A model generated the notes under the pieces. It worked only from the letters and a program-made list of their open reading frames with translations. It made no database searches and was not told where the DNA came from. A DNA stretch of 64,000 bases from Chamaesiphon sp. 341R_metabat_111 (lineage in GTDB: Bacteria > Cyanobacteriota > Cyanobacteriia > Cyanobacteriales > Chamaesiphonaceae), in contig JANXVE010000121.1 of NCBI GenBank assembly GCA_025351825.1, forward strand, positions 1-64,000. The letters are read 5' to 3'. The translations under genes were made by a program, and so were the position numbers. Below are positions 1 to 64,000 of this stretch, piece after piece; the first letter of the stretch is position 1, and each line of letters opens with the position of its first letter.

Positions 1-117
1 CGCTTTTTCCACGATCTGCGAACTTTGACTACCTATTTTGTCTTTGATAGCTGGCAGCATCTATTTTCTTTTATGCTTGATGAGTTTGAACCCCTCACAA
101 CTGCCAACTCATCCTGA
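1..117 (+). CDS. C-terminal end of a protein cut by the window edge, possibly a transposase
   Basis: An open frame enters from the left edge and ends at TGA 115-117, giving 38 residues rich in aromatic residues (FFHDLRTLTTYFVFDSWQHL, then a short acidic tail). The style recalls the C-terminal end of some DDE transposases of cyanobacterial insertion sequences, but I cannot identify a family from so short a piece. The long inverted repeat at 148-225 follows closely. It could also be chance coding. Confidence 0.3.
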   Translation, partial: RFFHDLRTLTTYFVFDSWQHLFSFMLDEFEPLTTANSS

Positions 118-147
118 ATTGCCCAAATTTAGAATTGCTGATTAATC

Positions 148-225
148 GTAGATCTTCGGGTACCCATGAAGGGCAACCCTACAAGCTATCTGTAGGGGTG
201 TCCTTCATGGGTACCCTAGATCTAC
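148..225. repeat. Long inverted repeat (hairpin element)
   Basis: The arms 148-183 and 191-225 are nearly complementary. Each begins or ends with GTAGATCT/AGATCTAC and contains GGGTACCC and a TGTAGGG core, around a loop of about 7 bases. It lies between the open frame ending at 117 and the 3' end of the Dps gene, so it could terminate transcription. It could also be a non-autonomous mobile element: the TGTAGGGG core is shared with the hairpin at 60284-60350. Confidence 0.7.
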
Positions 226-266
226 CCTTAGCAATAGTCTGTATATAATTGGTGTAAGATGTGAAA

Positions 267-740
267 TTACTGGTCGAGTAAACTTCTCAACATCCAGGCA
301 GTTTTTTCATGTAGCTGTAGCCGCTGCGTGAGTAGATCCGCAGTTGGCTCATCGCTAGCTTTGCCAGCGACTGCATAGATCGATCGAGCCGTCCGACAGA
401 CAGCTTCTTGCCCTTCAACCAGAAGCTTAATCATCTCCGTTGCTTTTGGCACGGTAGTTGTTTCGGGGATCGAACTCAACTCGGCATACTGCGTGTAGCT
501 GCCAGGTGCAACAAATCCCAACGCGCGAATCCGTTCGGCAATTAAGTCTACCGCCAGAGCTAGTTCGGTATACTGAGTCTCAAACATCAAGTGCAGAGTC
601 TGGAACATTGGCCCAGTTACATTCCAATGGAAGTAATGTGTTTTGAGATACAAGCTATAAGTATCTGCCAACAGCCGCGATAAGCCATCGGCAATTTCCT
701 TGCGGGTATCTGCATCAATTCCAATTTCTACTTGCATCAT
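267..740 (-). CDS. dps: Dps family DNA-binding ferritin-like protein
   Basis: 157 residues, the usual length for Dps. Dps proteins form 12-subunit shells that oxidise and store iron with hydrogen peroxide and protect DNA. The inter-subunit ferroxidase ligands are visible: H38 in the HWNVTG motif, H50 in TLHLMFE with E54, then D65 and E69 in VDLIAER. The N-terminus is short, with no long lysine tail, so DNA binding may be weak. The start carries two adjacent methionines; either could be used. It stands alone, convergent with nothing on its 3' side except the hairpin at 148-225. Confidence 0.92.
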
Positions 741-959
741 TATTGTTGGTTCTCCTGAAAATATTTACCAATCTTCTCTTCTATTTTACGCACGATCTTT
801 ACTTTGTCTGTCACGGAAACATCAAAACTTTACTCCCACAGATTAAAAAGTTAGGCAGATTGCTAATCGATAATAAGCTATGCTTTGGATGTCGTTGGCA
901 TATCATAGAGTCATTCGATCGATTTGTTTAACTGGTTCAGTCCCCTTAAATTCACGCGA

Positions 960-2381
960 ATGTATTCTTTTTGGCAACGCCTCACATTATCAGATTTGTC
1001 ACTAGATCGAATAGTTGATGCTAGTTATGTGCATCGCTGGGTGGGGAGTCTCCACTCCTGGCGACAGCGGAGCTGGTTGATGCAGTGGGGTGAAGAGATT
1101 GGGGCGATCTTGACTTCGTTGATTTTTATCGTATCGCCGTTTGAAAAGTCGATTCCAGGGCTGTCTACCGAGACAGTCGGACTATTGATGATTGCGGTGG
1201 CGGTTTTTTGGGTATTGCTAACTGTCTCAGATGAACGAACTGGCGGTGTTACGCCGATTCACGTTACGATTTTGGCATTTTGGGCAGTGTCGGCGATCTC
1301 TACTGGGTTGTCACCTGTGCGAGCTGCTGCGATTGAGGGCTTGAGCAAGCTCAGTCTATATCTACTATTATTTGTGATGCTGGCGCGGTTGTGTCGATCG
1401 AGTCAGATCCGCAATTGGCTAATTGCCATTTATCTCAATGTTGCTTTCGTTGTCAGTGGTTATGGCATCCATCAAGCTATTTATGGTGCCAAACAATTGG
1501 GCAATTGGGTGGATGCCGAGTCTACATTGGCGAAGACAACGCGAGTCTATAGTTATTTGAATAATCCCAATCTACTTGCGGGTTATCTCTTACCTGCGAT
1601 CGCATTTAGCGTAGCAGCATTTTTTATCTGGAAGGGCTGGATTCACAAAACTCTAGCCGTTGTGATGGTGGTAGTAGATACATCCTGCTTACTAGTGACA
1701 TATTGCCGTGGTGCTTGGATTGGGCTAGTCGTAGGGATAATTGTCGCGGCGGGACTGGTTTACTACTGGTTGCGCCCCCAGTTGCCGAAGTTTTGGCGAT
1801 CGTGGGGGTTTCCGATCGTCTTAGGTAGTATTGTCGTTATTGGTGGGCTGGCCATTTTCGTAATTCCCAGTTTACGCGATCGAGTCTTGAGTATTTTTAG
1901 TGGTAGCAAAGATAGCAGTAATAATGTCCGATTGGAAGTCTGGAAGGCTGCTCAGAAGATGATCCACGATCGACCAATTTTGGGCTTTGGCCCTGGCGAT
2001 CGGGTGTTTAAGAAGATTTACCCCATTTATCAGACTAGCCCCCGCTTTGGGGCGATTGGAGCCTATTCAGTGTTCCTCGAAACAATTGTTGAGGTTGGCT
2101 ATATTGGCTGCGCTTGTCTAATTTGGTTAATCGCAGTAACGGCTAATTGTGGAATTGAAGGTCTGAAGAGATTGCGTCAAAATGGAGATCCACAAGCTTT
2201 TTGGTTGATGGCGGCAATCGTATCGATCGCAGCAACTCTCACTCAAGGTGCCACTGATACTGTCTGGTATCGTCCTGAAATCCAAACTCTGTGGTGGTTA
2301 ACCGTCGGGATTGTCGCTAGCTTTTACCAGCCATTAGCCACACCCGAACCCCAAATTAGTCAATCTGCAAGTGATGAATAA
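960..2381 (+). CDS. ictB: IctB family inner-membrane protein (O-antigen ligase-like)
   Basis: About 473 residues from ATG 960, which gives the family-like start MYSFWQRLTLSDL; an in-frame TTG at 924 would add 12 residues. The protein is strongly hydrophobic with about ten membrane segments and a Wzy_C/O-antigen-ligase type region with a large periplasmic loop around the middle. IctB was named for a proposed role in inorganic carbon accumulation in Synechococcus; direct bicarbonate transport is disputed and the fold is that of polysaccharide ligases and polymerases. Its 3' end overlaps the J-domain gene by about 11 bases, suggesting translational coupling. Confidence 0.85.
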   Translation: MYSFWQRLTLSDLSLDRIVDASYVHRWVGSLHSWRQRSWLMQWGEEIGAILTSLIFIVSPFEKSIPGLSTETVGLLMIAVAVFWVLLTVSDERTGGVTPIHVTILAFWAVSAISTGLSPVRAAAIEGLSKLSLYLLLFVMLARLCRSSQIRNWLIAIYLNVAFVVSGYGIHQAIYGAKQLGNWVDAESTLAKTTRVYSYLNNPNLLAGYLLPAIAFSVAAFFIWKGWIHKTLAVVMVVVDTSCLLVTYCRGAWIGLVVGIIVAAGLVYYWLRPQLPKFWRSWGFPIVLGSIVVIGGLAIFVIPSLRDRVLSIFSGSKDSSNNVRLEVWKAAQKMIHDRPILGFGPGDRVFKKIYPIYQTSPRFGAIGAYSVFLETIVEVGYIGCACLIWLIAVTANCGIEGLKRLRQNGDPQAFWLMAAIVSIAATLTQGATDTVWYRPEIQTLWWLTVGIVASFYQPLATPEPQISQSASDE

Positions 2382-2799
2382 CCGACAGCAAACTTACTAT
2401 GATTTATTCGATGTTCATCCGAGTGCTTCTGCCCTCGAAATTCGTCGTGCTTATCGAGAATTGAGCAAAAAATATCATCCCGATACCACTATTCTCAGTA
2501 CGGCAGTAGCCACCTCAAAATTTCAAGCTCTCAATCAAGCCTACGCTGTAATTAGCAATCCCGAACGGCGATTGACATACGATCTCGAAATCGGCTATTC
2601 GCGAGTAGTGGTAGTGCAACCTAGCTCATTTCAAGCACTCAATTCCCGACCAGATAACTATCGATCGTCAGCATATCTCGATCCGACCGATCGACCACTT
2701 TCTAGCGGTGAAATTACTGCGCTGTTGATGCTGGTGGTAACTTTTCTCGGTTGTTTAGTCTTGGCAATCTCAATCGGGGTAATTAGAGGCGAGATTTGA
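2371..2799 (+). CDS. Membrane-anchored J-domain protein
   Basis: 142 residues. An N-terminal J domain (about residues 8-70) has the diagnostic HPD tripeptide at 36-38, so it should stimulate the ATPase of a DnaK partner. There is no Gly/Phe stretch and no zinc-finger domain, so this is a type III J protein and not canonical DnaJ. A single membrane helix lies near the C-terminus (about 115-138), suggesting that it brings DnaK to a membrane. The start is GTG 2371 or ATG 2374, both inside the end of ictB. Its partner and substrate cannot be told from the sequence. Confidence 0.85.
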   Translation: MMNNRQQTYYDLFDVHPSASALEIRRAYRELSKKYHPDTTILSTAVATSKFQALNQAYAVISNPERRLTYDLEIGYSRVVVVQPSSFQALNSRPDNYRSSAYLDPTDRPLSSGEITALLMLVVTFLGCLVLAISIGVIRGEI

Positions 2800-2822
2800 C
2801 ATTAACGCAAGCTCAATCCCAA

Positions 2823-3158
2823 TCAAACTACTGAAAAATCAGTGTATTGGCGCATAGATGGATGATGTAGACCCAATACAATATCATGCCGATCGACACC
2901 TAAATTCATGAGATCGTCAGCGATTAGCTCTTCTGTAATATTATGCTGAATCCAAACTTTATCACCTTGAATGTCAATATGTACGATCGGATAAAAAATT
3001 CGTTTGTATCCTTCCCAACCCATGTACAATAATTGGTAATGATCGTGTTCTACATCACAAATTGTTTGAACTTCAACATCCTTTTGATTTGCTCTACGTT
3101 GAGCATATTCAGAAATTACAGATTGAATACAATTACGAGTATAAATTAGATCTAACAT
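2823..3158 (-). CDS. xisI: XisI-like protein (fdxN element excision controlling factor family)
   Basis: 111 residues, matching XisI in length and style, with a central KVWIQHN segment and a C-terminal LGLHHP motif. XisH and XisI were found as factors required for excision of the Anabaena fdxN element by XisF. Most cyanobacterial copies, like this one, lie far from such an element, so their general role is unknown. The start ATG at 3158 overlaps the end of the xisH gene by 7 bases, so the two are translationally coupled. No recombinase (xisF) or fdxN gene is present in the window. Confidence 0.88.
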   Translation of the reverse strand: MLDLIYTRNCIQSVISEYAQRRANQKDVEVQTICDVEHDHYQLLYMGWEGYKRIFYPIVHIDIQGDKVWIQHNITEELIADDLMNLGVDRHDIVLGLHHPSMRQYTDFSVV

Positions 3159-3565
3159 TTGACAATTGCCTCCCGATCGGTATCGTAAATGATTAAACTT
3201 ATTTGAGCGCGCTCGATTACCGATTGAATAAAGCGACGTACAAAAACTTTTTCATAAGTTGCTAATGATATTGCTAGATATAATTTTCGATCTGGCTCTA
3301 GATCTGCTAATGCATAACGGTAGTTGATAAACTGTCCAACTGCTGCATGAAAATCGTTAATTGCAGATTGACCTAAAAAGCTTTTGATTTCAATGGCAAT
3401 CTTTTCATTTTCTCGTTCTGCACCAATCAACATTTCAGCACCTAGATCGATATGTAGATCCGTCACGGCATCGACTTTAAGGGTGAGCGGATCGTGAGTG
3501 ATTTTCCACCCCTCTTTTTCAAGAGCTATTTTGACAATATTATGAAAACGATCTTTTGCAGCCAT
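3152..3565 (-). CDS. xisH: XisH-like protein (PD-(D/E)XK nuclease-like fold)
   Basis: 137 residues starting MAAKDRFHN, typical of XisH. A PD-(D/E)XK-like pattern is visible: D40, then E59-I60-K61 in the IAIEIKSF strand. From established family knowledge XisH has been grouped with that nuclease superfamily; enzymatic activity is unproven. It is first in a two-gene unit with xisI, overlapping by 7 bases. The tight pairing and scattered genomic distribution are compatible with a toxin-antitoxin or defence-like pair, which is inference only. Confidence 0.9.
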   Translation of the reverse strand: MAAKDRFHNIVKIALEKEGWKITHDPLTLKVDAVTDLHIDLGAEMLIGAERENEKIAIEIKSFLGQSAINDFHAAVGQFINYRYALADLEPDRKLYLAISLATYEKVFVRRFIQSVIERAQISLIIYDTDREAIVKC

Positions 3566-3678
3566 TTCATCACCCCTACATCACATCTATTATATCTTGA
3601 CTAGTTTTGCTAAAACCTTGAGTATTTCGGCGATCGGAGCGAAAATTTAAGAGGTACCTATTTTGTAACTCGATCGCT

Positions 3679-4860
3679 ATGGGTCTTCTCCAGAATAAAC
3701 TAGCCATAGGGATAATTTTAGTCATCGCAGGTACTGGTGTCGGTGCTGCTGTGGGTGGATATTTTCGCCAGCAACCGGAATCACCGCTTGCACCACAAAC
3801 TAATAACAGCAAGCAACCAGCTAATTCTTTACAGCCAATCGGTTTACCGCTGACTCAACCGGAAAATACTAATTTCATCACTACCGCCGTCGAAAAAGTT
3901 GGTCCAGCGGTGGTCAAAGTTGATGCTGTTCAGCTTGTCGGGCAAAATCAACTGGTGAAGAAGTTTTTGGGTAATTCTGCCAGTGAAGAACGAGTCGAAA
4001 AAGGAACCGGATCGGGATTTATCCTCAGTGCTGATGGCAAGATTGTGACCAATGCTCATGTGGTTGAGGGAGTCGATCGTGTCAAAATAACGCTCAAAAG
4101 TGGGAAAGTACTAGAAGGTAAGGTAGTTGGGGTCGATCGAGTCACCGATGTTGCCGTCGTCCAAGTTAACGCTCAAAATTTACCAGCAGTAACTCTAGGT
4201 AATTCGGATAAACTAGTCCAAGGTGAATGGGCAATTGCGATCGGCAATCCCCTCGGATTGGATAACACAGTCACAGTGGGAATTATCAGCGCAACCGGAC
4301 GGAATAGTTCCCAAGTCGGTATCCCTGATAAACGAGTGAGTTTCATTCAAACCGATGCCGCCATCAATCCTGGTAATTCGGGTGGTCCCTTACTCAATGC
4401 GCGGGGTGAAGTAATCGGCATCAATACCGCCATTCGTGCCAATGCTCAAGGTTTGGGTTTTGCCATCCCGATGGAGACAGCCAGCCGGATTACCACTCAA
4501 CTATTTGCCACCGGAAAGGTGCAGCATCCCTATCTCGGCGTGCAAATGATTCCCCTGACCCCCGAACTCAAAGCTGGAATTGCTAAAGAACCCAGCCTCA
4601 GATCGAAACTCACCGCCGAACGCGGCGCGGTAGTAATGGAAGTGGTACCCAGTTCCCCCGCCGAAGCTGGTGGGATCGAGCCTGGAGATGTAATTATTAA
4701 AGTTGCAGGGCAATCGATCGATACCCCCAGTGATGTCCAGCAGCAAGTAGAAGCCAGCACAATCGGTGAAACCCTCAAACTAGTCGTCGATCGTCAAGGA
4801 CAGGTGCGATCGCTCGATATCAAGCCGAGTGTGTTTCCTGTAGCGGGGGAGAGGGAGTAG
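3679..4860 (+). CDS. HtrA/Deg family periplasmic serine protease with PDZ domain
   Basis: 393 residues. An uncleaved or signal-type hydrophobic segment at 8-27 directs it across the membrane. The trypsin-like domain carries the triad H127 (TNAHVV), D157 (TDVAVV) and S234 (GNSGGP). A single PDZ domain follows at about 282-385. This is the architecture of cyanobacterial HtrA, HhoA and HhoB; I cannot say which of the three. These proteases degrade or handle misfolded proteins in the periplasm or at the thylakoid. It is convergent with the NrtA-like gene across a G-rich/C-rich repeat. Confidence 0.93.
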   Translation: MGLLQNKLAIGIILVIAGTGVGAAVGGYFRQQPESPLAPQTNNSKQPANSLQPIGLPLTQPENTNFITTAVEKVGPAVVKVDAVQLVGQNQLVKKFLGNSASEERVEKGTGSGFILSADGKIVTNAHVVEGVDRVKITLKSGKVLEGKVVGVDRVTDVAVVQVNAQNLPAVTLGNSDKLVQGEWAIAIGNPLGLDNTVTVGIISATGRNSSQVGIPDKRVSFIQTDAAINPGNSGGPLLNARGEVIGINTAIRANAQGLGFAIPMETASRITTQLFATGKVQHPYLGVQMIPLTPELKAGIAKEPSLRSKLTAERGAVVMEVVPSSPAEAGGIEPGDVIIKVAGQSIDTPSDVQQQVEASTIGETLKLVVDRQGQVRSLDIKPSVFPVAGERE

Positions 4861-4970
4861 GGCGTGGGAGCGTGGGGGCGCGGGAGCGTGGGAGACTGGG
4901 AGTAAGACTTAAAATGCCCCCGTGCCCCCGTGCCCCCCATGCCCCCATGCCCCCATGCCCCATTTTCACG
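4861..4970. repeat. G-rich/C-rich short tandem repeat tract, palindromic overall
   Basis: About 50 bases of GGGAGCGTGGGGGCGCGGGA-type units are followed by tandem CCCCCATG/CCCCCGTG units. The two halves are complementary and could fold into a large hairpin between two convergent genes, so it may act as a bidirectional terminator. The same repeat type recurs at 11686-11790 and 19840-20000. Confidence 0.75.
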
Positions 4971-6384
4971 CTCTTAACTCAAACCCATTCAAATACTCCA
5001 TCGGCTTGTTGGGATCGAAGGCGATTCGATCGATAAACATCTCTGGCTGTTCGATTTTAAGTTGTCCTTTGGGCATATTCAACCAGAAAGCTTTAGCAAC
5101 ATCAGCATAAGATTCCGTCGGATATAGCTGCTTGATTACAGCATCAGCATCTTTGGGATAATTAGTAAGCTGCTGTTGATTCCATCTCACCATTTGGGTT
5201 ACAACCCAGGCAGCATGGGAGTGCCACAGAAAGTTTGCATGATTTGGCTGCTGGAGATACTTTGTTTGTTGAAAGTGAAAGATTTGAAAATCAGGGACTG
5301 TAACTACTTCAGGATTCCGATCGAATCCACCATAGTTATAGTTGCCAGTCAATATTTTTTGCCAACCTTTGTTATTACCAGCATCAGTATATTCGGACTT
5401 ACCTAAAATCGGCGCGAGGGCAGTCACATTTTCTTGGTTATCACAATATTGACAAGCTTCCAATACTGCTGCCATCATTGCCTTTGCTGTAATCGGATAA
5501 TCCTTGAGCCAAGTGTCCAGTGTTGCTAGAATCTTCTCAGGATGTCCACGCCAAATATCTCGATCGATCGTTGCTGTAAATGCTTTTTTGTTGGCAATAG
5601 TTTTTTGATTAAATAACTCATCAGTAGCATAGCCAATAACACTACCACTATCTAATCCTGCGGTAATCTCATCAGGAGCTAACACTTGAAACTTGAGATC
5701 CCGCTCCCCATCAATCCCCATCGTACCCAACCAATATCTAGTCGTATAGTTGGCCATTGCCGCAGGGTGCGAAATTGCAAAACCTGGTGGTTTCTTCAGT
5801 TCACGGAAAAACTTATTATATCCATCTTGCAATTCATTTACCGTATTATAAGCTTGGCGTGGTCGCAATCCACCTTTCCAAGCAACCTCACCAAAACTAA
5901 TACTATTACCATTGATGTTTAACCCCATCAAGGCAACTGTATTTGCACTACCTTTGGGTTTATTTTTATCCCGATCTCGATCTTTACTTTTTTTCTCTCC
6001 GTCGCTATTCTCATCTTCCGATTGCGATCGCGCTCTCGATTTGCTGTTTTTACTACTAAAATATTCCCACAGCGGCATCGCAAACAAAGTCTGCACTGCA
6101 TCCAACTTGCCACTATGCAATTCCTGCTGCACCTGTTCCCAAGTCGGCTGTTTTACCAGCGTCACATCCAAGCCATATTTCTTGAACATCCCCTTCTCTT
6201 TAGCCACTACCAACGGTAGACAGTCCAAGCTGGAGACAATCCCAATCTTGAGTTCGGTTTTTTCCACCTTGCCAAAGTTAGCTGGCGGCTGAGTAAAATG
6301 AGTACTCCCTTGACTCGTACAAGCTGCGATGGTCAGACCTGCCGCGCTAAGAGTACTATATTGCAGAAATTGGCGACGCTTCAT
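4966..6384 (-). CDS. NrtA/CmpA-like ABC transporter substrate-binding lipoprotein with charged insert
   Basis: 472 residues. The N-terminus has a twin-arginine-like start (MKRRQF) and a lipobox ending in C22 (TIAAC), so it should be a membrane-anchored periplasmic protein. The body resembles NrtA and CmpA, the nitrate and bicarbonate receptors, including the region near NRxxW-like residues and the NGN segment. Residues about 111-145 (5950-6054) form an insert almost wholly of K, R, S, E and D, unlike anything I know in the family. No permease or ATPase gene (nrtB, C, D) is nearby, so it may be an orphan receptor or sensor. Substrate unknown. Confidence 0.82.
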   Translation of the reverse strand: MKRRQFLQYSTLSAAGLTIAACTSQGSTHFTQPPANFGKVEKTELKIGIVSSLDCLPLVVAKEKGMFKKYGLDVTLVKQPTWEQVQQELHSGKLDAVQTLFAMPLWEYFSSKNSKSRARSQSEDENSDGEKKSKDRDRDKNKPKGSANTVALMGLNINGNSISFGEVAWKGGLRPRQAYNTVNELQDGYNKFFRELKKPPGFAISHPAAMANYTTRYWLGTMGIDGERDLKFQVLAPDEITAGLDSGSVIGYATDELFNQKTIANKKAFTATIDRDIWRGHPEKILATLDTWLKDYPITAKAMMAAVLEACQYCDNQENVTALAPILGKSEYTDAGNNKGWQKILTGNYNYGGFDRNPEVVTVPDFQIFHFQQTKYLQQPNHANFLWHSHAAWVVTQMVRWNQQQLTNYPKDADAVIKQLYPTESYADVAKAFWLNMPKGQLKIEQPEMFIDRIAFDPNKPMEYLNGFELRA

Positions 6385-6391
6385 GTTGAAG

Positions 6392-6450
6392 AATTGATAA
6401 TTGAGAATTGATACTTCGGCTACGCTCAGTACACGTAATTGATAATTACC
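6392..6450. repeat. Dispersed short repeat (AATTGATAATT and CTTCGGCTACGCTCAG units)
   Basis: AATTGATAATTGAGAATTGA is followed by CTTCGGCTACGCTCAGTACA and another AATTGATAATT. Both units look like common dispersed repeats of cyanobacterial spacers. It sits upstream of the NrtA-like gene, where it may lengthen the 5' leader. Confidence 0.5.
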
Positions 6451-6619
6451 CTTCCCTAAGTTAGTTTGAAGATAGTTATGTTGAATTCTACAGGATGCTG
6501 TGACTCTTTTAAGAAGTGGTTTATGGGAAGTGGTTTAGTGGTTTAGTTGCTAGTGATTTAGTTAATAGTGCCTCCCACTCCTCCCACACCTCTCACACTC
6601 CCCACCCCCACCCCCACCC

Positions 6620-7609
6620 TTGAACCTCAAAGCCCCACTCACAATCGGCTCCCTTCAGCTCAATAGCCGCGTCTTTCAATCTCCCTTGTCCGGAGTCACA
6701 GATCTGGTCTTTCGTCGCTTGGTGCGGCGATATGCCCCCGACTCGATGATGTATACGGAGATGGTGCAGGCTTCGAGCTTGCGACATCTGAAGGAAATCC
6801 CTCGGATCATGGAAATCGATCCAGATGAGCGACCAATTAGTATTCAGCTTTTCGATTGTCGTCCTGATTTTTTGGGCGAAGCGGCTCAAATTGCGGTGGG
6901 ACAAGGCGCACAGACGATCGATATCAATATGGGCTGTCCCGTGAATAAGATCACTAAAAATGGCGGTGGTTCATCACTCCTGCGGGATCCTGAAACCGCT
7001 GTTTTGCTCGTTAAAGCTGTTGTAAATGCTGTTAATATTCCTGTCACCGTCAAAACGCGAATCGGCTGGTCGGATGATGAAATTAATATTCTAGATTTTG
7101 CCCAGCGAATGCAGGATGCTGGCGCGCAGATGATGACAGTTCATGCTCGTACTCGCGCCCAAGGCTACAGCGGTACGGCAAATTGGGATTGGATTCGCAA
7201 AGTCAAGCAAGTATTATCGATTCCCGTGATTGCCAATGGGGATATCTTTTCAGTCGAGTCGGCAATTTTATGTCTGGAGCAAACTGGCGCAGACGGTGTG
7301 ATGTGTTCTCGCGGTACCCTCGGCTATCCTTTTCTCGTCGGCGAAATCGACCATTTTCTCAAAACAGGCGACAGATTACCACCACCAAATTCGATCGATA
7401 GGTTAGAGTGTGCCAAAGAACATCTGCAAAATCTGTATATCTACAAGGGCGAACGTGGTATCCTGCAATCCAGAAAGCACATGACTTGGTACGCCAAAGG
7501 ATTTTCCGGTGCATCAGAACTCCGCACCCAGCTTCAAGAAATCAAAAATGTCGCAGAAGGAGTAAGTCTGCTCGATCGACAAATAGAACTATTAGCAAAA
7601 GAAGTGTAG
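6620..7609 (+). CDS. dusB: tRNA-dihydrouridine synthase, DusB/NifR3 type
   Basis: 329 residues. Flavin-dependent enzymes of this family reduce uridine in the tRNA D-loop to dihydrouridine with NADPH. The conserved QSPLSGVTD near the N-terminus, the catalytic cysteine in NMGCPVNK, and the FMN-binding VKTRIGW and VIANGDI segments are all visible. The start is taken as TTG 6620, giving MNLKAPLTIG; no ATG lies at a suitable place and the upstream DNA is a C-rich repeat. It is a single gene whose stop codon overlaps the stem of a possible hairpin terminator. Confidence 0.9.
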   Translation: MNLKAPLTIGSLQLNSRVFQSPLSGVTDLVFRRLVRRYAPDSMMYTEMVQASSLRHLKEIPRIMEIDPDERPISIQLFDCRPDFLGEAAQIAVGQGAQTIDINMGCPVNKITKNGGGSSLLRDPETAVLLVKAVVNAVNIPVTVKTRIGWSDDEINILDFAQRMQDAGAQMMTVHARTRAQGYSGTANWDWIRKVKQVLSIPVIANGDIFSVESAILCLEQTGADGVMCSRGTLGYPFLVGEIDHFLKTGDRLPPPNSIDRLECAKEHLQNLYIYKGERGILQSRKHMTWYAKGFSGASELRTQLQEIKNVAEGVSLLDRQIELLAKEV

Positions 7610-7645
7610 TGGCTAGAGACTCATCAATCACAGACCGCTAGCCAC
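7609..7645. terminator. Hairpin between dusB and psb30
   Basis: A perfect 8-base inverted repeat GTGGCTAG (7609-7616) and CTAGCCAC (7638-7645) lies between two convergent genes. There is no long T-run on either side, so termination is only likely, not certain. Confidence 0.4.
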
Positions 7646-7654
7646 TCAGTGATT

Positions 7655-7795
7655 CTAGAGATTACCGCGCAAAGCTGCGAGTAAAAATACGACGACTGGG
7701 CCAGCAATCATAATCATTGCCACCATTGACAGTTGGGCGATTACTTCCCAGTTAATGCTAAGTACACTGTCAATAACACCGCTCAAAAAGTCCAT
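7655..7795 (-). CDS. psb30: Photosystem II protein Psb30 (Ycf12)
   Basis: 46 residues read from ATG 7795 to TAG 7655. A single membrane helix ends in the family signature: NWEVIAQL, then IAGPVVVFLLA and the C-terminal RGNL. Psb30 is a one-helix subunit at the periphery of photosystem II near PsbJ and cytochrome b559 and helps stabilise the complex. The N-terminal extension of about 13 residues before NWEV is longer than in the shortest family members; a later start is not available as ATG before the helix. It stands alone. Confidence 0.88.
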   Translation of the reverse strand: MDFLSGVIDSVLSINWEVIAQLSMVAMIMIAGPVVVFLLAALRGNL

Positions 7796-8027
7796 ATTTC
7801 CTCTCAATTAAACTTAAATATATTATATAGCCAACAGGATTCGGCAACCCAATTTTATTTGGGTCAAGCGGGGCTAGATTAATTTAGTTTACAAAAATAC
7901 AAAGAATTGGGAGTTTGGAGCTTGGAGAGCACCAACAACCAAATCCTGTCCATCCTCAAATCCTTAAATCCTGATTAAAAGGGGTGTGTGAATTTGTCAA
8001 ATACCTAATAGACTAGACAGGTAACAA

Positions 8028-8399
8028 ATGACGAATCAAAATATGTCTATATGGCAGTGTGTAAAGCAGTGTGGGGCTTGCTGCAACTTGGATCCGAGCG
8101 ATCGACCAGATTTGGAAGAGTACCTGCCACCGGAGCAGCTAGCCATCTATCTGAGCATGGTGGGTGAGGACGGTTGGTGTATCAATCTCGACAAGGATAC
8201 TCGATCGTGCAATATTTATGATGCTCGTCCTGCTTTCTGTCGAGTACAGGAAGACACATTCGTTGCCATGTTTGGGATTGAGCCAGCGGACTTGAATGAT
8301 TTTGCGATCGCTTGTTGTCGTGAACAGATAGAAGGTGTGTATGGAGATCGGAGCCTAGAGGCGATTCGATTTGACCAAGAACTGGGAATTCTTCTCTAG
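8028..8399 (+). CDS. YkgJ family cysteine-cluster protein
   Basis: 123 residues. The cluster C11, C15, C18, C19 (CVKQCGACC) followed by later cysteines in the WCINLD, SCNIYD and PAFCRV segments matches the YkgJ/UPF0153 zinc- or iron-chelating family. Function is unknown in general; relatives are often near metal or flagellar genes, which gives no clue here. The gene lies 66 bases before the GDT1-like gene in the same direction and may be co-transcribed with it. Confidence 0.85.
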   Translation: MTNQNMSIWQCVKQCGACCNLDPSDRPDLEEYLPPEQLAIYLSMVGEDGWCINLDKDTRSCNIYDARPAFCRVQEDTFVAMFGIEPADLNDFAIACCREQIEGVYGDRSLEAIRFDQELGILL

Positions 8400-8465
8400 A
8401 TCTCGACCTTTGCTTATTAATATGAGAAGATTAAATAGACCAGAAAACTTAGCAATAGTGCAGAC

Positions 8466-8840
8466 TTGTCCGTGACTAGTCCCTCCGATCGAGAAAATTC
8501 ACTTAGCGAGCTAGTCGCAGAAACGCTAGAACAGACATCGACCGTAGATACTCAAAAATCTGGAGTGTGGACGACCTTCTTTTCAACATTTATCACTATT
8601 TTCCTCGCTGAAATGGGTGATAAAACTCAGTTAGCTACGCTTCTATTGAGTGCCCAATCTGGGTCGCCGTGGATCGTATTTATTGGTTCGGGCGCGGCAT
8701 TAATTGCGACTAGTTTAGTCGGGGTATTACTAGGACGTTATCTGGCGAAGATTTTGTCACCAGAAACCCTAGACATCGCAGCAGGCATGTTGCTGATGGT
8801 AATTTCGATTCTGCTACTGGGTGATGTCGTCCAACTTTAG
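8466..8840 (+). CDS. Half-size TMEM165/GDT1 (UPF0016) family membrane protein
   Basis: 124 residues with one copy of the family motif at 49-54 (EMGDKT) and three hydrophobic helices. The family exports manganese or calcium; in Synechocystis the relative Mnx moves manganese. Full-length members have two motif copies, so this half protein must pair with itself or with another half encoded elsewhere, since no second copy lies next to it. The N-terminal 35 residues are polar and may be cytoplasmic. The start is TTG 8466 or GTG 8472. Confidence 0.82.
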   Translation: MSVTSPSDRENSLSELVAETLEQTSTVDTQKSGVWTTFFSTFITIFLAEMGDKTQLATLLLSAQSGSPWIVFIGSGAALIATSLVGVLLGRYLAKILSPETLDIAAGMLLMVISILLLGDVVQL

Positions 8841-8875
8841 ACACTTACTGCGATGGCAATCGCCGTGCTAATTGG

Positions 8876-8914
8876 GATACAAACCCGACTCTTCCAAAAA
8901 GTCGGGTTTGTATC
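8876..8914. terminator. Bidirectional hairpin terminator
   Basis: A perfect 15-base stem (8876-8890 with 8900-8914; GATACAAACCCGACT and its complement) with a 9-base loop lies between the convergent GDT1-like and radC genes. Confidence 0.8.
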
Positions 8915-8932
8915 AGCACTAACTTTACAGTT

Positions 8933-9664
8933 CTAATCTCCTTGCGGACATTCATCCCATAGCTGTGTGGTTTGACGCAAACTACTCCAGTTACCGCCGC
9001 CTAAAATTAGATGATCTAGTAATGGAATTTGAAGCAGCTTTGCCCCTGCTAATAGTTGCCGAGTCAAATCGAGATCGGCTTGACTGGGTTCGGTGCTGCC
9101 CGATGGATGATTGTGAGCGACGATCGTTTTGGTAGCACCTTGCTTGAGAATCGCTGTAAATATTTCCTTGGGTGGAGCCAGAGTTTCGGTAGCTGTACCG
9201 ATCGAAATTAATTGTGTACCGAGTAATCTATTCTTGACATCTAGTAACAAAATGGCAAATCGCTCTTGAGATGACCACATCAACTCTTGACTCAGCGCGG
9301 CGGCTGCGGCTTCGGGACTTTCAATAATCGCTCGATCGGGTGGACGTAGTATACATGCTCTTTGACCCAGTTCGATCGCTGCTAAGATCGCTGTAGCTTT
9401 GGCTGGGCCGACACCCTGAATATCCATTAGCTCTTGGGGATGCAGATCGCGCAATCTTTCTAGCGGATCCCGCTGATGTTGACCAAAATAATTGAGGATG
9501 TACTCACCCAATCCGATCGCAGATAGTTTACCAGGCCCTTGTCCCGTTCCCAACAAAATCGCAATCAATTCAGCATTCTTTAGATGCTTAACTCCATGTG
9601 CGAGTAAGCGTTCGCGAGGACGTTCGGTACTGGGAATATCAATAATGCGTAAGCTGTAGGTCAT
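8933..9664 (-). CDS. radC: RadC family protein (JAB/MPN domain)
   Basis: 243 residues. An N-terminal helix-hairpin-helix-like region ([10 protein letters not shown] at about 81-90) precedes a JAMM metal site with H184, H186 and D197 in AHNHPSG...SQADLD. The family was once linked to DNA repair, but that role was withdrawn in E. coli, and the true function is unsettled. The gene starts at ATG 9664 and ends close to the terminator hairpin at 8876-8914. The next gene upstream, 123 bases away on the same strand, is the SUI1 protein. Confidence 0.92.
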
Positions 9665-9786
9665 GCCAGTAACAAGCGATCGAAGTGTAGTTAAAATTAC
9701 TTGTTACTCTACGATGATTCCGTAGCCGATCGAATCCACACAATGGCTGATTTATAGTTCGATCGATCCCCAAAGTACTACGCTGT

Positions 9787-10113
9787 TTAGCCGCCACTCA
9801 ATTTAGCTTTGTAGCCCAATTTAGTCACAATTTCTAGTAACTTCTGTCGATGATCGCCTTGAATTTCGATCGTGTTATCCTTGAGTGCGCCACCAGCACC
9901 GCATTGATTCTTCAATACTTTGGTGAGGCTAGTTAGGGTATCCAGCGATACCTGAAAGCCACTTACGATCGTCACAGTTTTACCGCCTTTGCCCTTTCTA
10001 GAAACTTCGATTTTGAGTTTATGCTGGTTGGGTGGTAGTTCGGGGGTGTCGTCGAGATCTGGTTCTTCTTCACCAAATTCACGATAGGCGATTTTATTAC
10101 TGTCTTTTGCCAT
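9787..10113 (-). CDS. SUI1/YciH family translation initiation factor
   Basis: 108 residues. The SUI1 fold is shown by KIEVSRKGKGGKTVTIVSGF, then the GAGGALKDNTIEIQGDH segment, which matches the eIF1-like core. YciH-type proteins bind the small ribosomal subunit and affect start-site fidelity; in bacteria they are not essential. The first 30 residues are acidic and proline-rich and probably disordered. It is a single gene, 40 bases downstream of the HNH gene on the same strand. Confidence 0.9.
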   Translation of the reverse strand: MAKDSNKIAYREFGEEEPDLDDTPELPPNQHKLKIEVSRKGKGGKTVTIVSGFQVSLDTLTSLTKVLKNQCGAGGALKDNTIEIQGDHRQKLLEIVTKLGYKAKLSGG

Positions 10114-10152
10114 GTCTTCTTGCTTGTGTTGAGATCGGATGCAACCTCGATT

Positions 10153-10566
10153 TTAAGATGGTGGATGACGATTGAAAATTTTTTCTTCTGCTCTAATTGC
10201 TAACATGATTGGACGATTTAAGCTGAGAGCGTCAATCGTGGCACGTCCTATCGCTGTTAAAGCAGTAACTTCAACATCATCCCAATCAAAGTGTTCTCTC
10301 CAGCTCTGCTGACGGGGGTGGAATATTAATACCAGCTCATCACTAGCGGGATCTTTGATTAACTGTCGAGCACCTTTTCGTAAAGAACAGGACACACAGG
10401 CAAGTGCCAGATTATCTGCGGTAGTTGAGCCACCTCCGAATTCTGGAGTGATATGGTCAATATGAAACGTTGCAACTTGTCCTGCTTGAGACAAGCCACA
10501 ATACTCGCATCGATCTCCGGATCTATGAATGACCAATCGACGCAAAAAAATAGGTATGCTTGTCAT
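10153..10566 (-). CDS. HNH endonuclease
   Basis: 137 residues with a compact HNH nuclease motif: C20-x2-C23 (CEYC), H35-I-D37-H38, N52 and C57-x2-C60, the cysteines holding structural zinc. It resembles stand-alone cyanobacterial HNH proteins, not a restriction enzyme with a linked methylase. The gene begins 4 bases after the stop of a 67-residue protein gene, so the pair is surely one unit. Function could be defence, mobile-element related or a toxin; the sequence does not decide. Confidence 0.9.
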   Translation of the reverse strand: MTSIPIFLRRLVIHRSGDRCEYCGLSQAGQVATFHIDHITPEFGGGSTTADNLALACVSCSLRKGARQLIKDPASDELVLIFHPRQQSWREHFDWDDVEVTALTAIGRATIDALSLNRPIMLAIRAEEKIFNRHPPS

Positions 10567-10569
10567 CGT

Positions 10570-10773
10570 CTACTGAGGTGTATACTGTGCTCGCAGACGG
10601 ATTAAGGATATAAACTCCATTAATTCAACCAGCCCCTCTGCCTCACTGCGTTCTGACTGGGTAAGCATTTCACCAGCATCCTGGCGATCTAATAGCCAGT
10701 TGAGCCGATCTCTCACGCCTTCAGAAAATTGAAAGTGAGTTAGCTCAATAGGTATTTCAATAGTTTCTGCCAT
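10570..10773 (-). CDS. Small conserved protein paired with the HNH endonuclease
   Basis: 67 residues, acidic and probably helical (GVRDRLNWLLDRQDAGEMLT, then EAEGLVELMEFISLIRLRAQ). I recognise the style from cyanobacterial genes placed just before HNH nuclease genes, but know no function. It is the first gene of the pair, 3 bases upstream of the nuclease gene, and its small size and order match those of antitoxins. That assignment is inference. Confidence 0.7.
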   Translation of the reverse strand: MAETIEIPIELTHFQFSEGVRDRLNWLLDRQDAGEMLTQSERSEAEGLVELMEFISLIRLRAQYTPQ

Positions 10774-10964
10774 GATATTAAGGCTGACAAAATACGATAC
10801 TGTCTAGTGTAATTGAAACCAAGCGTCAATTGGAGCTAGAGGCAGTAATCTTTAGAGCAATTGAGCCACTTCATAACGTTCAGATCCCACGCAAGTGGTA
10901 AATATTATGCAAACTACTAGAACGACTCTCTACTGCTGACGCAAAAGTTATCTTGTTGAAGCCA

Positions 10965-11411
10965 TTAAGTCTCAATAGAGTGGGTTTTCAAGCCAACAAT
11001 ATCGCCAGTTGAAGTTTTGCCGATGATATAGATATCGATCTCAACTTCACCAACGCGGAAAACTTGAACTTCGGATAGATTATTGTTAATCGAATCTAAT
11101 AGATTTGTGTATCGATCGATCGGCTCTAATTCTGCCTGTTCGTACCAGTCTTCGATCGTCAGCACAGGCTCGAATAGATCTGTCAGGGGAATAGATTCGA
11201 TCGCCAGATCGGTGTCATAGATATTGCTAAATAAATCACTGGGAGTCAGCTCTACACCTAGTTCCCAAGTGACTATTTCAAATGGGTAGTCGGATTCGCT
11301 CGACCAAAGCAGATCTGTGGTAGCTTGTTTGAGTCGATCGATGACTTCGGCTGTTGTTACGATCGCATCGAGGTCACTTTTTGAAATAGATTTAGGGGTA
11401 GGATTGTCCAT
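10965..11411 (-). CDS. NuiA-like protein (nuclease A inhibitor family)
   Basis: About 148 residues from ATG 11411 (MDNPTPKS); the frame stays open a further 32 codons upstream but would run into the hfq promoter region. LLWSSESDYPFEIVTWE near the N-terminus and EIDIYIIGKTSTGDIVGLKT at the C-terminus match the NuiA family, whose Anabaena member inhibits the sugar-nonspecific nuclease NucA. No nucA-like gene is in the window. It diverges from hfq with 64 bases between the starts, so the two promoters must be close or overlapping. Confidence 0.8.
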   Translation of the reverse strand: MDNPTPKSISKSDLDAIVTTAEVIDRLKQATTDLLWSSESDYPFEIVTWELGVELTPSDLFSNIYDTDLAIESIPLTDLFEPVLTIEDWYEQAELEPIDRYTNLLDSINNNLSEVQVFRVGEVEIDIYIIGKTSTGDIVGLKTHSIET

Positions 11412-11475
11412 CGGTAGCAATCTGAGCGGATTTGTGGGAATAATAATTCTATCAAAGCATCTACTACTTAAGCAT

Positions 11476-11685
11476 ATGTCCGAACTTGATGTTAATTTAC
11501 CCAGCACCCGCCAAACTCAAGGGTTAATCAAAGACAAGATCGAAGTATCAATCAAATTAATCACTGGGGATGTCTTTGCAGGGAGAATTGTCTGGCAAGA
11601 TCCTGAATGCTTATTTTTTGCAGATGCCAATGATAAAAAAACATTAATTTCTCGTCGCGCGATCGCCTATGTTCAGCCGCATTAG
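11476..11685 (+). CDS. hfq: Cyanobacterial Hfq (Sm-like protein)
   Basis: 69 residues from ATG 11476 (MSELDV). The Sm1 region (VSIKLITGDVFAGRIVWQDP) and Sm2 region (KKTLISRRAIAYVQP) are clear. Cyanobacterial Hfq forms a hexamer but lacks several RNA-binding residues of the enterobacterial protein; in Synechocystis it binds the pilus ATPase PilB1 and is needed for motility. The Sm2 segment here lacks the canonical YKHA, as expected for the group. An earlier in-frame ATG at 11317 lies inside the divergent gene and is unlikely. Confidence 0.9.
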   Translation: MSELDVNLPSTRQTQGLIKDKIEVSIKLITGDVFAGRIVWQDPECLFFADANDKKTLISRRAIAYVQPH

Positions 11686-11792
11686 GGGCGTGGGGGCGAG
11701 GGAGCGTGGGTGCATAGGGGCACGGGAGAAAGGGCGCAAATATTCGCACAGTAACAAACTCCCAACTCCCAACTCCCAACTCCCAACTAAAC
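11686..11792. repeat. G-rich repeat followed by tandem AACTCCC heptamers
   Basis: GGGGCGTGGGGGCGAGGGAG-type sequence is followed at about 11757-11787 by four AACTCCC units in tandem. It lies between convergent hfq and the antiporter gene. Heptamer repeats of this kind are known from cyanobacteria as short tandemly repeated repetitive sequences. Confidence 0.75.
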
Positions 11793-11794
11793 CA

Positions 11795-13849
11795 CTATTC
11801 ACCGATCGACACTGATTCTACTACCGGAATTGGCAGGACAGGAATGGAGATTTCGCCGCTGGTGAGTTGCTCGAAGACGGTTTGTTCATCTACCGAACCA
11901 ACGACTAGACAACTATCGCCCAATTGAAAGGTAGTACCGCCATTGGGATAGTTAATTTGGCTACCGTCTTCCCGTTGGATGGCGACGATCGTAGCTCCAC
12001 TTAGGGGGCGAATGCTGGCGGTAGCGATCGAATTGCCCAACAATGGGGAGGCTAAGGATAGTCGATGCCACCGTCGATTCATGCCCAATGTATCCGCCTG
12101 AACGTTTTGAGCCATTTCGCCGAGTTTTCCTTCAGGTCGTAGCTTCATGTAATGAGAATTGCGAATAGTTTTGACTTGGCGTTGAATCTGAATCGTCGGT
12201 AAACCAATTTTGACAAGCAAGTGGGATGCCATTTCCAGGCTGGCTTCAAATTCTGGCTGAACGACTTCACTACCGCCGAGTTGGTAGAGTAGTTCGATAT
12301 CTTGATACTGATTTGCCCGCACGACGATATCTAGTTCGGGGGAGATTTCTAGGGCGTGTTTGAGGCAGAGGCGGGTGCTCATCGCGTCAGGGAGCGCGAT
12401 CACCATCGCTCTAGCTCGATCGAGTCCAGCTCTAGTCAGGACGGGGATACTGACGGCATTGCCGTAGATATAGGGAATCCCATCATCCCGCAGCTTCTGA
12501 ATGGCTGCTTCTGACTGATCTACTACTACTACGGGAATATTTTGTTCGGCGAGGAGTGTCACCAAATTCTGTCCCGTGCGTCCATAGCCGCAAATCACAA
12601 TCGGTGGTTCGAGGGGTACATGTTCGGTGATTTCCTTGGGTGGATCTCCAGGCTTGAACCATCGATCGAGTGCTGGAACTGTCTCAATCCAGTTGAATAA
12701 ACTCGGAATCAATCTTAGTACAAATGGTGTCACCACTAGTGTCACTGCTGTTGTACCCAGTAGTAGTAAATACACTCGTTTGGACACCAAACCCAGATTG
12801 CGTCCTTCACTAGCTAGCACGAACGAAAATTCACCAATTTGGGCTAATCCTAATCCAGCAATCAGTGCCGTCTGGAGTGGGTAGCCGAATAGTTTAACTA
12901 ATGGCGTAATGATTAAGAACTTACCAACAAAAACGATCGAGACTAGTCCCAGAATCAGATCGAGATTGTTCCAGAGAAATAGTGGATCGATCAGCATCCC
13001 GATCGCGGCAAAGAACAACGCCGCAAACACGTCCCTAATCGGCTCCACATAGGCTAAAGTCTGATCGGCGTACTCTACTTCGGAAATCATCAAACCAGCG
13101 ACGAATGCGCCCATTTCGATCGATAGTCCTAGCTTTTCGGTGACGAGGGCAATCCCCAGGCACAGCGTCACAATCCCCAGTAGAAATAGCTCTCGACTTT
13201 CTGTACTTGCTAGTAACCGCAACAATCGAGGCACTACAAAAATTCCTGTCAGCGTGGCGACAACGGCAAATAAACCGATTTTAATCGCAGCTTGAATTAC
13301 GGCTAGCCCGATTTCCTCGGCTGGTCGATCGAGTGCTGGTAACACTGCCAACATAAAGCCCAAAGCTAAATCCTGGACGACCAAAATTCCCAGCATTACT
13401 TGACCGTGGGAAGTATTTGTTTCATTGGCTTCCATCAGTGATTTCAACACCACTGCTGTCGAGGATAGGGATAAGATCGCTCCCAAAAATACGCCCTGCT
13501 GCGGAGTCGTCACCCAACCAACACTCACAGAAATGATCGTAGTAATCAGAATAGTCAGCAGAATCTGTAGTCCACCACCACCCAAACTAATTTTCTGGAC
13601 TTTCTTGAGTTCAGAAAACGAGAATTCCACTCCTAAGGCAAACAATAGGAAAGCTGCACCAAATTGTGCTAGGGTTTCAACTTGGATTAGCTCTTTGATC
13701 AGTCCCAATCCCGTTGGTCCGACGATGATGCCACCGACGATGTAACCCAGCAGGGGCGGTAGCCCAGCTAATCCTGCCGCAACTCCACCTACGGCAGCCG
13801 CTGCCAGAATAGATACTAAATCTACAATCAGACGAAAATCTTCTAACAC
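11795..13849 (-). CDS. CPA2 (KefB-type) cation:proton antiporter with RCK domains
   Basis: 684 residues. About twelve membrane helices in the first 390 residues form a Na/K:proton exchanger of the CPA2 family. A TrkA-N (RCK) domain follows with a nucleotide-binding GYGRTGQNL loop near 420, and a TrkA-C domain ends the protein near 590-665. Cation specificity cannot be read off; related cyanobacterial proteins (Nap group, KefB-like) serve potassium or sodium balance, some at the thylakoid. It is monocistronic. Confidence 0.93.
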   Translation of the reverse strand: MLEDFRLIVDLVSILAAAAVGGVAAGLAGLPPLLGYIVGGIIVGPTGLGLIKELIQVETLAQFGAAFLLFALGVEFSFSELKKVQKISLGGGGLQILLTILITTIISVSVGWVTTPQQGVFLGAILSLSSTAVVLKSLMEANETNTSHGQVMLGILVVQDLALGFMLAVLPALDRPAEEIGLAVIQAAIKIGLFAVVATLTGIFVVPRLLRLLASTESRELFLLGIVTLCLGIALVTEKLGLSIEMGAFVAGLMISEVEYADQTLAYVEPIRDVFAALFFAAIGMLIDPLFLWNNLDLILGLVSIVFVGKFLIITPLVKLFGYPLQTALIAGLGLAQIGEFSFVLASEGRNLGLVSKRVYLLLLGTTAVTLVVTPFVLRLIPSLFNWIETVPALDRWFKPGDPPKEITEHVPLEPPIVICGYGRTGQNLVTLLAEQNIPVVVVDQSEAAIQKLRDDGIPYIYGNAVSIPVLTRAGLDRARAMVIALPDAMSTRLCLKHALEISPELDIVVRANQYQDIELLYQLGGSEVVQPEFEASLEMASHLLVKIGLPTIQIQRQVKTIRNSHYMKLRPEGKLGEMAQNVQADTLGMNRRWHRLSLASPLLGNSIATASIRPLSGATIVAIQREDGSQINYPNGGTTFQLGDSCLVVGSVDEQTVFEQLTSGEISIPVLPIPVVESVSIGE

Positions 13850-13978
13850 TAGATTTTTATAATTATGAGAGTTTTAAAAAATTAAATTAATGTAACTTAA
13901 TCTACTAGGATACCGATTTTTCCAGATCTATGGGAACAGTAGAATGGCTCCTCGGTACTTAGATAGTTAGGTTGCTGC

Positions 13979-14031
13979 GGAGATCTTTACCCCACTCCAT
14001 CCCTTCCCTTCTGAAGGGGAGGGAGCAAGAA
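13979..14031 (+). repeat. Dispersed repeat, copy 1 (GGAGATCTTTACCCCAC family)
   Basis: GGAGATCTTTACCCCAC is followed by a C-rich/G-rich imperfect hairpin and GCAAGAA. The same unit occurs in reverse orientation at 21843-21895. It lies just upstream of the M23 peptidase gene. Confidence 0.7.
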
Positions 14032-14051
14032 GCCCCCCGAATCACTGAATT

Positions 14052-14945
14052 ATGAAAGCAGCAAAATTAGTTTTATTCCGTAACTGGCAATACACCTTGC
14101 TTGGTGGTATTGTCTTGACGATCGTACTGTGGTCGGCAATCAAAGTACCTGGGATGGCCTTGGGTGCCAGATTTGCACCTGCAAGTCCCCGCCTGGGAGA
14201 AACGCTGGTAGTCAATATTACTGCTACTCCAGGCAAAACTGCCTCGCCAACAATTAAGGTTGGTGGTAAAACTTATCCAGCATTTAAAGTCGGTGTCGAT
14301 CGATTTCGGGCAATGATTCCCACCACTCCACTCGAACAACCAGGCGATCGAAACCTAACTATCTCCAGCAATCCCGATACAACTACACTGAAAATACCTG
14401 TAGCCGATCGCAAATTTCAGACTCAACGCATCACTTTGTCTGGTGGCAAAGCAGGCATCGAAGCAACAGAAATGGAGCTTAAACAGGTAGCCGCTTTCAA
14501 AGCTACTGTCAGTCCTGAAAAACTTTGGGAAGGTAATTTCATCGCCCCAAATGACGGTAGAACCAGCTCTCCATTCGGCGTGCGCCGCTACTACAATGGC
14601 GAATTAGCAATGGACTATTACCATCGAGGCTTAGATTATGCGGGTGGCTATGGCTCGGCAGTCGTCGCTCCAGCAGCGGGTAGAGTAGTATTAGTCGGCT
14701 ATGAGAAAAAAGGCTTCCGTGTGCATGGCAATGTGGTGGGACTCGATCACGGGCAAGGCGTAGTCAGTATCTTTATGCACATGAGCAAAATCAACGTCGA
14801 AGAAGGCGAAATGCTCGAACCAGGCGATCGAATTGGCTCCATCGGCACCACCGGAGCCTCTACAGGGCCTCACCTTCACTGGGGCTTATATGTCAACGCC
14901 GTTTCAGTCGATCCCGTTCAATGGAGATCGAATTCGATCGATTAG
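14052..14945 (+). CDS. M23 family metallopeptidase (LytM domain)
   Basis: 297 residues. A membrane segment at about 15-32 anchors or exports it. A beta-rich region spans about 40-140, then the LytM domain has its zinc ligands H191, D195 (HRGLD) and H276, with H274 as the catalytic histidine of the HxH pair (GPHLHW). All active-site residues are present, so it is probably an active endopeptidase cutting peptide bridges in peptidoglycan, rather than an EnvC-like degenerate activator. The gene is alone. Confidence 0.93.
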   Translation: MKAAKLVLFRNWQYTLLGGIVLTIVLWSAIKVPGMALGARFAPASPRLGETLVVNITATPGKTASPTIKVGGKTYPAFKVGVDRFRAMIPTTPLEQPGDRNLTISSNPDTTTLKIPVADRKFQTQRITLSGGKAGIEATEMELKQVAAFKATVSPEKLWEGNFIAPNDGRTSSPFGVRRYYNGELAMDYYHRGLDYAGGYGSAVVAPAAGRVVLVGYEKKGFRVHGNVVGLDHGQGVVSIFMHMSKINVEEGEMLEPGDRIGSIGTTGASTGPHLHWGLYVNAVSVDPVQWRSNSID

Positions 14946-15080
14946 TGGTTTGGTGGTTTAGTGGCTTAGTGGTTTAGTTGCTAGCAATAACACTCCGTCT
15001 CCCCACACCTCCCACACCTCCCACACTCCCCGCTCCCAACGCCCCGCTCCCAACTCCCAACTCCCAACTCCCAAGCAAAT
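14946..15080. repeat. Tandem GTGGTTTA and CTCCCAA repeats
   Basis: GTGGTTTAGTGG-type units (14946-14980) are followed by CTCCCACAC and tandem AACTCCC heptamers to 15075. It fills the spacer downstream of the M23 peptidase gene. Confidence 0.7.
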
Positions 15081-15185
15081 GTTACTAACTCCAATCCCAA
15101 GGGCATAATAAATACAAATAGTGGCTTAACTAACGAGAGTGTTAGCACTTTAGCTATTTCAGGATTATTATTACCAGTTTTCATA

Positions 15186-15749
15186 ATGATGAATATACAA
15201 GCGATCGTAGAACATGCTTTGGACGAGGGCTATCTCACGCCTGCGATGGAAGCAGAAGTAGGGCGAATTTGTGATAGCGCGGCGGAGCTGTCTGTAGAAG
15301 AGTATATGGCACTCGATCATTTGATGGGTGCATTACTCGCTGGGGAAATCGTCACGGTTCCACGCAAACAATTTATCAATGTGATGGAAGAACTGGTAAT
15401 CAGTGAAACTATCGGTCAAATTACCGCAATTGAAGTTGACTCAGATATCCAATTAGATGTCGGTGATGTGGCTGCTTACGCGCTAAATCGTCTACCACCT
15501 CTGTATGCAACCACCGAAGAAGGTGCCAGCTACCAAAGAGATCGCGCTCAGAAAGAACTCCAAGATTTGATTGCCAAACAGGTTAAATCGGCAATCTCCC
15601 AAAACATGGATCGTCCCGAATTCTTCCCCGAACGTCAAGCTCTCACCAAGCCTGGTGGCGAAGAAGTTGTCAAGCAAGTTAGTACTCTTCTTCAAGCTTA
15701 CGCACCCCAATTTGAAGCCAAAAATCACCCTGTGGGAGCTATCGATTAG
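15186..15749 (+). CDS. ComFB domain protein (likely cyclic dinucleotide receptor, CdgR-like)
   Basis: 187 residues. The ComFB core is clear in ELVISETIG and DVAAYALNRLPPLYATTEEG, followed by a lysine-rich helix. In cyanobacteria ComFB proteins with this long N-terminus (LTPAMEAEVGRICD...) have been reported to bind c-di-GMP or c-di-AMP and affect cell size and competence; I recall CdgR of Anabaena as such a case. Binding here is inference from family likeness. Start at ATG 15186 or 15189. It is 18 bases before the fusion gene at 15768 and may be co-transcribed. Confidence 0.85.
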   Translation: MMNIQAIVEHALDEGYLTPAMEAEVGRICDSAAELSVEEYMALDHLMGALLAGEIVTVPRKQFINVMEELVISETIGQITAIEVDSDIQLDVGDVAAYALNRLPPLYATTEEGASYQRDRAQKELQDLIAKQVKSAISQNMDRPEFFPERQALTKPGGEEVVKQVSTLLQAYAPQFEAKNHPVGAID

Positions 15750-15767
15750 ATCTCAATTATCGCTTTG

Positions 15768-16580
15768 ATGAAATGTCCTAATTGTCAGTCTACCAAGCTG
15801 CGGAAGCATGGATTTTATCGTGGGAAACAACGGTATCAATGTAAAGATTGCGCCCGTCAATTTGTGGAAACCCACGATCCAAATCTCCATCAACAAACTA
15901 GTACTGGAGTGGAGGACAGGATCGATCGATACATCACCTCGATCTCTACTCCTGCTAGTAATTTGCTGGTCAATTTGCAGCAAGCTACAGCGCAGTATCC
16001 ACTCGCCCAAATGCAGCCGACTTTACCACAGGCGCAACTGATCGCGCTTTTGATGAGATCGATTGGAGCTAGTCGCGTATTAGAGCTGGGGATTTTCAAT
16101 AGCTATTCTACGTTAGCAATAGCTTTGGCATTGCCAGCTTCAGGAACAGTTATTAGCTGTGGAGTAGCGGGAAAACATCTCGATATCGCTCGCGCACATT
16201 GGCATCAAGCTGGAGTCGGAGCTAGAATCGATATGCAAATTGACAGTGGATTGGATCTACTCGATTCTCTTACAGAGACGCTACGCGAACGATTATTACT
16301 TAACTATCCGATCGAGTATTTTGATTTAATTATCATCTCTGGACTCAAGCATCAATATTTACTCTACTATCAACGCGCGATCGAGTTATTACGCCCTCAG
16401 GGATTACTCATTACCACCGATGTTTTGTGGCAAGGCAAGGTTCTCAATTCTGATACTTACAACGATGATTTTACACGCGGCATCGATCTTTTCAACCGCG
16501 AACTAGCCGCAGATCCACGAGTAAATGTTTCAGTGTTGCCGATCGGTGATGGAATCTCGATCGCCACTAAAATTGGTTAA
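15768..16580 (+). CDS. IS1-type zinc ribbon fused to class I O-methyltransferase (family 3)
   Basis: 270 residues from ATG 15768. Residues 1-32 are a zinc ribbon with C3, C6, C25 and C28 (CPNC and CKDC around GKQRYQC), the same as in InsA of IS1-like transposases. From about 85 to the end the protein is an O-methyltransferase of the catechol/caffeoyl-CoA type: motif I near ASRVLELGIFNSYS and a motif near FDLIIISG. The methyltransferase part appears intact. The two domains are joined in one open frame with no stop between. The substrate is unknown; the zinc ribbon could give DNA or protein binding. Confidence 0.82.
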   Translation: MKCPNCQSTKLRKHGFYRGKQRYQCKDCARQFVETHDPNLHQQTSTGVEDRIDRYITSISTPASNLLVNLQQATAQYPLAQMQPTLPQAQLIALLMRSIGASRVLELGIFNSYSTLAIALALPASGTVISCGVAGKHLDIARAHWHQAGVGARIDMQIDSGLDLLDSLTETLRERLLLNYPIEYFDLIIISGLKHQYLLYYQRAIELLRPQGLLITTDVLWQGKVLNSDTYNDDFTRGIDLFNRELAADPRVNVSVLPIGDGISIATKIG

Positions 16581-16598
16581 TATCTAGTTGTAAAGAGA

Positions 16599-16841
16599 CT
16601 ACCAAATTGGATCGTCATAACGACGTACGATCATAATTTGTTTATCAATCGGAATACTCGCTAGACAAGCTCGCACAGGATGTTCTTGCCCTTCAATCTC
16701 TACTTCGCAAGCAAAACAAGAACCCATCAAACAACCAGTTGGAATTGTCACTCCTGCTCGATCGGCAACGTTAAGTAACGATTCGCCAGGTTCAGCAGTA
16801 ACGGTAACTTTATCGGGTAAAAAATGAACGGTTACAGACAT
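16599..16841 (-). CDS. 2Fe-2S ferredoxin-like protein
   Basis: 80 residues from ATG 16841 (MSVTVHF); an upstream in-frame ATG at 16874 would add 11 residues of poor family likeness. The four cluster cysteines are C37, C42, C45 and C59 in the plant-type spacing C-x4-C-x2-C. It differs from the main photosynthetic ferredoxin in being shorter and in having a variant loop (GCLMGSCFACEVEIEG). It probably transfers electrons to an unknown partner. The methyltransferase gene lies upstream on the same strand. Confidence 0.88.
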   Translation of the reverse strand: MSVTVHFLPDKVTVTAEPGESLLNVADRAGVTIPTGCLMGSCFACEVEIEGQEHPVRACLASIPIDKQIMIVRRYDDPIW

Positions 16842-16916
16842 ATAATAATTATATTTGGGTAAATTAGATCCCAAACTTCTCAGAGAAGTCTGGGATCTGT
16901 GATTGGTAATTAGTTA

Positions 16917-18167
16917 TCATTGTTTGACTTTCAACATAATCAATTTATTAGCTAAAAGAGATCGAACATCTGGAATAGACAATTCAATTTTCTCTAAAAT
17001 ATCTCCAACTGTTAGTTGTTCCTGTTGATTCCGATTCTCATTTTGAGAGGCTATTGCTGAGGCAAACGCTCCGCTACCGCCAACGCAAGCTTGCACAAAG
17101 GCAAACTCCAGATCGCTAAGGTTTATTAGTTTCCAGTCGCAATTAAAGACATGCTGACTTTCCCAGCCTTCAATACAGGTGTGTCGATAGGGAATTGCAG
17201 CGAGAACAGTCTCATCTTGTGACCAATCGATCGCGGTTGGTAATGGTGGCTTTGATAGGAAAAATTCATAGTGGGCAACTTCAGGATCGAGCAGTTCAAT
17301 TAGTCGATATTGGGCGCGAATGTCTAGCTTTTTTGCTCGTTCTAGTGCTTCAGGTGCTTTGGCTAAGAGTCGATCGAGACTCCAGAATTCGGGATTAGAA
17401 AATCCCACAAAATCTAATCCAGCAGCATCGATTAGTTCAAACAAAGTTTCGATATTGTAGTCAATTTCCTGGGGATGAACATACATATCGGCAAAACATT
17501 CATCCTGATGATTTTCCATCGCCCAGCGTTCTTTTTCCCGCTTGACTAGTCGATTTGTTTCTGGGAGCGCGGCAAATACAGACCGACCAATTTTCACCCC
17601 ATCTTGATAGTCACCCCGCTTGTCTCCTTGCAACATGCCGATCGCTTTTTGCATCAGTTCGATTTCCCATCGCCCCAACTCGCCATAGACAAAGATGTGC
17701 ATCAACCCACCAGGGGCTAATTTAGCTGCCAAGGCTTGGATTCCCCGAATTGGGTCTGGAGTATGGTGCAGCACTCCAACCGAGTTAATCAGGTCAAATT
17801 CGCCAGGGAGCTGGGCAACATCAAACAGGCTCAGATGATGAAATTCTACCCGAGTTGCACCCGATCGAGCGCAGCGTTCTGTAGCGACTTTGAGCGCGCC
17901 TGGACTGAGATCGATCGCCGTCACCTGCGCTTGAGGATTGAGGTGTACCAGGCTATCGGTACTCACACCCGTCCCACAGCCAGCATCCAGAATCCTAATG
18001 TCGCTCCGACTAGGCATCTGTCCCGTACAAAAATTGTAAGCCGCGTCCCACTGCCACCGCCAATTAAATCCTGGGGGCGGCTCATCTAGCAACGGTTCCG
18101 GTGGAAAGGGATAGGTATCGTAGAGATTTTGAACTGCTTGACTAATCTGGGCTGGACTGGCTTCCAT
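16917..18167 (-). CDS. Class I SAM-dependent methyltransferase with C-terminal extension
   Basis: 416 residues. Motif I is ILDAGCGTG at 59-67, followed by an acidic strand (VTAIDLS) and motif for product binding (INSVGVLHHTPDP). The first 180 residues form the methyltransferase, and the C-terminal 200 residues are of unknown fold and include a region (EVAHYEFFLSKPPLP) seen in cyanobacterial relatives. The substrate is not evident. It is transcribed towards the ferredoxin gene with 75 bases between. Confidence 0.82.
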   Translation of the reverse strand: MEASPAQISQAVQNLYDTYPFPPEPLLDEPPPGFNWRWQWDAAYNFCTGQMPSRSDIRILDAGCGTGVSTDSLVHLNPQAQVTAIDLSPGALKVATERCARSGATRVEFHHLSLFDVAQLPGEFDLINSVGVLHHTPDPIRGIQALAAKLAPGGLMHIFVYGELGRWEIELMQKAIGMLQGDKRGDYQDGVKIGRSVFAALPETNRLVKREKERWAMENHQDECFADMYVHPQEIDYNIETLFELIDAAGLDFVGFSNPEFWSLDRLLAKAPEALERAKKLDIRAQYRLIELLDPEVAHYEFFLSKPPLPTAIDWSQDETVLAAIPYRHTCIEGWESQHVFNCDWKLINLSDLEFAFVQACVGGSGAFASAIASQNENRNQQEQLTVGDILEKIELSIPDVRSLLANKLIMLKVKQ

Positions 18168-18373
18168 AATCTCGACGCTGCTTGAAGACTCGATCGCTAT
18201 CTTAGCTCAATCTTGGTAGTGTCAAATGAGATTTCTGGGGGTAGTGAGTGGATCGTGGATCGTGGAGAGCATAAGATTACGATCGCAGCTTGAACTAGTA
18301 CACGATACTAATGCAGATCGCGTCTAAACTCACTTCTAAGCACTATTCACTATCAACTATGTAGACGTGAGTG

Positions 18374-19828
18374 TTATGGCAACCAACGTGGATGCCAACC
18401 CGAAAGGGGTACTCGCTCTGCTTTGGCTGGAGTAGTTTGTTCGCGGATATTGGGAGAAATCGGTAATAGCCACATGATGCCATTACTGCCACCTTGAATA
18501 ATTTGATTGGTACTTTCACCCTTATCTACCTGGTCGAACATTACCGCCAATCCATCTGGTGCTAGACTCATCTGAATCCCTTGCTGAATGGGCAGTAGCA
18601 TCATCAATAAGATCTTTTGAGTCTTGAGATCGATCGCAGCCAGATAAGGCTCCTCTTGGCTGGTGTTACCATTAGTTTTTAGCTCTGTCGCCAAACAGTA
18701 AATGATATCTTTAGCGGGGGAGAATCTCGCATCCCAAATCGAGCCATTCGTCTTAAATACCTGCTGTTCGACACCTCGATCGGTAACGACAAATAGTGAT
18801 TTTGTATAGTCGCTATTGTATTCAACCATTGCAGCGGCGGTACCATCTGTAGCAAAACTCAGCACGTTACCAAATTTAGGTAAGAAATCTAGATTGCTAA
18901 CTTTCGCTGGTGTAATTGGAAAGATTGATACACCCTCACCCACAGCAGCAGCGACTTCGCTGCTATCGGGCGTAATCACAAAATCCCCGCTTTGTTTAAG
19001 TTTAGTTGGTGGTGTAGATTTGTCGAGAGCTACCACCCACAGAGCAAAATCACTGGGATTTTTGCGACTGACTCTTTGCACCACTACTTTGCTACCATCA
19101 GGCGCGAGATCGAATTTGACGTTCTGGTATTCGCGATTGTCGAGAATTGTTTCTACCTTACCAGGAGGCATAAATTGGGTATCACCATTGCGCGGAACTA
19201 CGCCAGTACTAACACTATAAACCTGTTGACTAGCGATCGCAGGTTGACCATTTTGCAGTGTCTTGGTATCAGTGGCGGTGAAGATGATTTTTTGACTGTG
19301 GCTATCGACTTTGAAATCAGTCACAACTAACCCTTCAGGGGTAATCGTCATTGGTTTTTGAGTCTTGAAATTGTAAATAACAATGCGCCCTCGATCTGCC
19401 ATACCGCTACTGATGTATGCAAACATTCGATCGGGTGTCCGAAATTGACCTGAAAAGGGTACAATTTCTTTCCCTTTCTTCTTGCCAATTGCCTCTTGAG
19501 CACCTTTCAAACTTACTTGATAAGTATTCCCATAGGGAGCTGGATGAGTGAGGGTATAAGCCAATTTAGACCCCGCCCAACTAATTTTTCCAGGTAATGG
19601 CGGTTGGATTTGGAGTCTCTTTTCGACACTGGCACGATCGATCGGGCGATTAAATGTCAACGTGAAAGCGGTATCCTCGGCACTAATACTCCGATTTTGC
19701 CAGTTAAAATCCCGCACCTGTGGCAATGTTCGATCTCCACTCCAGACTAGGATGAGCGTGATAATTACCAGTCCTGCCATGACGGTAGCGGCAATTCGAT
19801 CGAGGGGGAGTAATTTGCTAGAATTCAC
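18374..19828 (-). CDS. Membrane-anchored protein with SbsA-like Ig domain and beta-propeller-like repeats
   Basis: About 484 residues from GTG 19828; the frame continues open to 19981 but that part only translates the G-rich repeat and is not believable protein. A membrane segment (IAATVMAGLVIITLILVWSG) lies at the N-terminus, then an Ig-like domain (FTLTFNRPIDRASVEKRLQI), then a long stretch of WD40/TolB-like blades. Such proteins are usually extracytoplasmic. I do not know its role. The spacer repeat suggests that the start moved when the repeat entered. Confidence 0.7.
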   Translation of the reverse strand: MNSSKLLPLDRIAATVMAGLVIITLILVWSGDRTLPQVRDFNWQNRSISAEDTAFTLTFNRPIDRASVEKRLQIQPPLPGKISWAGSKLAYTLTHPAPYGNTYQVSLKGAQEAIGKKKGKEIVPFSGQFRTPDRMFAYISSGMADRGRIVIYNFKTQKPMTITPEGLVVTDFKVDSHSQKIIFTATDTKTLQNGQPAIASQQVYSVSTGVVPRNGDTQFMPPGKVETILDNREYQNVKFDLAPDGSKVVVQRVSRKNPSDFALWVVALDKSTPPTKLKQSGDFVITPDSSEVAAAVGEGVSIFPITPAKVSNLDFLPKFGNVLSFATDGTAAAMVEYNSDYTKSLFVVTDRGVEQQVFKTNGSIWDARFSPAKDIIYCLATELKTNGNTSQEEPYLAAIDLKTQKILLMMLLPIQQGIQMSLAPDGLAVMFDQVDKGESTNQIIQGGSNGIMWLLPISPNIREQTTPAKAERVPLSGWHPRWLP

Positions 19829-19839
19829 GAGGATTTGGG

Positions 19840-20000
19840 AGGGAATGGGGCGTGGGAGCGTGGGGGCGCGGGAGCGTGGGTGTGCGGGTGCGCGGGTGTG
19901 CGGGTGTGCGGGTGCGCGGGTATGTAAAAAAGATTCGGATGTTTCCCATGCTCCCGCGCCCCCACGCCCCCATGCTCCCATGCCCCCCGCTCTAAATTCT
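19840..20000. repeat. Tandem GCGGGTGTGCGGGTGC repeat with complementary C-rich arm
   Basis: From about 19849 to 19925 the sequence is GGGAGCGTGGGGGCGCGGGA-like units and GGGTGTGCGG units; 19946-19985 is the complementary C-rich arm. It could fold into a large hairpin. It lies between the TIGR03943 gene and the next gene on the same strand, and it is read as an open frame in part. Confidence 0.75.
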
Positions 20001-20002
20001 AA

Positions 20003-20767
20003 CTACTCCTGATAAGGATTCTTCGGCGTAGGAATGGCCTTAATTTCACTGGCTTCAATTACAAACTGACGACTACCTGAAAATGTCTCGACGATCGCTT
20101 TGCCTTTGACTTGGAGCCAACTATCTTGGGGATAAGTTTGCCGAGTACCTGTAAATTTAATTGGAATGGCGACTGGATAGGCATCTGCGGCACAGCAGGT
20201 AATCACAAATCTCGATAGCATCAGGTAGTTAGCTGGTAGCTCTTTGGGGTAGAACACAAACCCGTTAATATTCGCTTTTTGACCCAAATATGCATCCGGT
20301 TCGGGATAGTTATTCAGAGTTCGCACCCAGTCTACGAGAGTCTTGGACTCTGGTTTAACGCTAGTCCGAAAAGCTTGCGTTTGGCTGCGGGTGACAGTGA
20401 CAGCTTCAGCGGAAACGCCGCGCTGGATCGCCGCATGGCTGGTAAATAATTTGGGGGTAATAATCAATCCGGCGATCGCGGTACCTAATAGTAGCATTGC
20501 CGTTAGACCTGGAGGCAACAGACTACTGTGCAACTCTTGGTTGTCGGCAATTCTGCCGCGATATAGCCTCCAGCCCTGCAAAATTCCAATTAGTAATAAA
20601 CATCCACCCGTAACTGTCACGAGTAGATAGTAACTGGGATGAATCAGAATGTATAGAGTGCCATCGATCGCGTATTTTAGGAGTAGGATTCCCCATGCGG
20701 TAATTGCGAGGATGTCTAACCATGACTTTCGCAGACTGGAGCGATCCTTGGGGGGTTTAGCTGACAT
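20003..20767 (-). CDS. TIGR03943 family protein (YcgQ-like, DUF1980)
   Basis: 254 residues: two or three N-terminal membrane helices and a soluble C-terminal domain containing FVITCCAADAYPVAI, a motif typical for the family (adjacent cysteines). It is nearly always encoded next to a YraQ-type permease, as here: its start overlaps the end of the permease gene by 11 bases. The two probably act as one transporter or metal-handling complex. The true substrate is not known. Confidence 0.85.
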   Translation of the reverse strand: MSAKPPKDRSSLRKSWLDILAITAWGILLLKYAIDGTLYILIHPSYYLLVTVTGGCLLLIGILQGWRLYRGRIADNQELHSSLLPPGLTAMLLLGTAIAGLIITPKLFTSHAAIQRGVSAEAVTVTRSQTQAFRTSVKPESKTLVDWVRTLNNYPEPDAYLGQKANINGFVFYPKELPANYLMLSRFVITCCAADAYPVAIPIKFTGTRQTYPQDSWLQVKGKAIVETFSGSRQFVIEASEIKAIPTPKNPYQE

Positions 20768-21749
20768 GGAAATTCACAAATAAGGTGAACAGAAAAGTTA
20801 ATTGAGTCGCGATCGCAAAGATGTAGAAAATTGCTTTGGGCTTAAAGATTGATAACATTAAACCAATGCTTTTGAGGTCAAACATTGGTCCAAATACCAG
20901 AAACGCCAGTAGCGATCCGCTGGTAAACGTCGCTGCAAATGAGAGGGCGAAAAACGAGTCTACCGTCGAACAAATCGAAATCGAGCCAGCCAACAGCATC
21001 ATCACGACGATCGATAAAATTGGCCCCTCACCTAAACTAACAATTAGTTCTCGTGGTGTCAGCGTTTGAATTGCCGCTGCAACTGCACTGCCCAAAACTA
21101 ATACCCCGCCCAATTCACGGAGTTCTTGGACGACATTATCCAGTACCAAATTAACATTATCGCGAATCGATCGCTTCGGCGGTTGCATCAAATCTTGTGT
21201 CATTCGCAGGGTTGCGCCACCAGCAGTGCCCAACATAAAATCACCCCCGTCAAGCAAACTAGAACCCGTACTTACCCTCGGCTGAGAGCGAATCGTACCC
21301 AGAGCGATCGCAGGTTGGAGAATCGATTTAAGATCCTTCTGAACGCTAAAAATGTACCCCACAATCGTAGCAATCAGCAGCGAAAACACCACCCTCAATA
21401 CTACAATCTCCGGTCGATCGTGAAAAGCAATCCAAGTTGACCAAATTACGATCGGATTGACTGTTGGAGCCGCCAGCAAAAAGCCAATCGCCACAGGCAT
21501 CGGCACCCCCTGCATAATCAATCGCCGCGCCACAGGGACATTCCCACACTCACACACGGGGAATAAAAAGCCGATGCAACTCCCCGCAAACGCTCCCAGC
21601 ACCGGATTCTTCGGCATGTGCTTTATCAACCACCGTTCATCGATAAAGATCAGCAGCACACTCGACAGCACCACACCCAACAATAAAAAGGGAATAGCCT
21701 CTACCAGCAAGCTTAAAAAGAGGGTAAATGCGTTATTAAGCTGTTCCAT
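20757..21749 (-). CDS. YraQ/YcgR family permease
   Basis: 330 residues with about eight membrane helices. The family signature with cysteine and glycine (FPVCECGNVPVARRLI) lies at the start of one helix, and a second conserved stretch is SICSTVDSFFALSF. Members are transporters of unclear substrate, often linked to metals or arsenic. It is the first gene of a two-gene unit with the TIGR03943 gene. Confidence 0.87.
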   Translation of the reverse strand: MEQLNNAFTLFLSLLVEAIPFLLLGVVLSSVLLIFIDERWLIKHMPKNPVLGAFAGSCIGFLFPVCECGNVPVARRLIMQGVPMPVAIGFLLAAPTVNPIVIWSTWIAFHDRPEIVVLRVVFSLLIATIVGYIFSVQKDLKSILQPAIALGTIRSQPRVSTGSSLLDGGDFMLGTAGGATLRMTQDLMQPPKRSIRDNVNLVLDNVVQELRELGGVLVLGSAVAAAIQTLTPRELIVSLGEGPILSIVVMMLLAGSISICSTVDSFFALSFAATFTSGSLLAFLVFGPMFDLKSIGLMLSIFKPKAIFYIFAIATQLTFLFTLFVNFHVS

Positions 21750-21842
21750 CTAATCCGTGGTTATTTGTTACTTGTTGTTGCCTATTCGCCCTAAATTGTT
21801 CCCATCAAGCGATCTCTCTCTTCATCGCAGATGGAGTTTCTC

Positions 21843-21895
21843 TTGCCTCCTCCCCTTTCCAAGGGGAGGACTGAGGTGGGGTAAAGATCTCCGCC
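21843..21895 (-). repeat. Dispersed repeat, copy 2, reverse orientation
   Basis: Read on the minus strand, this stretch starts with GGAGATCTTTACCCCAC, then has a C-rich/G-rich hairpin (CCTCCCCTT with AAGGGGAGG) and GCAAGA. It matches the copy at 13979-14031 in order. It lies in the spacer between rimM and the YraQ-type gene. Confidence 0.7.
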
Positions 21896-21917
21896 TCAAC
21901 TCAAACCCTACACCGGA

Positions 21918-22538
21918 TTAAGCCTTAAAACTTGGCAAATAGATCTCCAACAATCCAGCCGGAGGCAGAATTTCAATTCGTCGGTTAGGCAGATCGACAA
22001 TCGGCACGATTTCCTTCACAAATGGAATCATCGCCTCCGCCATCTTCCCATCCGCCTGAGCCGCACTGACCACTAATATCTCATGCCCAGCCGTAAAAAT
22101 ATCTGTAACCACACCAACTTCCACCCCTGTCTCCTGATGAAAGACTGGTAAACCGATCAGATCCTGACTATGATACTCGCCCGATCGCAATTTTGGTCGA
22201 TCGGTTGTCGGCAATAACAGCATTTTCCCCTTCAAATTTTCGGCTTGATTGCGGTTGAAGATCCCATCTAGCTGCACCACATACAAATTTCGACCAGGAA
22301 TTTCATAGCCTTTTTTCAACTGGATCGATTGCGGCTCCACATCCTGACTACCCCACAACCAGCGTTCTCCCGCCTGCTCAAATCGTTCGGGGAAATCTGA
22401 GTTGGGATGTACCTTAACCTCACCTTTAATCCCCTGTGCGCCGACGATCGAACCAATTTCCATCCAGCCATCAGGTGGCGATAATGGGGCTTTGCCTGAA
22501 GGTATTTCAGGGGTGGACTGGGACAGTGGATTAGTCAT
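21918..22538 (-). CDS. rimM: Ribosome maturation factor RimM
   Basis: 206 residues. The N-terminal RimM domain is shown by EIGSIVGAQGIKGEVKV, and a C-terminal PRC-barrel by DLIGLPVF through MIPFVKEIV to RRIEILPPAGLLEI. RimM binds S19 and helps maturation of the head of the 30S subunit. A poorly conserved proline-rich tail of 20 residues lies at the N-terminus. It is monocistronic; in many bacteria it lies with rpsP and trmD, which are absent here. Confidence 0.95.
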   Translation of the reverse strand: MTNPLSQSTPEIPSGKAPLSPPDGWMEIGSIVGAQGIKGEVKVHPNSDFPERFEQAGERWLWGSQDVEPQSIQLKKGYEIPGRNLYVVQLDGIFNRNQAENLKGKMLLLPTTDRPKLRSGEYHSQDLIGLPVFHQETGVEVGVVTDIFTAGHEILVVSAAQADGKMAEAMIPFVKEIVPIVDLPNRRIEILPPAGLLEIYLPSFKA

Positions 22539-22754
22539 GAATCGGTCGGTAGGGAGAGGAGATCGATCTATATGTTAGACCACAACGATCGACCTCGAAC
22601 ATTTTAACTGCTGAGGCAATCATCGAAATAACTAATTATCAGCCAGTTATCAAACTGTCCACTCGAAAGATCGATCGATAGTTTCCCCGTCTAATATTAA
22701 TTTATCGACACGAATAAATTTTGGTTCGACTAGTAAATCTAGAAGATAATTGAT

Positions 22755-23045
22755 ATGCAACAGCTTGGTTCTCAAAAAGATAGTAATGCTTGGATCGCTC
22801 AAACTTGGGCAGCATTTTGTCTGTCGATCGGTATGACAACTACTGGAATCATCTATCTACCTGTAGATTTGTGGGTCAAAGGTTTTATGGGCATGGGATT
22901 AGGTTTCTCTGTTGCATCTACTTTTAGCCTGAGCAAGACTCAGAGAGATCTGCATGAAGCAGTTAGATTAACCTCAAGGATTGAGGAAGCTAAATTAGAC
23001 AAAATTCTCGCTCAAAATGGTGTAGCCAAACAAACGAAAGAATAA
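22755..23045 (+). CDS. YiaA/YiaB two-helix domain protein
   Basis: 96 residues. The two hydrophobic helices (WAAFCLSIGMTTTGIIYLP and KGFMGMGLGFSVASTFSLSK) with the polar C-terminal helix match the YiaAB domain family of inner-membrane proteins of unknown role. The start ATG at 22755 is preceded by an A/T-rich leader with no strong ribosome-binding site. Confidence 0.82.
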   Translation: MQQLGSQKDSNAWIAQTWAAFCLSIGMTTTGIIYLPVDLWVKGFMGMGLGFSVASTFSLSKTQRDLHEAVRLTSRIEEAKLDKILAQNGVAKQTKE

Positions 23046-23121
23046 AATCTCGAACATTACTCACCTGAGAAATCACTATTCACCAACTTATATAGCGATC
23101 CTATTTAATTTAATGCTGAAA

Positions 23122-23160
23122 CGTTAACCTGTAGGGGCGGTGCTTCATGCCCGCCCGCTA
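23122..23160. repeat. Half-palindrome related to the TGTAGGGGCG repeat
   Basis: CTGTAGGGGCGGTGCTTCATGCCCGCCC resembles one arm of the hairpin at 60284-60350. The second arm is not complete here, so this may be a decayed copy. Confidence 0.45.
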
Positions 23161-23176
23161 GGGTTTAAGCTAAATC

Positions 23177-24244
23177 CTAGTCTTCTCCATTTACTCGTTG
23201 TCGTTTAACTTTAGTCACAGGTTGAATCGTCGAGTTGCGCTTAGAATTACTGTTGTCTACAACAGATGAATTCCTTTTAGACTTAGTTTTTGGCACCACT
23301 TCTTCGACTACATCAGTACCAGGTAATGCTTGTAAAACTTGGATTTTGTCCTGAAAAATAACCTTGCTCTTATTGCGAATCACCAGTCGATTTGCAGCAA
23401 TTGTATAATTCACGTCACCGTTATCTGCCGAGAACTGAGTTCGATCGTAATAGCGCAGTCTTAATGTAATTCCTTGCGTACCATCTTTTGCCAGTCCGAC
23501 ATAGTGAGTTGGATTTTTAGCACCACAAATATATAGTAAATAGTCCCTAGAAGTCGCCCGATACATCACCTTAGTATTGTCGGGACATACTGAAGTATTT
23601 TCAGTATTAGTTTCTCGATTGACACTAGCCGATTTTGTTGGCACAACCGATGCAGCCGAAGCAACCGGAATATTTACAGGTTTTGCAGTAGAATTATTGC
23701 GACTACTGCTAGATGACGCATTCGATCCGACAATTGCCACATTGCGGAATTTAGCAGTTGCAACCACCCCCCCAGTCAGTGGAATCTGGAGCAGAGCGGC
23801 TTGAGTTAAGTTCGCAGGTACTTTACTAAAAATGAAACTAGCCTTAAATGGAACATTTTCAATCAATTCAGTTTTAATCGAGTTGTTTTCACTACTCCGG
23901 TTAGCTAGCCGAATACTTGTCGGGTAATATTCGTTACCTTCGAGATCCACCAACTTAATTGTGTTGCCATTAAGGTCGATCGATCGATCGTTACTTTTAC
24001 TAGTCAAGATCGCTTGACAAACTATGTCTTGCAATTTTCGTGTACAGTCTTGAACGACTACTTTGATGCGATCGTCTTCATAGCTAGACGAATTACTCTG
24101 GGTAGCTTTACTTGGTAACTGAGCAAGCAACTGATGTGGATATAGGCAGCTACTCACCAAGCTGAGTAAGCCAATACTAACGATTTTCTTGCAGAAAGGC
24201 TTTGCCAACGATTTGGTAATCATATTATTTTTGTATAGATGCAC
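23177..24244 (-). CDS. Exported protein of unknown function
   Basis: 355 residues, or 348 from an inner ATG at 24223. An N-terminal signal peptide is likely (KIVSIGLLSLVSSCLYPHQLLA). The middle is serine/asparagine-rich (NASSSSSRNNS) and the C-terminus basic (KSKRNSSVVDNSNSKRNS, VKRQRV). I recognise no domain. It may be periplasmic or surface-located. Confidence 0.7.
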   Translation of the reverse strand: MHLYKNNMITKSLAKPFCKKIVSIGLLSLVSSCLYPHQLLAQLPSKATQSNSSSYEDDRIKVVVQDCTRKLQDIVCQAILTSKSNDRSIDLNGNTIKLVDLEGNEYYPTSIRLANRSSENNSIKTELIENVPFKASFIFSKVPANLTQAALLQIPLTGGVVATAKFRNVAIVGSNASSSSSRNNSTAKPVNIPVASAASVVPTKSASVNRETNTENTSVCPDNTKVMYRATSRDYLLYICGAKNPTHYVGLAKDGTQGITLRLRYYDRTQFSADNGDVNYTIAANRLVIRNKSKVIFQDKIQVLQALPGTDVVEEVVPKTKSKRNSSVVDNSNSKRNSTIQPVTKVKRQRVNGED

Positions 24245-24412
24245 GCTACTTTTGCTGGAATTCAGATCGCAATTAGCGATCGAAACGTGATGTGATTAGA
24301 CCTCAACGTTTCAGTCGATTGGTGTCAGATCGAGCACATCGTTAATACTCAATATCTTACTGTTTGGCGATCGCTCAAAGATAGATAATTCGATACTTTA
24401 CAGATACAAATT

Positions 24413-24763
24413 CTAATTGAATTGTTCCACAAATCGATCGACATCTTCAATAATTCGAGTAAGTTCCACTTCGCTACTCACACGGATTCGATCGTCCCGC
24501 AGCGTAATTAACACTTTGGCGACAAAAGGATTCGCCCAGATATTGGGATTGCAGAACATCTCTAGGAAGACATCTCCCGTATGCTGATACTCGATCGGTT
24601 TAGACTGTTTCGGTTTACCCCCGCCGCCAGATGTTTCGGCTGTTTTGGCTTTGAGCACTTGGACGATCTCATTCAGTTTTGCCTGCAATTCCTGTGCGGC
24701 TGTGGGGGTAAAGCCGCAGGATACCGAGCCACCAGCTAAGTTGAATACCAGTTGAGCTGCCAT
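24413..24763 (-). CDS. Conserved cyanobacterial protein of unknown function
   Basis: 116 residues. A predicted alpha/beta protein with a Gly-rich linker (SGGGGKPKQSK) in the middle and a conserved-looking stretch VFLEMFCNPNIWANPFVAKVLI. I recognise no named domain. The gene stands alone upstream of a long spacer leading to the ribosomal cluster on the opposite strand. Confidence 0.65.
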   Translation of the reverse strand: MAAQLVFNLAGGSVSCGFTPTAAQELQAKLNEIVQVLKAKTAETSGGGGKPKQSKPIEYQHTGDVFLEMFCNPNIWANPFVAKVLITLRDDRIRVSSEVELTRIIEDVDRFVEQFN

Positions 24764-25374
24764 AATCTTTATCTACAATGTTTGCTTGCGATCTCCTGAT
24801 TTTACCGCCTATTTGCCAGTGACTAGCCGCGTAACCCGATACTTATTCTGTTTGCGTTGGCGACAGCCTGCCGTTAGGCACAGCGTCTGCCCGAGCAGAG
24901 ACGCTTCGCGAACAAATATCATCAAACCCCAACCAAACAGGTTGTATCACAATTACCGATCGATATCTAGACAAGCTCGATCGACTAGTGTAGAATTGGA
25001 GACTGTGGTTATGAAACTTCCAGCTTTAGAGCTGTGACTGCGGGTAAATCGGCTGAGATAGATACTAAGTGGCTTGCTACTCCAGTCTATTCAGCAGCAA
25101 AACGATTCCCAATTGATACCTTGTCCCTTGTTAAGTAGGGGCGATTCATGAAGCGGCGGTTTTATACTGGGGTTCCCCCAGAATAAAGAAACCGACAAGA
25201 TATTGCTCCTACTTATTGCCCCCGACGCATCCGACTTTTGTGCGAAAGCATACAAAATAGATGCTAAAGTTAAGCTGGATTGGTAAATACAAGTCAAACC
25301 CACAGATGGACGCGCCTGCCGGTGGAAGTCCATCAAAATCCTGATGTCTCAAATATAAGGAAGTATATAAAACC
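24764..25374. other. 611-base spacer upstream of rplC, with a palindromic repeat
   Basis: It holds a palindromic repeat at about 24861-24913 (CAGCGTCTGC and GCAGAGACGCTTCGCGAAC), a familiar dispersed cyanobacterial repeat, and a candidate leader hairpin at 25305-25334. An open frame at 24786-25037 is not believable as protein: its middle is the repeat. The promoter of the ribosomal cluster should be in this spacer, but I cannot pick it. Confidence 0.6.
25305..25334 (+). promoter_or_regulatory. Candidate leader hairpin of the rplC-rplO cluster
   Basis: A 7-base perfect outer stem GATGGAC/GTCCATC encloses a smaller stem (CGCC/GGTG with loop TGCC). It lies 40 bases before the GTG of rplC. In E. 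coli L4 represses its own operon through a leader hairpin; a similar role here is only a guess, as this leader resembles none I know. Confidence 0.35.
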
Positions 25375-26013
25375 GTGTCTATCGGTATTCTCGGCACCAA
25401 ACTCGGCATGACCCAAATTTTCGACAAAGAGACAGGGAGAGCAATTCCTGTCACCGTCGTTCAAGCAGGTCCTTGCACCATCACTCAAATCAAAACCAAA
25501 GCTACAGACGGCTATAGCTCCATCCAAATCGGTTTTGATGAAGTCAAAGAAAAAGCACTTAACAGACCAGAACTCGGACACCTCAAAAAGTCCGAGGCAC
25601 CACCACTGCGTCACCTCCAAGAATTTCGGGTAGATAGCACTGACGAGTGGACACTCGGACAAGAAATCAAACCAGATCTTTTTGCTGTCGGTCAACTTAT
25701 CGACGTTACAGGCAACAGTATCGGTAAAGGTTTTGCTGGTTGGCAGAAACGTTGGAACTTTGCCCGTGGACCAATGACTCACGGTTCCAAAAATCACCGT
25801 GAACCTGGTTCGACTGGTGCAGGTACAACCCCTGGTCGTGTCTACCCTGGTAAGAAAATGGCTGGGCGACTGGGTGGCAAACGGATCACCGTCAAGAAAC
25901 TAGTAGTAGTTCAGATTGATGTCGATCGTAACCTCCTCTTGATTGAAGGTTCGGTTCCTGGCAAACCAGGAGCACTTCTGCGAATCGTGCCTGAAGTCAA
26001 AGTCGGTAAGTAA
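25375..26013 (+). CDS. rplC: 50S ribosomal protein L3
   Basis: 212 codons from GTG 25375 ([16 protein letters not shown]). The loop reaching the peptidyl transferase centre is visible around GHLGGK-like [15 protein letters not shown]. It heads the cluster; rpsJ does not precede it, as is usual in cyanobacteria where rpsJ lies with the str genes. A 32-base gap leads to rplD. Confidence 0.97.
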
Positions 26014-26045
26014 TCACAGTTAAGTAGAATCCTTTTAATATAGTT

Positions 26046-26681
26046 ATGGCTAATTGCGTCATCCGCAACTGGCAAGGCGAGGAAGCTGGCTCTGCCACCC
26101 TCGAATTGGCTGTTGCAAGAGAAGAAAATGCTTCTCACATCGTCCACCGTGCCCTAATTCGGCAGACAAATAACGCTCGTCAAGGGACAGCCTGTGCCAA
26201 GACTCGCGCCGAAGTACGCGGTGGTGGTCGGAAACCTTGGAAACAGAAAGGTACCGGACGCGCTCGTGCGGGTTCGATTCGTTCTCCGCTCTGGCGTGGG
26301 GGTGGTGTAATCTTTGGACCAAAGCCCAAAGATTACAACATGAAAATGAACCGTAAAGAGCGGAGACTCGCTCTACGGACAGCATTGATGAGTCGGGTTG
26401 AAGATATCATCGTCGTTGCTGATTTTGCGACTGATGTGGCTCAACCAAAAACCAGAGAGTTCGTCCAAGCGATGACTCGTTGGGGAGTACAAGCTGACAG
26501 CAAAGTACTAATCATTGTTTCGGAAGTAGAAGACAACACTTTATTGTCAATTCGGAACATTGCCAAAGTTAAAATGATTTCTGCCTCAGGACTCAACGTA
26601 TTCGATCTCCTCAATGCGGATCAGATTGTTGCTACGGCTGAAGCAATCGCCAAAATCCAGGAGGTTTACAATGACGATTAG
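26046..26681 (+). CDS. rplD: 50S ribosomal protein L4
   Basis: 211 residues. The extended loop that lines the exit tunnel is rich in basic residues and glycine ([33 protein letters not shown] region). The 3' end overlaps rplW by 11 bases, so the two are coupled. In E. coli L4 is also the autoregulator of this operon. Confidence 0.97.
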
Positions 26682-26976
26682 AGTTGATGACCGTGACTTA
26701 CCCGATTTGATTCGGAACGTGATCGTGACCGAGAAAGCGACCACAATGATGGAACAAAATAAGTACGTTTTTGACGTAGTTCCCCAAGCGAATAAGACCC
26801 AAATTAAGGCTGCGATCGAATCCCTATTCAATGTCAAAGTTAAACGGGTAGATACTCAGAATCTCCCCCGCAAGACTCGCCGCGTTGGTAAATTCCTCGG
26901 TGCCAAGCCCAAATACAAACGTGCCGTCGTCACGATCGTAGAAGGTCAAGAGATTATTCTCTTCCCTGAAGTTTAA
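26671..26976 (+). CDS. rplW: 50S ribosomal protein L23
   Basis: 101 residues from ATG 26671 ([10 protein letters not shown]), preceded by GGAGGT at 26660-26665, which decides the start over an earlier in-frame ATG at 26614. L23 sits at the exit tunnel and contacts trigger factor and the signal recognition particle; conserved TEKA and [14 protein letters not shown] are present. It overlaps rplD. Confidence 0.97.
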
Positions 26977-27124
26977 GTAGTTGGGAGTGCGGAGTTGGGA
27001 GTTGGGAGTGTGGAATTAAGAGAACGTTATTAGTTTATGACTAGCAAAATTCTCCCCGTCCCCTCGTCTCCTTTGTCCCCCCCTCTTCCCCTAAAGCCTA
27101 ATACCTAACACCTAACAACTAATC
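26977..27124. repeat. G-rich and C-rich tandem repeats between rplW and rplB
   Basis: TTGGGAGTGCGGAGTTGGGA-type heptamers (26980-27020) and a C-rich mate, plus CCTAATACCTAACACCTAAC before rplB, fill a spacer that is usually a few tens of bases. Confidence 0.75.
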
Positions 27125-27991
27125 ATGGGTACCCGCTCTTATCGGCCGTATACGCCCAGCTCTCGCGAAACCGTAATTTCAGACTTTGCTGAAATCACCG
27201 CGAGTAAGCCGGAAAAATCTCTGCTTGTCTACAAACACCGCGCTAAAGGGCGTAACAATCGTGGTGTCATTACTAGCCGTAGACGTGGTGGCGGACACAA
27301 ACGTCTCTATCGGATTATTGATTTCCGTCGTCAAGACAAAATCAACATCCCTGCAAAAGTAGCTACAGTCGAGTACGATCCCAACCGGAATGCACGGATT
27401 GCGCTCTTATTCTACAGAGATGGCGAAAAACGTTACATCCTTCATCCAGTTGGGCTAGAAGTTGGAACTGAAATCATCACTGGGCCAGAGTCCCCGTTTG
27501 AAATCGGTAACGCTTTACCACTGATCAACATTCCATTGGGTACGACTGTTCACAGTATCGAACTCACTGCCGGAAAAGGTGCTCAAATCGCCCGTTCGGC
27601 GGGTGCTGCGGCGCAACTAGTAGCAAAAGATGGCGACTACGTTACCCTCAAAATGCCATCTGGTGAAGTACGGATGGTGCGGAAAGAATGTTACGCAACC
27701 ATCGGTCAAGTCGGCAACACTGAAGCCCGCAACACCAACGCTGGTAAAGCTGGACGTAATCGCTGGAAAGGTCGTCGTCCTAAAGTCCGTGGTAGTGTCA
27801 TGAACCCTTGCGATCACCCACACGGTGGTGGTGAAGGACGCGCTCCAATCGGTCGTACTGGCCCCGTTACGCCTTGGGGTAAACCTACTCTGGGCTACAA
27901 AACTCGGAAGAAGAATAAAGCCAGCAGCGCACTAATCATCCGCCGTCGTCGTAAATCCTCGAAACGCGGTAAAGGCGGTCGTCAGAATTAG
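27125..27991 (+). CDS. rplB: 50S ribosomal protein L2
   Basis: 288 residues. The RNA-binding domains and the C-terminal motif near the peptidyl transferase centre ([16 protein letters not shown]) are intact, including the key histidine in HPHGGG. It is a primary 23S rRNA-binding protein needed for subunit joining and peptide bond formation. The spacer before it contains tandem repeats. Confidence 0.97.
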
Positions 27992-28153
27992 ACTGGGAGA
28001 TTTGGAGACTGGGAGACTGGGAGACTGGGAGACTGGGAGATTAACAGACTGGGTAAACAACGCCCTACTAATCCCCTCGTCCCCAAGTCCCCTCGTCCCC
28101 AAGTCCCCTCGTCACCTCGTCGCCCCATCCCCCTAAAATAAATTAAATCAGTT
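27992..28153. repeat. Tandem GGGAGACT repeat and C-rich mate between rplB and rpsS
   Basis: Five or so GACTGGGA heptamer-like units (27993-28040) are followed by a T/C-rich stretch of CCCCTCGTCCCCAAG units (28070-28130) that can pair with them. Another repeat-filled spacer in the cluster. Confidence 0.75.
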
Positions 28154-28432
28154 ATGGGTCGTTCTCTTAAAAAAGGGCCTTTCGTCGCAGATCATCTGAT
28201 GACAAAGGTAGAAAAAATGAATGCGTCTGGTCGTAAAGACGTAATCAAAACTTGGTCACGCGCTTCGACAATCTTGCCCCAAATGGTTGGACACACGATC
28301 GCAGTCCACAATGGTCGTCAGCATGTTCCCGTCTTTGTTTCTGACCAAATGGTTGGGCATAAACTAGGTGAATTTTCACCGACTCGGAACTATCGTTCCC
28401 ACTCAAAGGGAGACAAAAAATCCGGTAGATAA
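28154..28432 (+). CDS. rpsS: 30S ribosomal protein S19
   Basis: 92 residues, starting [10 protein letters not shown] and ending in a basic tail ([10 protein letters not shown]). It forms part of the 30S head with S13 and contacts tRNA at the A site. Codon use and sequence are ordinary. RimM, encoded at 21918-22538, is known to bind S19. Confidence 0.97.
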
Positions 28433-28436
28433 TTAA

Positions 28437-28470
28437 ACAGTTGATAGTTGATAGTTGATAGTTGATAGCT
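28437..28470 (+). repeat. Tandem TGATAGT heptamers
   Basis: Four tandem TTGATAG units follow rpsS, in the spacer before rplV. The same heptamer recurs near 53530-53565. Confidence 0.75.
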
Positions 28471-28539
28471 CAGACTGAGCGCGACTGAAATATTGGCAGC
28501 TATCTAAAAATGTTTAATCCTGGATCAAGAGGAAAAAAT

Positions 28540-28893
28540 ATGGCGATCGATAACAAAACAGAAATTAAAGCAGTTGCGAAATATATTCGCATGTCTCCCT
28601 TCAAAGTACGCCGTGTACTAGATCAGATTCGGGGACGTTCCTACCGTGAAGCATTGATTATTCTTGAATTCATGCCTTACAAAGCATGTGAAGAGATCAT
28701 CAAAGTATTGCGCTCTGCCGTAGCCAATGCTGAAAATAATAATGGGATGAATCCAGCGAAATTAGTAGTTTCTACTGCTTTTGCCGACGGTGGTCCTGCA
28801 CTAAAACGCTTCCGCCCCAGAGCGCAAGGTCGTGCTTACAAAATCCGCAAACCGACATGTCACATCACCGTGGCAGTGGCGGAAATGAACTAG
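28540..28893 (+). CDS. rplV: 50S ribosomal protein L22
   Basis: 117 residues from ATG 28540 ([20 protein letters not shown]), with AAGAGGAAAA just upstream; an in-frame ATG at 28510 would add 10 residues that fit the family less well. The long beta-hairpin that lines the exit tunnel ([13 protein letters not shown]) is present. Confidence 0.96.
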
Positions 28894-28911
28894 GGAGCAT
28901 AAAAAAATAAC

Positions 28912-29649
28912 ATGGGACAGAAGATTCATCCAACCGGATTTCGACTCGGTATTACGCAAGAACACCGTTCGCGGTGGTATGCAGACAGCCGACGCTATCC
29001 TGAAGTTCTCAAAGAGGACTACATCATTCGCCGACACATCGAGAAAGATGCCACCCTCAGTACGGCAGGAATTTCCAAGGTGCGGATCGAGCGTAAAGCC
29101 GACCAAATCGAAATCGAAATCCACACTGCTCGTCCAGGCGTTGTCGTCGGTCGTCAAGGTAGCGGTATCGAAGTAATTCGTCTGGCTCTGCTCAAGAAAC
29201 TTGGCACAGATCGTCAGATCCGCATCAATGTCATTGAGATTGCCAAAGTTGATGCCGATGCAGCTTTAATCGCTGAATTCATCGCCCAACAGCTCTCTCG
29301 TCGTGTATCGTTCCGTCGGGTTGTCCGTCAGGCGATCCAACGGGCGCAACGTGCCGAAGTTAAAGGGATCAAGATTCAAGTCGGTGGACGGCTCAACGGG
29401 GCTGAAATCGCTCGGACAGAATCATCGCGTGAGGGTAGCGTACCGCTACACACTCTCCGTGCCGATATTGACTATGCTTCCAAGACCGCAGAAACAACTT
29501 ATGGCATCATCGGTGTCAAAGTTTGGGTCTTTAAAGGCGAAATCATCCCTGGACAAGAAAATCTCGATGCACCTGGTGCAGTTCAACCAAAACGTCGGCA
29601 GAACCAACAACGTCGCCGTCAGTTTGAAGATCGCTCTGATGAAGGGTAG
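28912..29649 (+). CDS. rpsC: 30S ribosomal protein S3
   Basis: 245 residues, starting [14 protein letters not shown] type II KH domain ([19 protein letters not shown]) is followed by the C-terminal S3 domain. The basic C-terminal tail ([21 protein letters not shown]) is somewhat longer than in E. coli. S3 is at the mRNA entry site and has helicase function. Ten bases separate it from rplP. Confidence 0.97.
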
Positions 29650-29659
29650 GAATTGAAAA

Positions 29660-30088
29660 ATGTTAAGTCCTAGAAGAACAAAATTCCGCAAACAACAGCG
29701 CGGACGCATGACTGGTATGGCTACCAGAGGAAATGAAATCGCTTTCGGTCAGTACGGACTCCAAGCGATCGAACCATCCTGGATCACCTCTCGTCAGATC
29801 GAAGCTTGTCGGCGGGCCATGAACCGCTACCTCAAGCGTGGTGGGAAAATCTGGATTCGGATTTTCCCTGACAAACCTGTCACCATGCGCCCAGCGGAAA
29901 CACGGATGGGTTCCGGTAAAGGTTCGCCTGAGTTTTGGGTAGCAGTCGTCAAGCCAGGTCGGATCTTATTCGAGATTGGTGGCGTTGCCGAGGACATTGC
30001 GCGTGAGTCCATGCGTCTAGCGATGCACAAGCTCCCGATCAAGGTCAAGTTCATTATCAAAGCACATTTAGAAGACGAAGTAGATTAA
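29660..30088 (+). CDS. rplP: 50S ribosomal protein L16
   Basis: 142 residues ([17 protein letters not shown]). It organises the A-site region of the 50S subunit and matures late. The arginine hydroxylated in E. coli lies in the conserved [10 protein letters not shown] region. The end is 4 bases from rpmC, showing tight operon packing at this point. Confidence 0.97.
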
Positions 30089-30092
30089 GGTT

Positions 30093-30299
30093 ATGGCTCT
30101 GCCAAAAATCGCCGAAGTAACAGTCCTAACCGACGAAGAATTAGCGGCTGAGATTATCGCTGTCAAACGAAATCTGTTTGACTTGCGTCTCCGCCAAGCT
30201 ACTCGTCGGTTAGACAAAACCCACCAGTTCAAACACAACCGCCACAAACTGGCGCAGTTATTGACAGTGGAGCACCAACGTAAGACCGTCAAGGTTTAG
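30093..30299 (+). CDS. rpmC: 50S ribosomal protein L29
   Basis: 68 residues, two-helix protein at the tunnel exit (EELAAEIIAVKRNLFDLRLR). Packed between rplP and rpsQ, with 30 bases to the latter. Confidence 0.96.
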   Translation: MALPKIAEVTVLTDEELAAEIIAVKRNLFDLRLRQATRRLDKTHQFKHNRHKLAQLLTVEHQRKTVKV

Positions 30300-30329
30300 T
30301 CCACTCAATACACAAGTAACCAACATAAA

Positions 30330-30578
30330 ATGGCAGCAAAAGAAAGAGTTGGCATCGTTGTCAGCGACAAAATGCAAAAAACGATAGTGGTATCGATCGA
30401 AAATCGTTCCGCTCACTCGAAATACGGCAAAGTAGTTGTCAGAACCAAAAGATATAAGGTTCACGACGAAGAAAACCAGTGTAAAGAAGGCGATAGAGTC
30501 AAAATTTCCGAAACCAGACCTCTGAGCCGCACTAAACGCTGGACACTAGCTGAAATCCTCAGCACCAAAGCAACCTAA
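30330..30578 (+). CDS. rpsQ: 30S ribosomal protein S17
   Basis: 82 residues. An OB-fold primary 16S rRNA-binding protein ([20 protein letters not shown] and [19 protein letters not shown]). The motif [11 protein letters not shown] near the end is conserved. It is followed by a 93-base repeat-rich spacer. Confidence 0.97.
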
Positions 30579-30589
30579 CTAGCCCCTGA

Positions 30590-30671
30590 TGGGGTTTAGG
30601 AATGGCGGTGGACTGAGAGCAAATAGCTTTCTTCCCTACCCCCTACCCCCTATCCCCTATCCCCTAAAATT
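30590..30671. repeat. CCCCTA tandem repeat spacer between rpsQ and rplN
   Basis: The spacer ends with CTACCCCCTACCCCCTATCC and similar units immediately before the rplN start, so the rplN ribosome-binding site must be atypical or overlap them. Confidence 0.7.
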
Positions 30672-31040
30672 ATGATTCAACAAGAAAGTTACTTAACCGT
30701 TGCTGATAATAGCGGTGCTCGTAAGATTATGTGTATTCGCGTCCTGGGCGCGGGTAATCGTACTTACGGCGGCGTAGGCGACACCATTATCGCAGTTGTC
30801 AAAGATGCAACTCCCAACATGGCAGTCAAAAAATCCGAAGTAGTTCGGGCGGTGATCGTGCGTACCCGTCACACCATGCGCCGCGATAGCGGTATGAGCA
30901 TTCGGTTTGATGACAACGCTGCCGTACTCGTAAATGCTGACGGCAATCCCAGAGGTACTCGCGTTTTCGGCCCAGTCGCTCGCGAACTTCGTGAAAAAAG
31001 CTTCACCAAAATCGTCTCCCTGGCTCCAGAGGTACTCTAA
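30672..31040 (+). CDS. rplN: 50S ribosomal protein L14
   Basis: 122 residues beginning [18 protein letters not shown]. It contacts the 30S subunit (bridge B8) and is the target of the silencing factor RsfS. No Shine-Dalgarno sequence is seen, only the C-rich repeat. Three bases separate it from rplX. Confidence 0.97.
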
Positions 31041-31043
31041 AAA

Positions 31044-31388
31044 ATGGCAAGACAAAAACCAAAAGTAAAGCACCGGATGCACGTCAAAAAAGGCGACACC
31101 GTGCAAATCATCTCCGGTAGTGACAAAGGTAAAATCGGCGAGATTTTGAAATCTTTTCCCGAACTGAGCAAAGTGATCGTCAAAGGTGTGAGCATTCGCA
31201 CCAAGCACATCAAACCAGCTCAAGAAGGCGAAACTGGTCGAATTGATACTTCTGAAGCCCCAATTCACAGTTCCAAGGTGATGATTTATTCAACTACTGC
31301 CAACGTTGCCAGTCGGATCGGTTACACCGTGAATGCTGAAGGCAAGAAAGTGCGGATGCTGAAGAAAACTGGTGAGATTATCGACTAG
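31044..31388 (+). CDS. rplX: 50S ribosomal protein L24
   Basis: 114 residues with the KOW motif at the N-terminus ([22 protein letters not shown]). An initiator of 50S assembly. Its start is 3 bases after the rplN stop, suggesting coupling. Conserved length for cyanobacteria. Confidence 0.97.
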
Positions 31389-31468
31389 ATAGTTATTTAG
31401 ATCCATTAGTTTATAACTGTTAACTGTTCTCCTGACCAAGCCCAGGAAAATTACACAAATTCAATATC

Positions 31469-32014
31469 ATGGCACAACAACTTAAAACTAAGTTTCAAAA
31501 AGAAATCACTCCTAAGCTAATGGAGCAATTTGGCTATACAAATGTGCTGCAAGTGCCTAAAGTGATTAAAATCACGGTGAACAGAGGTCTAGGTGAAGCA
31601 GCAACAAATGCTAAAGCTCTAGAATCTTCACTCACCGAAATCGCTAAAATCACTGGTCAGAAGCCAGTTGTCACCCGTGCTAAGAAAGCGATTGCGGGCT
31701 TTAAAATCCGTGCTGGTATGCCTGTCGGTGTCATGGTGACATTGCGTGGCGATCGAATGTACGCTTTCCTCGACAGATTTATCAACCTCACACTCCCCCG
31801 AATTCGGGATTTCCGAGGCATTAGCCCCAAGAGTTTCGACGGTCGCGGTAACTACAGTATTGGCATTCGCGAACAGCTAATTTTCCCTGAAATTGAGTAC
31901 GACCAAATCGACCAAATTCGTGGGATGGATATCTCGATTATCACTACGGCAGACAACGATGAAGCTGGACGTGCATTGTTAAAAGAAATGGGAATGCCTT
32001 TCCGCGCCAGTTAA
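31469..32014 (+). CDS. rplE: 50S ribosomal protein L5
   Basis: 181 residues ([20 protein letters not shown]). Binds 5S rRNA with L18 and L25 and forms the central protuberance. In E. coli rpsN follows; here the next gene is rpsH, as expected for cyanobacteria, where S14 is encoded elsewhere. The 115-base spacer that follows has CCACTAACCACT-like repeats. Confidence 0.97.
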
Positions 32015-32059
32015 TAACTAGCTAAAGGTGCAGCGGTAATCATGGTATGGGTATTGGAG

Positions 32060-32118
32060 AGCAATGGCTCACCACTAAACATTTGCCACCAACCACTCGC
32101 CACTAACCACCCTCAACA
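32060..32118. repeat. Imperfect CCACTAACCA repeats between rplE and rpsH
   Basis: CACCACTAAACATTTGCCAC, CCAACCACTCGCCACTAACC and CACCCTC form degenerate units. Short and decayed compared with the heptamer tracts. Confidence 0.5.
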
Positions 32119-32129
32119 ACAAATCAAAA

Positions 32130-32531
32130 ATGGCGGCACACGATACCATCTCAGACATGTTGACTCGCATTCGGAATGCGAGCATCGTCAAACATCAAAC
32201 CACCAATCTCCCCGCGACTAAACTTACTCGTAGCATTGCCAAAGTCCTCAAACAAGAAGGCTATGTTGGTGACTATGAAGAAGTTGGCGAAGGGATTGAG
32301 ACGAAATTAGTCCTTACATTGAGATACAAGGGCAAAAACCGTCAACCCATCGTGACTGCACTCAAACGAGTCAGCAAGCCTGGACTGCGCGTTTATTCCA
32401 ACCACAAAGACTTACCTAAAGTTCTGGGTGGGATTGGTATTGCAGTCATCTCCACCTCTAGTGGAATTATGACCGATCGCGAAGCCCGTAAACAAGGCTT
32501 AGGCGGCGAAATCCTCTGTTACGTCTGGTAA
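32130..32531 (+). CDS. rpsH: 30S ribosomal protein S8
   Basis: 133 residues. S8 binds helix 21 of 16S rRNA; in E. coli it also represses the spc operon. The C-terminal signature [20 protein letters not shown] is complete. A 172-base A/T-rich spacer separates it from rplF. Confidence 0.97.
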
Positions 32532-32703
32532 TAGATTCTCAAGTAGTCAGTAAGTAGAAATTAAATTGTTATTAAGTTAATCTTTAATTTCGCTGAATTA
32601 GTCACTTTGTATGTGCTAAATCTTACTCCCCTGGCTCAAATATTTATCTTTGCGATGTACAAATGTAGATCGCGATTCATTGACAAGGAGTGAATAATTA
32701 ATT

Positions 32704-33249
32704 ATGTCTAGAATTGGCAAACGTCCAATTCTTTTACCTGCGAAAGTTACCATCGATATCGATGGTCAATCAGTAGTCGTAAAAGGTCCCAAAGGAGAAC
32801 TCTCTCGCGTTCTTCCCGCTGAAGTAGTTGTCGTCATGGAAGGCGAAACTGTCATGGTAAATCGGGTGAACGATTCCCGCCCCGCTCGTCAGAGACACGG
32901 ATTGTGTCGAACATTAGTAGCCAACATGGTTGAAGGTGTGTCCACCGGATTCCAGAAGAAATTGGAAATCCAGGGTGTTGGTTATCGGGCTGCGGTTGAT
33001 GGCAGAGTTCTAGTACTGAACGTAGGCTACAGTCTACCTGTCAAAATCGATCCGCCAGCGGGAATCACCATCGAAGTTCCCAAAGAGAAAAACACTAGCG
33101 TCACCATTCTTGGGATCGATAAAGAATTAGTCGGCAACACGGCTGCTAAGATCCGCGACGTTCGCCCACCAGAAGTATACAAAGGTAAGGGTATTCGTTA
33201 CGAAGGTGAAGTTGTCCGTCGTAAAGCTGGTAAATCTGGGAAGAAATAG
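32704..33249 (+). CDS. rplF: 50S ribosomal protein L6
   Basis: 181 residues, two related domains ([20 protein letters not shown]-terminal [17 protein letters not shown]). It lies near the sarcin-ricin loop. A clear ribosome-binding site AAGGAG lies at about 32685. Eight bases lie between it and rplR. Confidence 0.97.
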
Positions 33250-33257
33250 AATATAAA

Positions 33258-33620
33258 ATGAAATTAACTCGTAAAGAATCAGTTCAGCGTCGTCACCGTC
33301 GCGTTCGTAAGGACGTAAATGGTTCGACAGCTCGTCCCCGTTTGGCGGTATTTAGATCCCACCAACACATCTACGCTCAAATCATTGATGATGTCGAGCA
33401 ACATACAATTGCCTCAGCATCCACTCTCGAACCCGAACTCAAATCTAGACTGACTAGTGGTGGTAACATTACCGCAGCCACTGAAGTCGGTAAACTAGTT
33501 GCCGAACGTGCCAGAGCAAAGGGGATCGAAACGGTAGTATTCGATCGAGGTGGTAATCTTTATCATGGTCGCGTCCAAGCCCTGGCTGACGCTGCTCGTG
33601 AAGCTGGCTTGAATTTCTAA
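33258..33620 (+). CDS. rplR: 50S ribosomal protein L18
   Basis: 120 residues. The 5S rRNA-binding protein, with basic N-terminus ([19 protein letters not shown]) and conserved [16 protein letters not shown]. Tight packing with rplF. Confidence 0.97.
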
Positions 33621-33647
33621 TCGTAACTCAGTCTAAAATATAAGATT

Positions 33648-34265
33648 ATGGCACAAGAACAACAGGAACGTCGCGGTGGCGGCGGTAGCGGCGGCGAACG
33701 TGGCGGAGATCGTCGCGGTGGCGGCGGTGGCAAAGGCGGCGGCGGTGGCAAAGGCGGCAGCCGAGGCAAGAAAGAAGAAAAGGAAATCACTTATCAAGAA
33801 CGGGTAATCCAAATCCGGCGGGTGAGCAAGGTAGTTAAGGGTGGTAAAAAACTCAGCTTCCGCGCCATCGTCGTCATTGGTAACGAAAAAGGTGAAGTCG
33901 GTGTCGGCGTTGGTAAAGCCAGCGACGTAATCGGCGCAGTCCGCAAAGGCGTAGCCGACGGCAAAAAACACCTGATCACTATTCCGTTGACCAAATCAAA
34001 TACGATCCCACATCCGATCGTCGGTGGTGGCGGTGGTGCTAATGTAATGATGCGCCCTGCTGCTCCTGGTACTGGCGTAATTGCTGGTGGAGCCGTCCGC
34101 ACAGTATTAGAACTCGCTGGTGTCAAAAACATCCTCGCGAAACAACTCGGCTCTGGCAATCCTCTGAACAATGCCCGCGCCGCAGTCAATGCTCTCAAAA
34201 CTCTTCGCAGCTTCAACCAAGTCGCTGAAGATCGCGGCTTAACAGTCGCTGATTTATTTGCATAA
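33648..34265 (+). CDS. rpsE: 30S ribosomal protein S5 with Gly/Arg-rich N-terminal extension
   Basis: 205 residues, about 30 longer than most cyanobacterial S5 proteins. Residues about 7-42 are nearly only G, R, K, S and E ([18 protein letters not shown] repeats), coded by tandem GGCGGTGGC units. The body from [17 protein letters not shown] is normal, with the S5 domain and the ram-site loop ([13 protein letters not shown]). The tail would protrude from the 30S surface near the mRNA entry site. No rpmD follows, as usual in the group. Confidence 0.95.
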
Positions 34266-34283
34266 TTAACTAGGTGTAGATCT

Positions 34284-34395
34284 GTAGGTTGGGTAGAACG
34301 AATGTGTAGGCATAGCCTCTCGCTTCGAGATAACCCAACATCCACACCAGCGATTAATAAGCGTGTTGGGTTTCGCTCTGCTCAACCCAACCTAC
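34284..34395. repeat. Inverted repeat element GTAGGTTGGGT between rpsE and rplO
   Basis: GTAGGTTGGGT (34284-34294) and its complement ACCCAACCTAC (34385-34395) border a 112-base element with further internal pairing (GAACGAA, GTTGGGTTTCGCTCTGCTCA). This is a dispersed cyanobacterial palindromic element. It is followed by tandem AACTCCC heptamers up to 34428, immediately before the rplO start. Confidence 0.75.
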
Positions 34396-34430
34396 AACTA
34401 CCAACTCCTAACTCCCAACTCCCAACTCTC

Positions 34431-34874
34431 ATGAGATTAATAGATCTAAAACCCAAAGCGGGTTCTAAACACCGTAAACGCCGGATCGGACGTGGTATTG
34501 CGGCTGGACAAGGTGCCAGTGGTGGTTTCGGAATGCGCGGTCAAAAATCCCGTTCTGGTAGCCCTACCCGACCTGGATTTGAGGGTGGTCAAATGCCCCT
34601 CTACCGTCGTTTACCCAAACTAAAACACTTCCCGCTCATCAACCAGAAGTTTTTTACAGTAATTAACGTCTACAAATTAGCCGAGCTACCTGCTAATACT
34701 GAAGTTACGTTGGCATCATTGATGAAAGCTGGCATCGTTACAACAAATGACGGCCCTTTGAAGTTGTTGGGCGAAGGCGAGATCGCAGTCGCGCTCAACT
34801 GTAAAGCAGCAGCTTTCACAACTGGAGCGAAAGCGAAGATTGAAGCCGCTGGTGGTACTTGCGAAGTAATTTAA
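34431..34874 (+). CDS. rplO: 50S ribosomal protein L15
   Basis: 147 residues from ATG 34431 ([22 protein letters not shown]). An upstream in-frame ATG at 34302 would only translate the repeat. The Gly-rich basic N-terminal half ([22 protein letters not shown]) enters the 50S core. The 34396-34430 leader is repeat, so there is no normal Shine-Dalgarno sequence. An intrinsic terminator follows. Confidence 0.96.
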
Positions 34875-34920
34875 GATGTTTTCATCTAACGAATTGTCGC
34901 AACCCTAAAAACTAACTGAA

Positions 34921-34969
34921 TCCAGTATTGCCTCTGACATCAGACTGGCAGTGCTGGATGCTTTTTTTC
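34921..34969 (+). terminator. Intrinsic terminator between rplO and secY
   Basis: TCCAGTATTGCC (34921-34932) pairs, with G-T wobbles, with GGCAGTGCTGGA (34947-34958) and is followed by GCTTTTTTTC. This splits transcription of the ribosomal cluster, at least in part, before secY. Confidence 0.75.
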
Positions 34970-35071
34970 ATTCCCAGAATTAACTGGAGAATTGTATACT
35001 TAAGGTCATAAAGGTAACAGTTCTTTATATTTTAGTTTTGATATTAAATAAATTTGTCGAGGTAATTTTAG

Positions 35072-36403
35072 ATGGACGCTAGTAGAGAAAAAGCACCGTC
35101 CCCCCAAGAGACATTCGTTCAGATGGCTCAGGCGGCTGGTTTGAGAGGGCGAGTTTTAGTTACCCTCGGTTTGTTGGTTCTAGCACGCTTCGGTACTTTC
35201 GTACCAATCCCTGGAATCGATCGAGCCGCATTTGCCGAAAGTATTAAAAATAGCCCTTTGGTTGGCTTTCTAGATATTTTTTCTGGTGGTGCCTTATCCA
35301 CCGTTGGGGTTTTTGCACTGGGGATTATTCCTTATATTAATGCTTCGATCATCATCCAGTTACTAACAACTGCACTTCCTGCGCTTGAAAAGCTTCAAAA
35401 AGAAGAAGGCGAAGCTGGACGACGCAAAATTTCTCAAATTACTCGCTACGTAGCAGTAGGTTGGGGGATTGCCAATAGTATCGGGATTTCGCTGTGGCTG
35501 CAAAAATACGCCCTACCCGGACATGAGGGGATTTTCTTCACTGTCAGTACTGTGATGGCTTTGACGGCTGGCTCGATGTTCGTCATGTGGATATCTGAAC
35601 TGATTACCGAACGTGGGATTGGGAACGGTGCTTCATTATTGATTTTCCTAAACATCGTTGCTGTTTTACCTAAATCTTTAGCCGATACATTTAACCTCGC
35701 GCAAAGTGGTGATAGTTCGATCCTCACTCGGACAGTCGCATTACTCGCCGTTTTTGTATTGATGACGGTAGGTATTGTTTTCGTCCAAGAAGGTACCCGC
35801 CGCATTCCAATCATCTCCGCTCGTCGCCAAGTCGGACGCAGAATCCAGCGTGAACGGACTAGCTATCTGCCGCTCCGCCTCAATCAAGGTGGAGTAATGC
35901 CGATTATCTTCGCATCGTCAGTATTAGTTCTACCAGGTGCTCTAGCCTCTTTCATTGCTAATAGTGGTGCTGGTGACTCCATCAAGCAGGCTGCTAGTAA
36001 TGTCGCTACATTCCTGTCTCCAGGAACAGCAGCCCATGTAGCTTTTTATGTGGTTTTAATTGTCTTTTTTAGTTATTTCTACAGTTCGCTAGTCGTGAAC
36101 CCCGTAGACATGGCGCAGAACCTCAAAAAGATGGGTGCGAGTATCCCTGGTATTCGGCCTGGTATTGCCACCACCAAATATATCGAAGGAATTCTGGCTC
36201 GACTTACCTTACTCGGTGCGATCTTCTTGGGTGTTGTTGCAACTGTCCCAACTGCGATCGAAAGTGGCTTGGGAGTCAGTACTTTCAAGGGTTTTGGCGC
36301 AACGTCCCTGTTGATTTTAGTCAGCGTGGCGATCGATACTGCTAAACAAATTCAAACTCTTGTCATCTCTCAACGTTACGAAGGCATGATTGGCAAAGAT
36401 TAG
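35072..36403 (+). CDS. secY: Protein translocase subunit SecY
   Basis: 443 residues with ten membrane helices. The plug region and signature helices (LGIIPYINASIIIQLLT; MSQ-like motif replaced in FHMTVS positions by normal cyanobacterial forms) are recognisable, and the C-terminal loop RYEGMIGKD is present. It forms the channel for proteins crossing both the plasma and thylakoid membranes. It has its own leader after the terminator, so it probably has its own promoter in 34970-35060. Confidence 0.96.
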   Translation: MDASREKAPSPQETFVQMAQAAGLRGRVLVTLGLLVLARFGTFVPIPGIDRAAFAESIKNSPLVGFLDIFSGGALSTVGVFALGIIPYINASIIIQLLTTALPALEKLQKEEGEAGRRKISQITRYVAVGWGIANSIGISLWLQKYALPGHEGIFFTVSTVMALTAGSMFVMWISELITERGIGNGASLLIFLNIVAVLPKSLADTFNLAQSGDSSILTRTVALLAVFVLMTVGIVFVQEGTRRIPIISARRQVGRRIQRERTSYLPLRLNQGGVMPIIFASSVLVLPGALASFIANSGAGDSIKQAASNVATFLSPGTAAHVAFYVVLIVFFSYFYSSLVVNPVDMAQNLKKMGASIPGIRPGIATTKYIEGILARLTLLGAIFLGVVATVPTAIESGLGVSTFKGFGATSLLILVSVAIDTAKQIQTLVISQRYEGMIGKD

Positions 36404-36527
36404 GCTTTAGGCTTTGGGGATTGGGCTTTAGGTGAAAATGTCGTAATATCGACAGGTTTTCAAGCTAACAGCCTAATCCCTGCTGTCATTGTCTAAAACC
36501 TAAAGCCTAATCCCTAACACCTAGATT
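36404..36527. repeat. AGGCTTTAGG/CCTAAAGCCT repeat pair between secY and adk
   Basis: TTAGGCTTTAGGCTTTGGGG at 36402-36432 is complementary to CCTAAAGCCTAATCCCTAAC at 36497-36520. The same units occur at 50363-50478 and 60836-60935. Confidence 0.65.
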
Positions 36528-37094
36528 ATGACTAGACTAATTTTCCTCGGTGCCCCTGGTGCGGGCAAAGGCACCCAAGCCCAAATCCTCGCTGAATCCG
36601 CTCAAATTCCCCATATTTCCACTGGCGATATCTTACGCGCTGAAGTCAAGGGACAGACGGATCTGGGACTAAAAGCTAAATCTTTCATGGATAAAGGCGA
36701 ATTGGTTCCTGACTCGCTGATTCTAGATATGATCCGCGCCCGATTGAGCCAATCTGATGCTGTCAGCGCAGGTTGGATTCTGGATGGTTTCCCCCGCAAT
36801 GTCTCTCAGGCTGAATTTCTCGATCGATTGCTCGCTGAAATCGGCCAAAATTACGATCGAGCGATTAATCTGGATGTCCCTCAGGATCGACTAGTCGAAA
36901 GATTACTCAATCGAGCCACCATCCAAAATCGGCCAGATGACACCGAAGATGTGATTCGCAGGCGTTTGATTGTCTATGACGAGCAAACCCTACCCCTGAT
37001 CGATTATTATCGGCAGAAGGGCGTTTATCGCGAGGTTAATGGCGATCGAGATTTAACAGCCGTTACTGGCGATTTGGAAGCGTTGGTTAGTTAG
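36528..37094 (+). CDS. adk: Adenylate kinase, short form
   Basis: 188 residues. P-loop [10 protein letters not shown] at residues 7-16 and the LID of the short, zinc-free type ([14 protein letters not shown]). It balances ATP, ADP and AMP. Its place between secY and infA is the conserved one. Confidence 0.97.
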
Positions 37095-37170
37095 CTAACA
37101 GGCGGACTGGGAGATATCGATCGCAAGTCCCCCAGTCTCCCCGTCTCCTAGTCCCCCCGTCCCCTGTTAA
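37095..37170. repeat. GGGAGA/TCTCCC tract between adk and infA
   Basis: GGCGGACTGGGAGA and the complementary CCCCCAGTCTCCCCGTCTCC flank GATCGATCGC-like sequence. It can fold into a hairpin and lengthens the spacer to 120 bases. Confidence 0.6.
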
Positions 37171-37214
37171 AATAGAAATAGCTGTCCACTGTGCTAATTT
37201 GAGGTATTTATTAA

Positions 37215-37442
37215 TTGTCTAAACAAGATTTGATTGAAATGGAGGGCACGGTAACGGAATCCTTGCCTAACGCCATGTTTCGAGTCGATCTAGATAATGG
37301 GTTTAATGTTTTAGCCCATATCTCCGGCAAAATCCGTCGAAATTATATTAAAATTCTTCCTGGCGATCGAGTCAAGTGTGAACTTACCCCTTACGACCTT
37401 AGTAAAGGGCGAATCACATACAGACTGCGGAATAAGAAGTAA
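37215..37442 (+). CDS. infA: Translation initiation factor IF-1
   Basis: 75 residues from TTG 37215 ([26 protein letters not shown]). The start TTG is preceded by GAGG at 37201-37204. The OB fold is complete. IF-1 occupies the A site during initiation. It is followed by a 140-base spacer before rpmJ. Confidence 0.95.
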
Positions 37443-37582
37443 CGATCTGGCCTGGTTAACTACCCAAATTCAACGGTTCTTCCATCTGGTAGATCGTCTC
37501 CAGCAAAATTGTCGCGTAATCACTACTGACAATTTGTTGGAAAATGTTATAATATTAAGCTTGCAGTGTTGTCTAAATTGGC

Positions 37583-37696
37583 ATGAAAGTCAGAGCGTCT
37601 GTCAAAAAGATTTGTGAAAAGTGTCGCGTCATTCGTAGACGTGGCCGGGTCATGGTAATTTGTGCCAACCCGAAACATAAACAGCGTCAAGGTTAA
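37583..37696 (+). CDS. rpmJ: 50S ribosomal protein L36
   Basis: 37 residues: start [14 protein letters not shown], end KHKQRQG. The zinc site C11, C14, C27 and H32 is complete. It is the smallest ribosomal protein and lies in its usual place between infA and rpsM, 160 bases from rpsM. Confidence 0.95.
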
Positions 37697-37856
37697 AATG
37701 ACTAGTCCAAGTTGCTAGTTAGTTATTGATACCTGTGGCGATCGAATGGAATCTAATGAGAGTAAAGGATTGGGCGAGTTGCACTAGTTCCAAACCGAAC
37801 CCTTTCATAGAGCCATCGATTCGAGATCGAGAGCAAAGTATAGTGGAGAAACAAGT

Positions 37857-38240
37857 GTGGCACGGATAGCAGGCGTAGACCTCCCTCGCGACAAGCGGGT
37901 GGAAATCGGTCTTACATACATCTTTGGAATCGGCTTAACCCGCGCCAAAGAAGTAATAGCAAAGACGGGTGTAAATCCAGATACACGAGTTAAGGATTTA
38001 TCGGATGCTGAAGTTACCCTCCTGCGGGAACGGGTAGAAGGCGACTATCAGATCGAAGGTGACTTACGTCGCTGGGAATCGATGAACATCAAGCGATTGG
38101 TGGACATCGGTTCCTATCGCGGACGCAGACATCGGATGGGCTTGCCCGTTCGCGGTCAGCGGACTCGCACCAATGCACGGACCCGTCGCGGTCGTCGTGT
38201 AACAGTCATGGGCAAAAAGAAAGCTCCTGGCAAGAAATAA
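37857..38240 (+). CDS. rpsM: 30S ribosomal protein S13
   Basis: 127 residues from GTG 37857, preceded by GTGGAG at 37842. It has the helix-two-turn-helix ([14 protein letters not shown]) and the basic tail reaching tRNA at the P site ([21 protein letters not shown]). Confidence 0.97.
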
Positions 38241-38401
38241 AATGCTTCAATGGTTGTGGCAACCTAGCAATAGCCAATTGGCGATTAGTAGCTTTTATTG
38301 CTACTCCTCGCCAATTAGTGTGTCTAGACAGTCGCACCAAAGAATCAATGATGGGGAATGGTAAATGGTGAATTAGTGAATATATACGCTCAACTACTAG
38401 C

Positions 38402-38438
38402 TATCAATTCTCAATTCTCAATTCTCAATTCTCAACTG
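38402..38438 (+). repeat. Tandem CAATTCT heptamers between rpsM and rpsK
   Basis: Five tandem CAATTCT units in a 256-base spacer, which also holds a GCGATTAGTAGC...GCCAATTAG imperfect palindrome near 38275-38320. Confidence 0.75.
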
Positions 38439-38496
38439 ACTTGCAGCCGATGTTTCATCGATCACCTCATTGATATTTTCTAATACATAGACCGAC

Positions 38497-38892
38497 ATGG
38501 CTCGACAACCTAGTAAAAAGACTGGCCCTAAAAAGCAGAAGCGCAACGTTCCAAACGGCGTAGCTTACATTCAGTCAACATTCAACAATACGATCGTCAC
38601 AATCTCTGATGCAAATGGAGACGTGATCTCCTGGGCATCCAGTGGATCTAGTGGCTTCAAAGGCGCGAAAAAAGGGACTCCATTTGCCGCTCAAACCGCA
38701 GCAGAAACTGCTGGTAAACGCGCAATGGATCAAGGGATGCGTCAACTGGAAGTGATGGTCAGTGGGCCTGGTGCGGGTCGTGAGACAGCGATTCGTGCTC
38801 TCCAAGGTGCAGGGCTAGAAATAACCCTAATTCGCGATGTCACTCCAATTCCACACAACGGTTGCCGTCCACCAAAAAGACGGAGAGTCTAG
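38497..38892 (+). CDS. rpsK: 30S ribosomal protein S11
   Basis: 131 residues with conserved [16 protein letters not shown] and the C-terminal [18 protein letters not shown] that contacts mRNA in the exit channel. Ordinary length. Confidence 0.97.
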
Positions 38893-39049
38893 ATTAATTA
38901 TTTTTAGTTTCTAGTAACTACGCTGGCAATCGCCAATGTTAGTAATTATGAATTATTAGTTGTTATGTTAGAGAAGATGTGTTAGCCATTGCGGCTATCA
39001 TCTGTAAAAAGATTAAAGTTAAGTACAAACTGGGTAGGGAGGTCACTCT

Positions 39050-40033
39050 GTGGCGCAGTTTCAGATCGAGTGTGTCGAGTCTAAGACCGAGTCAAATCAA
39101 AGTCAATATAGTAAGTTTATCCTAGAGCCGCTCGATCGCGGTCAAGGTGTAACGGTCGGCAACTCATTGCGGCGGGTGTTACTGTCCAACTTAGAAGGGA
39201 CATGTATTACGGCGGTACGAGTAGCCGGATTAATCAAAGACGAAAAAGCTGGTGTCAAGCCAGGTACGGTCAACCATGAGTTTGCTAGCTTAGTTGGTGT
39301 ACGTGAGGATGTTTTAGAACTCCTCTTGAACATGAAAGAAGTCAAGCTCAAAAGTTACACCTCTCAACCGCAAATCGGTCGATTGAATGTAACTGGGCCA
39401 GCCGAAGTTACGACTGCTGATTTTGAATTACCTTCAGAAGTAGAAGTCGTCGATCCCCATCAATATGTAGCTACGGTTGCCGCTGGTGGGAAGTTGGAGA
39501 TGGAATTTAGAATCGAACGTGGCAAGGGCTATCGATCGGTAGACAAATTCCGCGAACATGGTCTAGCCATGGACATGCTCCAAATCGACGCTGTATTTAT
39601 GCCTGTGATACAGGTTAACTACACTACCGAAGACGTGCGAATCGATGGCGCAGTTGAAAAAGATCGCCTGATCTTGGAAATCTGGACAAATGGTAGTCTG
39701 ACACCTCAAGAAGCACTGAGTGAATCCGCCAAGATTTTGGTCGATCTGCTCAACCCGCTCAAGGATATCAGCTTGGAATCTTTCCAACCGGAATATGCCG
39801 ATGAAGAAGATCCTTCTAACCAAATTCCAATCGAGGAGTTAAATCTCTCCGTTAGAGCATACAACTGCTTGAAACGAGCGCAGATTAACTCGGTTTCCGA
39901 TCTGATGGGCTACACCCAAGAAGATCTGTTGGAAATCAAGAACTTCGGTCTCAAGTCCGCTGAGGAGGTTATCGAAGCTCTCGAAAAGCGAGTGGAGATC
40001 AAACTCCCCCACGATAAATCAGTGAAAGCCTGA
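39050..40033 (+). CDS. rpoA: RNA polymerase subunit alpha
   Basis: 327 residues from GTG 39050, preceded by GGGAGG at about 39036. The N-terminal dimerisation domain (RGQGVTVGNSLRRVLLS) and the C-terminal helix-hairpin-helix domain that binds UP elements and activators (LNLSVRAYNCLKRAQINSVS to NFGLKSAEEVIEAL) are complete. Confidence 0.97.
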   Translation: MAQFQIECVESKTESNQSQYSKFILEPLDRGQGVTVGNSLRRVLLSNLEGTCITAVRVAGLIKDEKAGVKPGTVNHEFASLVGVREDVLELLLNMKEVKLKSYTSQPQIGRLNVTGPAEVTTADFELPSEVEVVDPHQYVATVAAGGKLEMEFRIERGKGYRSVDKFREHGLAMDMLQIDAVFMPVIQVNYTTEDVRIDGAVEKDRLILEIWTNGSLTPQEALSESAKILVDLLNPLKDISLESFQPEYADEEDPSNQIPIEELNLSVRAYNCLKRAQINSVSDLMGYTQEDLLEIKNFGLKSAEEVIEALEKRVEIKLPHDKSVKA

Positions 40034-40275
40034 GTAGATCGGGGCGCAGTAGCGAGGGATTAATTAGCGAGGTAGATTATACTATCTGCCTTACTATTAC
40101 AAATCGTGAACTACTGTATCGAAAGACCCCAAGGGAGTTTGATCGTCACAGCCTAATTTGAATAAATCGCGAGTTACCGGATGGTCATTCCAAATGGTAA
40201 CTCGATCGAAGTATTCAGTCCCGATCGAAATGTCATCAGATAATTCGGTCATTAGTAACACCAAGGAGAAATACA

Positions 40276-40626
40276 ATGCGTCATCGCTGTCGCGTGGCAA
40301 TGCTGGGTAGACCAGCCGACCAACGGAAAGCACTGTTAAGGTCTTTGACCACCGAACTGATCCGTCACGGTCGGATCACGACAACTCTGGTCAAAGCGAA
40401 AGCTATGCGCCCAGCCGTTGAGAAAATGATTACCCTTGCTAAATCTGGCACTCTTGCCGCTCGTCGTCAAGCATTGGGGTATATCTACGACCAAGATTTA
40501 GTACACGCCTTATTTGAGTCAGCACCCGAACGCTACGGCAACCGTCAGGGTGGTTACACCCGCGTTGTGCGAACTGTGCCCCGTCGTGGTGACAACTCAG
40601 AAATGGCGATTATCGAACTGATGTAG
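40276..40626 (+). CDS. rplQ: 50S ribosomal protein L17
   Basis: 116 residues. Start region [20 protein letters not shown]. Clear AAGGAG ribosome-binding site at 40262-40267. A 242-base spacer after rpoA shows no repeats I can name but holds GATCGAAGT/GATCGAAAT degenerate motifs. Confidence 0.97.
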
Positions 40627-40659
40627 AGTCACTGAATGACTCCTGTTATTTGTGAATCA

Positions 40660-41502
40660 ATGGCTAAGAAAAACCACCAACTCATAACTAACAGACCATC
40701 CGAACGTGTTGCTCTCGTAATTCAGTATGCAGGTGCTAACCTGTGTGGCTGGCAAAAGCAACCCTTTGGGCGGGCAGTCCAGTCCGAAATCGAACGAGCA
40801 ATTGAAAAATTTCTCGGTCAACATGTAGAAATCTATGGTGCTGGTCGAACTGACAGCGGCGTTCATGCTGCGGCTCAAGTCGCTCACTTTGATAATCCTA
40901 GTTTGATGCCTGCCGCTAATTGGGCCACAGCCATCAACAATCGGTTGCCAGATGATATCCTCATCCGCGCTTCCGCTGCTGTTGATAGTAACTGGCACGC
41001 TCGCTTTTCTGCAAAATATCGACGGTATCGGTACACCATTTATACGAATAAACAGCCAAACTTGTTTGTTCGTCCGTATACTTGGCATTACTACCACGAA
41101 CCGCTCGATCTTACGTTGATGCAAGCCGCTGTAGCTCCAATGCTCGGTAAGCACCACTTGGCCGCTTTTCACCGGACTGATTCCAGCAGGACTCACTCTT
41201 GGGTGGAAATTCAGGCGATAAGTTGTGAGCAGTTGGGGGATTTCATCCACATCGAAGTCCAAGCTAATGGATTTCTATATGGGATGGTGAGATTACTGGT
41301 TGGAATGCTAGTCAGAGTCGGGAATGGCGATTTATCGATCGCAGATTTTACCGAAATCTGGCAAAACGATCAACGCGGCGAGGTTCACCACTCAGCGACG
41401 GCAAGAGGGCTATGTCTACTTCGGGTCGGCTACGCAGATTTTCCCTTCCCTGAGTCGGTCTGGTACGATACCCAACCGCAATTTCTGTTACATCAAAGTT
41501 AG
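40660..41502 (+). CDS. truA: tRNA pseudouridine(38-40) synthase TruA
   Basis: 280 residues from ATG 40660 (MAKKNHQLIT); an earlier ATG at 40636 would add 8 residues. The catalytic aspartate is D65 in GAGRTDSGVHA. It makes pseudouridine in the anticodon arm. The rplQ-truA-rplM order is typical in cyanobacteria. Confidence 0.96.
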   Translation: MAKKNHQLITNRPSERVALVIQYAGANLCGWQKQPFGRAVQSEIERAIEKFLGQHVEIYGAGRTDSGVHAAAQVAHFDNPSLMPAANWATAINNRLPDDILIRASAAVDSNWHARFSAKYRRYRYTIYTNKQPNLFVRPYTWHYYHEPLDLTLMQAAVAPMLGKHHLAAFHRTDSSRTHSWVEIQAISCEQLGDFIHIEVQANGFLYGMVRLLVGMLVRVGNGDLSIADFTEIWQNDQRGEVHHSATARGLCLLRVGYADFPFPESVWYDTQPQFLLHQS

Positions 41503-41514
41503 TTATATTAATAG

Positions 41515-41606
41515 CTTTACTCAATTACCAACGTTGCGTTTTGCCTTGCGGCAAGGAGCGTAGTCGTTGGCAAAGCCTGCGCTCTGCGCTTACTGCAACC
41601 TACAAC
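41515..41606. repeat. Palindromic repeat between truA and rplM
   Basis: The spacer has several short inverted units: TTGCCTTGCGGCAAGG, GCGTAGTCGTTGGCAAAGCC and GCGCTCTGCGCTTACTGCAA. These are typical pieces of dispersed cyanobacterial repeats and lie within a ribosomal gene spacer. Confidence 0.6.
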
Positions 41607-41618
41607 TGATATAAGATC

Positions 41619-42071
41619 GTGGAAAAAACATACTTACCACCAACCAATAGTACGGCTGATGCCAAGTGGTACATCATCGACGCTGGTGGCCAACGCCTTG
41701 GTCGTCTAGCTAGCCAAATCGCAATGGTCTTGCGTGGCAAGAACAAGCCGACATTTACACCACACATCGACACTGGCGATTTCGTCATTGTGATCAATGC
41801 GGAAAAAGTTCAGGTGACTGGTAAAAAAAGCACTCAGAAAGTCTATCGCAGACACTCTGGTCGCCCAGGCGGGATGAAAACAGAAGTTTTCGCCAAACTG
41901 CAAGTCCGAATCCCCGAACGAATTATCGAACAAGCTGTCAAAGGCATGTTACCCAAGAACTCAATGGGTAAACACCTATTCACCAAGATGAACGTCTACG
42001 CAGGTACTCAGCATCCTCATGCTGCTCAGAAGCCTGAAGTCTTGGTTATCAACACTCTCCCCAACGCATAA
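41619..42071 (+). CDS. rplM: 50S ribosomal protein L13
   Basis: 150 residues from GTG 41619 ([12 protein letters not shown]). Early assembly protein binding 23S rRNA; conserved [15 protein letters not shown] and the [14 protein letters not shown] segment are present. Two bases separate it from rpsI. Confidence 0.97.
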
Positions 42072-42073
42072 TC

Positions 42074-42481
42074 ATGGTAGAAGCAAGCAAAAAAGCAGTT
42101 TACTGGGGTACAGGTCGTCGGAAAGCCGCGATCGCCCGCGTCCGGCTCGTGCCTGGTACTGGTAAACTAGTAGTCAACGGCAGAACTGGCGAAGACTATT
42201 TCAACTGTCAAAGTGGCTATATCTCCGCAGCGAGATCGCCATTAGAAACGCTAGGTTTAGAAGGTGAGTATGATATTCTCGTTAACGCCCACGGTGGTGG
42301 TCTAACTGGACAATCTGATGCAGTCAAGCTAGGTGTCGCTCGTGCCCTGTGCGAACTCGATCCTAACAATCGTAAGCCCCTCAAAGTAGAAGGCTACCTC
42401 ACTCGCGACCCACGTTGTGTAGAACGGAAGAAGTATGGCTTGCACAAAGCCCGCAAAGCTCCTCAATACTCGAAACGTTAA
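42074..42481 (+). CDS. rpsI: 30S ribosomal protein S9
   Basis: 135 residues. The C-terminal tail ([18 protein letters not shown]) reaches the P-site tRNA. It is nearly overlapping with rplM, as in most bacteria. Confidence 0.97.
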
Positions 42482-42489
42482 AAATTGGC

Positions 42490-42548
42490 GGTGGGACTAT
42501 GATATGGCTTGACCCACCCCTGCCCCTCCCAGGAGGGGATTTAAATTC
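42490..42548. repeat. C-rich/G-rich hairpin between rpsI and rpmE
   Basis: GACCCACCCCTGCCCCTCCC with AGGAGGGGA forms a small hairpin and resembles the hairpin portion of the dispersed repeat at 13979-14031 and 21843-21895. Confidence 0.55.
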
Positions 42549-42572
42549 AATTAAATCGCTAAAATTAAAGTC

Positions 42573-42815
42573 ATGGCAAAAGCTGATATTCATCCTACTT
42601 GGTACCCAGAAGCCAAAGTTTATTGCAACGGTGAAGTTGTAATGACTGTTGGTTCCACGCAACCGGAACTGCGTGTAGACGTATGGTCTGGCAATCATCC
42701 CTTTTACACTGGAACTCAAAAACTGATTGATACTGAAGGTCGAGTCGATCGATTCCTCAAGAAATACGGGATGTTGGACACTACTGCACCTGTGGAAACT
42801 CCTGCTGCTGAATAG
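42573..42815 (+). CDS. rpmE: 50S ribosomal protein L31, zinc-free form
   Basis: 80 residues ([20 protein letters not shown]). The zinc ligands of the C-plus form are missing: only one cysteine (C18) remains and the later pair is replaced by [10 protein letters not shown], as usual in cyanobacteria. It is the last ribosomal gene of the cluster. In many cyanobacteria prfA follows directly; here it is 2.9 kb away. Confidence 0.95.
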
Positions 42816-42916
42816 CAAATTTAATCTAAGCAACCTAGAGATGCGATTTATTTAATTTCGTGTCTCTAGGTTTTTCAATATATTCATAGAACATATTTGA
42901 GAAGAGCGTTACTGAC

Positions 42917-43362
42917 ATGACAGAAGGCAGCAAAGAATATATGGATTGTCCGCCAGAATTCGTCACAAATGCTGAAGATGTGGAAGTTCTCAATGACTGA
43001 TTCAACGCGAACCGATTTTTCACCGCCCTGAATTTGGCACAAAGCGATCGGATTTTGAGCGTATGACCGATGCTGCTTTTTGGGAAGTCGGAGCCTCTGG
43101 TCGTCGCTATAGTAGAGAATATGTATTGACTGAAGTGGTGAAGCGATATGAGAACCCGCAATACCGTGGGATACATTCTCCACCAGAAAATGCTTGGGAG
43201 ACAAAAGATTTTCATTGCCGTGAAATAGCAACTAACACTTATCTGCTGACATACACTCTCATTCAAGAAAATCGGGTGACTCGTAGATCGACTCTCTGGC
43301 AACGTAGTGATGATAATTGGAAGATTCTGTATCATCAGGGAACGACTGTAGAAGAGAGCTAA
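42917..43362 (+). pseudogene. DUF4440/SnoaL-like gene with a single-base frameshift
   Basis: The C-terminal 99 residues (MTDAAFWEVGASGRRYSREY onwards, with STLWQRSDDNWKILYHQGT) are open from 43063 and match DUF4440 proteins. The homologous part continues upstream in the same frame (REPIFHRPEFGTKRSDFER) to a stop at 42994. The preceding residues (MTEGSKEY...AEDVEVLND) are read in another frame from ATG 42917 to 43000. Reading base 42997 twice joins the two into one plausible protein. This suggests a one-base deletion, a programmed shift or a sequence error. Confidence 0.65.
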
Positions 43363-43423
43363 ACTACTTCGACCGCATTATCGCAAGAAACTAACTTAGC
43401 ATCTCTAAATCTAAGACATCCAG

Positions 43424-45523
43424 ATGAGTGAAACAAACATCCAACCAATTGCACCGATCGAATCTGTTACCGATAATTACTTCGGGACAGATGTAGTTGA
43501 TAACTATCGCTACATGGAAGATTTCACCGATCGAACAGTCCAGCAGTGGGTGAAAGTGCAGGCTGATTATACGATCGAGACTCTATCACAACTACCCGAC
43601 AGGAAAGATTTTTTCGATCGAATGATGGAATTAGATGCTTCGGTTCCCGCCAAGGTATCTAGCATCATCCGCCTAGCTAATGGCAAAATTTTCTATCTCA
43701 AGATCGAAGCACGAGATGATGTTGCCAAACTCTACATGCGATCGAGTCTGGATAGTGCAGAAATTTTGTTAGTCGATCCTGACAAATTTTGCCAAGAGAC
43801 TGCTAACATCCACGCCATTAACACATTCAATCCATCAGGGGATGGAAAATATGTAATCTACTTAGTTTCAGCCAATGGTTCGGAAGATGCCTCACTTTAT
43901 GTGATGGACACTCAAACATTACAGGACATCGATGCACCAATTTCGCGGACTCCTGAATCAACTTGTTGGCTGCCTGATAACAGATCGTTCTTCTATCATC
44001 GACTACAAGAGATGAAGGAAGGTATGGCGGCGATTGAAAGAGATCAAAACAGCCAAACCTATTTACATCGGATAGGTACAGATCCAGCTCAGGATAATGC
44101 TGTTCTCAAGCGTGGAATTTCACCACTGGTAGATATTTCGCCATATGTTTGGCCTTATATTCCTGGTACATCCGCTGGCTATGCGATCGCGATAATTGGC
44201 AATGGGACGCAGCGAAATATCGATGTTTTTGTTTCAACGATCGATTCAATCGAACAACACACACCAAAATGGATAAAACTCTGTGATGCCACTGATGAAG
44301 TTAGAGATTTTACGGCACATGGAGAAGATTTGTATTTACTAACATCCAAGAATGCGGCTCATTTCAAGATTATTAAAACATCATTAGTTAAACCAGATTT
44401 AGCTACTGCTGACACTATATTGACTGAGAGTGATTCGATTGTTAGAGATTTATTTGCAGCCAACGATGCACTATACGCGATCGTCACAGAACAAGGTATC
44501 GGCAAGGTAATTCGGATTACTTATGATGGCACGATCGAAAGACTAGAACTACCTTATGACGGGGTAGTCGAATTTCTCAAAAACGATCCTGATGCAGATG
44601 GAGTAATTATCGTTATTAGATCTTGGACGAAATATGACAGCTATTATCAATACAATCCTGCAATCGATCGATTCACAGAGATCCTATTATCTCCTCAAGG
44701 TGAATATGATGCACCTAGAGATCTAGTCTCTATCGAAGTAACTGTAGAATCTCATGATGGCACGATGGTACCACTGTCAATCATTCACAAACAAGGACTG
44801 AAACTAGATGGTTCCAATCCATGTTTATTGATGGGCTATGGTGCCTACGGCTATTCAGACGATCCCTTCTATCGACAGGCTCAATATGCGTGGTACGAGC
44901 TTGGCGGTATTTACGCGATCGCTCATGTGCGCGGTGGGGGTGAAAATGGGGAAGAGTGGTATCGGGCTGGATTTCAACAAACCAAGCCCAATACCTGGAA
45001 AGATTTTATCGCCTGTGCCGAATATCTGATCGAGCAAAAATATACTTCATCAGCCAAACTCGCAGGTGAAGGCGTAAGTGCTGGCGGAATCTTAATCGGT
45101 AGAGCGATTACCGAACGTCCCGATCTGTTTGCTGTTGTCATTCCTCGCGTCGGCTGTCTCAATTCAGTCCGACTTGAAACAACCCCAAATGGTGTGAATA
45201 ATACCCCTGAGTTTGGTAGTTGTGAGACTGAAGCAGGTTTTCAGGCTCTCTATGAAATGGATGCGTTTCTACACATCCGCGATGGGGTCGATTATCCAGC
45301 AATGTTGATTACGCACGGTATTACCGATCCGCGTGTCGAGCCGTGGCAGTCAGCCAAGTTTGCTGCCAGAGTTCAAGCAGCATCGATCAGTGGTAAACCC
45401 GTGTTGCTGCGGATGGACTATGAAGCAGGGCACGGCATCGGTTCGACTAAAACCCAATTGATTCAGGAGCGCGCCGATATATTCGCTTTTATGATGTGGC
45501 AATTTGGGATGGAGGATTGCTAG
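43424..45523 (+). CDS. Prolyl oligopeptidase family serine peptidase (S9A)
   Basis: 699 residues. An N-terminal beta-propeller (about 70-420) gates a C-terminal alpha/beta-hydrolase domain. The triad is S552 (EGVSAGGI), D635 (HGITDPRVEPWQ) and H670 (EAGHGIGSTK). No signal peptide is seen, so it should be cytoplasmic and cleave short peptides after proline. It lies in the interval between rpmE and prfA and is transcribed the same way, with a 200-base gap before prfA. Confidence 0.93.
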   Translation: MSETNIQPIAPIESVTDNYFGTDVVDNYRYMEDFTDRTVQQWVKVQADYTIETLSQLPDRKDFFDRMMELDASVPAKVSSIIRLANGKIFYLKIEARDDVAKLYMRSSLDSAEILLVDPDKFCQETANIHAINTFNPSGDGKYVIYLVSANGSEDASLYVMDTQTLQDIDAPISRTPESTCWLPDNRSFFYHRLQEMKEGMAAIERDQNSQTYLHRIGTDPAQDNAVLKRGISPLVDISPYVWPYIPGTSAGYAIAIIGNGTQRNIDVFVSTIDSIEQHTPKWIKLCDATDEVRDFTAHGEDLYLLTSKNAAHFKIIKTSLVKPDLATADTILTESDSIVRDLFAANDALYAIVTEQGIGKVIRITYDGTIERLELPYDGVVEFLKNDPDADGVIIVIRSWTKYDSYYQYNPAIDRFTEILLSPQGEYDAPRDLVSIEVTVESHDGTMVPLSIIHKQGLKLDGSNPCLLMGYGAYGYSDDPFYRQAQYAWYELGGIYAIAHVRGGGENGEEWYRAGFQQTKPNTWKDFIACAEYLIEQKYTSSAKLAGEGVSAGGILIGRAITERPDLFAVVIPRVGCLNSVRLETTPNGVNNTPEFGSCETEAGFQALYEMDAFLHIRDGVDYPAMLITHGITDPRVEPWQSAKFAARVQAASISGKPVLLRMDYEAGHGIGSTKTQLIQERADIFAFMMWQFGMEDC

Positions 45524-45724
45524 CAATACTTACTCATTCCATCACCATAATGTTTGGTTTCGCACGAATCTACCCAAACTACATCTTTATCCTAGTGAGA
45601 TAGGGTGAGTTTCAATTAGATTTTTATTTCGACCGACATTAATAGGATAAACCCACTCCTACAGACCCACAATTTGATACCCCATTTTATTATTTCAACC
45701 TCTATTCACTAAACCACTAAAATC

Positions 45725-46822
45725 ATGGCAGAATCATACTTACTAGACAAATTAAAATCTGTAGAGCAAACATTTCACGAACTCACTCGCAAATTGGGCG
45801 ACCCCGATATCGCGAGAGATCCGAGTGAAATGCAGCGGATTGGTAAAGCTCGCGCCGCACTGGAAGAAGTTGTCGAAACTTTTGAGCTATGGAGAAAAAC
45901 TCAAGATGATTTAGCTGAGGCTAAACAATTAGTGAGAGAGTCAGGTAACGATCTCGAACTGCAAGAAATGGCGACTATCGAAGCTGGCGAACTCGAAACT
46001 CTGAGCGAAGAACTCGAAAGCAAGCTCAAGGTTTTACTATTACCTAAAGATCCTAATGACGAACGCAACATCATGTTGGAAATTCGGGCGGGTACTGGTG
46101 GTGATGAAGCCGGAATTTGGGCGGGTGATTTGGTGCGGATGTATTCGCGCTACGCTGAAACCCAAAAATGGAAGGTTTTTCTGGTGAGTGAATCGCTGGC
46201 GGAAATGGGTGGCTTTAAGGAAGCGGTACTAGAGATTACTGGCGATCGAGTGTATAGTCAACTCAAGTTTGAAGCTGGCGTACATCGGGTCCAACGGGTT
46301 CCACTCACTGAGTCGGGCGGACGAGTGCATACATCCACCGCAACTGTAGCTATTATGCCCGAAGTCGATGAGGTCGAGATCTTCATCGATCCGAAGGATA
46401 TTGAGATGAGTACTGCTCGATCGGGCGGTGCTGGTGGACAAAACGTGAACAAAGTAGAAACCGCCGCCGATCTATTCCACAAGCCCACGGGGATTCGGAT
46501 TTTCTGTACCGAGGAACGTTCCCAACGCCAAAACAAAGAACGTGCCATGCAAATCCTGCGGGCGAAGTTGTACGATATCAAACTCCGCGAACAACAAGAA
46601 GAAGTAACCTCGATGCGCCGCTCCCAAGTCGGCACTGGCTCGCGCTCTGAAAAAATTCGCACCTATAATTATAAAGATAACCGTGCCACCGACCACCGCT
46701 TAGGGCAGAATTTCGGCTTGGAGAAAGTGCTAACAGGCGATTTGGAAGACGTAATCCAAAGTTGTATCTCCCAGGATCAGCAGGAGCGATTAGCCGAACT
46801 GGCCGCTTCGACAGGCAGCTAA
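45725..46822 (+). CDS. prfA: Peptide chain release factor 1
   Basis: 365 residues. The GGQ tripeptide that triggers peptide release is at 237-239 in [11 protein letters not shown]. The stop-codon-recognition region and the N-terminal domain are complete. It is 2.9 kb from rpmE instead of adjacent to it. The end is followed by a 375-base spacer. Confidence 0.96.
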
Positions 46823-47197
46823 ATTTCAGGATCGAGCTGAAATAGGTCAACTTAATAATAACTATTCTTAATAGAATAGCTCGATTCGATCTAATAGTTG
46901 AGAGCTTTAATCTGTACAAAAAAAGTCGGATGACAAACATGAGTTCATCAATCCGACCTGCCGATCCTTAATTTTTAGAGAGGAGAACACCAAACCAATG
47001 ACTAGGCCACGTAAATAAACTCAGAAAGTCCTATTATCCAATCATCTATGATTTCTTGCTACATGTCTGTAGATGACTGGCGGCTGCGATCGATTAACTT
47101 GAGTGATGTATATTACTATAAATGTATTGAGAACTAATGTCAATACATACTGAGAATTTATATCAATAAATTTGCTAAATTAGGGATCCGATCCAGA
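46823..47197. other. 375-base spacer after prfA
   Basis: It holds a weak hairpin, GTCGGAT (46925-46931) with ATCCGAC (46951-46957), preceded by an A-run and followed by AATTTTT, perhaps a terminator for prfA. Otherwise it is A/T-rich. I see no credible gene or RNA. Confidence 0.5.
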
Positions 47198-47911
47198 TTA
47201 GCTCCTAAACAGCCGACTGTACAGGGTTTCATGCTGCATACTGGCTAGAGATAGTCCCCAGCTACAGGCATAAAGATCTTCATCAGCAAGACAAGGGATA
47301 GTTTGAGCTAAAGCATCGATTTCCACCTGCAACTCCCAGAGAATCTGCTGTCCGGCGGTTTGTCCGAGCGGAATTAATTTGACACCTGCACCAAGGGAAT
47401 TTGTTACCCAACTGTGGAGATAAGCTGCAATTGTTGTGGATCTGTCAATCTGCCAATGTTGGGCGATGATTCCAAAAGCGATCGCGTAGTTGCAAGGCTG
47501 ATGCCGTTGTGGATATACTCCGCTGACGATTGGGGTGATTAAATCTTGAAGTTCTGGTGTTAGTTCGATCGCCAGTTTAGCCAGCGAACCACCCATTTGC
47601 CAGCTCTGTTGGCGCAGTTCTTCGGTTTCCCGCACCGCCGAGAGCCATTGATTCCAGTATTGCAATCTTTCAATATTAGATTCAAGTCCAGCCAGGTAAG
47701 CCCGATCCATCATTGCTGTTTCCACCCGAATTGCACCAACCTGCAATTCTCGCTCAATCCAAGCCTGGAGTGTCATTCGATCGTGAATAATTTCCCGTGC
47801 GATTAGACTTTCTAGTCCCTCAGAATAGCTATATCCTCCCACAGGTAAGAGTGGGCTAGCTAGCTGTAGCAATCTCAATAGATGTTGGTTATTTATTGTT
47901 GCTAAACTCAC
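47198..47911 (-). CDS. ureF: Urease accessory protein UreF
   Basis: 237 residues. The N-terminal SPLLPVGGYSYSEGLE and the conserved NSLGAGVKLIPLGQTAGQ segment are typical for UreF. It acts with UreG and UreH/UreD in loading nickel into urease. Only ureE (upstream) accompanies it; the structural genes ureA, B and C are outside this window. Confidence 0.94.
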   Translation of the reverse strand: MSLATINNQHLLRLLQLASPLLPVGGYSYSEGLESLIAREIIHDRMTLQAWIERELQVGAIRVETAMMDRAYLAGLESNIERLQYWNQWLSAVRETEELRQQSWQMGGSLAKLAIELTPELQDLITPIVSGVYPQRHQPCNYAIAFGIIAQHWQIDRSTTIAAYLHSWVTNSLGAGVKLIPLGQTAGQQILWELQVEIDALAQTIPCLADEDLYACSWGLSLASMQHETLYSRLFRS

Positions 47912-48000
47912 ACTCTTTCAGTTGGGGGTGTTGGGTTGTCTCCTGACGGAGAGGCTCTCGGGAACGTTCTCCAACCCCATCTACATATCTATCAACCAAT

Positions 48001-48462
48001 CTAATGGTGGCTATAAGCACCACCTTGCGGACAGAAGGGAGCTACTTGTTCGACAACCTGCAAACCCAGTTGTGTCAGCATTCCTAACAAGACAGAATCG
48101 GGAGCCAATCGGAGATAGGTGGGCGTGATTTCGAGGCTGACGTGACGATTGCCCAGATGATAAGCCGCACGTAGTAAATTAATGGAATCATCGCTAGTAA
48201 CTGTCAAAACTGGCTCGGGTTTGGCAGCAATTTTTACGAGGACATCATCCGCCGTTGAGGATAGTAGATCTCCCTCTTGAAGGGCTGTGCCGCGCGGTAG
48301 TTGTAGATAAATAGGAGTTCCATCATCAGTGACGAAATGATGACGGCTACGGGTGCGTTCGTCGGCTGTGAGAGACAGAACTAGTGGTGAGGCTGAATGA
48401 TGATGGTGATGCAACCTGTGAGTAAGTACAATTGCTGTTGGAGCGGATGAGTCGTTGGACAT
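48001..48462 (-). CDS. ureE: Urease accessory protein UreE with N-terminal His tract
   Basis: 153 residues. The two UreE domains are shown by RTRSRHHFVTDDGTPIYLQL and NLLRAAYHLGNRHVSLEI. Residues about 17-22 have a run of five histidines (LHHHHHS), and the C-terminus ends GGAYSHH. In many bacteria the nickel-storing histidines are at the C-terminus; here the longer run is at the N-terminus. The gene lies 89 bases upstream of ureF in the same direction. Confidence 0.93.
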   Translation of the reverse strand: MSNDSSAPTAIVLTHRLHHHHHSASPLVLSLTADERTRSRHHFVTDDGTPIYLQLPRGTALQEGDLLSSTADDVLVKIAAKPEPVLTVTSDDSINLLRAAYHLGNRHVSLEITPTYLRLAPDSVLLGMLTQLGLQVVEQVAPFCPQGGAYSHH

Positions 48463-48563
48463 GGTAGACTTGGCTTCACTAAACGATCGTCAACACTATA
48501 TTTTTATTTAGATTGACGCACTTTGGCAGAGTCAACGCTGTGCGAACGCGAAAATACCCTCAG

Positions 48564-49028
48564 TCACTGGTTCATGAGATCGCGTACTCGGTTTTGAAGT
48601 TGAGGATTGGCTCGAACCGACTGCGTGATTTGATTGAATTTTTCGATGCTCAGTCCGCGACTAGAGGCAATAGTCTCGCACTTATTGCAGTAATTAATAA
48701 ACAGGGATTTTGCCTCAGGATTCAATCCTTCCATTGTACCTGGCTGGTTGCAAACGAGGTTCGGTAGTGTACCACCAGTACTCGCGCGAACTTGCGCCAG
48801 TGCTGACTGCCGAATTGGTTCAATTCCCATCAATACAGTGGCATAATTACGGAGATCTGCATCACTAAATTCATCCGCTCGTGCTGCACTGCTAAAAAGC
48901 AAGTTAGGCTGTGATGCGGTAAAGTCTGGTACCACCCCAATTAGGATACCAGAAATACCAGTAAGGATCCCTAGTAGTAGCGGGCGAGATAATCGGCGAA
49001 AAGTGTTTGGAATTTGTGGAGTTGTCAT
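48564..49028 (-). CDS. DUF4168 family exported protein
   Basis: 154 residues. A signal peptide with cleavage near SSAARA-DEFS is likely. The mature part has the family segments FSDADLRNYATVLMGIEPIR and FNQITQSVRANPQLQNRV. A pair of cysteines (NYCNKC) may form a disulphide. The function of DUF4168 proteins is unknown. Confidence 0.85.
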   Translation of the reverse strand: MTTPQIPNTFRRLSRPLLLGILTGISGILIGVVPDFTASQPNLLFSSAARADEFSDADLRNYATVLMGIEPIRQSALAQVRASTGGTLPNLVCNQPGTMEGLNPEAKSLFINYCNKCETIASSRGLSIEKFNQITQSVRANPQLQNRVRDLMNQ

Positions 49029-49179
49029 ATGACTGGGGGCGAAGTCAATTCAGCAGACTTGTTTGTGTGAGTTACAGTCTATTTGAAGTATTCGATCGCT
49101 GATAAGTTCCTGAATCTCAGGTGATTCGGCTTTCTGTTTTAGGCTTTGAGCTTTAGACTATTGTTAGAAATTTCTTACC

Positions 49180-49215
49180 CCTAAAACAATAGCCCGCTAG
49201 TGCAGGCTATTTTCT
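49180..49215 (-). terminator. Terminator of rpsF
   Basis: On the minus strand an AATAGCC stem (49205-49211 with 49188-49194) is followed by a T-containing stretch (GTTTTAG). It lies about 30 bases past the rpsF stop. Confidence 0.55.
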
Positions 49216-49242
49216 TAAGAAATAATAAATCCTAATCGAAGA

Positions 49243-49596
49243 TTATGCAGCACCTTCACTTTCAGCAAGTGCGGCGGCAGCAGCGGCTGCTTTAGCTGCT
49301 TTTTTAGGTGGATCTAGTTTGAGGCTCAAGTAGCGAATCACATCTTCGCTGAGACGCATTGCTCGCTCTAGTGGGGCAATTTCTTTGCCGGAACCAGTAA
49401 AGTTAACCTGAACGTAGATGCCGTCGCGGTTCTTGCCAATAAGGTACGCAAGGCGGCGTTTGCCACGCTGTTGAATTTCAATATCGGTAGCACCATTGGT
49501 TTCGATGATCCCTTTGTATCGCTCGATCGATTCGGTTGCCTGATCGTCTGACAAGTCAGGACGCAGGATGTACATGATTTCGTATTTATCGCTCAT
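49243..49596 (-). CDS. rpsF: 30S ribosomal protein S6
   Basis: 117 residues ([20 protein letters not shown]). The C-terminal tail is alanine-rich ([20 protein letters not shown]), longer than in E. coli. S6 binds S18 in the 30S platform; rpsR is not next to it here. Confidence 0.96.
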
Positions 49597-50474
49597 AGAT
49601 TCTCCTTATGGACATAGTGGCTTCGGCTCAATTCACATGTGTGACGTGCAGAAGCAAGGACTCATCATCATATCAGCAATTAGGGCTGTTCGATCGCTTA
49701 TTTGGCGAGGTTTTGGTTTTAAGGTAAGATCGCTCACCGCTGTAGAGTCAGGATCGGCTAAACCATTTGGGATGATGATTGTCTTGCTGCTCAATGTAGG
49801 AGATCGCCCACCAGCTACAAGTAGTAAAACTCAACAATAAACAAGTAGACAGCAGATAAGCACTACAGATAGCACGGACGATATCGGCGGCAGGAATGGA
49901 ATCGAACATTGTTCCTTCAGCTCAAGGCTGTTGAAGTTGTTTAAGAATTACTCTTGACAAACAATTCTGCTATTTAATCCGAGCAGTCGGCGGTGTTTTC
50001 CGGCACATTACCAAAAAAGTTTTGTGCTGTCGTCACTAGACCCCGCAAAGGTAAATAGACTAATGCTAATTACGCTGACGATTACCAGATCGATCTGGTT
50101 TCACGGCATGGGTGTAGCTTAATCATTGTGATCGAGCGGGTAAATTAACTCCCAATCGGCATCGATCTAGATCTATTGTACCCGCATTGATTAAGAAATG
50201 TTTAAGAAAAATTGACGATCGCCAAAGATTGTTTGTATTTCTGAGTGTGGGGCTGAAACAATGAGTTTTGCTAACATTCACAATACACGGTATCTCGATC
50301 GAGCCTGCAAAGACACCCAATCACTCAATCGCGATACACTTATTGACATTTTTAACTGTGTAACTAGGCTTTGGGTGTTAGAGATTAGGCTTTGGGGAAT
50401 TAGAGATTGAGAAGTTTACGTTCAGCTAAGAGTTGAGGAGCGGAATCGAGCAGCCAAAGCCTAACGCCTAATTC
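49597..50474. other. 878-base spacer without a clear gene
   Basis: No convincing open frame on either strand. Near 49889-49935 there is a sequence resembling a tRNA T-arm on the minus strand (GTTCGATTCC), but no complete cloverleaf. The stretch 50363-50474 has the AGGCTTTGGGG/AAAGCCTAA repeat pair. The region 50130-50250 is A/T-rich. It may hold a small RNA, but I cannot support one. Confidence 0.5.
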
Positions 50475-50478
50475 CTAA
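50363..50478. repeat. TTAGGCTTTGG/AAAGCCTAACGCC inverted repeat
   Basis: TTTGGGTGTTAGAGATTAGG and GGCTTTGGGG near 50363-50400 pair with CCAAAGCCTAACGCCTAATT and CCTAAAGCC near 50453-50478. It lies at the 3' end of crtW. Same family as 36404-36527 and 60836-60935. Confidence 0.65.
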
Positions 50479-51182
50479 AGCCGATTCAGTCCCCACCAAG
50501 GAGTTTGAGGTGAATTGTGATGTTCGTAGTGATAGCCAAAATGATAACAGGTAATTAGTGACCAGAAAGTAGACCTGTCGATCGTTGTGGCGCGATGTAG
50601 ATTGGTATAGCCGCCTGGTGGTTCACGATGGGGGAGAAATGTCCCAAAATAAAATAGTTGAAGCGAACTTAACAGGGATGGAACGATCCAGAATAGGAAG
50701 ATATTGATAATAGAAAAGTGGCAAATCGTGACATAAATGCCGAACATCACAACTAAATTTAGCAGTTGCCGCCAACTGAGATGTTCGCAGACGAAATGGC
50801 CATACCATCCCCAAAAATGAGCTGTCTTACCGTCATGAAAATCGGGATCTCGGTCGCTAGCCGGATACTGATGATGTAACTGATGTTTGGCTAAAAGCTG
50901 TGAGTAGTCAAATCCAGCGTACAACCATAAGCAGATTTGTCCGATCGATTTGTTTAGCTGTGAGTCACGGTGAATACTACCATGCATTCCATCGTGAGCA
51001 GTAATAAATAATCCGGTATATGTCCAAGTTTGCCAGCCAACTAAACAAAGTAACCAGATCGGCTGGATGGTTCCAACTGAAATTCGATCGCAGTTCCACA
51101 GACTAATTGCCCAGATTCCCACGATCGTCATTGCTATTTGTAACGATAAGGAGTTCGTGAGTTCTCGCAATTTAGCAAACAT
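50475..51182 (-). CDS. crtW: Beta-carotene ketolase CrtW
   Basis: 235 residues. The three His boxes of the di-iron membrane oxygenase are visible: H63-DGM-H67, H100-QL-HH104, and H214-x3-H218-x2-HH222 (YHFGYHYEHH). CrtW adds keto groups to beta-carotene, giving echinenone and canthaxanthin. These are the pigments bound by OCP, whose gene diverges from crtW with 189 bases between the starts. Helices at about 15-35, 45-65, 145-165 and 170-185 anchor it in the membrane. Confidence 0.93.
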   Translation of the reverse strand: MFAKLRELTNSLSLQIAMTIVGIWAISLWNCDRISVGTIQPIWLLCLVGWQTWTYTGLFITAHDGMHGSIHRDSQLNKSIGQICLWLYAGFDYSQLLAKHQLHHQYPASDRDPDFHDGKTAHFWGWYGHFVCEHLSWRQLLNLVVMFGIYVTICHFSIINIFLFWIVPSLLSSLQLFYFGTFLPHREPPGGYTNLHRATTIDRSTFWSLITCYHFGYHYEHHNSPQTPWWGLNRL

Positions 51183-51371
51183 TAATTAAGTATCCTTTGC
51201 AAAAAGCATAACTCGAATAGTATAAAAAATAATGAACACTCTCACAAACGATCTTTATTGAAATAGCTTGCTTTTTGGATCGCAATCGTTTTAATATCGT
51301 AACAAGACAGTAAAGTTTTGTAAACAAAATCTGATAAATATCTGTTTATCCTATAAAGGTCATAAGTACTT
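51183..51371. promoter_or_regulatory. Shared crtW-ocp regulatory region
   Basis: This A/T-rich spacer must hold the promoters of both divergent genes. An inverted repeat GATAAA-N6-TTTATC lies at 51333-51350, and a perfect 14-base palindrome CATAAGTACTTATG (51361-51374) includes the ATG of ocp. Either may be an operator. I cannot assign -35 and -10 boxes with confidence. Confidence 0.55.
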
Positions 51372-52331
51372 ATGTCTATTTCACTCAAGTCTGCTCAATC
51401 AATCTTTTCCAATACCTTAATCGCTGATGCAGTGCCTGCTGTTACCGCAGCCTTTGACCAACTCAGCGTCGAAGATCAACTGGCTTTACTTTGGTATGCT
51501 TACACCGAGATGGGTGTAACGATTACCCCTGCGGCTACAGGTTCCGCTAGTATGGCTCTCGCACAACCCTTGCTCGACCAAATCAAAGCAATGCAACCTG
51601 CGGATCAAACCCAGGTGATGACTGATTTTGCCATGCATACAGATACTCCGATCTGTCGAGCGTACACGGCATTCCGCATGAATACCAAACTGGGTTTCTG
51701 GTACGAATTGGGTCAAATGATGAAGCAGGGTTTGGTAGCACCAATTCCACCTGCTTATGTAGCCTCTCCCGAAGCAACTGCATTGCTCGAAACTATCAAG
51801 CAGCTTGATGCCGGACAGCAGATCACTGTACTACGGAATACTGTAGTTAACATGGGCTTCGATCCAGCACGCGGTCAAGACTATGACAAACGTGAAGCAC
51901 CTTTGGTTACGCCTCGTGCCTTTGCAGATCGTTCTCGCGCCGCGATCGAAGGTGTAGACAACTACACTGTCTTGAGCTACATCGACAACATGAATGCTTT
52001 TGACTTTCAAGCCGCATCTGGACTATTCGCACCAGAAGGGGCACTTCAACCGCCATTTCAAGCTCCTGTCGTCGGTCCTGCGGCAATTCTCACTTACATG
52101 CGGGAAGAATGTGTGGGTCTAAAGATGTTACCAGAACGCGGCGTTGTCGAATCGATCGAAGACGGCTATACCCAAGTAAAAGTGACCGGAAAAGTCCAAA
52201 CACCTTGGTTCGGAGCTAGCGTCGGCATGAACATTGCTTGGCGGTTCCTGCTCGATCCCCAAGGTAAAATCTTCTTCGTCGCGATCGATCTGTTAGCTTC
52301 TCCGAAAGAATTGCTCAACCTCCGTCGCTAA
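51372..52331 (+). CDS. ocp: Orange carotenoid protein (OCP)
   Basis: 319 residues, the size of full-length OCP. An N-terminal all-helical carotenoid domain and C-terminal NTF2-like domain are both complete. Key residues are present: R155 and E246 (salt bridge between domains), Y203 and W290 (hydrogen bonds to the carotenoid keto group), Y44 and W110 in the N-terminal domain. Strong blue light turns OCP red and it then quenches phycobilisome excitation. The subfamily (OCP1, 2 or X) is not determined. No frp gene is seen near it. The divergent neighbour crtW makes its pigment. Confidence 0.95.
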   Translation: MSISLKSAQSIFSNTLIADAVPAVTAAFDQLSVEDQLALLWYAYTEMGVTITPAATGSASMALAQPLLDQIKAMQPADQTQVMTDFAMHTDTPICRAYTAFRMNTKLGFWYELGQMMKQGLVAPIPPAYVASPEATALLETIKQLDAGQQITVLRNTVVNMGFDPARGQDYDKREAPLVTPRAFADRSRAAIEGVDNYTVLSYIDNMNAFDFQAASGLFAPEGALQPPFQAPVVGPAAILTYMREECVGLKMLPERGVVESIEDGYTQVKVTGKVQTPWFGASVGMNIAWRFLLDPQGKIFFVAIDLLASPKELLNLRR

Positions 52332-52338
52332 TCAGCAC

Positions 52339-52373
52339 AAAAGGCTGAGTTTCTATTCAGAATCCGGCCTTTT
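52339..52373. terminator. Possible bidirectional terminator after ocp
   Basis: AAAAGGC (52339-52345) pairs with GCCTTTT (52367-52373) around a 21-base interior. It separates ocp from the convergent DUF3493 gene. Confidence 0.4.
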
Positions 52374-52403
52374 GAGTTGATTCCAAGGATCGAATATTTA
52401 GAC

Positions 52404-52673
52404 CTAACTTTTCGCTCGATCGATTTTAAATAACCATGCCATCACCGCCACGACAGCGATTTGAATTGCGAGATTGGGAATAGTTTTCTCCAAATCTCTA
52501 CCAGCAAGCAGCTTGAAAAAGAATACTACGCCACCAATTGCCCCTGACAGGGCACAGCTTGCATACACAAACTGACGCAAGCCTCTAAATGGTGATTTTG
52601 CCTCAGCCTGGAGCCGAGTCCAAAGTTCGGGGTCGATCGAATCAGGTTTTGATTTTGGTTTAATTTCTGCCAT
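52404..52673 (-). CDS. DUF3493 family membrane protein
   Basis: 89 residues. The N-terminal polar part (DPELWTRLQAEAKSPFRGLRQF) precedes two membrane helices. The family is found in cyanobacteria and plastids; a plant member is connected with photosystem II accumulation, but function is not established. It is convergent with ocp. Confidence 0.82.
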   Translation of the reverse strand: MAEIKPKSKPDSIDPELWTRLQAEAKSPFRGLRQFVYASCALSGAIGGVVFFFKLLAGRDLEKTIPNLAIQIAVVAVMAWLFKIDRAKS

Positions 52674-52719
52674 TTTGTCCGCAAGTCAACTTATAATATG
52701 GTCTGGATATCTCGATCGT

Positions 52720-52791
52720 GCCGACGTGGCTCAGTGGTAGAGTAGTTGATTCGTAATCAATTGGTCGCGAGTTCAAATCTCGCCGTCGGCT
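52720..52791 (+). tRNA. trnT: tRNA-Thr (anticodon CGU)
   Basis: 72 nucleotides form a cloverleaf: acceptor GCCGACG/CGTCGGC, D-loop AGTGGTAG, anticodon stem GTTGA/TCAAT around loop TTCGTAA (anticodon CGT), T-loop GTTCAAATC. No CCA is encoded. It lies between the DUF3493 gene and the rhomboid gene. Confidence 0.95.
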
Positions 52792-52812
52792 TAGTCTTAC
52801 ACCGCAAAGATT

Positions 52813-53526
52813 TCAGGTTTCTGAACTTTGAGAAAATAGCCCCAACAGCGGTCCAAGTACCGCCCCAAACACGAAGCCGCCTGCATGTGCCCAATAAGCA
52901 ACACCACCGCCCTCCATCCCCACATTAGTGCGAGGTGCGAGAGTTGCAAAGCTGTATAGAGCTTGCTGTAAAAACCAAATTCCCAGATAGAAATAAGCTG
53001 GAATTTTAGTTACGAATGGAAAGATGCCGATCGGAATCACCGTCTTAACACTGACATTGGGAAAGCGAATGATGTAGGCTCCCATCACGCCTGCGATCGC
53101 TCCACTAGCCCCAAGGGAGGGAATAGCTGAAGTTTGACTGAAGAACCACTGGGTTAAACCTGCAAGTACGCCACAGGCTAAATAGAATAATAAAAATTTA
53201 ACATGTCCTAGCTGGTCTTCGACATTGTTACCAAAAATCCACAGAAACAGCATATTTCCAGCGACGTGGGCGAAACCACCATGGAGAAATTGAGAACTAA
53301 TAAACGTCAATATTTCTGGTGGTTCTACAGGTAAAATCGGTGCGGGATTTCCGGCGATCGCACCTGTAACCTGAGCGGGGACTATTGCCCATTGGTAGAA
53401 GAAATTTGTTAATCCTGCTTCAGGCAAGGTTAATTCGTAGATAAAGATTAAGACATTGAGGACAATTAGCCCATAGGTGACATAGGGTGTAATTCGGGTG
53501 GGATTGTCATCAGCGATGGGAAACAT
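52813..53526 (-). CDS. Rhomboid family intramembrane serine protease
   Basis: 237 residues with six or seven membrane helices. The catalytic dyad is S141 (GASGAIAGVMGAY) and H214 (AHAGGFVFG), and the oxyanion region H82 to N91 (LHGGFAHVAGN) is intact, so it is probably active. It cleaves within transmembrane helices; substrates are unknown. The start is ATG 53526. The spacer upstream has TGATAGT heptamers. Confidence 0.92.
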   Translation of the reverse strand: MFPIADDNPTRITPYVTYGLIVLNVLIFIYELTLPEAGLTNFFYQWAIVPAQVTGAIAGNPAPILPVEPPEILTFISSQFLHGGFAHVAGNMLFLWIFGNNVEDQLGHVKFLLFYLACGVLAGLTQWFFSQTSAIPSLGASGAIAGVMGAYIIRFPNVSVKTVIPIGIFPFVTKIPAYFYLGIWFLQQALYSFATLAPRTNVGMEGGGVAYWAHAGGFVFGAVLGPLLGLFSQSSET

Positions 53527-53650
53527 AATTAAATGAGTTGATAGTTAATAATTGATAGTTGATAGCAGATTAGAAATTAGCGCAGATCTTAAGACGCTTG
53601 TTAATGCAAGGTGCGATTCCACAGCCAATAATTAAATACTATCAACTGAT

Positions 53651-55135
53651 TTAATCGTCATCATCTGCATCGCTGCCTTCACTCTCGGCTGGCAGTGCCG
53701 CTACGATCGCATCAATTACCCGCGCTACCTGAATAATCTCCATCCCCACATCAGGGAAAATTTGGTGTCCTTTGGGGACAATCGCGCGTTTAAAGCCTAG
53801 TTTTGCCGCCTCTTTTAAGCGTAATTCTAGTTGGGATACTTGGCGTACCTGTCCACCTAAGCCAACTTCACCGATGAGAATCGTGAATGGAGCTACAACT
53901 CGATCGCGAAAACTGGCAACGATCGCGATCGCAATGCCTAGATCTACAGCAGGTTCTGAGACATTTAGTCCACCTGCGGAAGCTACATAAGCATCTAATT
54001 TTGAGAGGGGAATCCCGACTCGTTTTTCTAGTACTGCCAGAATTTGAGTTAACCGATTTTGATCTATCCCTGTTCCTGCCCGTCTGGGCGATGGATAGCT
54101 AGTCGGACTCACCAATGCCTGTAGCTCAACCACAATCGGTCGAGTCCCCTCACAAGCGACGACAATTGATGAACCTGGAGCCATGCCCTGGCGATCGCCC
54201 AGGAACAGCTCAGACGGGTTGTCAACCTCTCTTAATCCCCGATCGACCATCTCGAACACTCCCACCTCATGAGTGGCTCCAAAGCGATTCTTGGTCGATC
54301 TCAGCAGACGATGGGAGGCAAACCTGTCGCCTTCAAAATATAGGACGGTATCGACTAAATGCTCTAAAACTTTTGGCCCCGCGATCGCCCCTTCTTTGGT
54401 AACATGTCCGACAATCAAGAGGGTGATATCTTCTCGTTTCGCCACCTTCATCAGAGCTGCTGTACATTCTCGCACCTGAGCCACCGAACCCGCTGCGGAT
54501 GTTAGCGCGGGAAAATAGACGGTTTGGATACTATCAATGACGGCAACATGGGGTCTGAGTGATTCCAATTCCCGCAGAATTTCCTCTAGATCTGTCTCAG
54601 CTTGGACATATAGATTTGCTCCATCCGCCACCGTTAATGGTGGGGTAGACTTAGATGCTTCGATTTCTTCGCTATCTAGTTCGCCCTTCGTACCTTCTAC
54701 TCCCAAGCGAGAAGCCCTGAGCTTGACTTGCTTACCAGATTCCTCTCCACAGACGTAAAGCACTCGATAGTGCTTGGACATCAGATTGGCGGTTTGGAGC
54801 AGGAGGGTGGATTTGCCAATGCCTGGATCGCCACCAATTAGCACTAGGGAACCAGGGACGATGCCCCCGCCCAAAACTCGATCGAGTTCCGCAAAACCGG
54901 AGCACCAGCGTTCTTCTTCTCCATCGACAATTTGGGGGAAAGTTAGGGCAGCTAGAGGATGGGGAGCTTCATTCGATCGACTACCAGTATTATTTCCCAG
55001 CCCTCTCGATGCAGAGGGCGGAGCTTGTTCGATCAGTGAGCCATAAGTATTACAGATCGGGCATTTCCCATACCATTGCGGCGATGTCGATCCGCATTCA
55101 TTGCAAACATAGGACGTGCGCGGCTGTTTTGCCAT
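53651..55135 (-). CDS. radA: DNA repair protein RadA
   Basis: 494 residues. Zinc finger C11, C14, C25, C28; RecA-like ATPase with Walker A GGDPGIGKST at 101-110; the RadA signature KNRFG in STKNRFGATHEVGVFEM; and the C-terminal Lon-protease-like domain. It drives branch migration in recombinational repair. A short acidic tail (SDADDDD) ends the protein. Confidence 0.96.
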   Translation of the reverse strand: MAKQPRTSYVCNECGSTSPQWYGKCPICNTYGSLIEQAPPSASRGLGNNTGSRSNEAPHPLAALTFPQIVDGEEERWCSGFAELDRVLGGGIVPGSLVLIGGDPGIGKSTLLLQTANLMSKHYRVLYVCGEESGKQVKLRASRLGVEGTKGELDSEEIEASKSTPPLTVADGANLYVQAETDLEEILRELESLRPHVAVIDSIQTVYFPALTSAAGSVAQVRECTAALMKVAKREDITLLIVGHVTKEGAIAGPKVLEHLVDTVLYFEGDRFASHRLLRSTKNRFGATHEVGVFEMVDRGLREVDNPSELFLGDRQGMAPGSSIVVACEGTRPIVVELQALVSPTSYPSPRRAGTGIDQNRLTQILAVLEKRVGIPLSKLDAYVASAGGLNVSEPAVDLGIAIAIVASFRDRVVAPFTILIGEVGLGGQVRQVSQLELRLKEAAKLGFKRAIVPKGHQIFPDVGMEIIQVARVIDAIVAALPAESEGSDADDDD

Positions 55136-55394
55136 TTTTAATTAGGGATTAGGCTTGAGGGAGATTTCTAAAATGTAGATGCATAAACTCTATTCTCATA
55201 GCAACTTACCTGTGGTAGCAGGGATTGAATGGGATTAGTAGTTAAGAAATGTTAATGGTGTTGCAGCGACGAATGAAGCAATTCTGATTTCTGAAGCGGT
55301 TTGAATGCACCAATTTAGTTAAGATCGATGATAATCTTAATTATAGAATGTTAAAACTTAACGTTAAAAAAATTACCACTATACGATAGGAGCT

Positions 55395-56132
55395 TTGATA
55401 AGCTTGGAAAATCATAAGGAAACTATTCTAGTCGTTGATGATGAGGCTAGCATCCGTCGCATTTTGGAAACCCGCCTTTCAATGATTGGCTACGACGTAG
55501 TTACGGCGGCAGACGGGGAAGAAGCCCTAGAAATATTTAGAGAAACTTGCCCAGATCTAGTCGTTCTGGATGTGATGATGCCCAAGCTCGATGGCTATGG
55601 TGTATGTCAGGAGCTACGCAAGGAGTCAGATGTCCCGATCATTATGCTGACGGCATTGGGTGATGTTGCCGATCGAATTACAGGGCTAGAATTGGGTGCC
55701 GATGACTATGTAGTCAAACCCTTTTCGCCAAAGGAATTGGAAGCGCGGATTCGTTCGGTGCTGCGGCGAGTTGATAAAAATGGCCTAAATGGAATCCCTA
55801 GTTCTGGGGTAATCCAGATTGCGACGATTAGGATCGATACCAATAAACGCCAAGTTTATAAGGGTGACGAGCGAATTCGCCTCACGGGGATGGAGTTCAG
55901 TTTACTGGAATTGTTGGTGAGTCGATCGGGTGAAGCTTTTTCGCGATCGGAAATTCTCCAAGAAGTTTGGGGTTATACTCCCGAACGGCATGTGGATACT
56001 AGAGTTGTAGATGTCCACATCTCACGGCTACGAGCTAAATTAGAAGAAGATCCCAGTAATCCAGAGCTGATTCTGACTGCCAGAGGTACTGGCTATCTGT
56101 TTCAGCGCATTATCGAGCCTGATGAATTGTAG
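55395..56132 (+). CDS. rpaB: Response regulator RpaB (Ycf27), OmpR type
   Basis: 245 residues. Receiver domain with phosphorylation site D59 (LVVLDVMMPKLDG) and acidic D15, D16; winged-helix DNA-binding domain at about 140-235. It is the conserved NblS/Hik33 partner, controlling high-light and photosystem genes by binding HLR1 elements. The start is TTG 55395 or 55404; AGGAG at 55388-55392 fits the latter better. Downstream lie the ccb-like and abrB-like genes. Confidence 0.93.
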   Translation: MISLENHKETILVVDDEASIRRILETRLSMIGYDVVTAADGEEALEIFRETCPDLVVLDVMMPKLDGYGVCQELRKESDVPIIMLTALGDVADRITGLELGADDYVVKPFSPKELEARIRSVLRRVDKNGLNGIPSSGVIQIATIRIDTNKRQVYKGDERIRLTGMEFSLLELLVSRSGEAFSRSEILQEVWGYTPERHVDTRVVDVHISRLRAKLEEDPSNPELILTARGTGYLFQRIIEPDEL

Positions 56133-56267
56133 AAATTAGGGATCGGGGATTAGTGGGTAGGGTAATTAAAAATAACCGTTATTCACTACCCACTATTCAC
56201 TGTCTTGATTCGCTAAACCCTCGGGGAATCCGAGGAGCGCGAATCGCCATCCACCATCCACTAATTT

Positions 56268-56930
56268 ATGACCAAAGACCCCAACCGGATTGTCCGACTT
56301 GTGCCTCTGGGCGCGGGTGGGATAGCCGGAACACTATTAATGATCAATCGGGTACTAACACCAGAATTGACGGACTCACAGGCTCGATCGGATGCTGTGG
56401 GTGTGGTTTTGACTGCGGTGTTGATCTTGACTGGACTGCTGTGGCAACAAGTCCAGCCCAGACAGTCCGATAGCGTCGTGTTAGAAGGAGAGCAGGGATT
56501 TGAACTGTCACCAGATTTGCCAGAAGCCCTGCAAACGGAGCTAGCCTGGGCATCGCATCTACTGCTGACAAATACGGTGACTCGATCGATCCTAGTTTAT
56601 TACCAGGGCAAAGTCCTGATGCGGCGCGGAACCCTGGCACCCAAAGCCGAAGTTACTCCAGGCGTAATTCTCGATCGAGTTTTAACCAAACAAAAAGCTA
56701 TCTATCTAGTAGACACCAAAGTTTACCCTGGCAGAATTGAATTTGATTATTTACCAGCCAACACTCAGGGGATAATTTGCCAGCCATTAGGTAGTCAGGG
56801 GGTCATGATTTTAGGGGCAAATACGCCGCGCAGCTATACCAAACAAGATGAAATTTGGATCGAGGGGATTGCTGATAAATTGGCAAATAGTTTAGATTTG
56901 GCTTCTTCTATGCCCAAAATCATCGATTAG
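56268..56930 (+). CDS. Cofactor assembly of complex C subunit B (CCB2/CCB4 type)
   Basis: 220 residues with two N-terminal hydrophobic stretches (about 10-27 and 44-60) and a soluble region that recurs in cyanobacterial and plastid CCB2/CCB4 (AWASHLLLTNTVTRSILVYY; ILDRVLTKQKAIYLVD). These proteins help attach the heme ci to cytochrome b6. No other CCB gene is near. It lies 135 bases after rpaB in the same direction. Confidence 0.85.
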   Translation: MTKDPNRIVRLVPLGAGGIAGTLLMINRVLTPELTDSQARSDAVGVVLTAVLILTGLLWQQVQPRQSDSVVLEGEQGFELSPDLPEALQTELAWASHLLLTNTVTRSILVYYQGKVLMRRGTLAPKAEVTPGVILDRVLTKQKAIYLVDTKVYPGRIEFDYLPANTQGIICQPLGSQGVMILGANTPRSYTKQDEIWIEGIADKLANSLDLASSMPKIID

Positions 56931-57007
56931 TTAAACAATTTTTGCCTAAATAGTAATTTAGGCAGTTATTATGTGCATAATAAAACTAACATTAAACTAA
57001 TTCGATC

Positions 57008-57493
57008 GTGGCCAAAACAAAAGTAGAATCTGCACCTAAAGGCAGCAAAAAATCAGAAACTGAGACTGCAAAGGCTGTCACCAAAGTAGCTAAATCAGCA
57101 AAAGTAGCTACTAAAGTTGAAGCACCAACTGAAGTTGCAGTAACTGACGCACCCCTGACTGGCAAGGCTTTGCTTCAAAAAGTCAAAGAATTTTCCCATC
57201 TTGCCAAGCGGGAAACTGCCAAGCAATGTGGCTACATTAAAACTTCGGCATCAGGTGGAGTCCGTACCGATCTATCTGGCTTTTATGATGCTGTCCTTTC
57301 GGCTAAGGGCGTTAAGTTAGATGAAACTAGTAGAGACACTCGCGGTAAAGTTGCTACCTATAAAGCTACCGTTCACAAGAATGGTCAGCTATTAATCGGC
57401 TCTGCTTATACTAAGGGCATGGGTCTCAAGGAAGGTGATGTCTTTACAATTAAGCTCGGATACAAGCATATCCACTTGATTCAAGAAGATTAA
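57008..57493 (+). CDS. AbrB-type transcriptional regulator (cyAbrB) with basic N-terminal tail
   Basis: 161 residues from GTG 57008. About 50 residues of Lys/Ala/Val-rich, probably disordered sequence precede the conserved LTGKALLQKVKEFSHLAKRE, then the AbrB-like domain ending KLGYKHIHLIQED. cyAbrB proteins regulate carbon and nitrogen balance, hydrogenase and other genes. The N-terminal tail is longer and more basic than in most members I recall. Confidence 0.87.
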   Translation: MAKTKVESAPKGSKKSETETAKAVTKVAKSAKVATKVEAPTEVAVTDAPLTGKALLQKVKEFSHLAKRETAKQCGYIKTSASGGVRTDLSGFYDAVLSAKGVKLDETSRDTRGKVATYKATVHKNGQLLIGSAYTKGMGLKEGDVFTIKLGYKHIHLIQED

Positions 57494-57527
57494 TCGACGC
57501 TGGTGAAGATCGCTAAATAGATCGAAA

Positions 57528-57558
57528 ATGGGTCGATCCTGCTTGAGGATCGACCCAT
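57528..57558. terminator. Bidirectional hairpin terminator
   Basis: A perfect 12-base stem (57528-57539 with 57547-57558; ATGGGTCGATCC and complement) with a 7-base loop, between the AbrB-like gene and the convergent ycf35. Confidence 0.8.
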
Positions 57559-57586
57559 AAACTTGGGAACGCGTTTTAGACAATGA

Positions 57587-57940
57587 CTATTGAAGTACCA
57601 GAGTAACATTGGCGTTTTGTAAACCGCCACGTTGTTGAACTTCAGATAGGGTCTTGTTAACTGCGTACTTTTGGTTAATCGAGTTGATTAACTCAGTTTG
57701 GTTGTGCTTTTTGGCAACGCCCCAGAGATCGGCGATGAGGTCAAAAGAACCGTCGCTGTTGCGGGACCAACCTAGATCGTATTCACCTTCAAGGGTTGCG
57801 ACGATATCAGCGCGAACACGCTGACCTTGATAGCCACGCATGTCTGCTTCAGTTTTGACATTGATACCGAGATCGCGTAAAGAATTTTGCAAGACTACCG
57901 CGTCGGTGATTTTGGTACGGAGAGTGCTAAAGTGGGACAT
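57587..57940 (-). CDS. ycf35: Ycf35 (DUF1257) protein
   Basis: 117 residues. The conserved start (MSHFSTLRTKITDAVVLQNS) and the RGYQGQ and DLIADLWGV segments mark the family, which occurs in cyanobacteria and red-algal plastids. Function is unknown. It lies 172 bases downstream of ycf46 on the same strand, an association repeated in many cyanobacterial genomes. Confidence 0.92.
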   Translation of the reverse strand: MSHFSTLRTKITDAVVLQNSLRDLGINVKTEADMRGYQGQRVRADIVATLEGEYDLGWSRNSDGSFDLIADLWGVAKKHNQTELINSINQKYAVNKTLSEVQQRGGLQNANVTLVLQ

Positions 57941-58112
57941 ATCGATTTCCTCTAATTAAGATTGAGTTAATAGAAACGACAACTTGAACTGTAGGGCAAG
58001 CGATCGAGTCGATGATTCGATCGTGTTTGGTCTCCTTGCTAGTGTCGATAGGTTTATTATTCCCCAATCGAGACGACTAGCACCTTAACTCCAAATAGTT
58101 GGAGCAAGCTTG

Positions 58113-59624
58113 TTAAAACTCCAGTCGGTGGTATTCAGCGACTGAGGCAGCGGCGGGACGCGCACGCTGTCTTGCCCAATCTCGCAAAGCAGTTACCTGC
58201 TCGCTCATTGTCCGCGAAAGGGGCAGAGTTGCTTTGATAGCGGCGATGATGTCCAGTTGGGTAAACTCTCGGTTCTGAGCAAAGGCATCATACATCGCGG
58301 CGATCAAAGCTTGTTCTATTTCAGCACCCGAGAATCCATCGGCAACTTTAGATAGTTGCAGTAGATCGAAACGTTCGAGGTCTCGGTTGCGCTTACTCAA
58401 GTGAATTTTAAATACATCTTCTCGCTCGGACTGGGTAGGCAAGTCTACAAAGAAGATTTCATCAAATCGTCCTTTGCGTAAGAACTCGCTGGGCAGTCGT
58501 TCGACGCGGTTGGCTGTTGCCATTACGAAGATGGGGGAGGTTTTTTCCTGCATCCATGTCAGGAATGAACCAAAGATCCGGCTGGAGGTACCACCATCGG
58601 AGTCGGCTGAACCCGAAGATCCACCAAACGCTTTATCGAGTTCGTCGATAAATAGGATTGCTGGCGAAATCGATTCGGCTGTCTTGAGAGCACCCCGCAG
58701 GTTCGCTTCAGAGCGTCCTACTGTAGAGCCATCATAGACTCGACCCATATCTAGTCTGAGGAGTGGTAAGCCCCACAGTCTGGCGGTAGTTTTGGCGATT
58801 AGGGATTTACCACAGCCTGGAACTCCGAGAATCAGCATCCCTTTAGGTTGAGGTAGTCCATAGGTGCGCGCTCGTTCGGTAAAAGCGTCAGAACGTTGCA
58901 CTAGCCAGCTTTTGAGTTCGCCCAGTCCACCTACAGCATCGATGGTTTGGTCTTCTTCGATAAATTCGAGAATCCCATTCCGGCGGATAAGCTGTTTCTT
59001 TTCCGACAGCACAATATCAACTTCAGCTTCGGTAATTTTGCCGCGTTTGACATAGGCTTTGCGGTAGACTTTCTCGGCTTCGTCTTGAGTTAAACCAAGG
59101 GAAGCTTTGAGCAGCTTTTCGCGGGCTTCGCTAGATAGGCGATTTTGGCGAGTTGCGTCTAGTTGCTTGGTCAGAACTCGATCGAGCGAACTAAGATCGG
59201 GCAGTGCGAAATCTAGCACTACGACTTCTTTTTCGAGTTCGATCGGGATTTCCTGGACTGGCGACATCAAAATAATCGCTTTTTGGGTGCCTTGGAAACT
59301 AGCAATCGCATCTCGTAACCAGCGAGTCACCCCTGGCGCATCTTTGAATGGGTGCAAGTCCTTGAACACAAAGATGGCTGGCTCGCTGTGCCTGGTTGCC
59401 CAAGCAATAGCAGCTTCTGGTGCTAAAGTAGTGTTGCTTTCGTTAGTTCGATCGCGTCCATACTCGATCATGCCGCTATTTTGCGTCCAGATGTATAGCT
59501 TGCGCGGCTGCTGCTTGTTTTGGGCGATCTTGGCGATTTCTTTACCAGCGCGATCTTCCTCAGCCGTAACCAGATAGATTAGGGGGTATTGAGCTTGGAT
59601 GAGAATATTTAGCTCTTCTTGCAT
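58113..59624 (-). CDS. ycf46: Ycf46 AAA ATPase
   Basis: 503 residues. The C-terminal half is an AAA domain: Walker A GVPGCGKS at 267-274, Walker B ILFIDELD at 323-330, and a sensor region with arginine finger (FLRKGRFDEIF). The N-terminal 230 residues are specific to Ycf46. It has been linked to inorganic carbon use in Synechocystis, but its substrate is unclear. Gene order here is RHH-protein, ycf46, ycf35, all in the same direction. Confidence 0.93.
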   Translation of the reverse strand: MQEELNILIQAQYPLIYLVTAEEDRAGKEIAKIAQNKQQPRKLYIWTQNSGMIEYGRDRTNESNTTLAPEAAIAWATRHSEPAIFVFKDLHPFKDAPGVTRWLRDAIASFQGTQKAIILMSPVQEIPIELEKEVVVLDFALPDLSSLDRVLTKQLDATRQNRLSSEAREKLLKASLGLTQDEAEKVYRKAYVKRGKITEAEVDIVLSEKKQLIRRNGILEFIEEDQTIDAVGGLGELKSWLVQRSDAFTERARTYGLPQPKGMLILGVPGCGKSLIAKTTARLWGLPLLRLDMGRVYDGSTVGRSEANLRGALKTAESISPAILFIDELDKAFGGSSGSADSDGGTSSRIFGSFLTWMQEKTSPIFVMATANRVERLPSEFLRKGRFDEIFFVDLPTQSEREDVFKIHLSKRNRDLERFDLLQLSKVADGFSGAEIEQALIAAMYDAFAQNREFTQLDIIAAIKATLPLSRTMSEQVTALRDWARQRARPAAASVAEYHRLEF

Positions 59625-59674
59625 GACTACCTATCCTGCTAAATTACTAAGATGATGGCGACAGGGGCTGGTAA

Positions 59675-60043
59675 TTACCCAGCCGCTACCGCTAAATCTG
59701 GCTGAGTCTGAGTAGAAGTAGGTACTTCTAATGACGCTGCTCTGCTGGTGGAAAGAGCTTCTTCGCTGGAGAATAAATCTTCGGCAATCACCCCTAATTG
59801 TTGCCCGAGGGCAACCATTGCACCATCTCTGATTACGACCGGATGTTCGCATTCAGGACAGTTATAAACTTGATGCGTCGAGCCATGTGACTCAACCCCG
59901 TCAACCACATCGGAATGATTGAGATAAAATTCCACAGCTCTTTCTACGATGTTAGACATCGAATCAGCATCAACTGCCGATCGAATTTTCAACTGACGAT
60001 GTAGTTGTGGCGGCAGGTACAAAGTGACCTTTTGCTTGTCTTC
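59675..60043 (-). CDS. Ribbon-helix-helix-like protein with CxxC motif
   Basis: 122 residues from ATG 60043 (MEDKQKVTLYLPPQLHRQLK); an in-frame ATG at 60058 would add 5. The first 45 residues look like a CopG/Arc-type ribbon-helix-helix. A single CPEC motif near the middle (YNCPECEHPVVIRDG) recalls half of a zinc ribbon. The C-terminus is Ser/Thr/Ala-rich. It lies 50 bases upstream of ycf46 and may regulate it or act with it; that is inference. Confidence 0.75.
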   Translation of the reverse strand, partial: EDKQKVTLYLPPQLHRQLKIRSAVDADSMSNIVERAVEFYLNHSDVVDGVESHGSTHQVYNCPECEHPVVIRDGAMVALGQQLGVIAEDLFSSEEALSTSRAASLEVPTSTQTQPDLAVAAG

Positions 60044-60211
60044 CATTACGATTTTCAACTGCTTTACCCGGGTATACGACTACTTTAATCGCTTAACTTT
60101 CGACTGTCAAGCTGGTAAAGAGTTTTAGCGTCATAACTTAACATTTGTTTACAAAATAGACTAAAAATTACCGAATAGCGAGGGTTTAAAGCCCCTGCCT
60201 TTAGGCAGATT

Positions 60212-60248
60212 GTTTGTAGGACGGAGATTTAAACTCCGTCCTACAAAC
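60212..60248. repeat. Perfect 15-base inverted repeat GTTTGTAGGACGGAG
   Basis: GTTTGTAGGACGGAG (60212-60226) and CTCCGTCCTACAAAC (60234-60248) with the loop ATTTAAA. A dispersed-type cyanobacterial hairpin. Confidence 0.75.
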
Positions 60249-60283
60249 GTCGCTTTCAACTTTTACTATTACAGCAACAATCT

Positions 60284-60350
60284 CAGGGCGGGCACGAGGC
60301 CACGCCCCTACAGGTTAATTGTGTAGGGGCGTGGCCTTGTGCCCGCCCTG
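60284..60350. repeat. 29-base inverted repeat (CAGGGCGGGCAC... arms)
   Basis: Arms 60284-60312 and 60322-60350 differ at one position, a G-T wobble when folded; the loop is 9 bases. The right arm begins TGTAGGGGCG, similar to the element at 148-225 and the piece at 23122-23160. Such elements can be non-autonomous mobile DNA or bidirectional terminators. Confidence 0.8.
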
Positions 60351-60400
60351 GATCTATACCAACTACCAATATTTTTAGACTGGGACAGATGCGAATCTAA

Positions 60401-60826
60401 TCAAACAGGTTTGCCACTGTGGATAAATTCTAGTGGTAAACCGTCAGGATCGGCGATGAACGTGACTTCATAGACAGTTGCACCGATTGTCTGTTGATTG
60501 GGTGCGAGTAATATTGTCGGTGCCGATTGTCCTGCTGTTTCTAACGTTGTGGTGAAATCCTTCAGCCAGGTAGTTAGATTGGGGGTTCGATCGGTCAGAT
60601 CGAACGAGATATGATAGTAACCAACATAATGTTCATCCCCAAAAGCATCTGGAGCAGGCTGCGGTTCGGGAATCTGGATCGACTCAAGTCTACAGCCCAA
60701 ACCTTCCAGCCAGCAAGCCAGTGTATACCCAGTCGTAAATCGCTCACTCACGCTAAATCCCAAACACTCGTAAAATGCGATCGATCTATGAATGTCAGCA
60801 GTGCGGATAGAAATATGGTGAAACAT
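60401..60826 (-). CDS. VOC (glyoxalase/bleomycin resistance) family protein
   Basis: 141 residues with a paired beta-alpha-beta fold: FHHISIRTADIHRSIAFYEC at the N-terminus and YEVTFIADPDGLPLEFIHSG at the C-terminus. H4 and E134-like positions could ligate a metal. Substrate unknown; glyoxalase I is not excluded but not supported. Confidence 0.85.
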   Translation of the reverse strand: MFHHISIRTADIHRSIAFYECLGFSVSERFTTGYTLACWLEGLGCRLESIQIPEPQPAPDAFGDEHYVGYYHISFDLTDRTPNLTTWLKDFTTTLETAGQSAPTILLAPNQQTIGATVYEVTFIADPDGLPLEFIHSGKPV

Positions 60827-60835
60827 GATCTAGGC

Positions 60836-60935
60836 TTTAGGAGTTAGGGGTTAGGGGTTAGGCTTTAGGGAAAAGATACGATCTTGAACTACATTATTTA
60901 GAACTAAAGCCCAAAGCCCAAAGCCCAAAGCCTCC
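60836..60935. repeat. AGGCTTTAGG and AAAGCCC tandem repeats
   Basis: AGGAGTTAGGGGTTAGGGGT and GGCTTTAGGG at 60838-60870 mirror the tandem CAAAGCC units at 60903-60932, allowing a hairpin. Same family as 36404-36527. Confidence 0.7.
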
Positions 60936-61475
60936 TTACGGTGACATCCGAAAATAAGGATACTGAATCGGAATCCCTGGTTCCTTTTCGAGATCGAAAT
61001 TAATTACCTTCCAGCAGGGTGCGGTGATGGCTGCGGGGCTAAACTCGACAGGCAATCCAAACAGACGCGGTAGACTCGGTAGATTGGGTTGTTCTGTCAC
61101 TCCCACCCAAGCTTGATGACGATCCCTGAGCGCATCGGTACTGACCAGATAACCCCCAATCAAATCACGATAGCGTTCGGCAATGATTATCTTGGTAGCC
61201 CGATAACCTTGGGTGTAGAGTTTGTCTAGCGCATCGTGAATCTCAAACCTAATTCCATCGGGATGAGTATGCTGACGATACCATTCGTCTTCCCATAGAC
61301 ACCAATGGCGGTTTGATTGGAGATGTACTAGCTCGCCAGTGCTTGGATCTGCTTCAAAAGCACCATGTCGATTACAGAGATAAGTATCTGTCAGGGTGAG
61401 TGCAGGAATTGGTTGCCGACAATGAGGGCACTGAATTTCTGAGCCAAAGATAGGATACTGGATGTCGAAATTCAT
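60936..61475 (-). CDS. TIGR02652 family cyanobacterial protein with zinc ribbon
   Basis: 179 residues. The N-terminus has CPHC (C16, C19) and C33 with H36-like residues, a probable zinc ribbon. The conserved HWCLWEDEWYRQHTHPDGIR and KIIIAERYRDLIGGYLVSTD segments define the family. Function unknown. Confidence 0.85.
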   Translation of the reverse strand: MNFDIQYPIFGSEIQCPHCRQPIPALTLTDTYLCNRHGAFEADPSTGELVHLQSNRHWCLWEDEWYRQHTHPDGIRFEIHDALDKLYTQGYRATKIIIAERYRDLIGGYLVSTDALRDRHQAWVGVTEQPNLPSLPRLFGLPVEFSPAAITAPCWKVINFDLEKEPGIPIQYPYFRMSP

Positions 61476-61858
61476 GTCATGGTTGGGGGTTTGGGAGTGT
61501 TGGGGATGGGGAGTGGAGGTGTGGGGAATGGGGAGGTCGTTTGTTTGTTCAATTATACTTGATGGCTTGGGACTGCGATCTGCTGTGATGTGTTTTGTGG
61601 GGTCATTTTCGGGGTGTTGACTTGGCTAAATCGATCGGTTTAGATGTGGTCAAAGCGTGAAGATAGATCGTTTTTGAGTATTTGTGGGAATAATGATTTT
61701 ATAGTCATTGCGATCGAGGTCGAACAGGTGGCTATCCCCAAGATAGAGATCTAAATTTAACCAACTCAAGTTGGGTGATTATTTAACTAATAATTACAAA
61801 GTTAATTTTAACTTTTGCCCAGATCGAGATATAAAAATATCTGTTTAGGAACAGGAAA
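61476..61858. other. 383-base spacer upstream of the Hpt gene
   Basis: The first 65 bases are G-rich repeats (GGGGATGGGGAGTGGAGG type). The rest is A/T-rich, with no gene. The promoter of the Hpt gene should lie near 61750-61850. Confidence 0.5.
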
Positions 61859-62854
61859 ATGGACGATAACAAGCAGCAGATCATTCACTACTTCATCGAA
61901 GAAGCACAGGAACATCTAGAAACAGTAGAACAAGGCTTATTAGACTTAGCAGAAGTTATCGCTGACGCAGAACGTGTCAATGAAATGTTTCGAGCAGCAC
62001 ACTCAATCAAGGGTGGTGCGGCGATGTTGGGCTTTGAAGGCATTCAGTCGATCGCTCATCATTTAGAAGATTGTTTCAAGATTCTACGCGATCAGCCTGT
62101 CCCTGTAGACCAGAAATTAGAAACGTTATTTCTTCAGGGCTATGATGCACTCAAGGCTCTAGTCGAAGAACTCGCGAATTCACCAACATTGAGTTTGCGT
62201 CCAGAAATCGTTGAAAGTGTCTTAACTGGATCTGCTGCAAACTTTGTAGCATTGAAAGAATATCTCGAAGAGATGCTCAATACTAATACTCATGACACTC
62301 TCAATAAAGAAGCTCCACTTGTGGAAGCAACTGTTGGTGGTGGTACTGCTGTGATGGCTCCACCAGTTGTAGCTCCGCCAGTCAATGTGATAGCAATAGT
62401 TACCGCAGCACTGCAAAAAATGTTGGTGCTATTTAAGCAAGGTGACAGTCCAGCTAATCGCCAACAATTGGTAGGTATTGCTGGATCTTTAGCTACGCTC
62501 AGAGCTGATACCGCGAACTGGCAAGCTTTGGTGACTGTAACAGGAGCGGCGATCGCCAATCCATACAACACCTATAATGCTGTTGCACCCTTAGTAATCC
62601 GCGAGTTGAAACAGGCTGGCGATTTACTAGCCGCAGATCGAGATCGAGATATTACGATCTCAACGGCTCTGCAACAAGCAACTACCACTGCTGCACCTGT
62701 AGCTCCAGTTGCTCCAGTCGCAGTCACCCAAATTACGATTCCGGTAGATGCGCGCGGTGCTGCTCAGGCGATCTTGCAGAGCTTCAATCGTCAGCAAGTG
62801 AATGACTTGGTAGTATTACTCCACCGAGTTCTCTCCAATTCTAAGCAAAACTAG
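61859..62854 (+). CDS. Stand-alone Hpt (histidine phosphotransfer) domain protein
   Basis: 331 residues. The Hpt domain at about 1-105 has the phospho-accepting H48 in [16 protein letters not shown] Pro/Val-rich linker and a helical segment ([20 protein letters not shown]...) follow, then another Ala/Pro/Val linker and an amphipathic C-terminal helix. There is no CheA-type kinase or receiver domain, so it must receive its phosphate from another protein. It could be part of a chemotaxis or pilus phosphorelay. Its end overlaps the convergent hisA by 14 bases. Confidence 0.85.
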
Positions 62855-63632
62855 TTGCACCTAGATCTGGAGGAATATCCTGCCATCTGCCCTCACCGAC
62901 TGCTCGAATTGCTTCGGTGAGATTGACTTCACCAGTATAGATTGCCCGACCGACGATCGCGCCAGTTACGCCGAGCGAAGCCAGTGATAGTAGACTGAGT
63001 AAATCTCGGAGTGAACTCACACCTCCAGAGGCGATCACGGGGATATCGATCGAATTTGCCATCTCCCGCAGGGCTTCGATGTTTGGCCCTGTCATGGTGC
63101 CATCACGGTGGATATCCGTGTAGATAATCGCGGCTACACCCATTGTCGCCATCCGTTTGGCTAGCTCTGTGGCGAGGACTTCAGAAGTCTCAATCCAGCC
63201 TTTAGTGGCGACTTTGCCAGCACGAGCATCAATACCGACAACAATCTGTTGTGGGTATTTTTGGCATAAAATTTGAACCAATTCTGGCTGTTCGACAGCG
63301 ACTGTCCCTAAGATTACTCGATCGACTCCCAAAGTCAATAGCTGCTGGACACTCGTTTCAGTCCGCAGCCCACCCCCAACCTGGATTTGGACTGGTTGAG
63401 TCGCCGTCTTCTTGACCATCTCAATAATACTTGAGATCGCAGCCAAATTCACTGGCTGCCCAGCTTTTGCACCATCTAAATCGACTAAATGCAACTTTGT
63501 CGCGCCCTGTTCCAGCCAAGATTGCGCCATCGCGGCAGGGTTGTCATGGAATACTTCTGATTTGGCATAGTCGCCCTGATATAGCCTGACACACTTGCCA
63601 TCGAGCAGATCGATCGCTGGAAAAATATCCAT
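62841..63632 (-). CDS. hisA: Phosphoribosylformimino-AICAR-P isomerase
   Basis: 263 residues, a (beta/alpha)8 barrel. The catalytic N-terminal aspartate is in [21 protein letters not shown], and the second in [11 protein letters not shown]. It carries out the fourth step of histidine synthesis. The 3' end overlaps the Hpt gene by 14 bases. Confidence 0.96.
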
Positions 63633-63770
63633 AGTATTTACAAATAGATAGAGAGTGGATAGATCGGATTATGCCACATTAATTTAGGTATTTAAGATCG
63701 GTTTTCCTACCACAATTGTGACAGCCATAGGCGAAAATAAGAATGTTCAACTCTATAGATTGGGGCAAGT

Positions 63771-64000
63771 ATGATCGTTTCTAATTGGCGTAAGGCAATG
63801 ATGCCGATCGTTTTATCGGTAGCTTTACTATTCTCAGCTTGTTCTAGTAAAGAGCCATCCAAATACGCTACAACTCAAAAAGAGACCACAGGTAGAAACG
63901 CACCCGCAGCAGTCGCTAAGAATGCTGAAGCTGGTGGTGATTTCAATAAATTCTTCCCTCAAGGCGATGCTGGTTTTGCCCGAGTATTTTCGCAAGAAAA
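63771..64000 (+). CDS. Lipoprotein, N-terminal part (cut by the window end)
   Basis: 76 residues seen from ATG 63771. A signal peptide ends in a lipobox with C24 (LLFSAC), so it is probably a membrane-bound lipoprotein. The following stretch (FNKFFPQGDAGFARVFSQE) recalls cyanobacterial lipoproteins of unknown function. The rest lies outside the window. Confidence 0.7.
   Translation, partial: MIVSNWRKAMMPIVLSVALLFSACSSKEPSKYATTQKETTGRNAPAAVAKNAEAGGDFNKFFPQGDAGFARVFSQE

Follow-up and report, generated by a model that had tools for sequence, protein, structure and literature searches.

A conserved zinc ribbon-O-methyltransferase fusion, probably non-catalytic, encoded behind comFB in Chamaesiphon

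The window, a 64,000-nucleotide stretch of a Chamaesiphon contig, carries on its plus strand a gene (15768..16580) in which a transposase-type zinc ribbon precedes an O-methyltransferase (OMT) fold. The questions raised by this locus are whether the two parts truly form one protein and whether that protein is still a methyltransferase. An earlier note on this DNA suggested that a transposase module may have been joined to a methyltransferase, giving it a new substrate or target. The joining is borne out, in that the gene encodes a conserved ribbon-OMT fusion that is under selection. The proposed enzyme activity is not, since the metal ligands and the acid that holds the ribose of S-adenosylmethionine (SAM) are replaced in every copy.

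The frame is uninterrupted, as the earlier note had stated; it runs from ATG to TAA and comprises 270 codons plus the stop. Residues 1-35 (15768..15872, plus strand) form a Cys4 zinc ribbon whose ligands are C3 (15774), C6 (15783), C25 (15840) and C28 (15849). Residues 3-35 match the NCBIfam model NF050000 of IS1/IS1595 zinc ribbons (51.3 bits, cut-off 28, E 1.2e-13), with which they share a GKQRYxCxxCxRQF core. The ribbon had been called an InsA zinc-binding domain; because the Pfam InsA model PF03811 scores under its own cut-off (19.8 versus 26.1), "IS1/IS1595-type" is the more exact label. The transpos_IS1 profile is matched only at positions 1-43 of 199, and the score of 42.6 bits falls well under its cut-off (100). 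Unlike in IS1 and IS1595 transposases, neither a helix-turn-helix (HTH) nor a transposase catalytic core was found behind the ribbon in profile tests, and the protein is not classed as an IS1 transposase.

The ribbon is followed by a linker (residues 36-48, 15873..15911), the least conserved stretch of the protein, and then by the OMT fold (residues 49-270, 15912..16577), both on the plus strand. The fold is full length: residues 59-269 match positions 3-204 of 204 of PF01596 (E 4.7e-46). In this sense the description of a complete family-3 O-methyltransferase holds for the fold, but not for its catalytic residues. The same full domain and fold are found in the cation-dependent OMTs of PF01596, such as the Synechocystis enzyme (3CBG), Myxococcus SafC (5LHM/5LOG) and Rv0187; by sequence, the fusion protein matches 3CBG with E 3e-42 and SafC with E 1.5e-41. 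Structure prediction, which had been recommended in the earlier note, yielded both parts. The AlphaFold2 model (mean pLDDT 90, pTM 0.78) contains a three-stranded ribbon (11-17, 20-25, 31-35) and a confident OMT fold, whereas residues 40-45 are floppy (pLDDT <50), and the linker is probably flexible. The best solved structures found with Foldseek were SafC (5log, E 3.6e-24) and the Synechocystis OMT (3cbg, E 5.7e-22). The copy in the window has eight added residues in its OMT part (167-174, 16266-16289) that are absent from the seven orthologues.

The fusion gene is present in eight of nine Chamaesiphon genomes, in seven of them whole and in the eighth cut by a contig end. Every whole copy has the ribbon, with all four cysteines kept (7/7). 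In the ninth assembly (G003), a gene for an M23 peptidase, which elsewhere lies near the fusion gene, ends 155 nucleotides from a contig end, so that the assembly breaks at the locus; the fusion locus is therefore probably unassembled there, and we treat this genome as missing data rather than as a true absence. Outside Chamaesiphon, no fusion gene was found in the 382 other genomes among 391 searched from the order, so that one genus of the 150 covered has it. A search for the same domain pair in other cyanobacteria, as had been proposed, thus finds it among Chamaesiphon congeners and in none of these 382. Among 390 genomes sampled from the class, only ribbonless OMTs with 38-43% identity were found outside the window's own genome. 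A match on a Streptomyces plasmid extends over residues 3-268 but lacks the ribbon, and in the viral contigs searched only an OMT fragment matched. The pairing of ribbon and OMT may be new, having been unseen in the other genomes of a limited sample and with the literature covered in part.

The residues that PF01596 enzymes use for catalysis are missing from the fused proteins. In Rv0187, a divalent metal that the reaction requires is held by Asp139, Asp165 and Asn166, and the SAM ribose by Glu92 (PMC6543040). When these positions were mapped through common motifs (D-x-D-K and D-N) rather than by direct alignment to the Rv0187 structure, all 58 ribbonless cyanobacterial OMTs had D, D, N and D in the metal-triad and ribose columns, whereas the eight fused copies all had S/Y/A, T, D and G there. 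In the window, S191-G192-L193 (16338..16346) replaces the metal ligand D and the second D of a D-A-D-K motif whose lysine (K194) is kept, T217-D218 (16416..16421) replaces the ligands D-N, and G132 (16161..16163) replaces the ribose-binding Asp. The last two changes are uniform, with T-D and G in 8/8 fused proteins against D-N and D in 58/58 ribbonless ones. Forty columns are invariant among the 58 ribbonless OMTs; every fused copy departs from them at the same eight, five of which belong to a six-residue catalytic set (hypergeometric P 5e-4). In addition, 20 clade-specific residue switches are fixed in the fused copies, many around the pocket (130-138, 160-164, 188-196, 217-218). Judged from these columns, catalysis is lost in a focused way, with the fold retained and the pocket rebuilt. 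The metal-dependent OMT chemistry has very probably been lost, and the enzyme is almost certainly dead. Within PF01596, human COMTD1 (2AVD) is similar in that two of its three metal ligands are missing (VLRVLW replaces the D-N motif); unlike the fusion protein, it retains the first Asp and has no ribbon. No paper describing inactive methyltransferases that serve as regulators in bacteria turned up in a literature search with the terms chosen.

Chamaesiphon genomes also keep a separate, intact, ribbonless OMT. In a phylogenetic tree, these intact proteins group with the sister genus as a clade of their own (100/99), and the fused proteins are monophyletic (99/99) on a stem branch of length 2.64. 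The fused clade carries a long-branch warning, and removal of the outgroup yielded no close relative. On this tree, the Chamaesiphon paralogue is no more than a possible parent of the fused OMT. Relative to other PF01596 OMTs, then, the fusion protein lacks the metal triad and ribose acid, has an N-terminal zinc ribbon, and belongs to a long-branched clade of its own.

Ribbons of the same type occur on several host proteins. The best matches to the fusion ribbon are on NYN-like, acidic, TetR-ribbon and ribbon-HTH proteins (64-67% identity), whereas ribbons on recognizable IS1 elements are 44-58% identical and those of Chamaesiphon's own IS1 elements 44%, in a comparison of 34 columns, which are too few to settle descent. 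An origin from a local IS1 element is not supported by these values, and recruitment from the existing pool of host ribbons is no less likely than capture from an IS1 element. One such host protein is encoded in the same genome (L002:817-1755, contig C65); it is a 312-amino-acid TetR-family protein with a ribbon of this type and an HTH at its C terminus. Similar proteins are encoded by both genera of its family and by further cyanobacteria (L067, L072, L077, L078, L081, L082, L101, L105, L111, L112). The TetR-ribbon proteins, exemplified by L002, L067, L082 and L111, differ from the fusion in having the ribbon at the C terminus of a TetR-family protein; in Chamaesiphon an HTH follows it. Two proteins of 425-441 amino acids (L100, L108) have an N-terminal ribbon followed by an NYN-like domain, with PF01936 just under its cut-off in L100, and a 434-amino-acid acidic, repeat-rich protein (L107) has a ribbon at its end. 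Genome G006 contains six near-identical short ORFs (L069, L070 and four other places) with an IS1-type ribbon and an HTH; the frame of L070 closes at ~126 amino acids, which resembles IS1-like elements whose transposase gene is split. More than once, it seems, cyanobacteria have added this transposase-type ribbon to host proteins that are unrelated to one another, namely TetR, NYN-like and OMT proteins.

The genomic context of the fusion gene points to a second-messenger pathway. Directly upstream, and on the same strand, is comFB (15186..15749, plus strand; PF10719, E 5.9e-20), whose stop codon lies 18 nucleotides before the fusion ATG in the window. The same adjacency is seen in seven of seven genomes, six of which have a gap of 17-18 nucleotides. 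In the remaining genome (G007, L050), comFB has an early TGA stop and the gap to the fusion ATG is 50 nucleotides. The M23 peptidase gene (14052..14945, plus strand; PF01551, E 3.5e-27) precedes comFB as conserved context, and no functional claim is made for it. Between the two genes (14946-15185) are short C-rich tandem-like repeats that differ between congeners; no convincing palindromic site was found upstream of comFB, a region too variable and repeat-rich for such a search. Downstream of the fusion gene, four genomes (G002, G005, G006, G007) have a gene that we take to be carotene desaturase-like from the appearance of its N terminus, recognized by sequence with no family search. Three other arrangements occur in the rest (G000; G001 and G008; G004). 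Because the downstream neighbours vary while the comFB side holds, the latter is the stable side. The conserved adjacency, short fixed spacing and shared strand suggest that comFB and the fusion gene are probable operon partners. The sister genus, in two genomes, also has the M23 gene next to comFB, but the gene that follows is unrelated and on the opposite strand. There, comFB evidently does not need the fusion gene, which weighs against the reading proposed below.

ComFB binds c-di-AMP and c-di-GMP (PMC12313861), and CdgR, a ComFB relative in Anabaena, exerts part of its effect by way of the transcription factor DevH (PMC13075795). Given these activities and the position of comFB, we propose that the fusion protein has a role in the ComFB pathway. 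We regard it as a probable regulator and not as an enzyme, since its active site is lost and its gene lies directly behind that of a second-messenger receptor. The two genes would be transcribed together and would serve the same second-messenger pathway, much as CdgR acts through DevH. What the proposal takes from the Anabaena system is the scheme of a ComFB-family receptor that works by way of a DNA-binding protein; DevH, however, is a CRP-family factor, and the putative partner in Chamaesiphon combines a ribbon with an OMT fold. The OMT fold could provide a dimeric body, as in its relatives. This body may retain binding of SAM, S-adenosylhomocysteine (SAH) or another small ligand, and through its two ribbons it would contact nucleic acid or a partner protein. 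The chances are about even that the gene encodes a genus-specific, non-catalytic regulator in the ComFB pathway, and a regulatory or nucleic-acid-binding role, taken by itself, seems equally balanced. A functional tie to ComFB is plausible but slightly less probable. In the most elaborate version of this proposal, which we consider rather unlikely as a whole, the former SAM pocket would sense a metabolite (possibly SAM or SAH), the two ribbons of the dimer would read nucleic acid, and ComFB would couple this to c-di-AMP or c-di-GMP; the two genes would then make up a new kind of second-messenger switch, confined to a single cyanobacterial genus.

Protein or RNA can also be bound by zinc ribbons, which often mediate protein contacts. 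The fusion could thus be a ligand-binding or scaffolding protein whose ribbon merely stabilizes the fold or binds a protein partner, without contacting nucleic acid. The lack of an HTH behind the ribbon, unlike in the Chamaesiphon TetR-ribbon proteins, speaks for this possibility and counts against a nucleic-acid-binding regulator. However, the ribbon belongs to the transposase type, and selection holds it more tightly than the body of the protein: between congeners, pN/pS is 0.06 in the ribbon, 0.26 in the OMT part and 0.34 in the linker. This lowest value marks the ribbon as a kept, functional part of the protein. A ligand-binding or scaffolding protein of this kind is rather unlikely.

A methyltransferase with altered, metal-independent chemistry, guided by its ribbon to nucleic acid or protein, is the reading closest to that of the earlier note. 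The fold is complete and confidently predicted, and the fused copies largely keep Lys194 together with the Gly, Tyr and Ser of the SAM loop (G108, Y113 and mostly S114), so that the protein could conceivably bind SAM or carry out an unusual reaction without metal. Yet all eight copies have lost the three metal ligands and the ribose acid, and relatives have an absolute need for the metal (PMC6543040), which makes an active enzyme improbable.

The loss of catalytic residues and the long stem branch would also be expected of a decaying OMT duplicate on its way to becoming a pseudogene. We reject this reading as very improbable, because purifying selection acts throughout the genus and most strongly on the ribbon, the frame is open in every copy, new residues have been fixed, and the changes common to all copies are confined to a fifth of the invariant OMT columns and are clustered in the active site. 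An assembly or start-codon error joining two genes has next to no probability even though most of the genomes are draft assemblies from metagenomes, as the junction is common to seven independent assemblies (one of them consisting of three contigs), the ribbon lies in the same frame in all seven and not in a separate one, an outcome that the earlier note had named as refuting, and the conserved ATG stands 17-18 nucleotides past the comFB stop in six.

With a non-catalytic regulator as the preferred reading, the fusion protein is a candidate downstream partner of ComFB, a widespread receptor whose outputs are partly known. The locus also offers a clean natural case in which an enzyme fold loses its catalytic residues and gains a zinc-binding domain, while an active paralogue is kept for comparison. 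The apparently repeated attachment of such ribbons to cyanobacterial proteins would merit a systematic survey.
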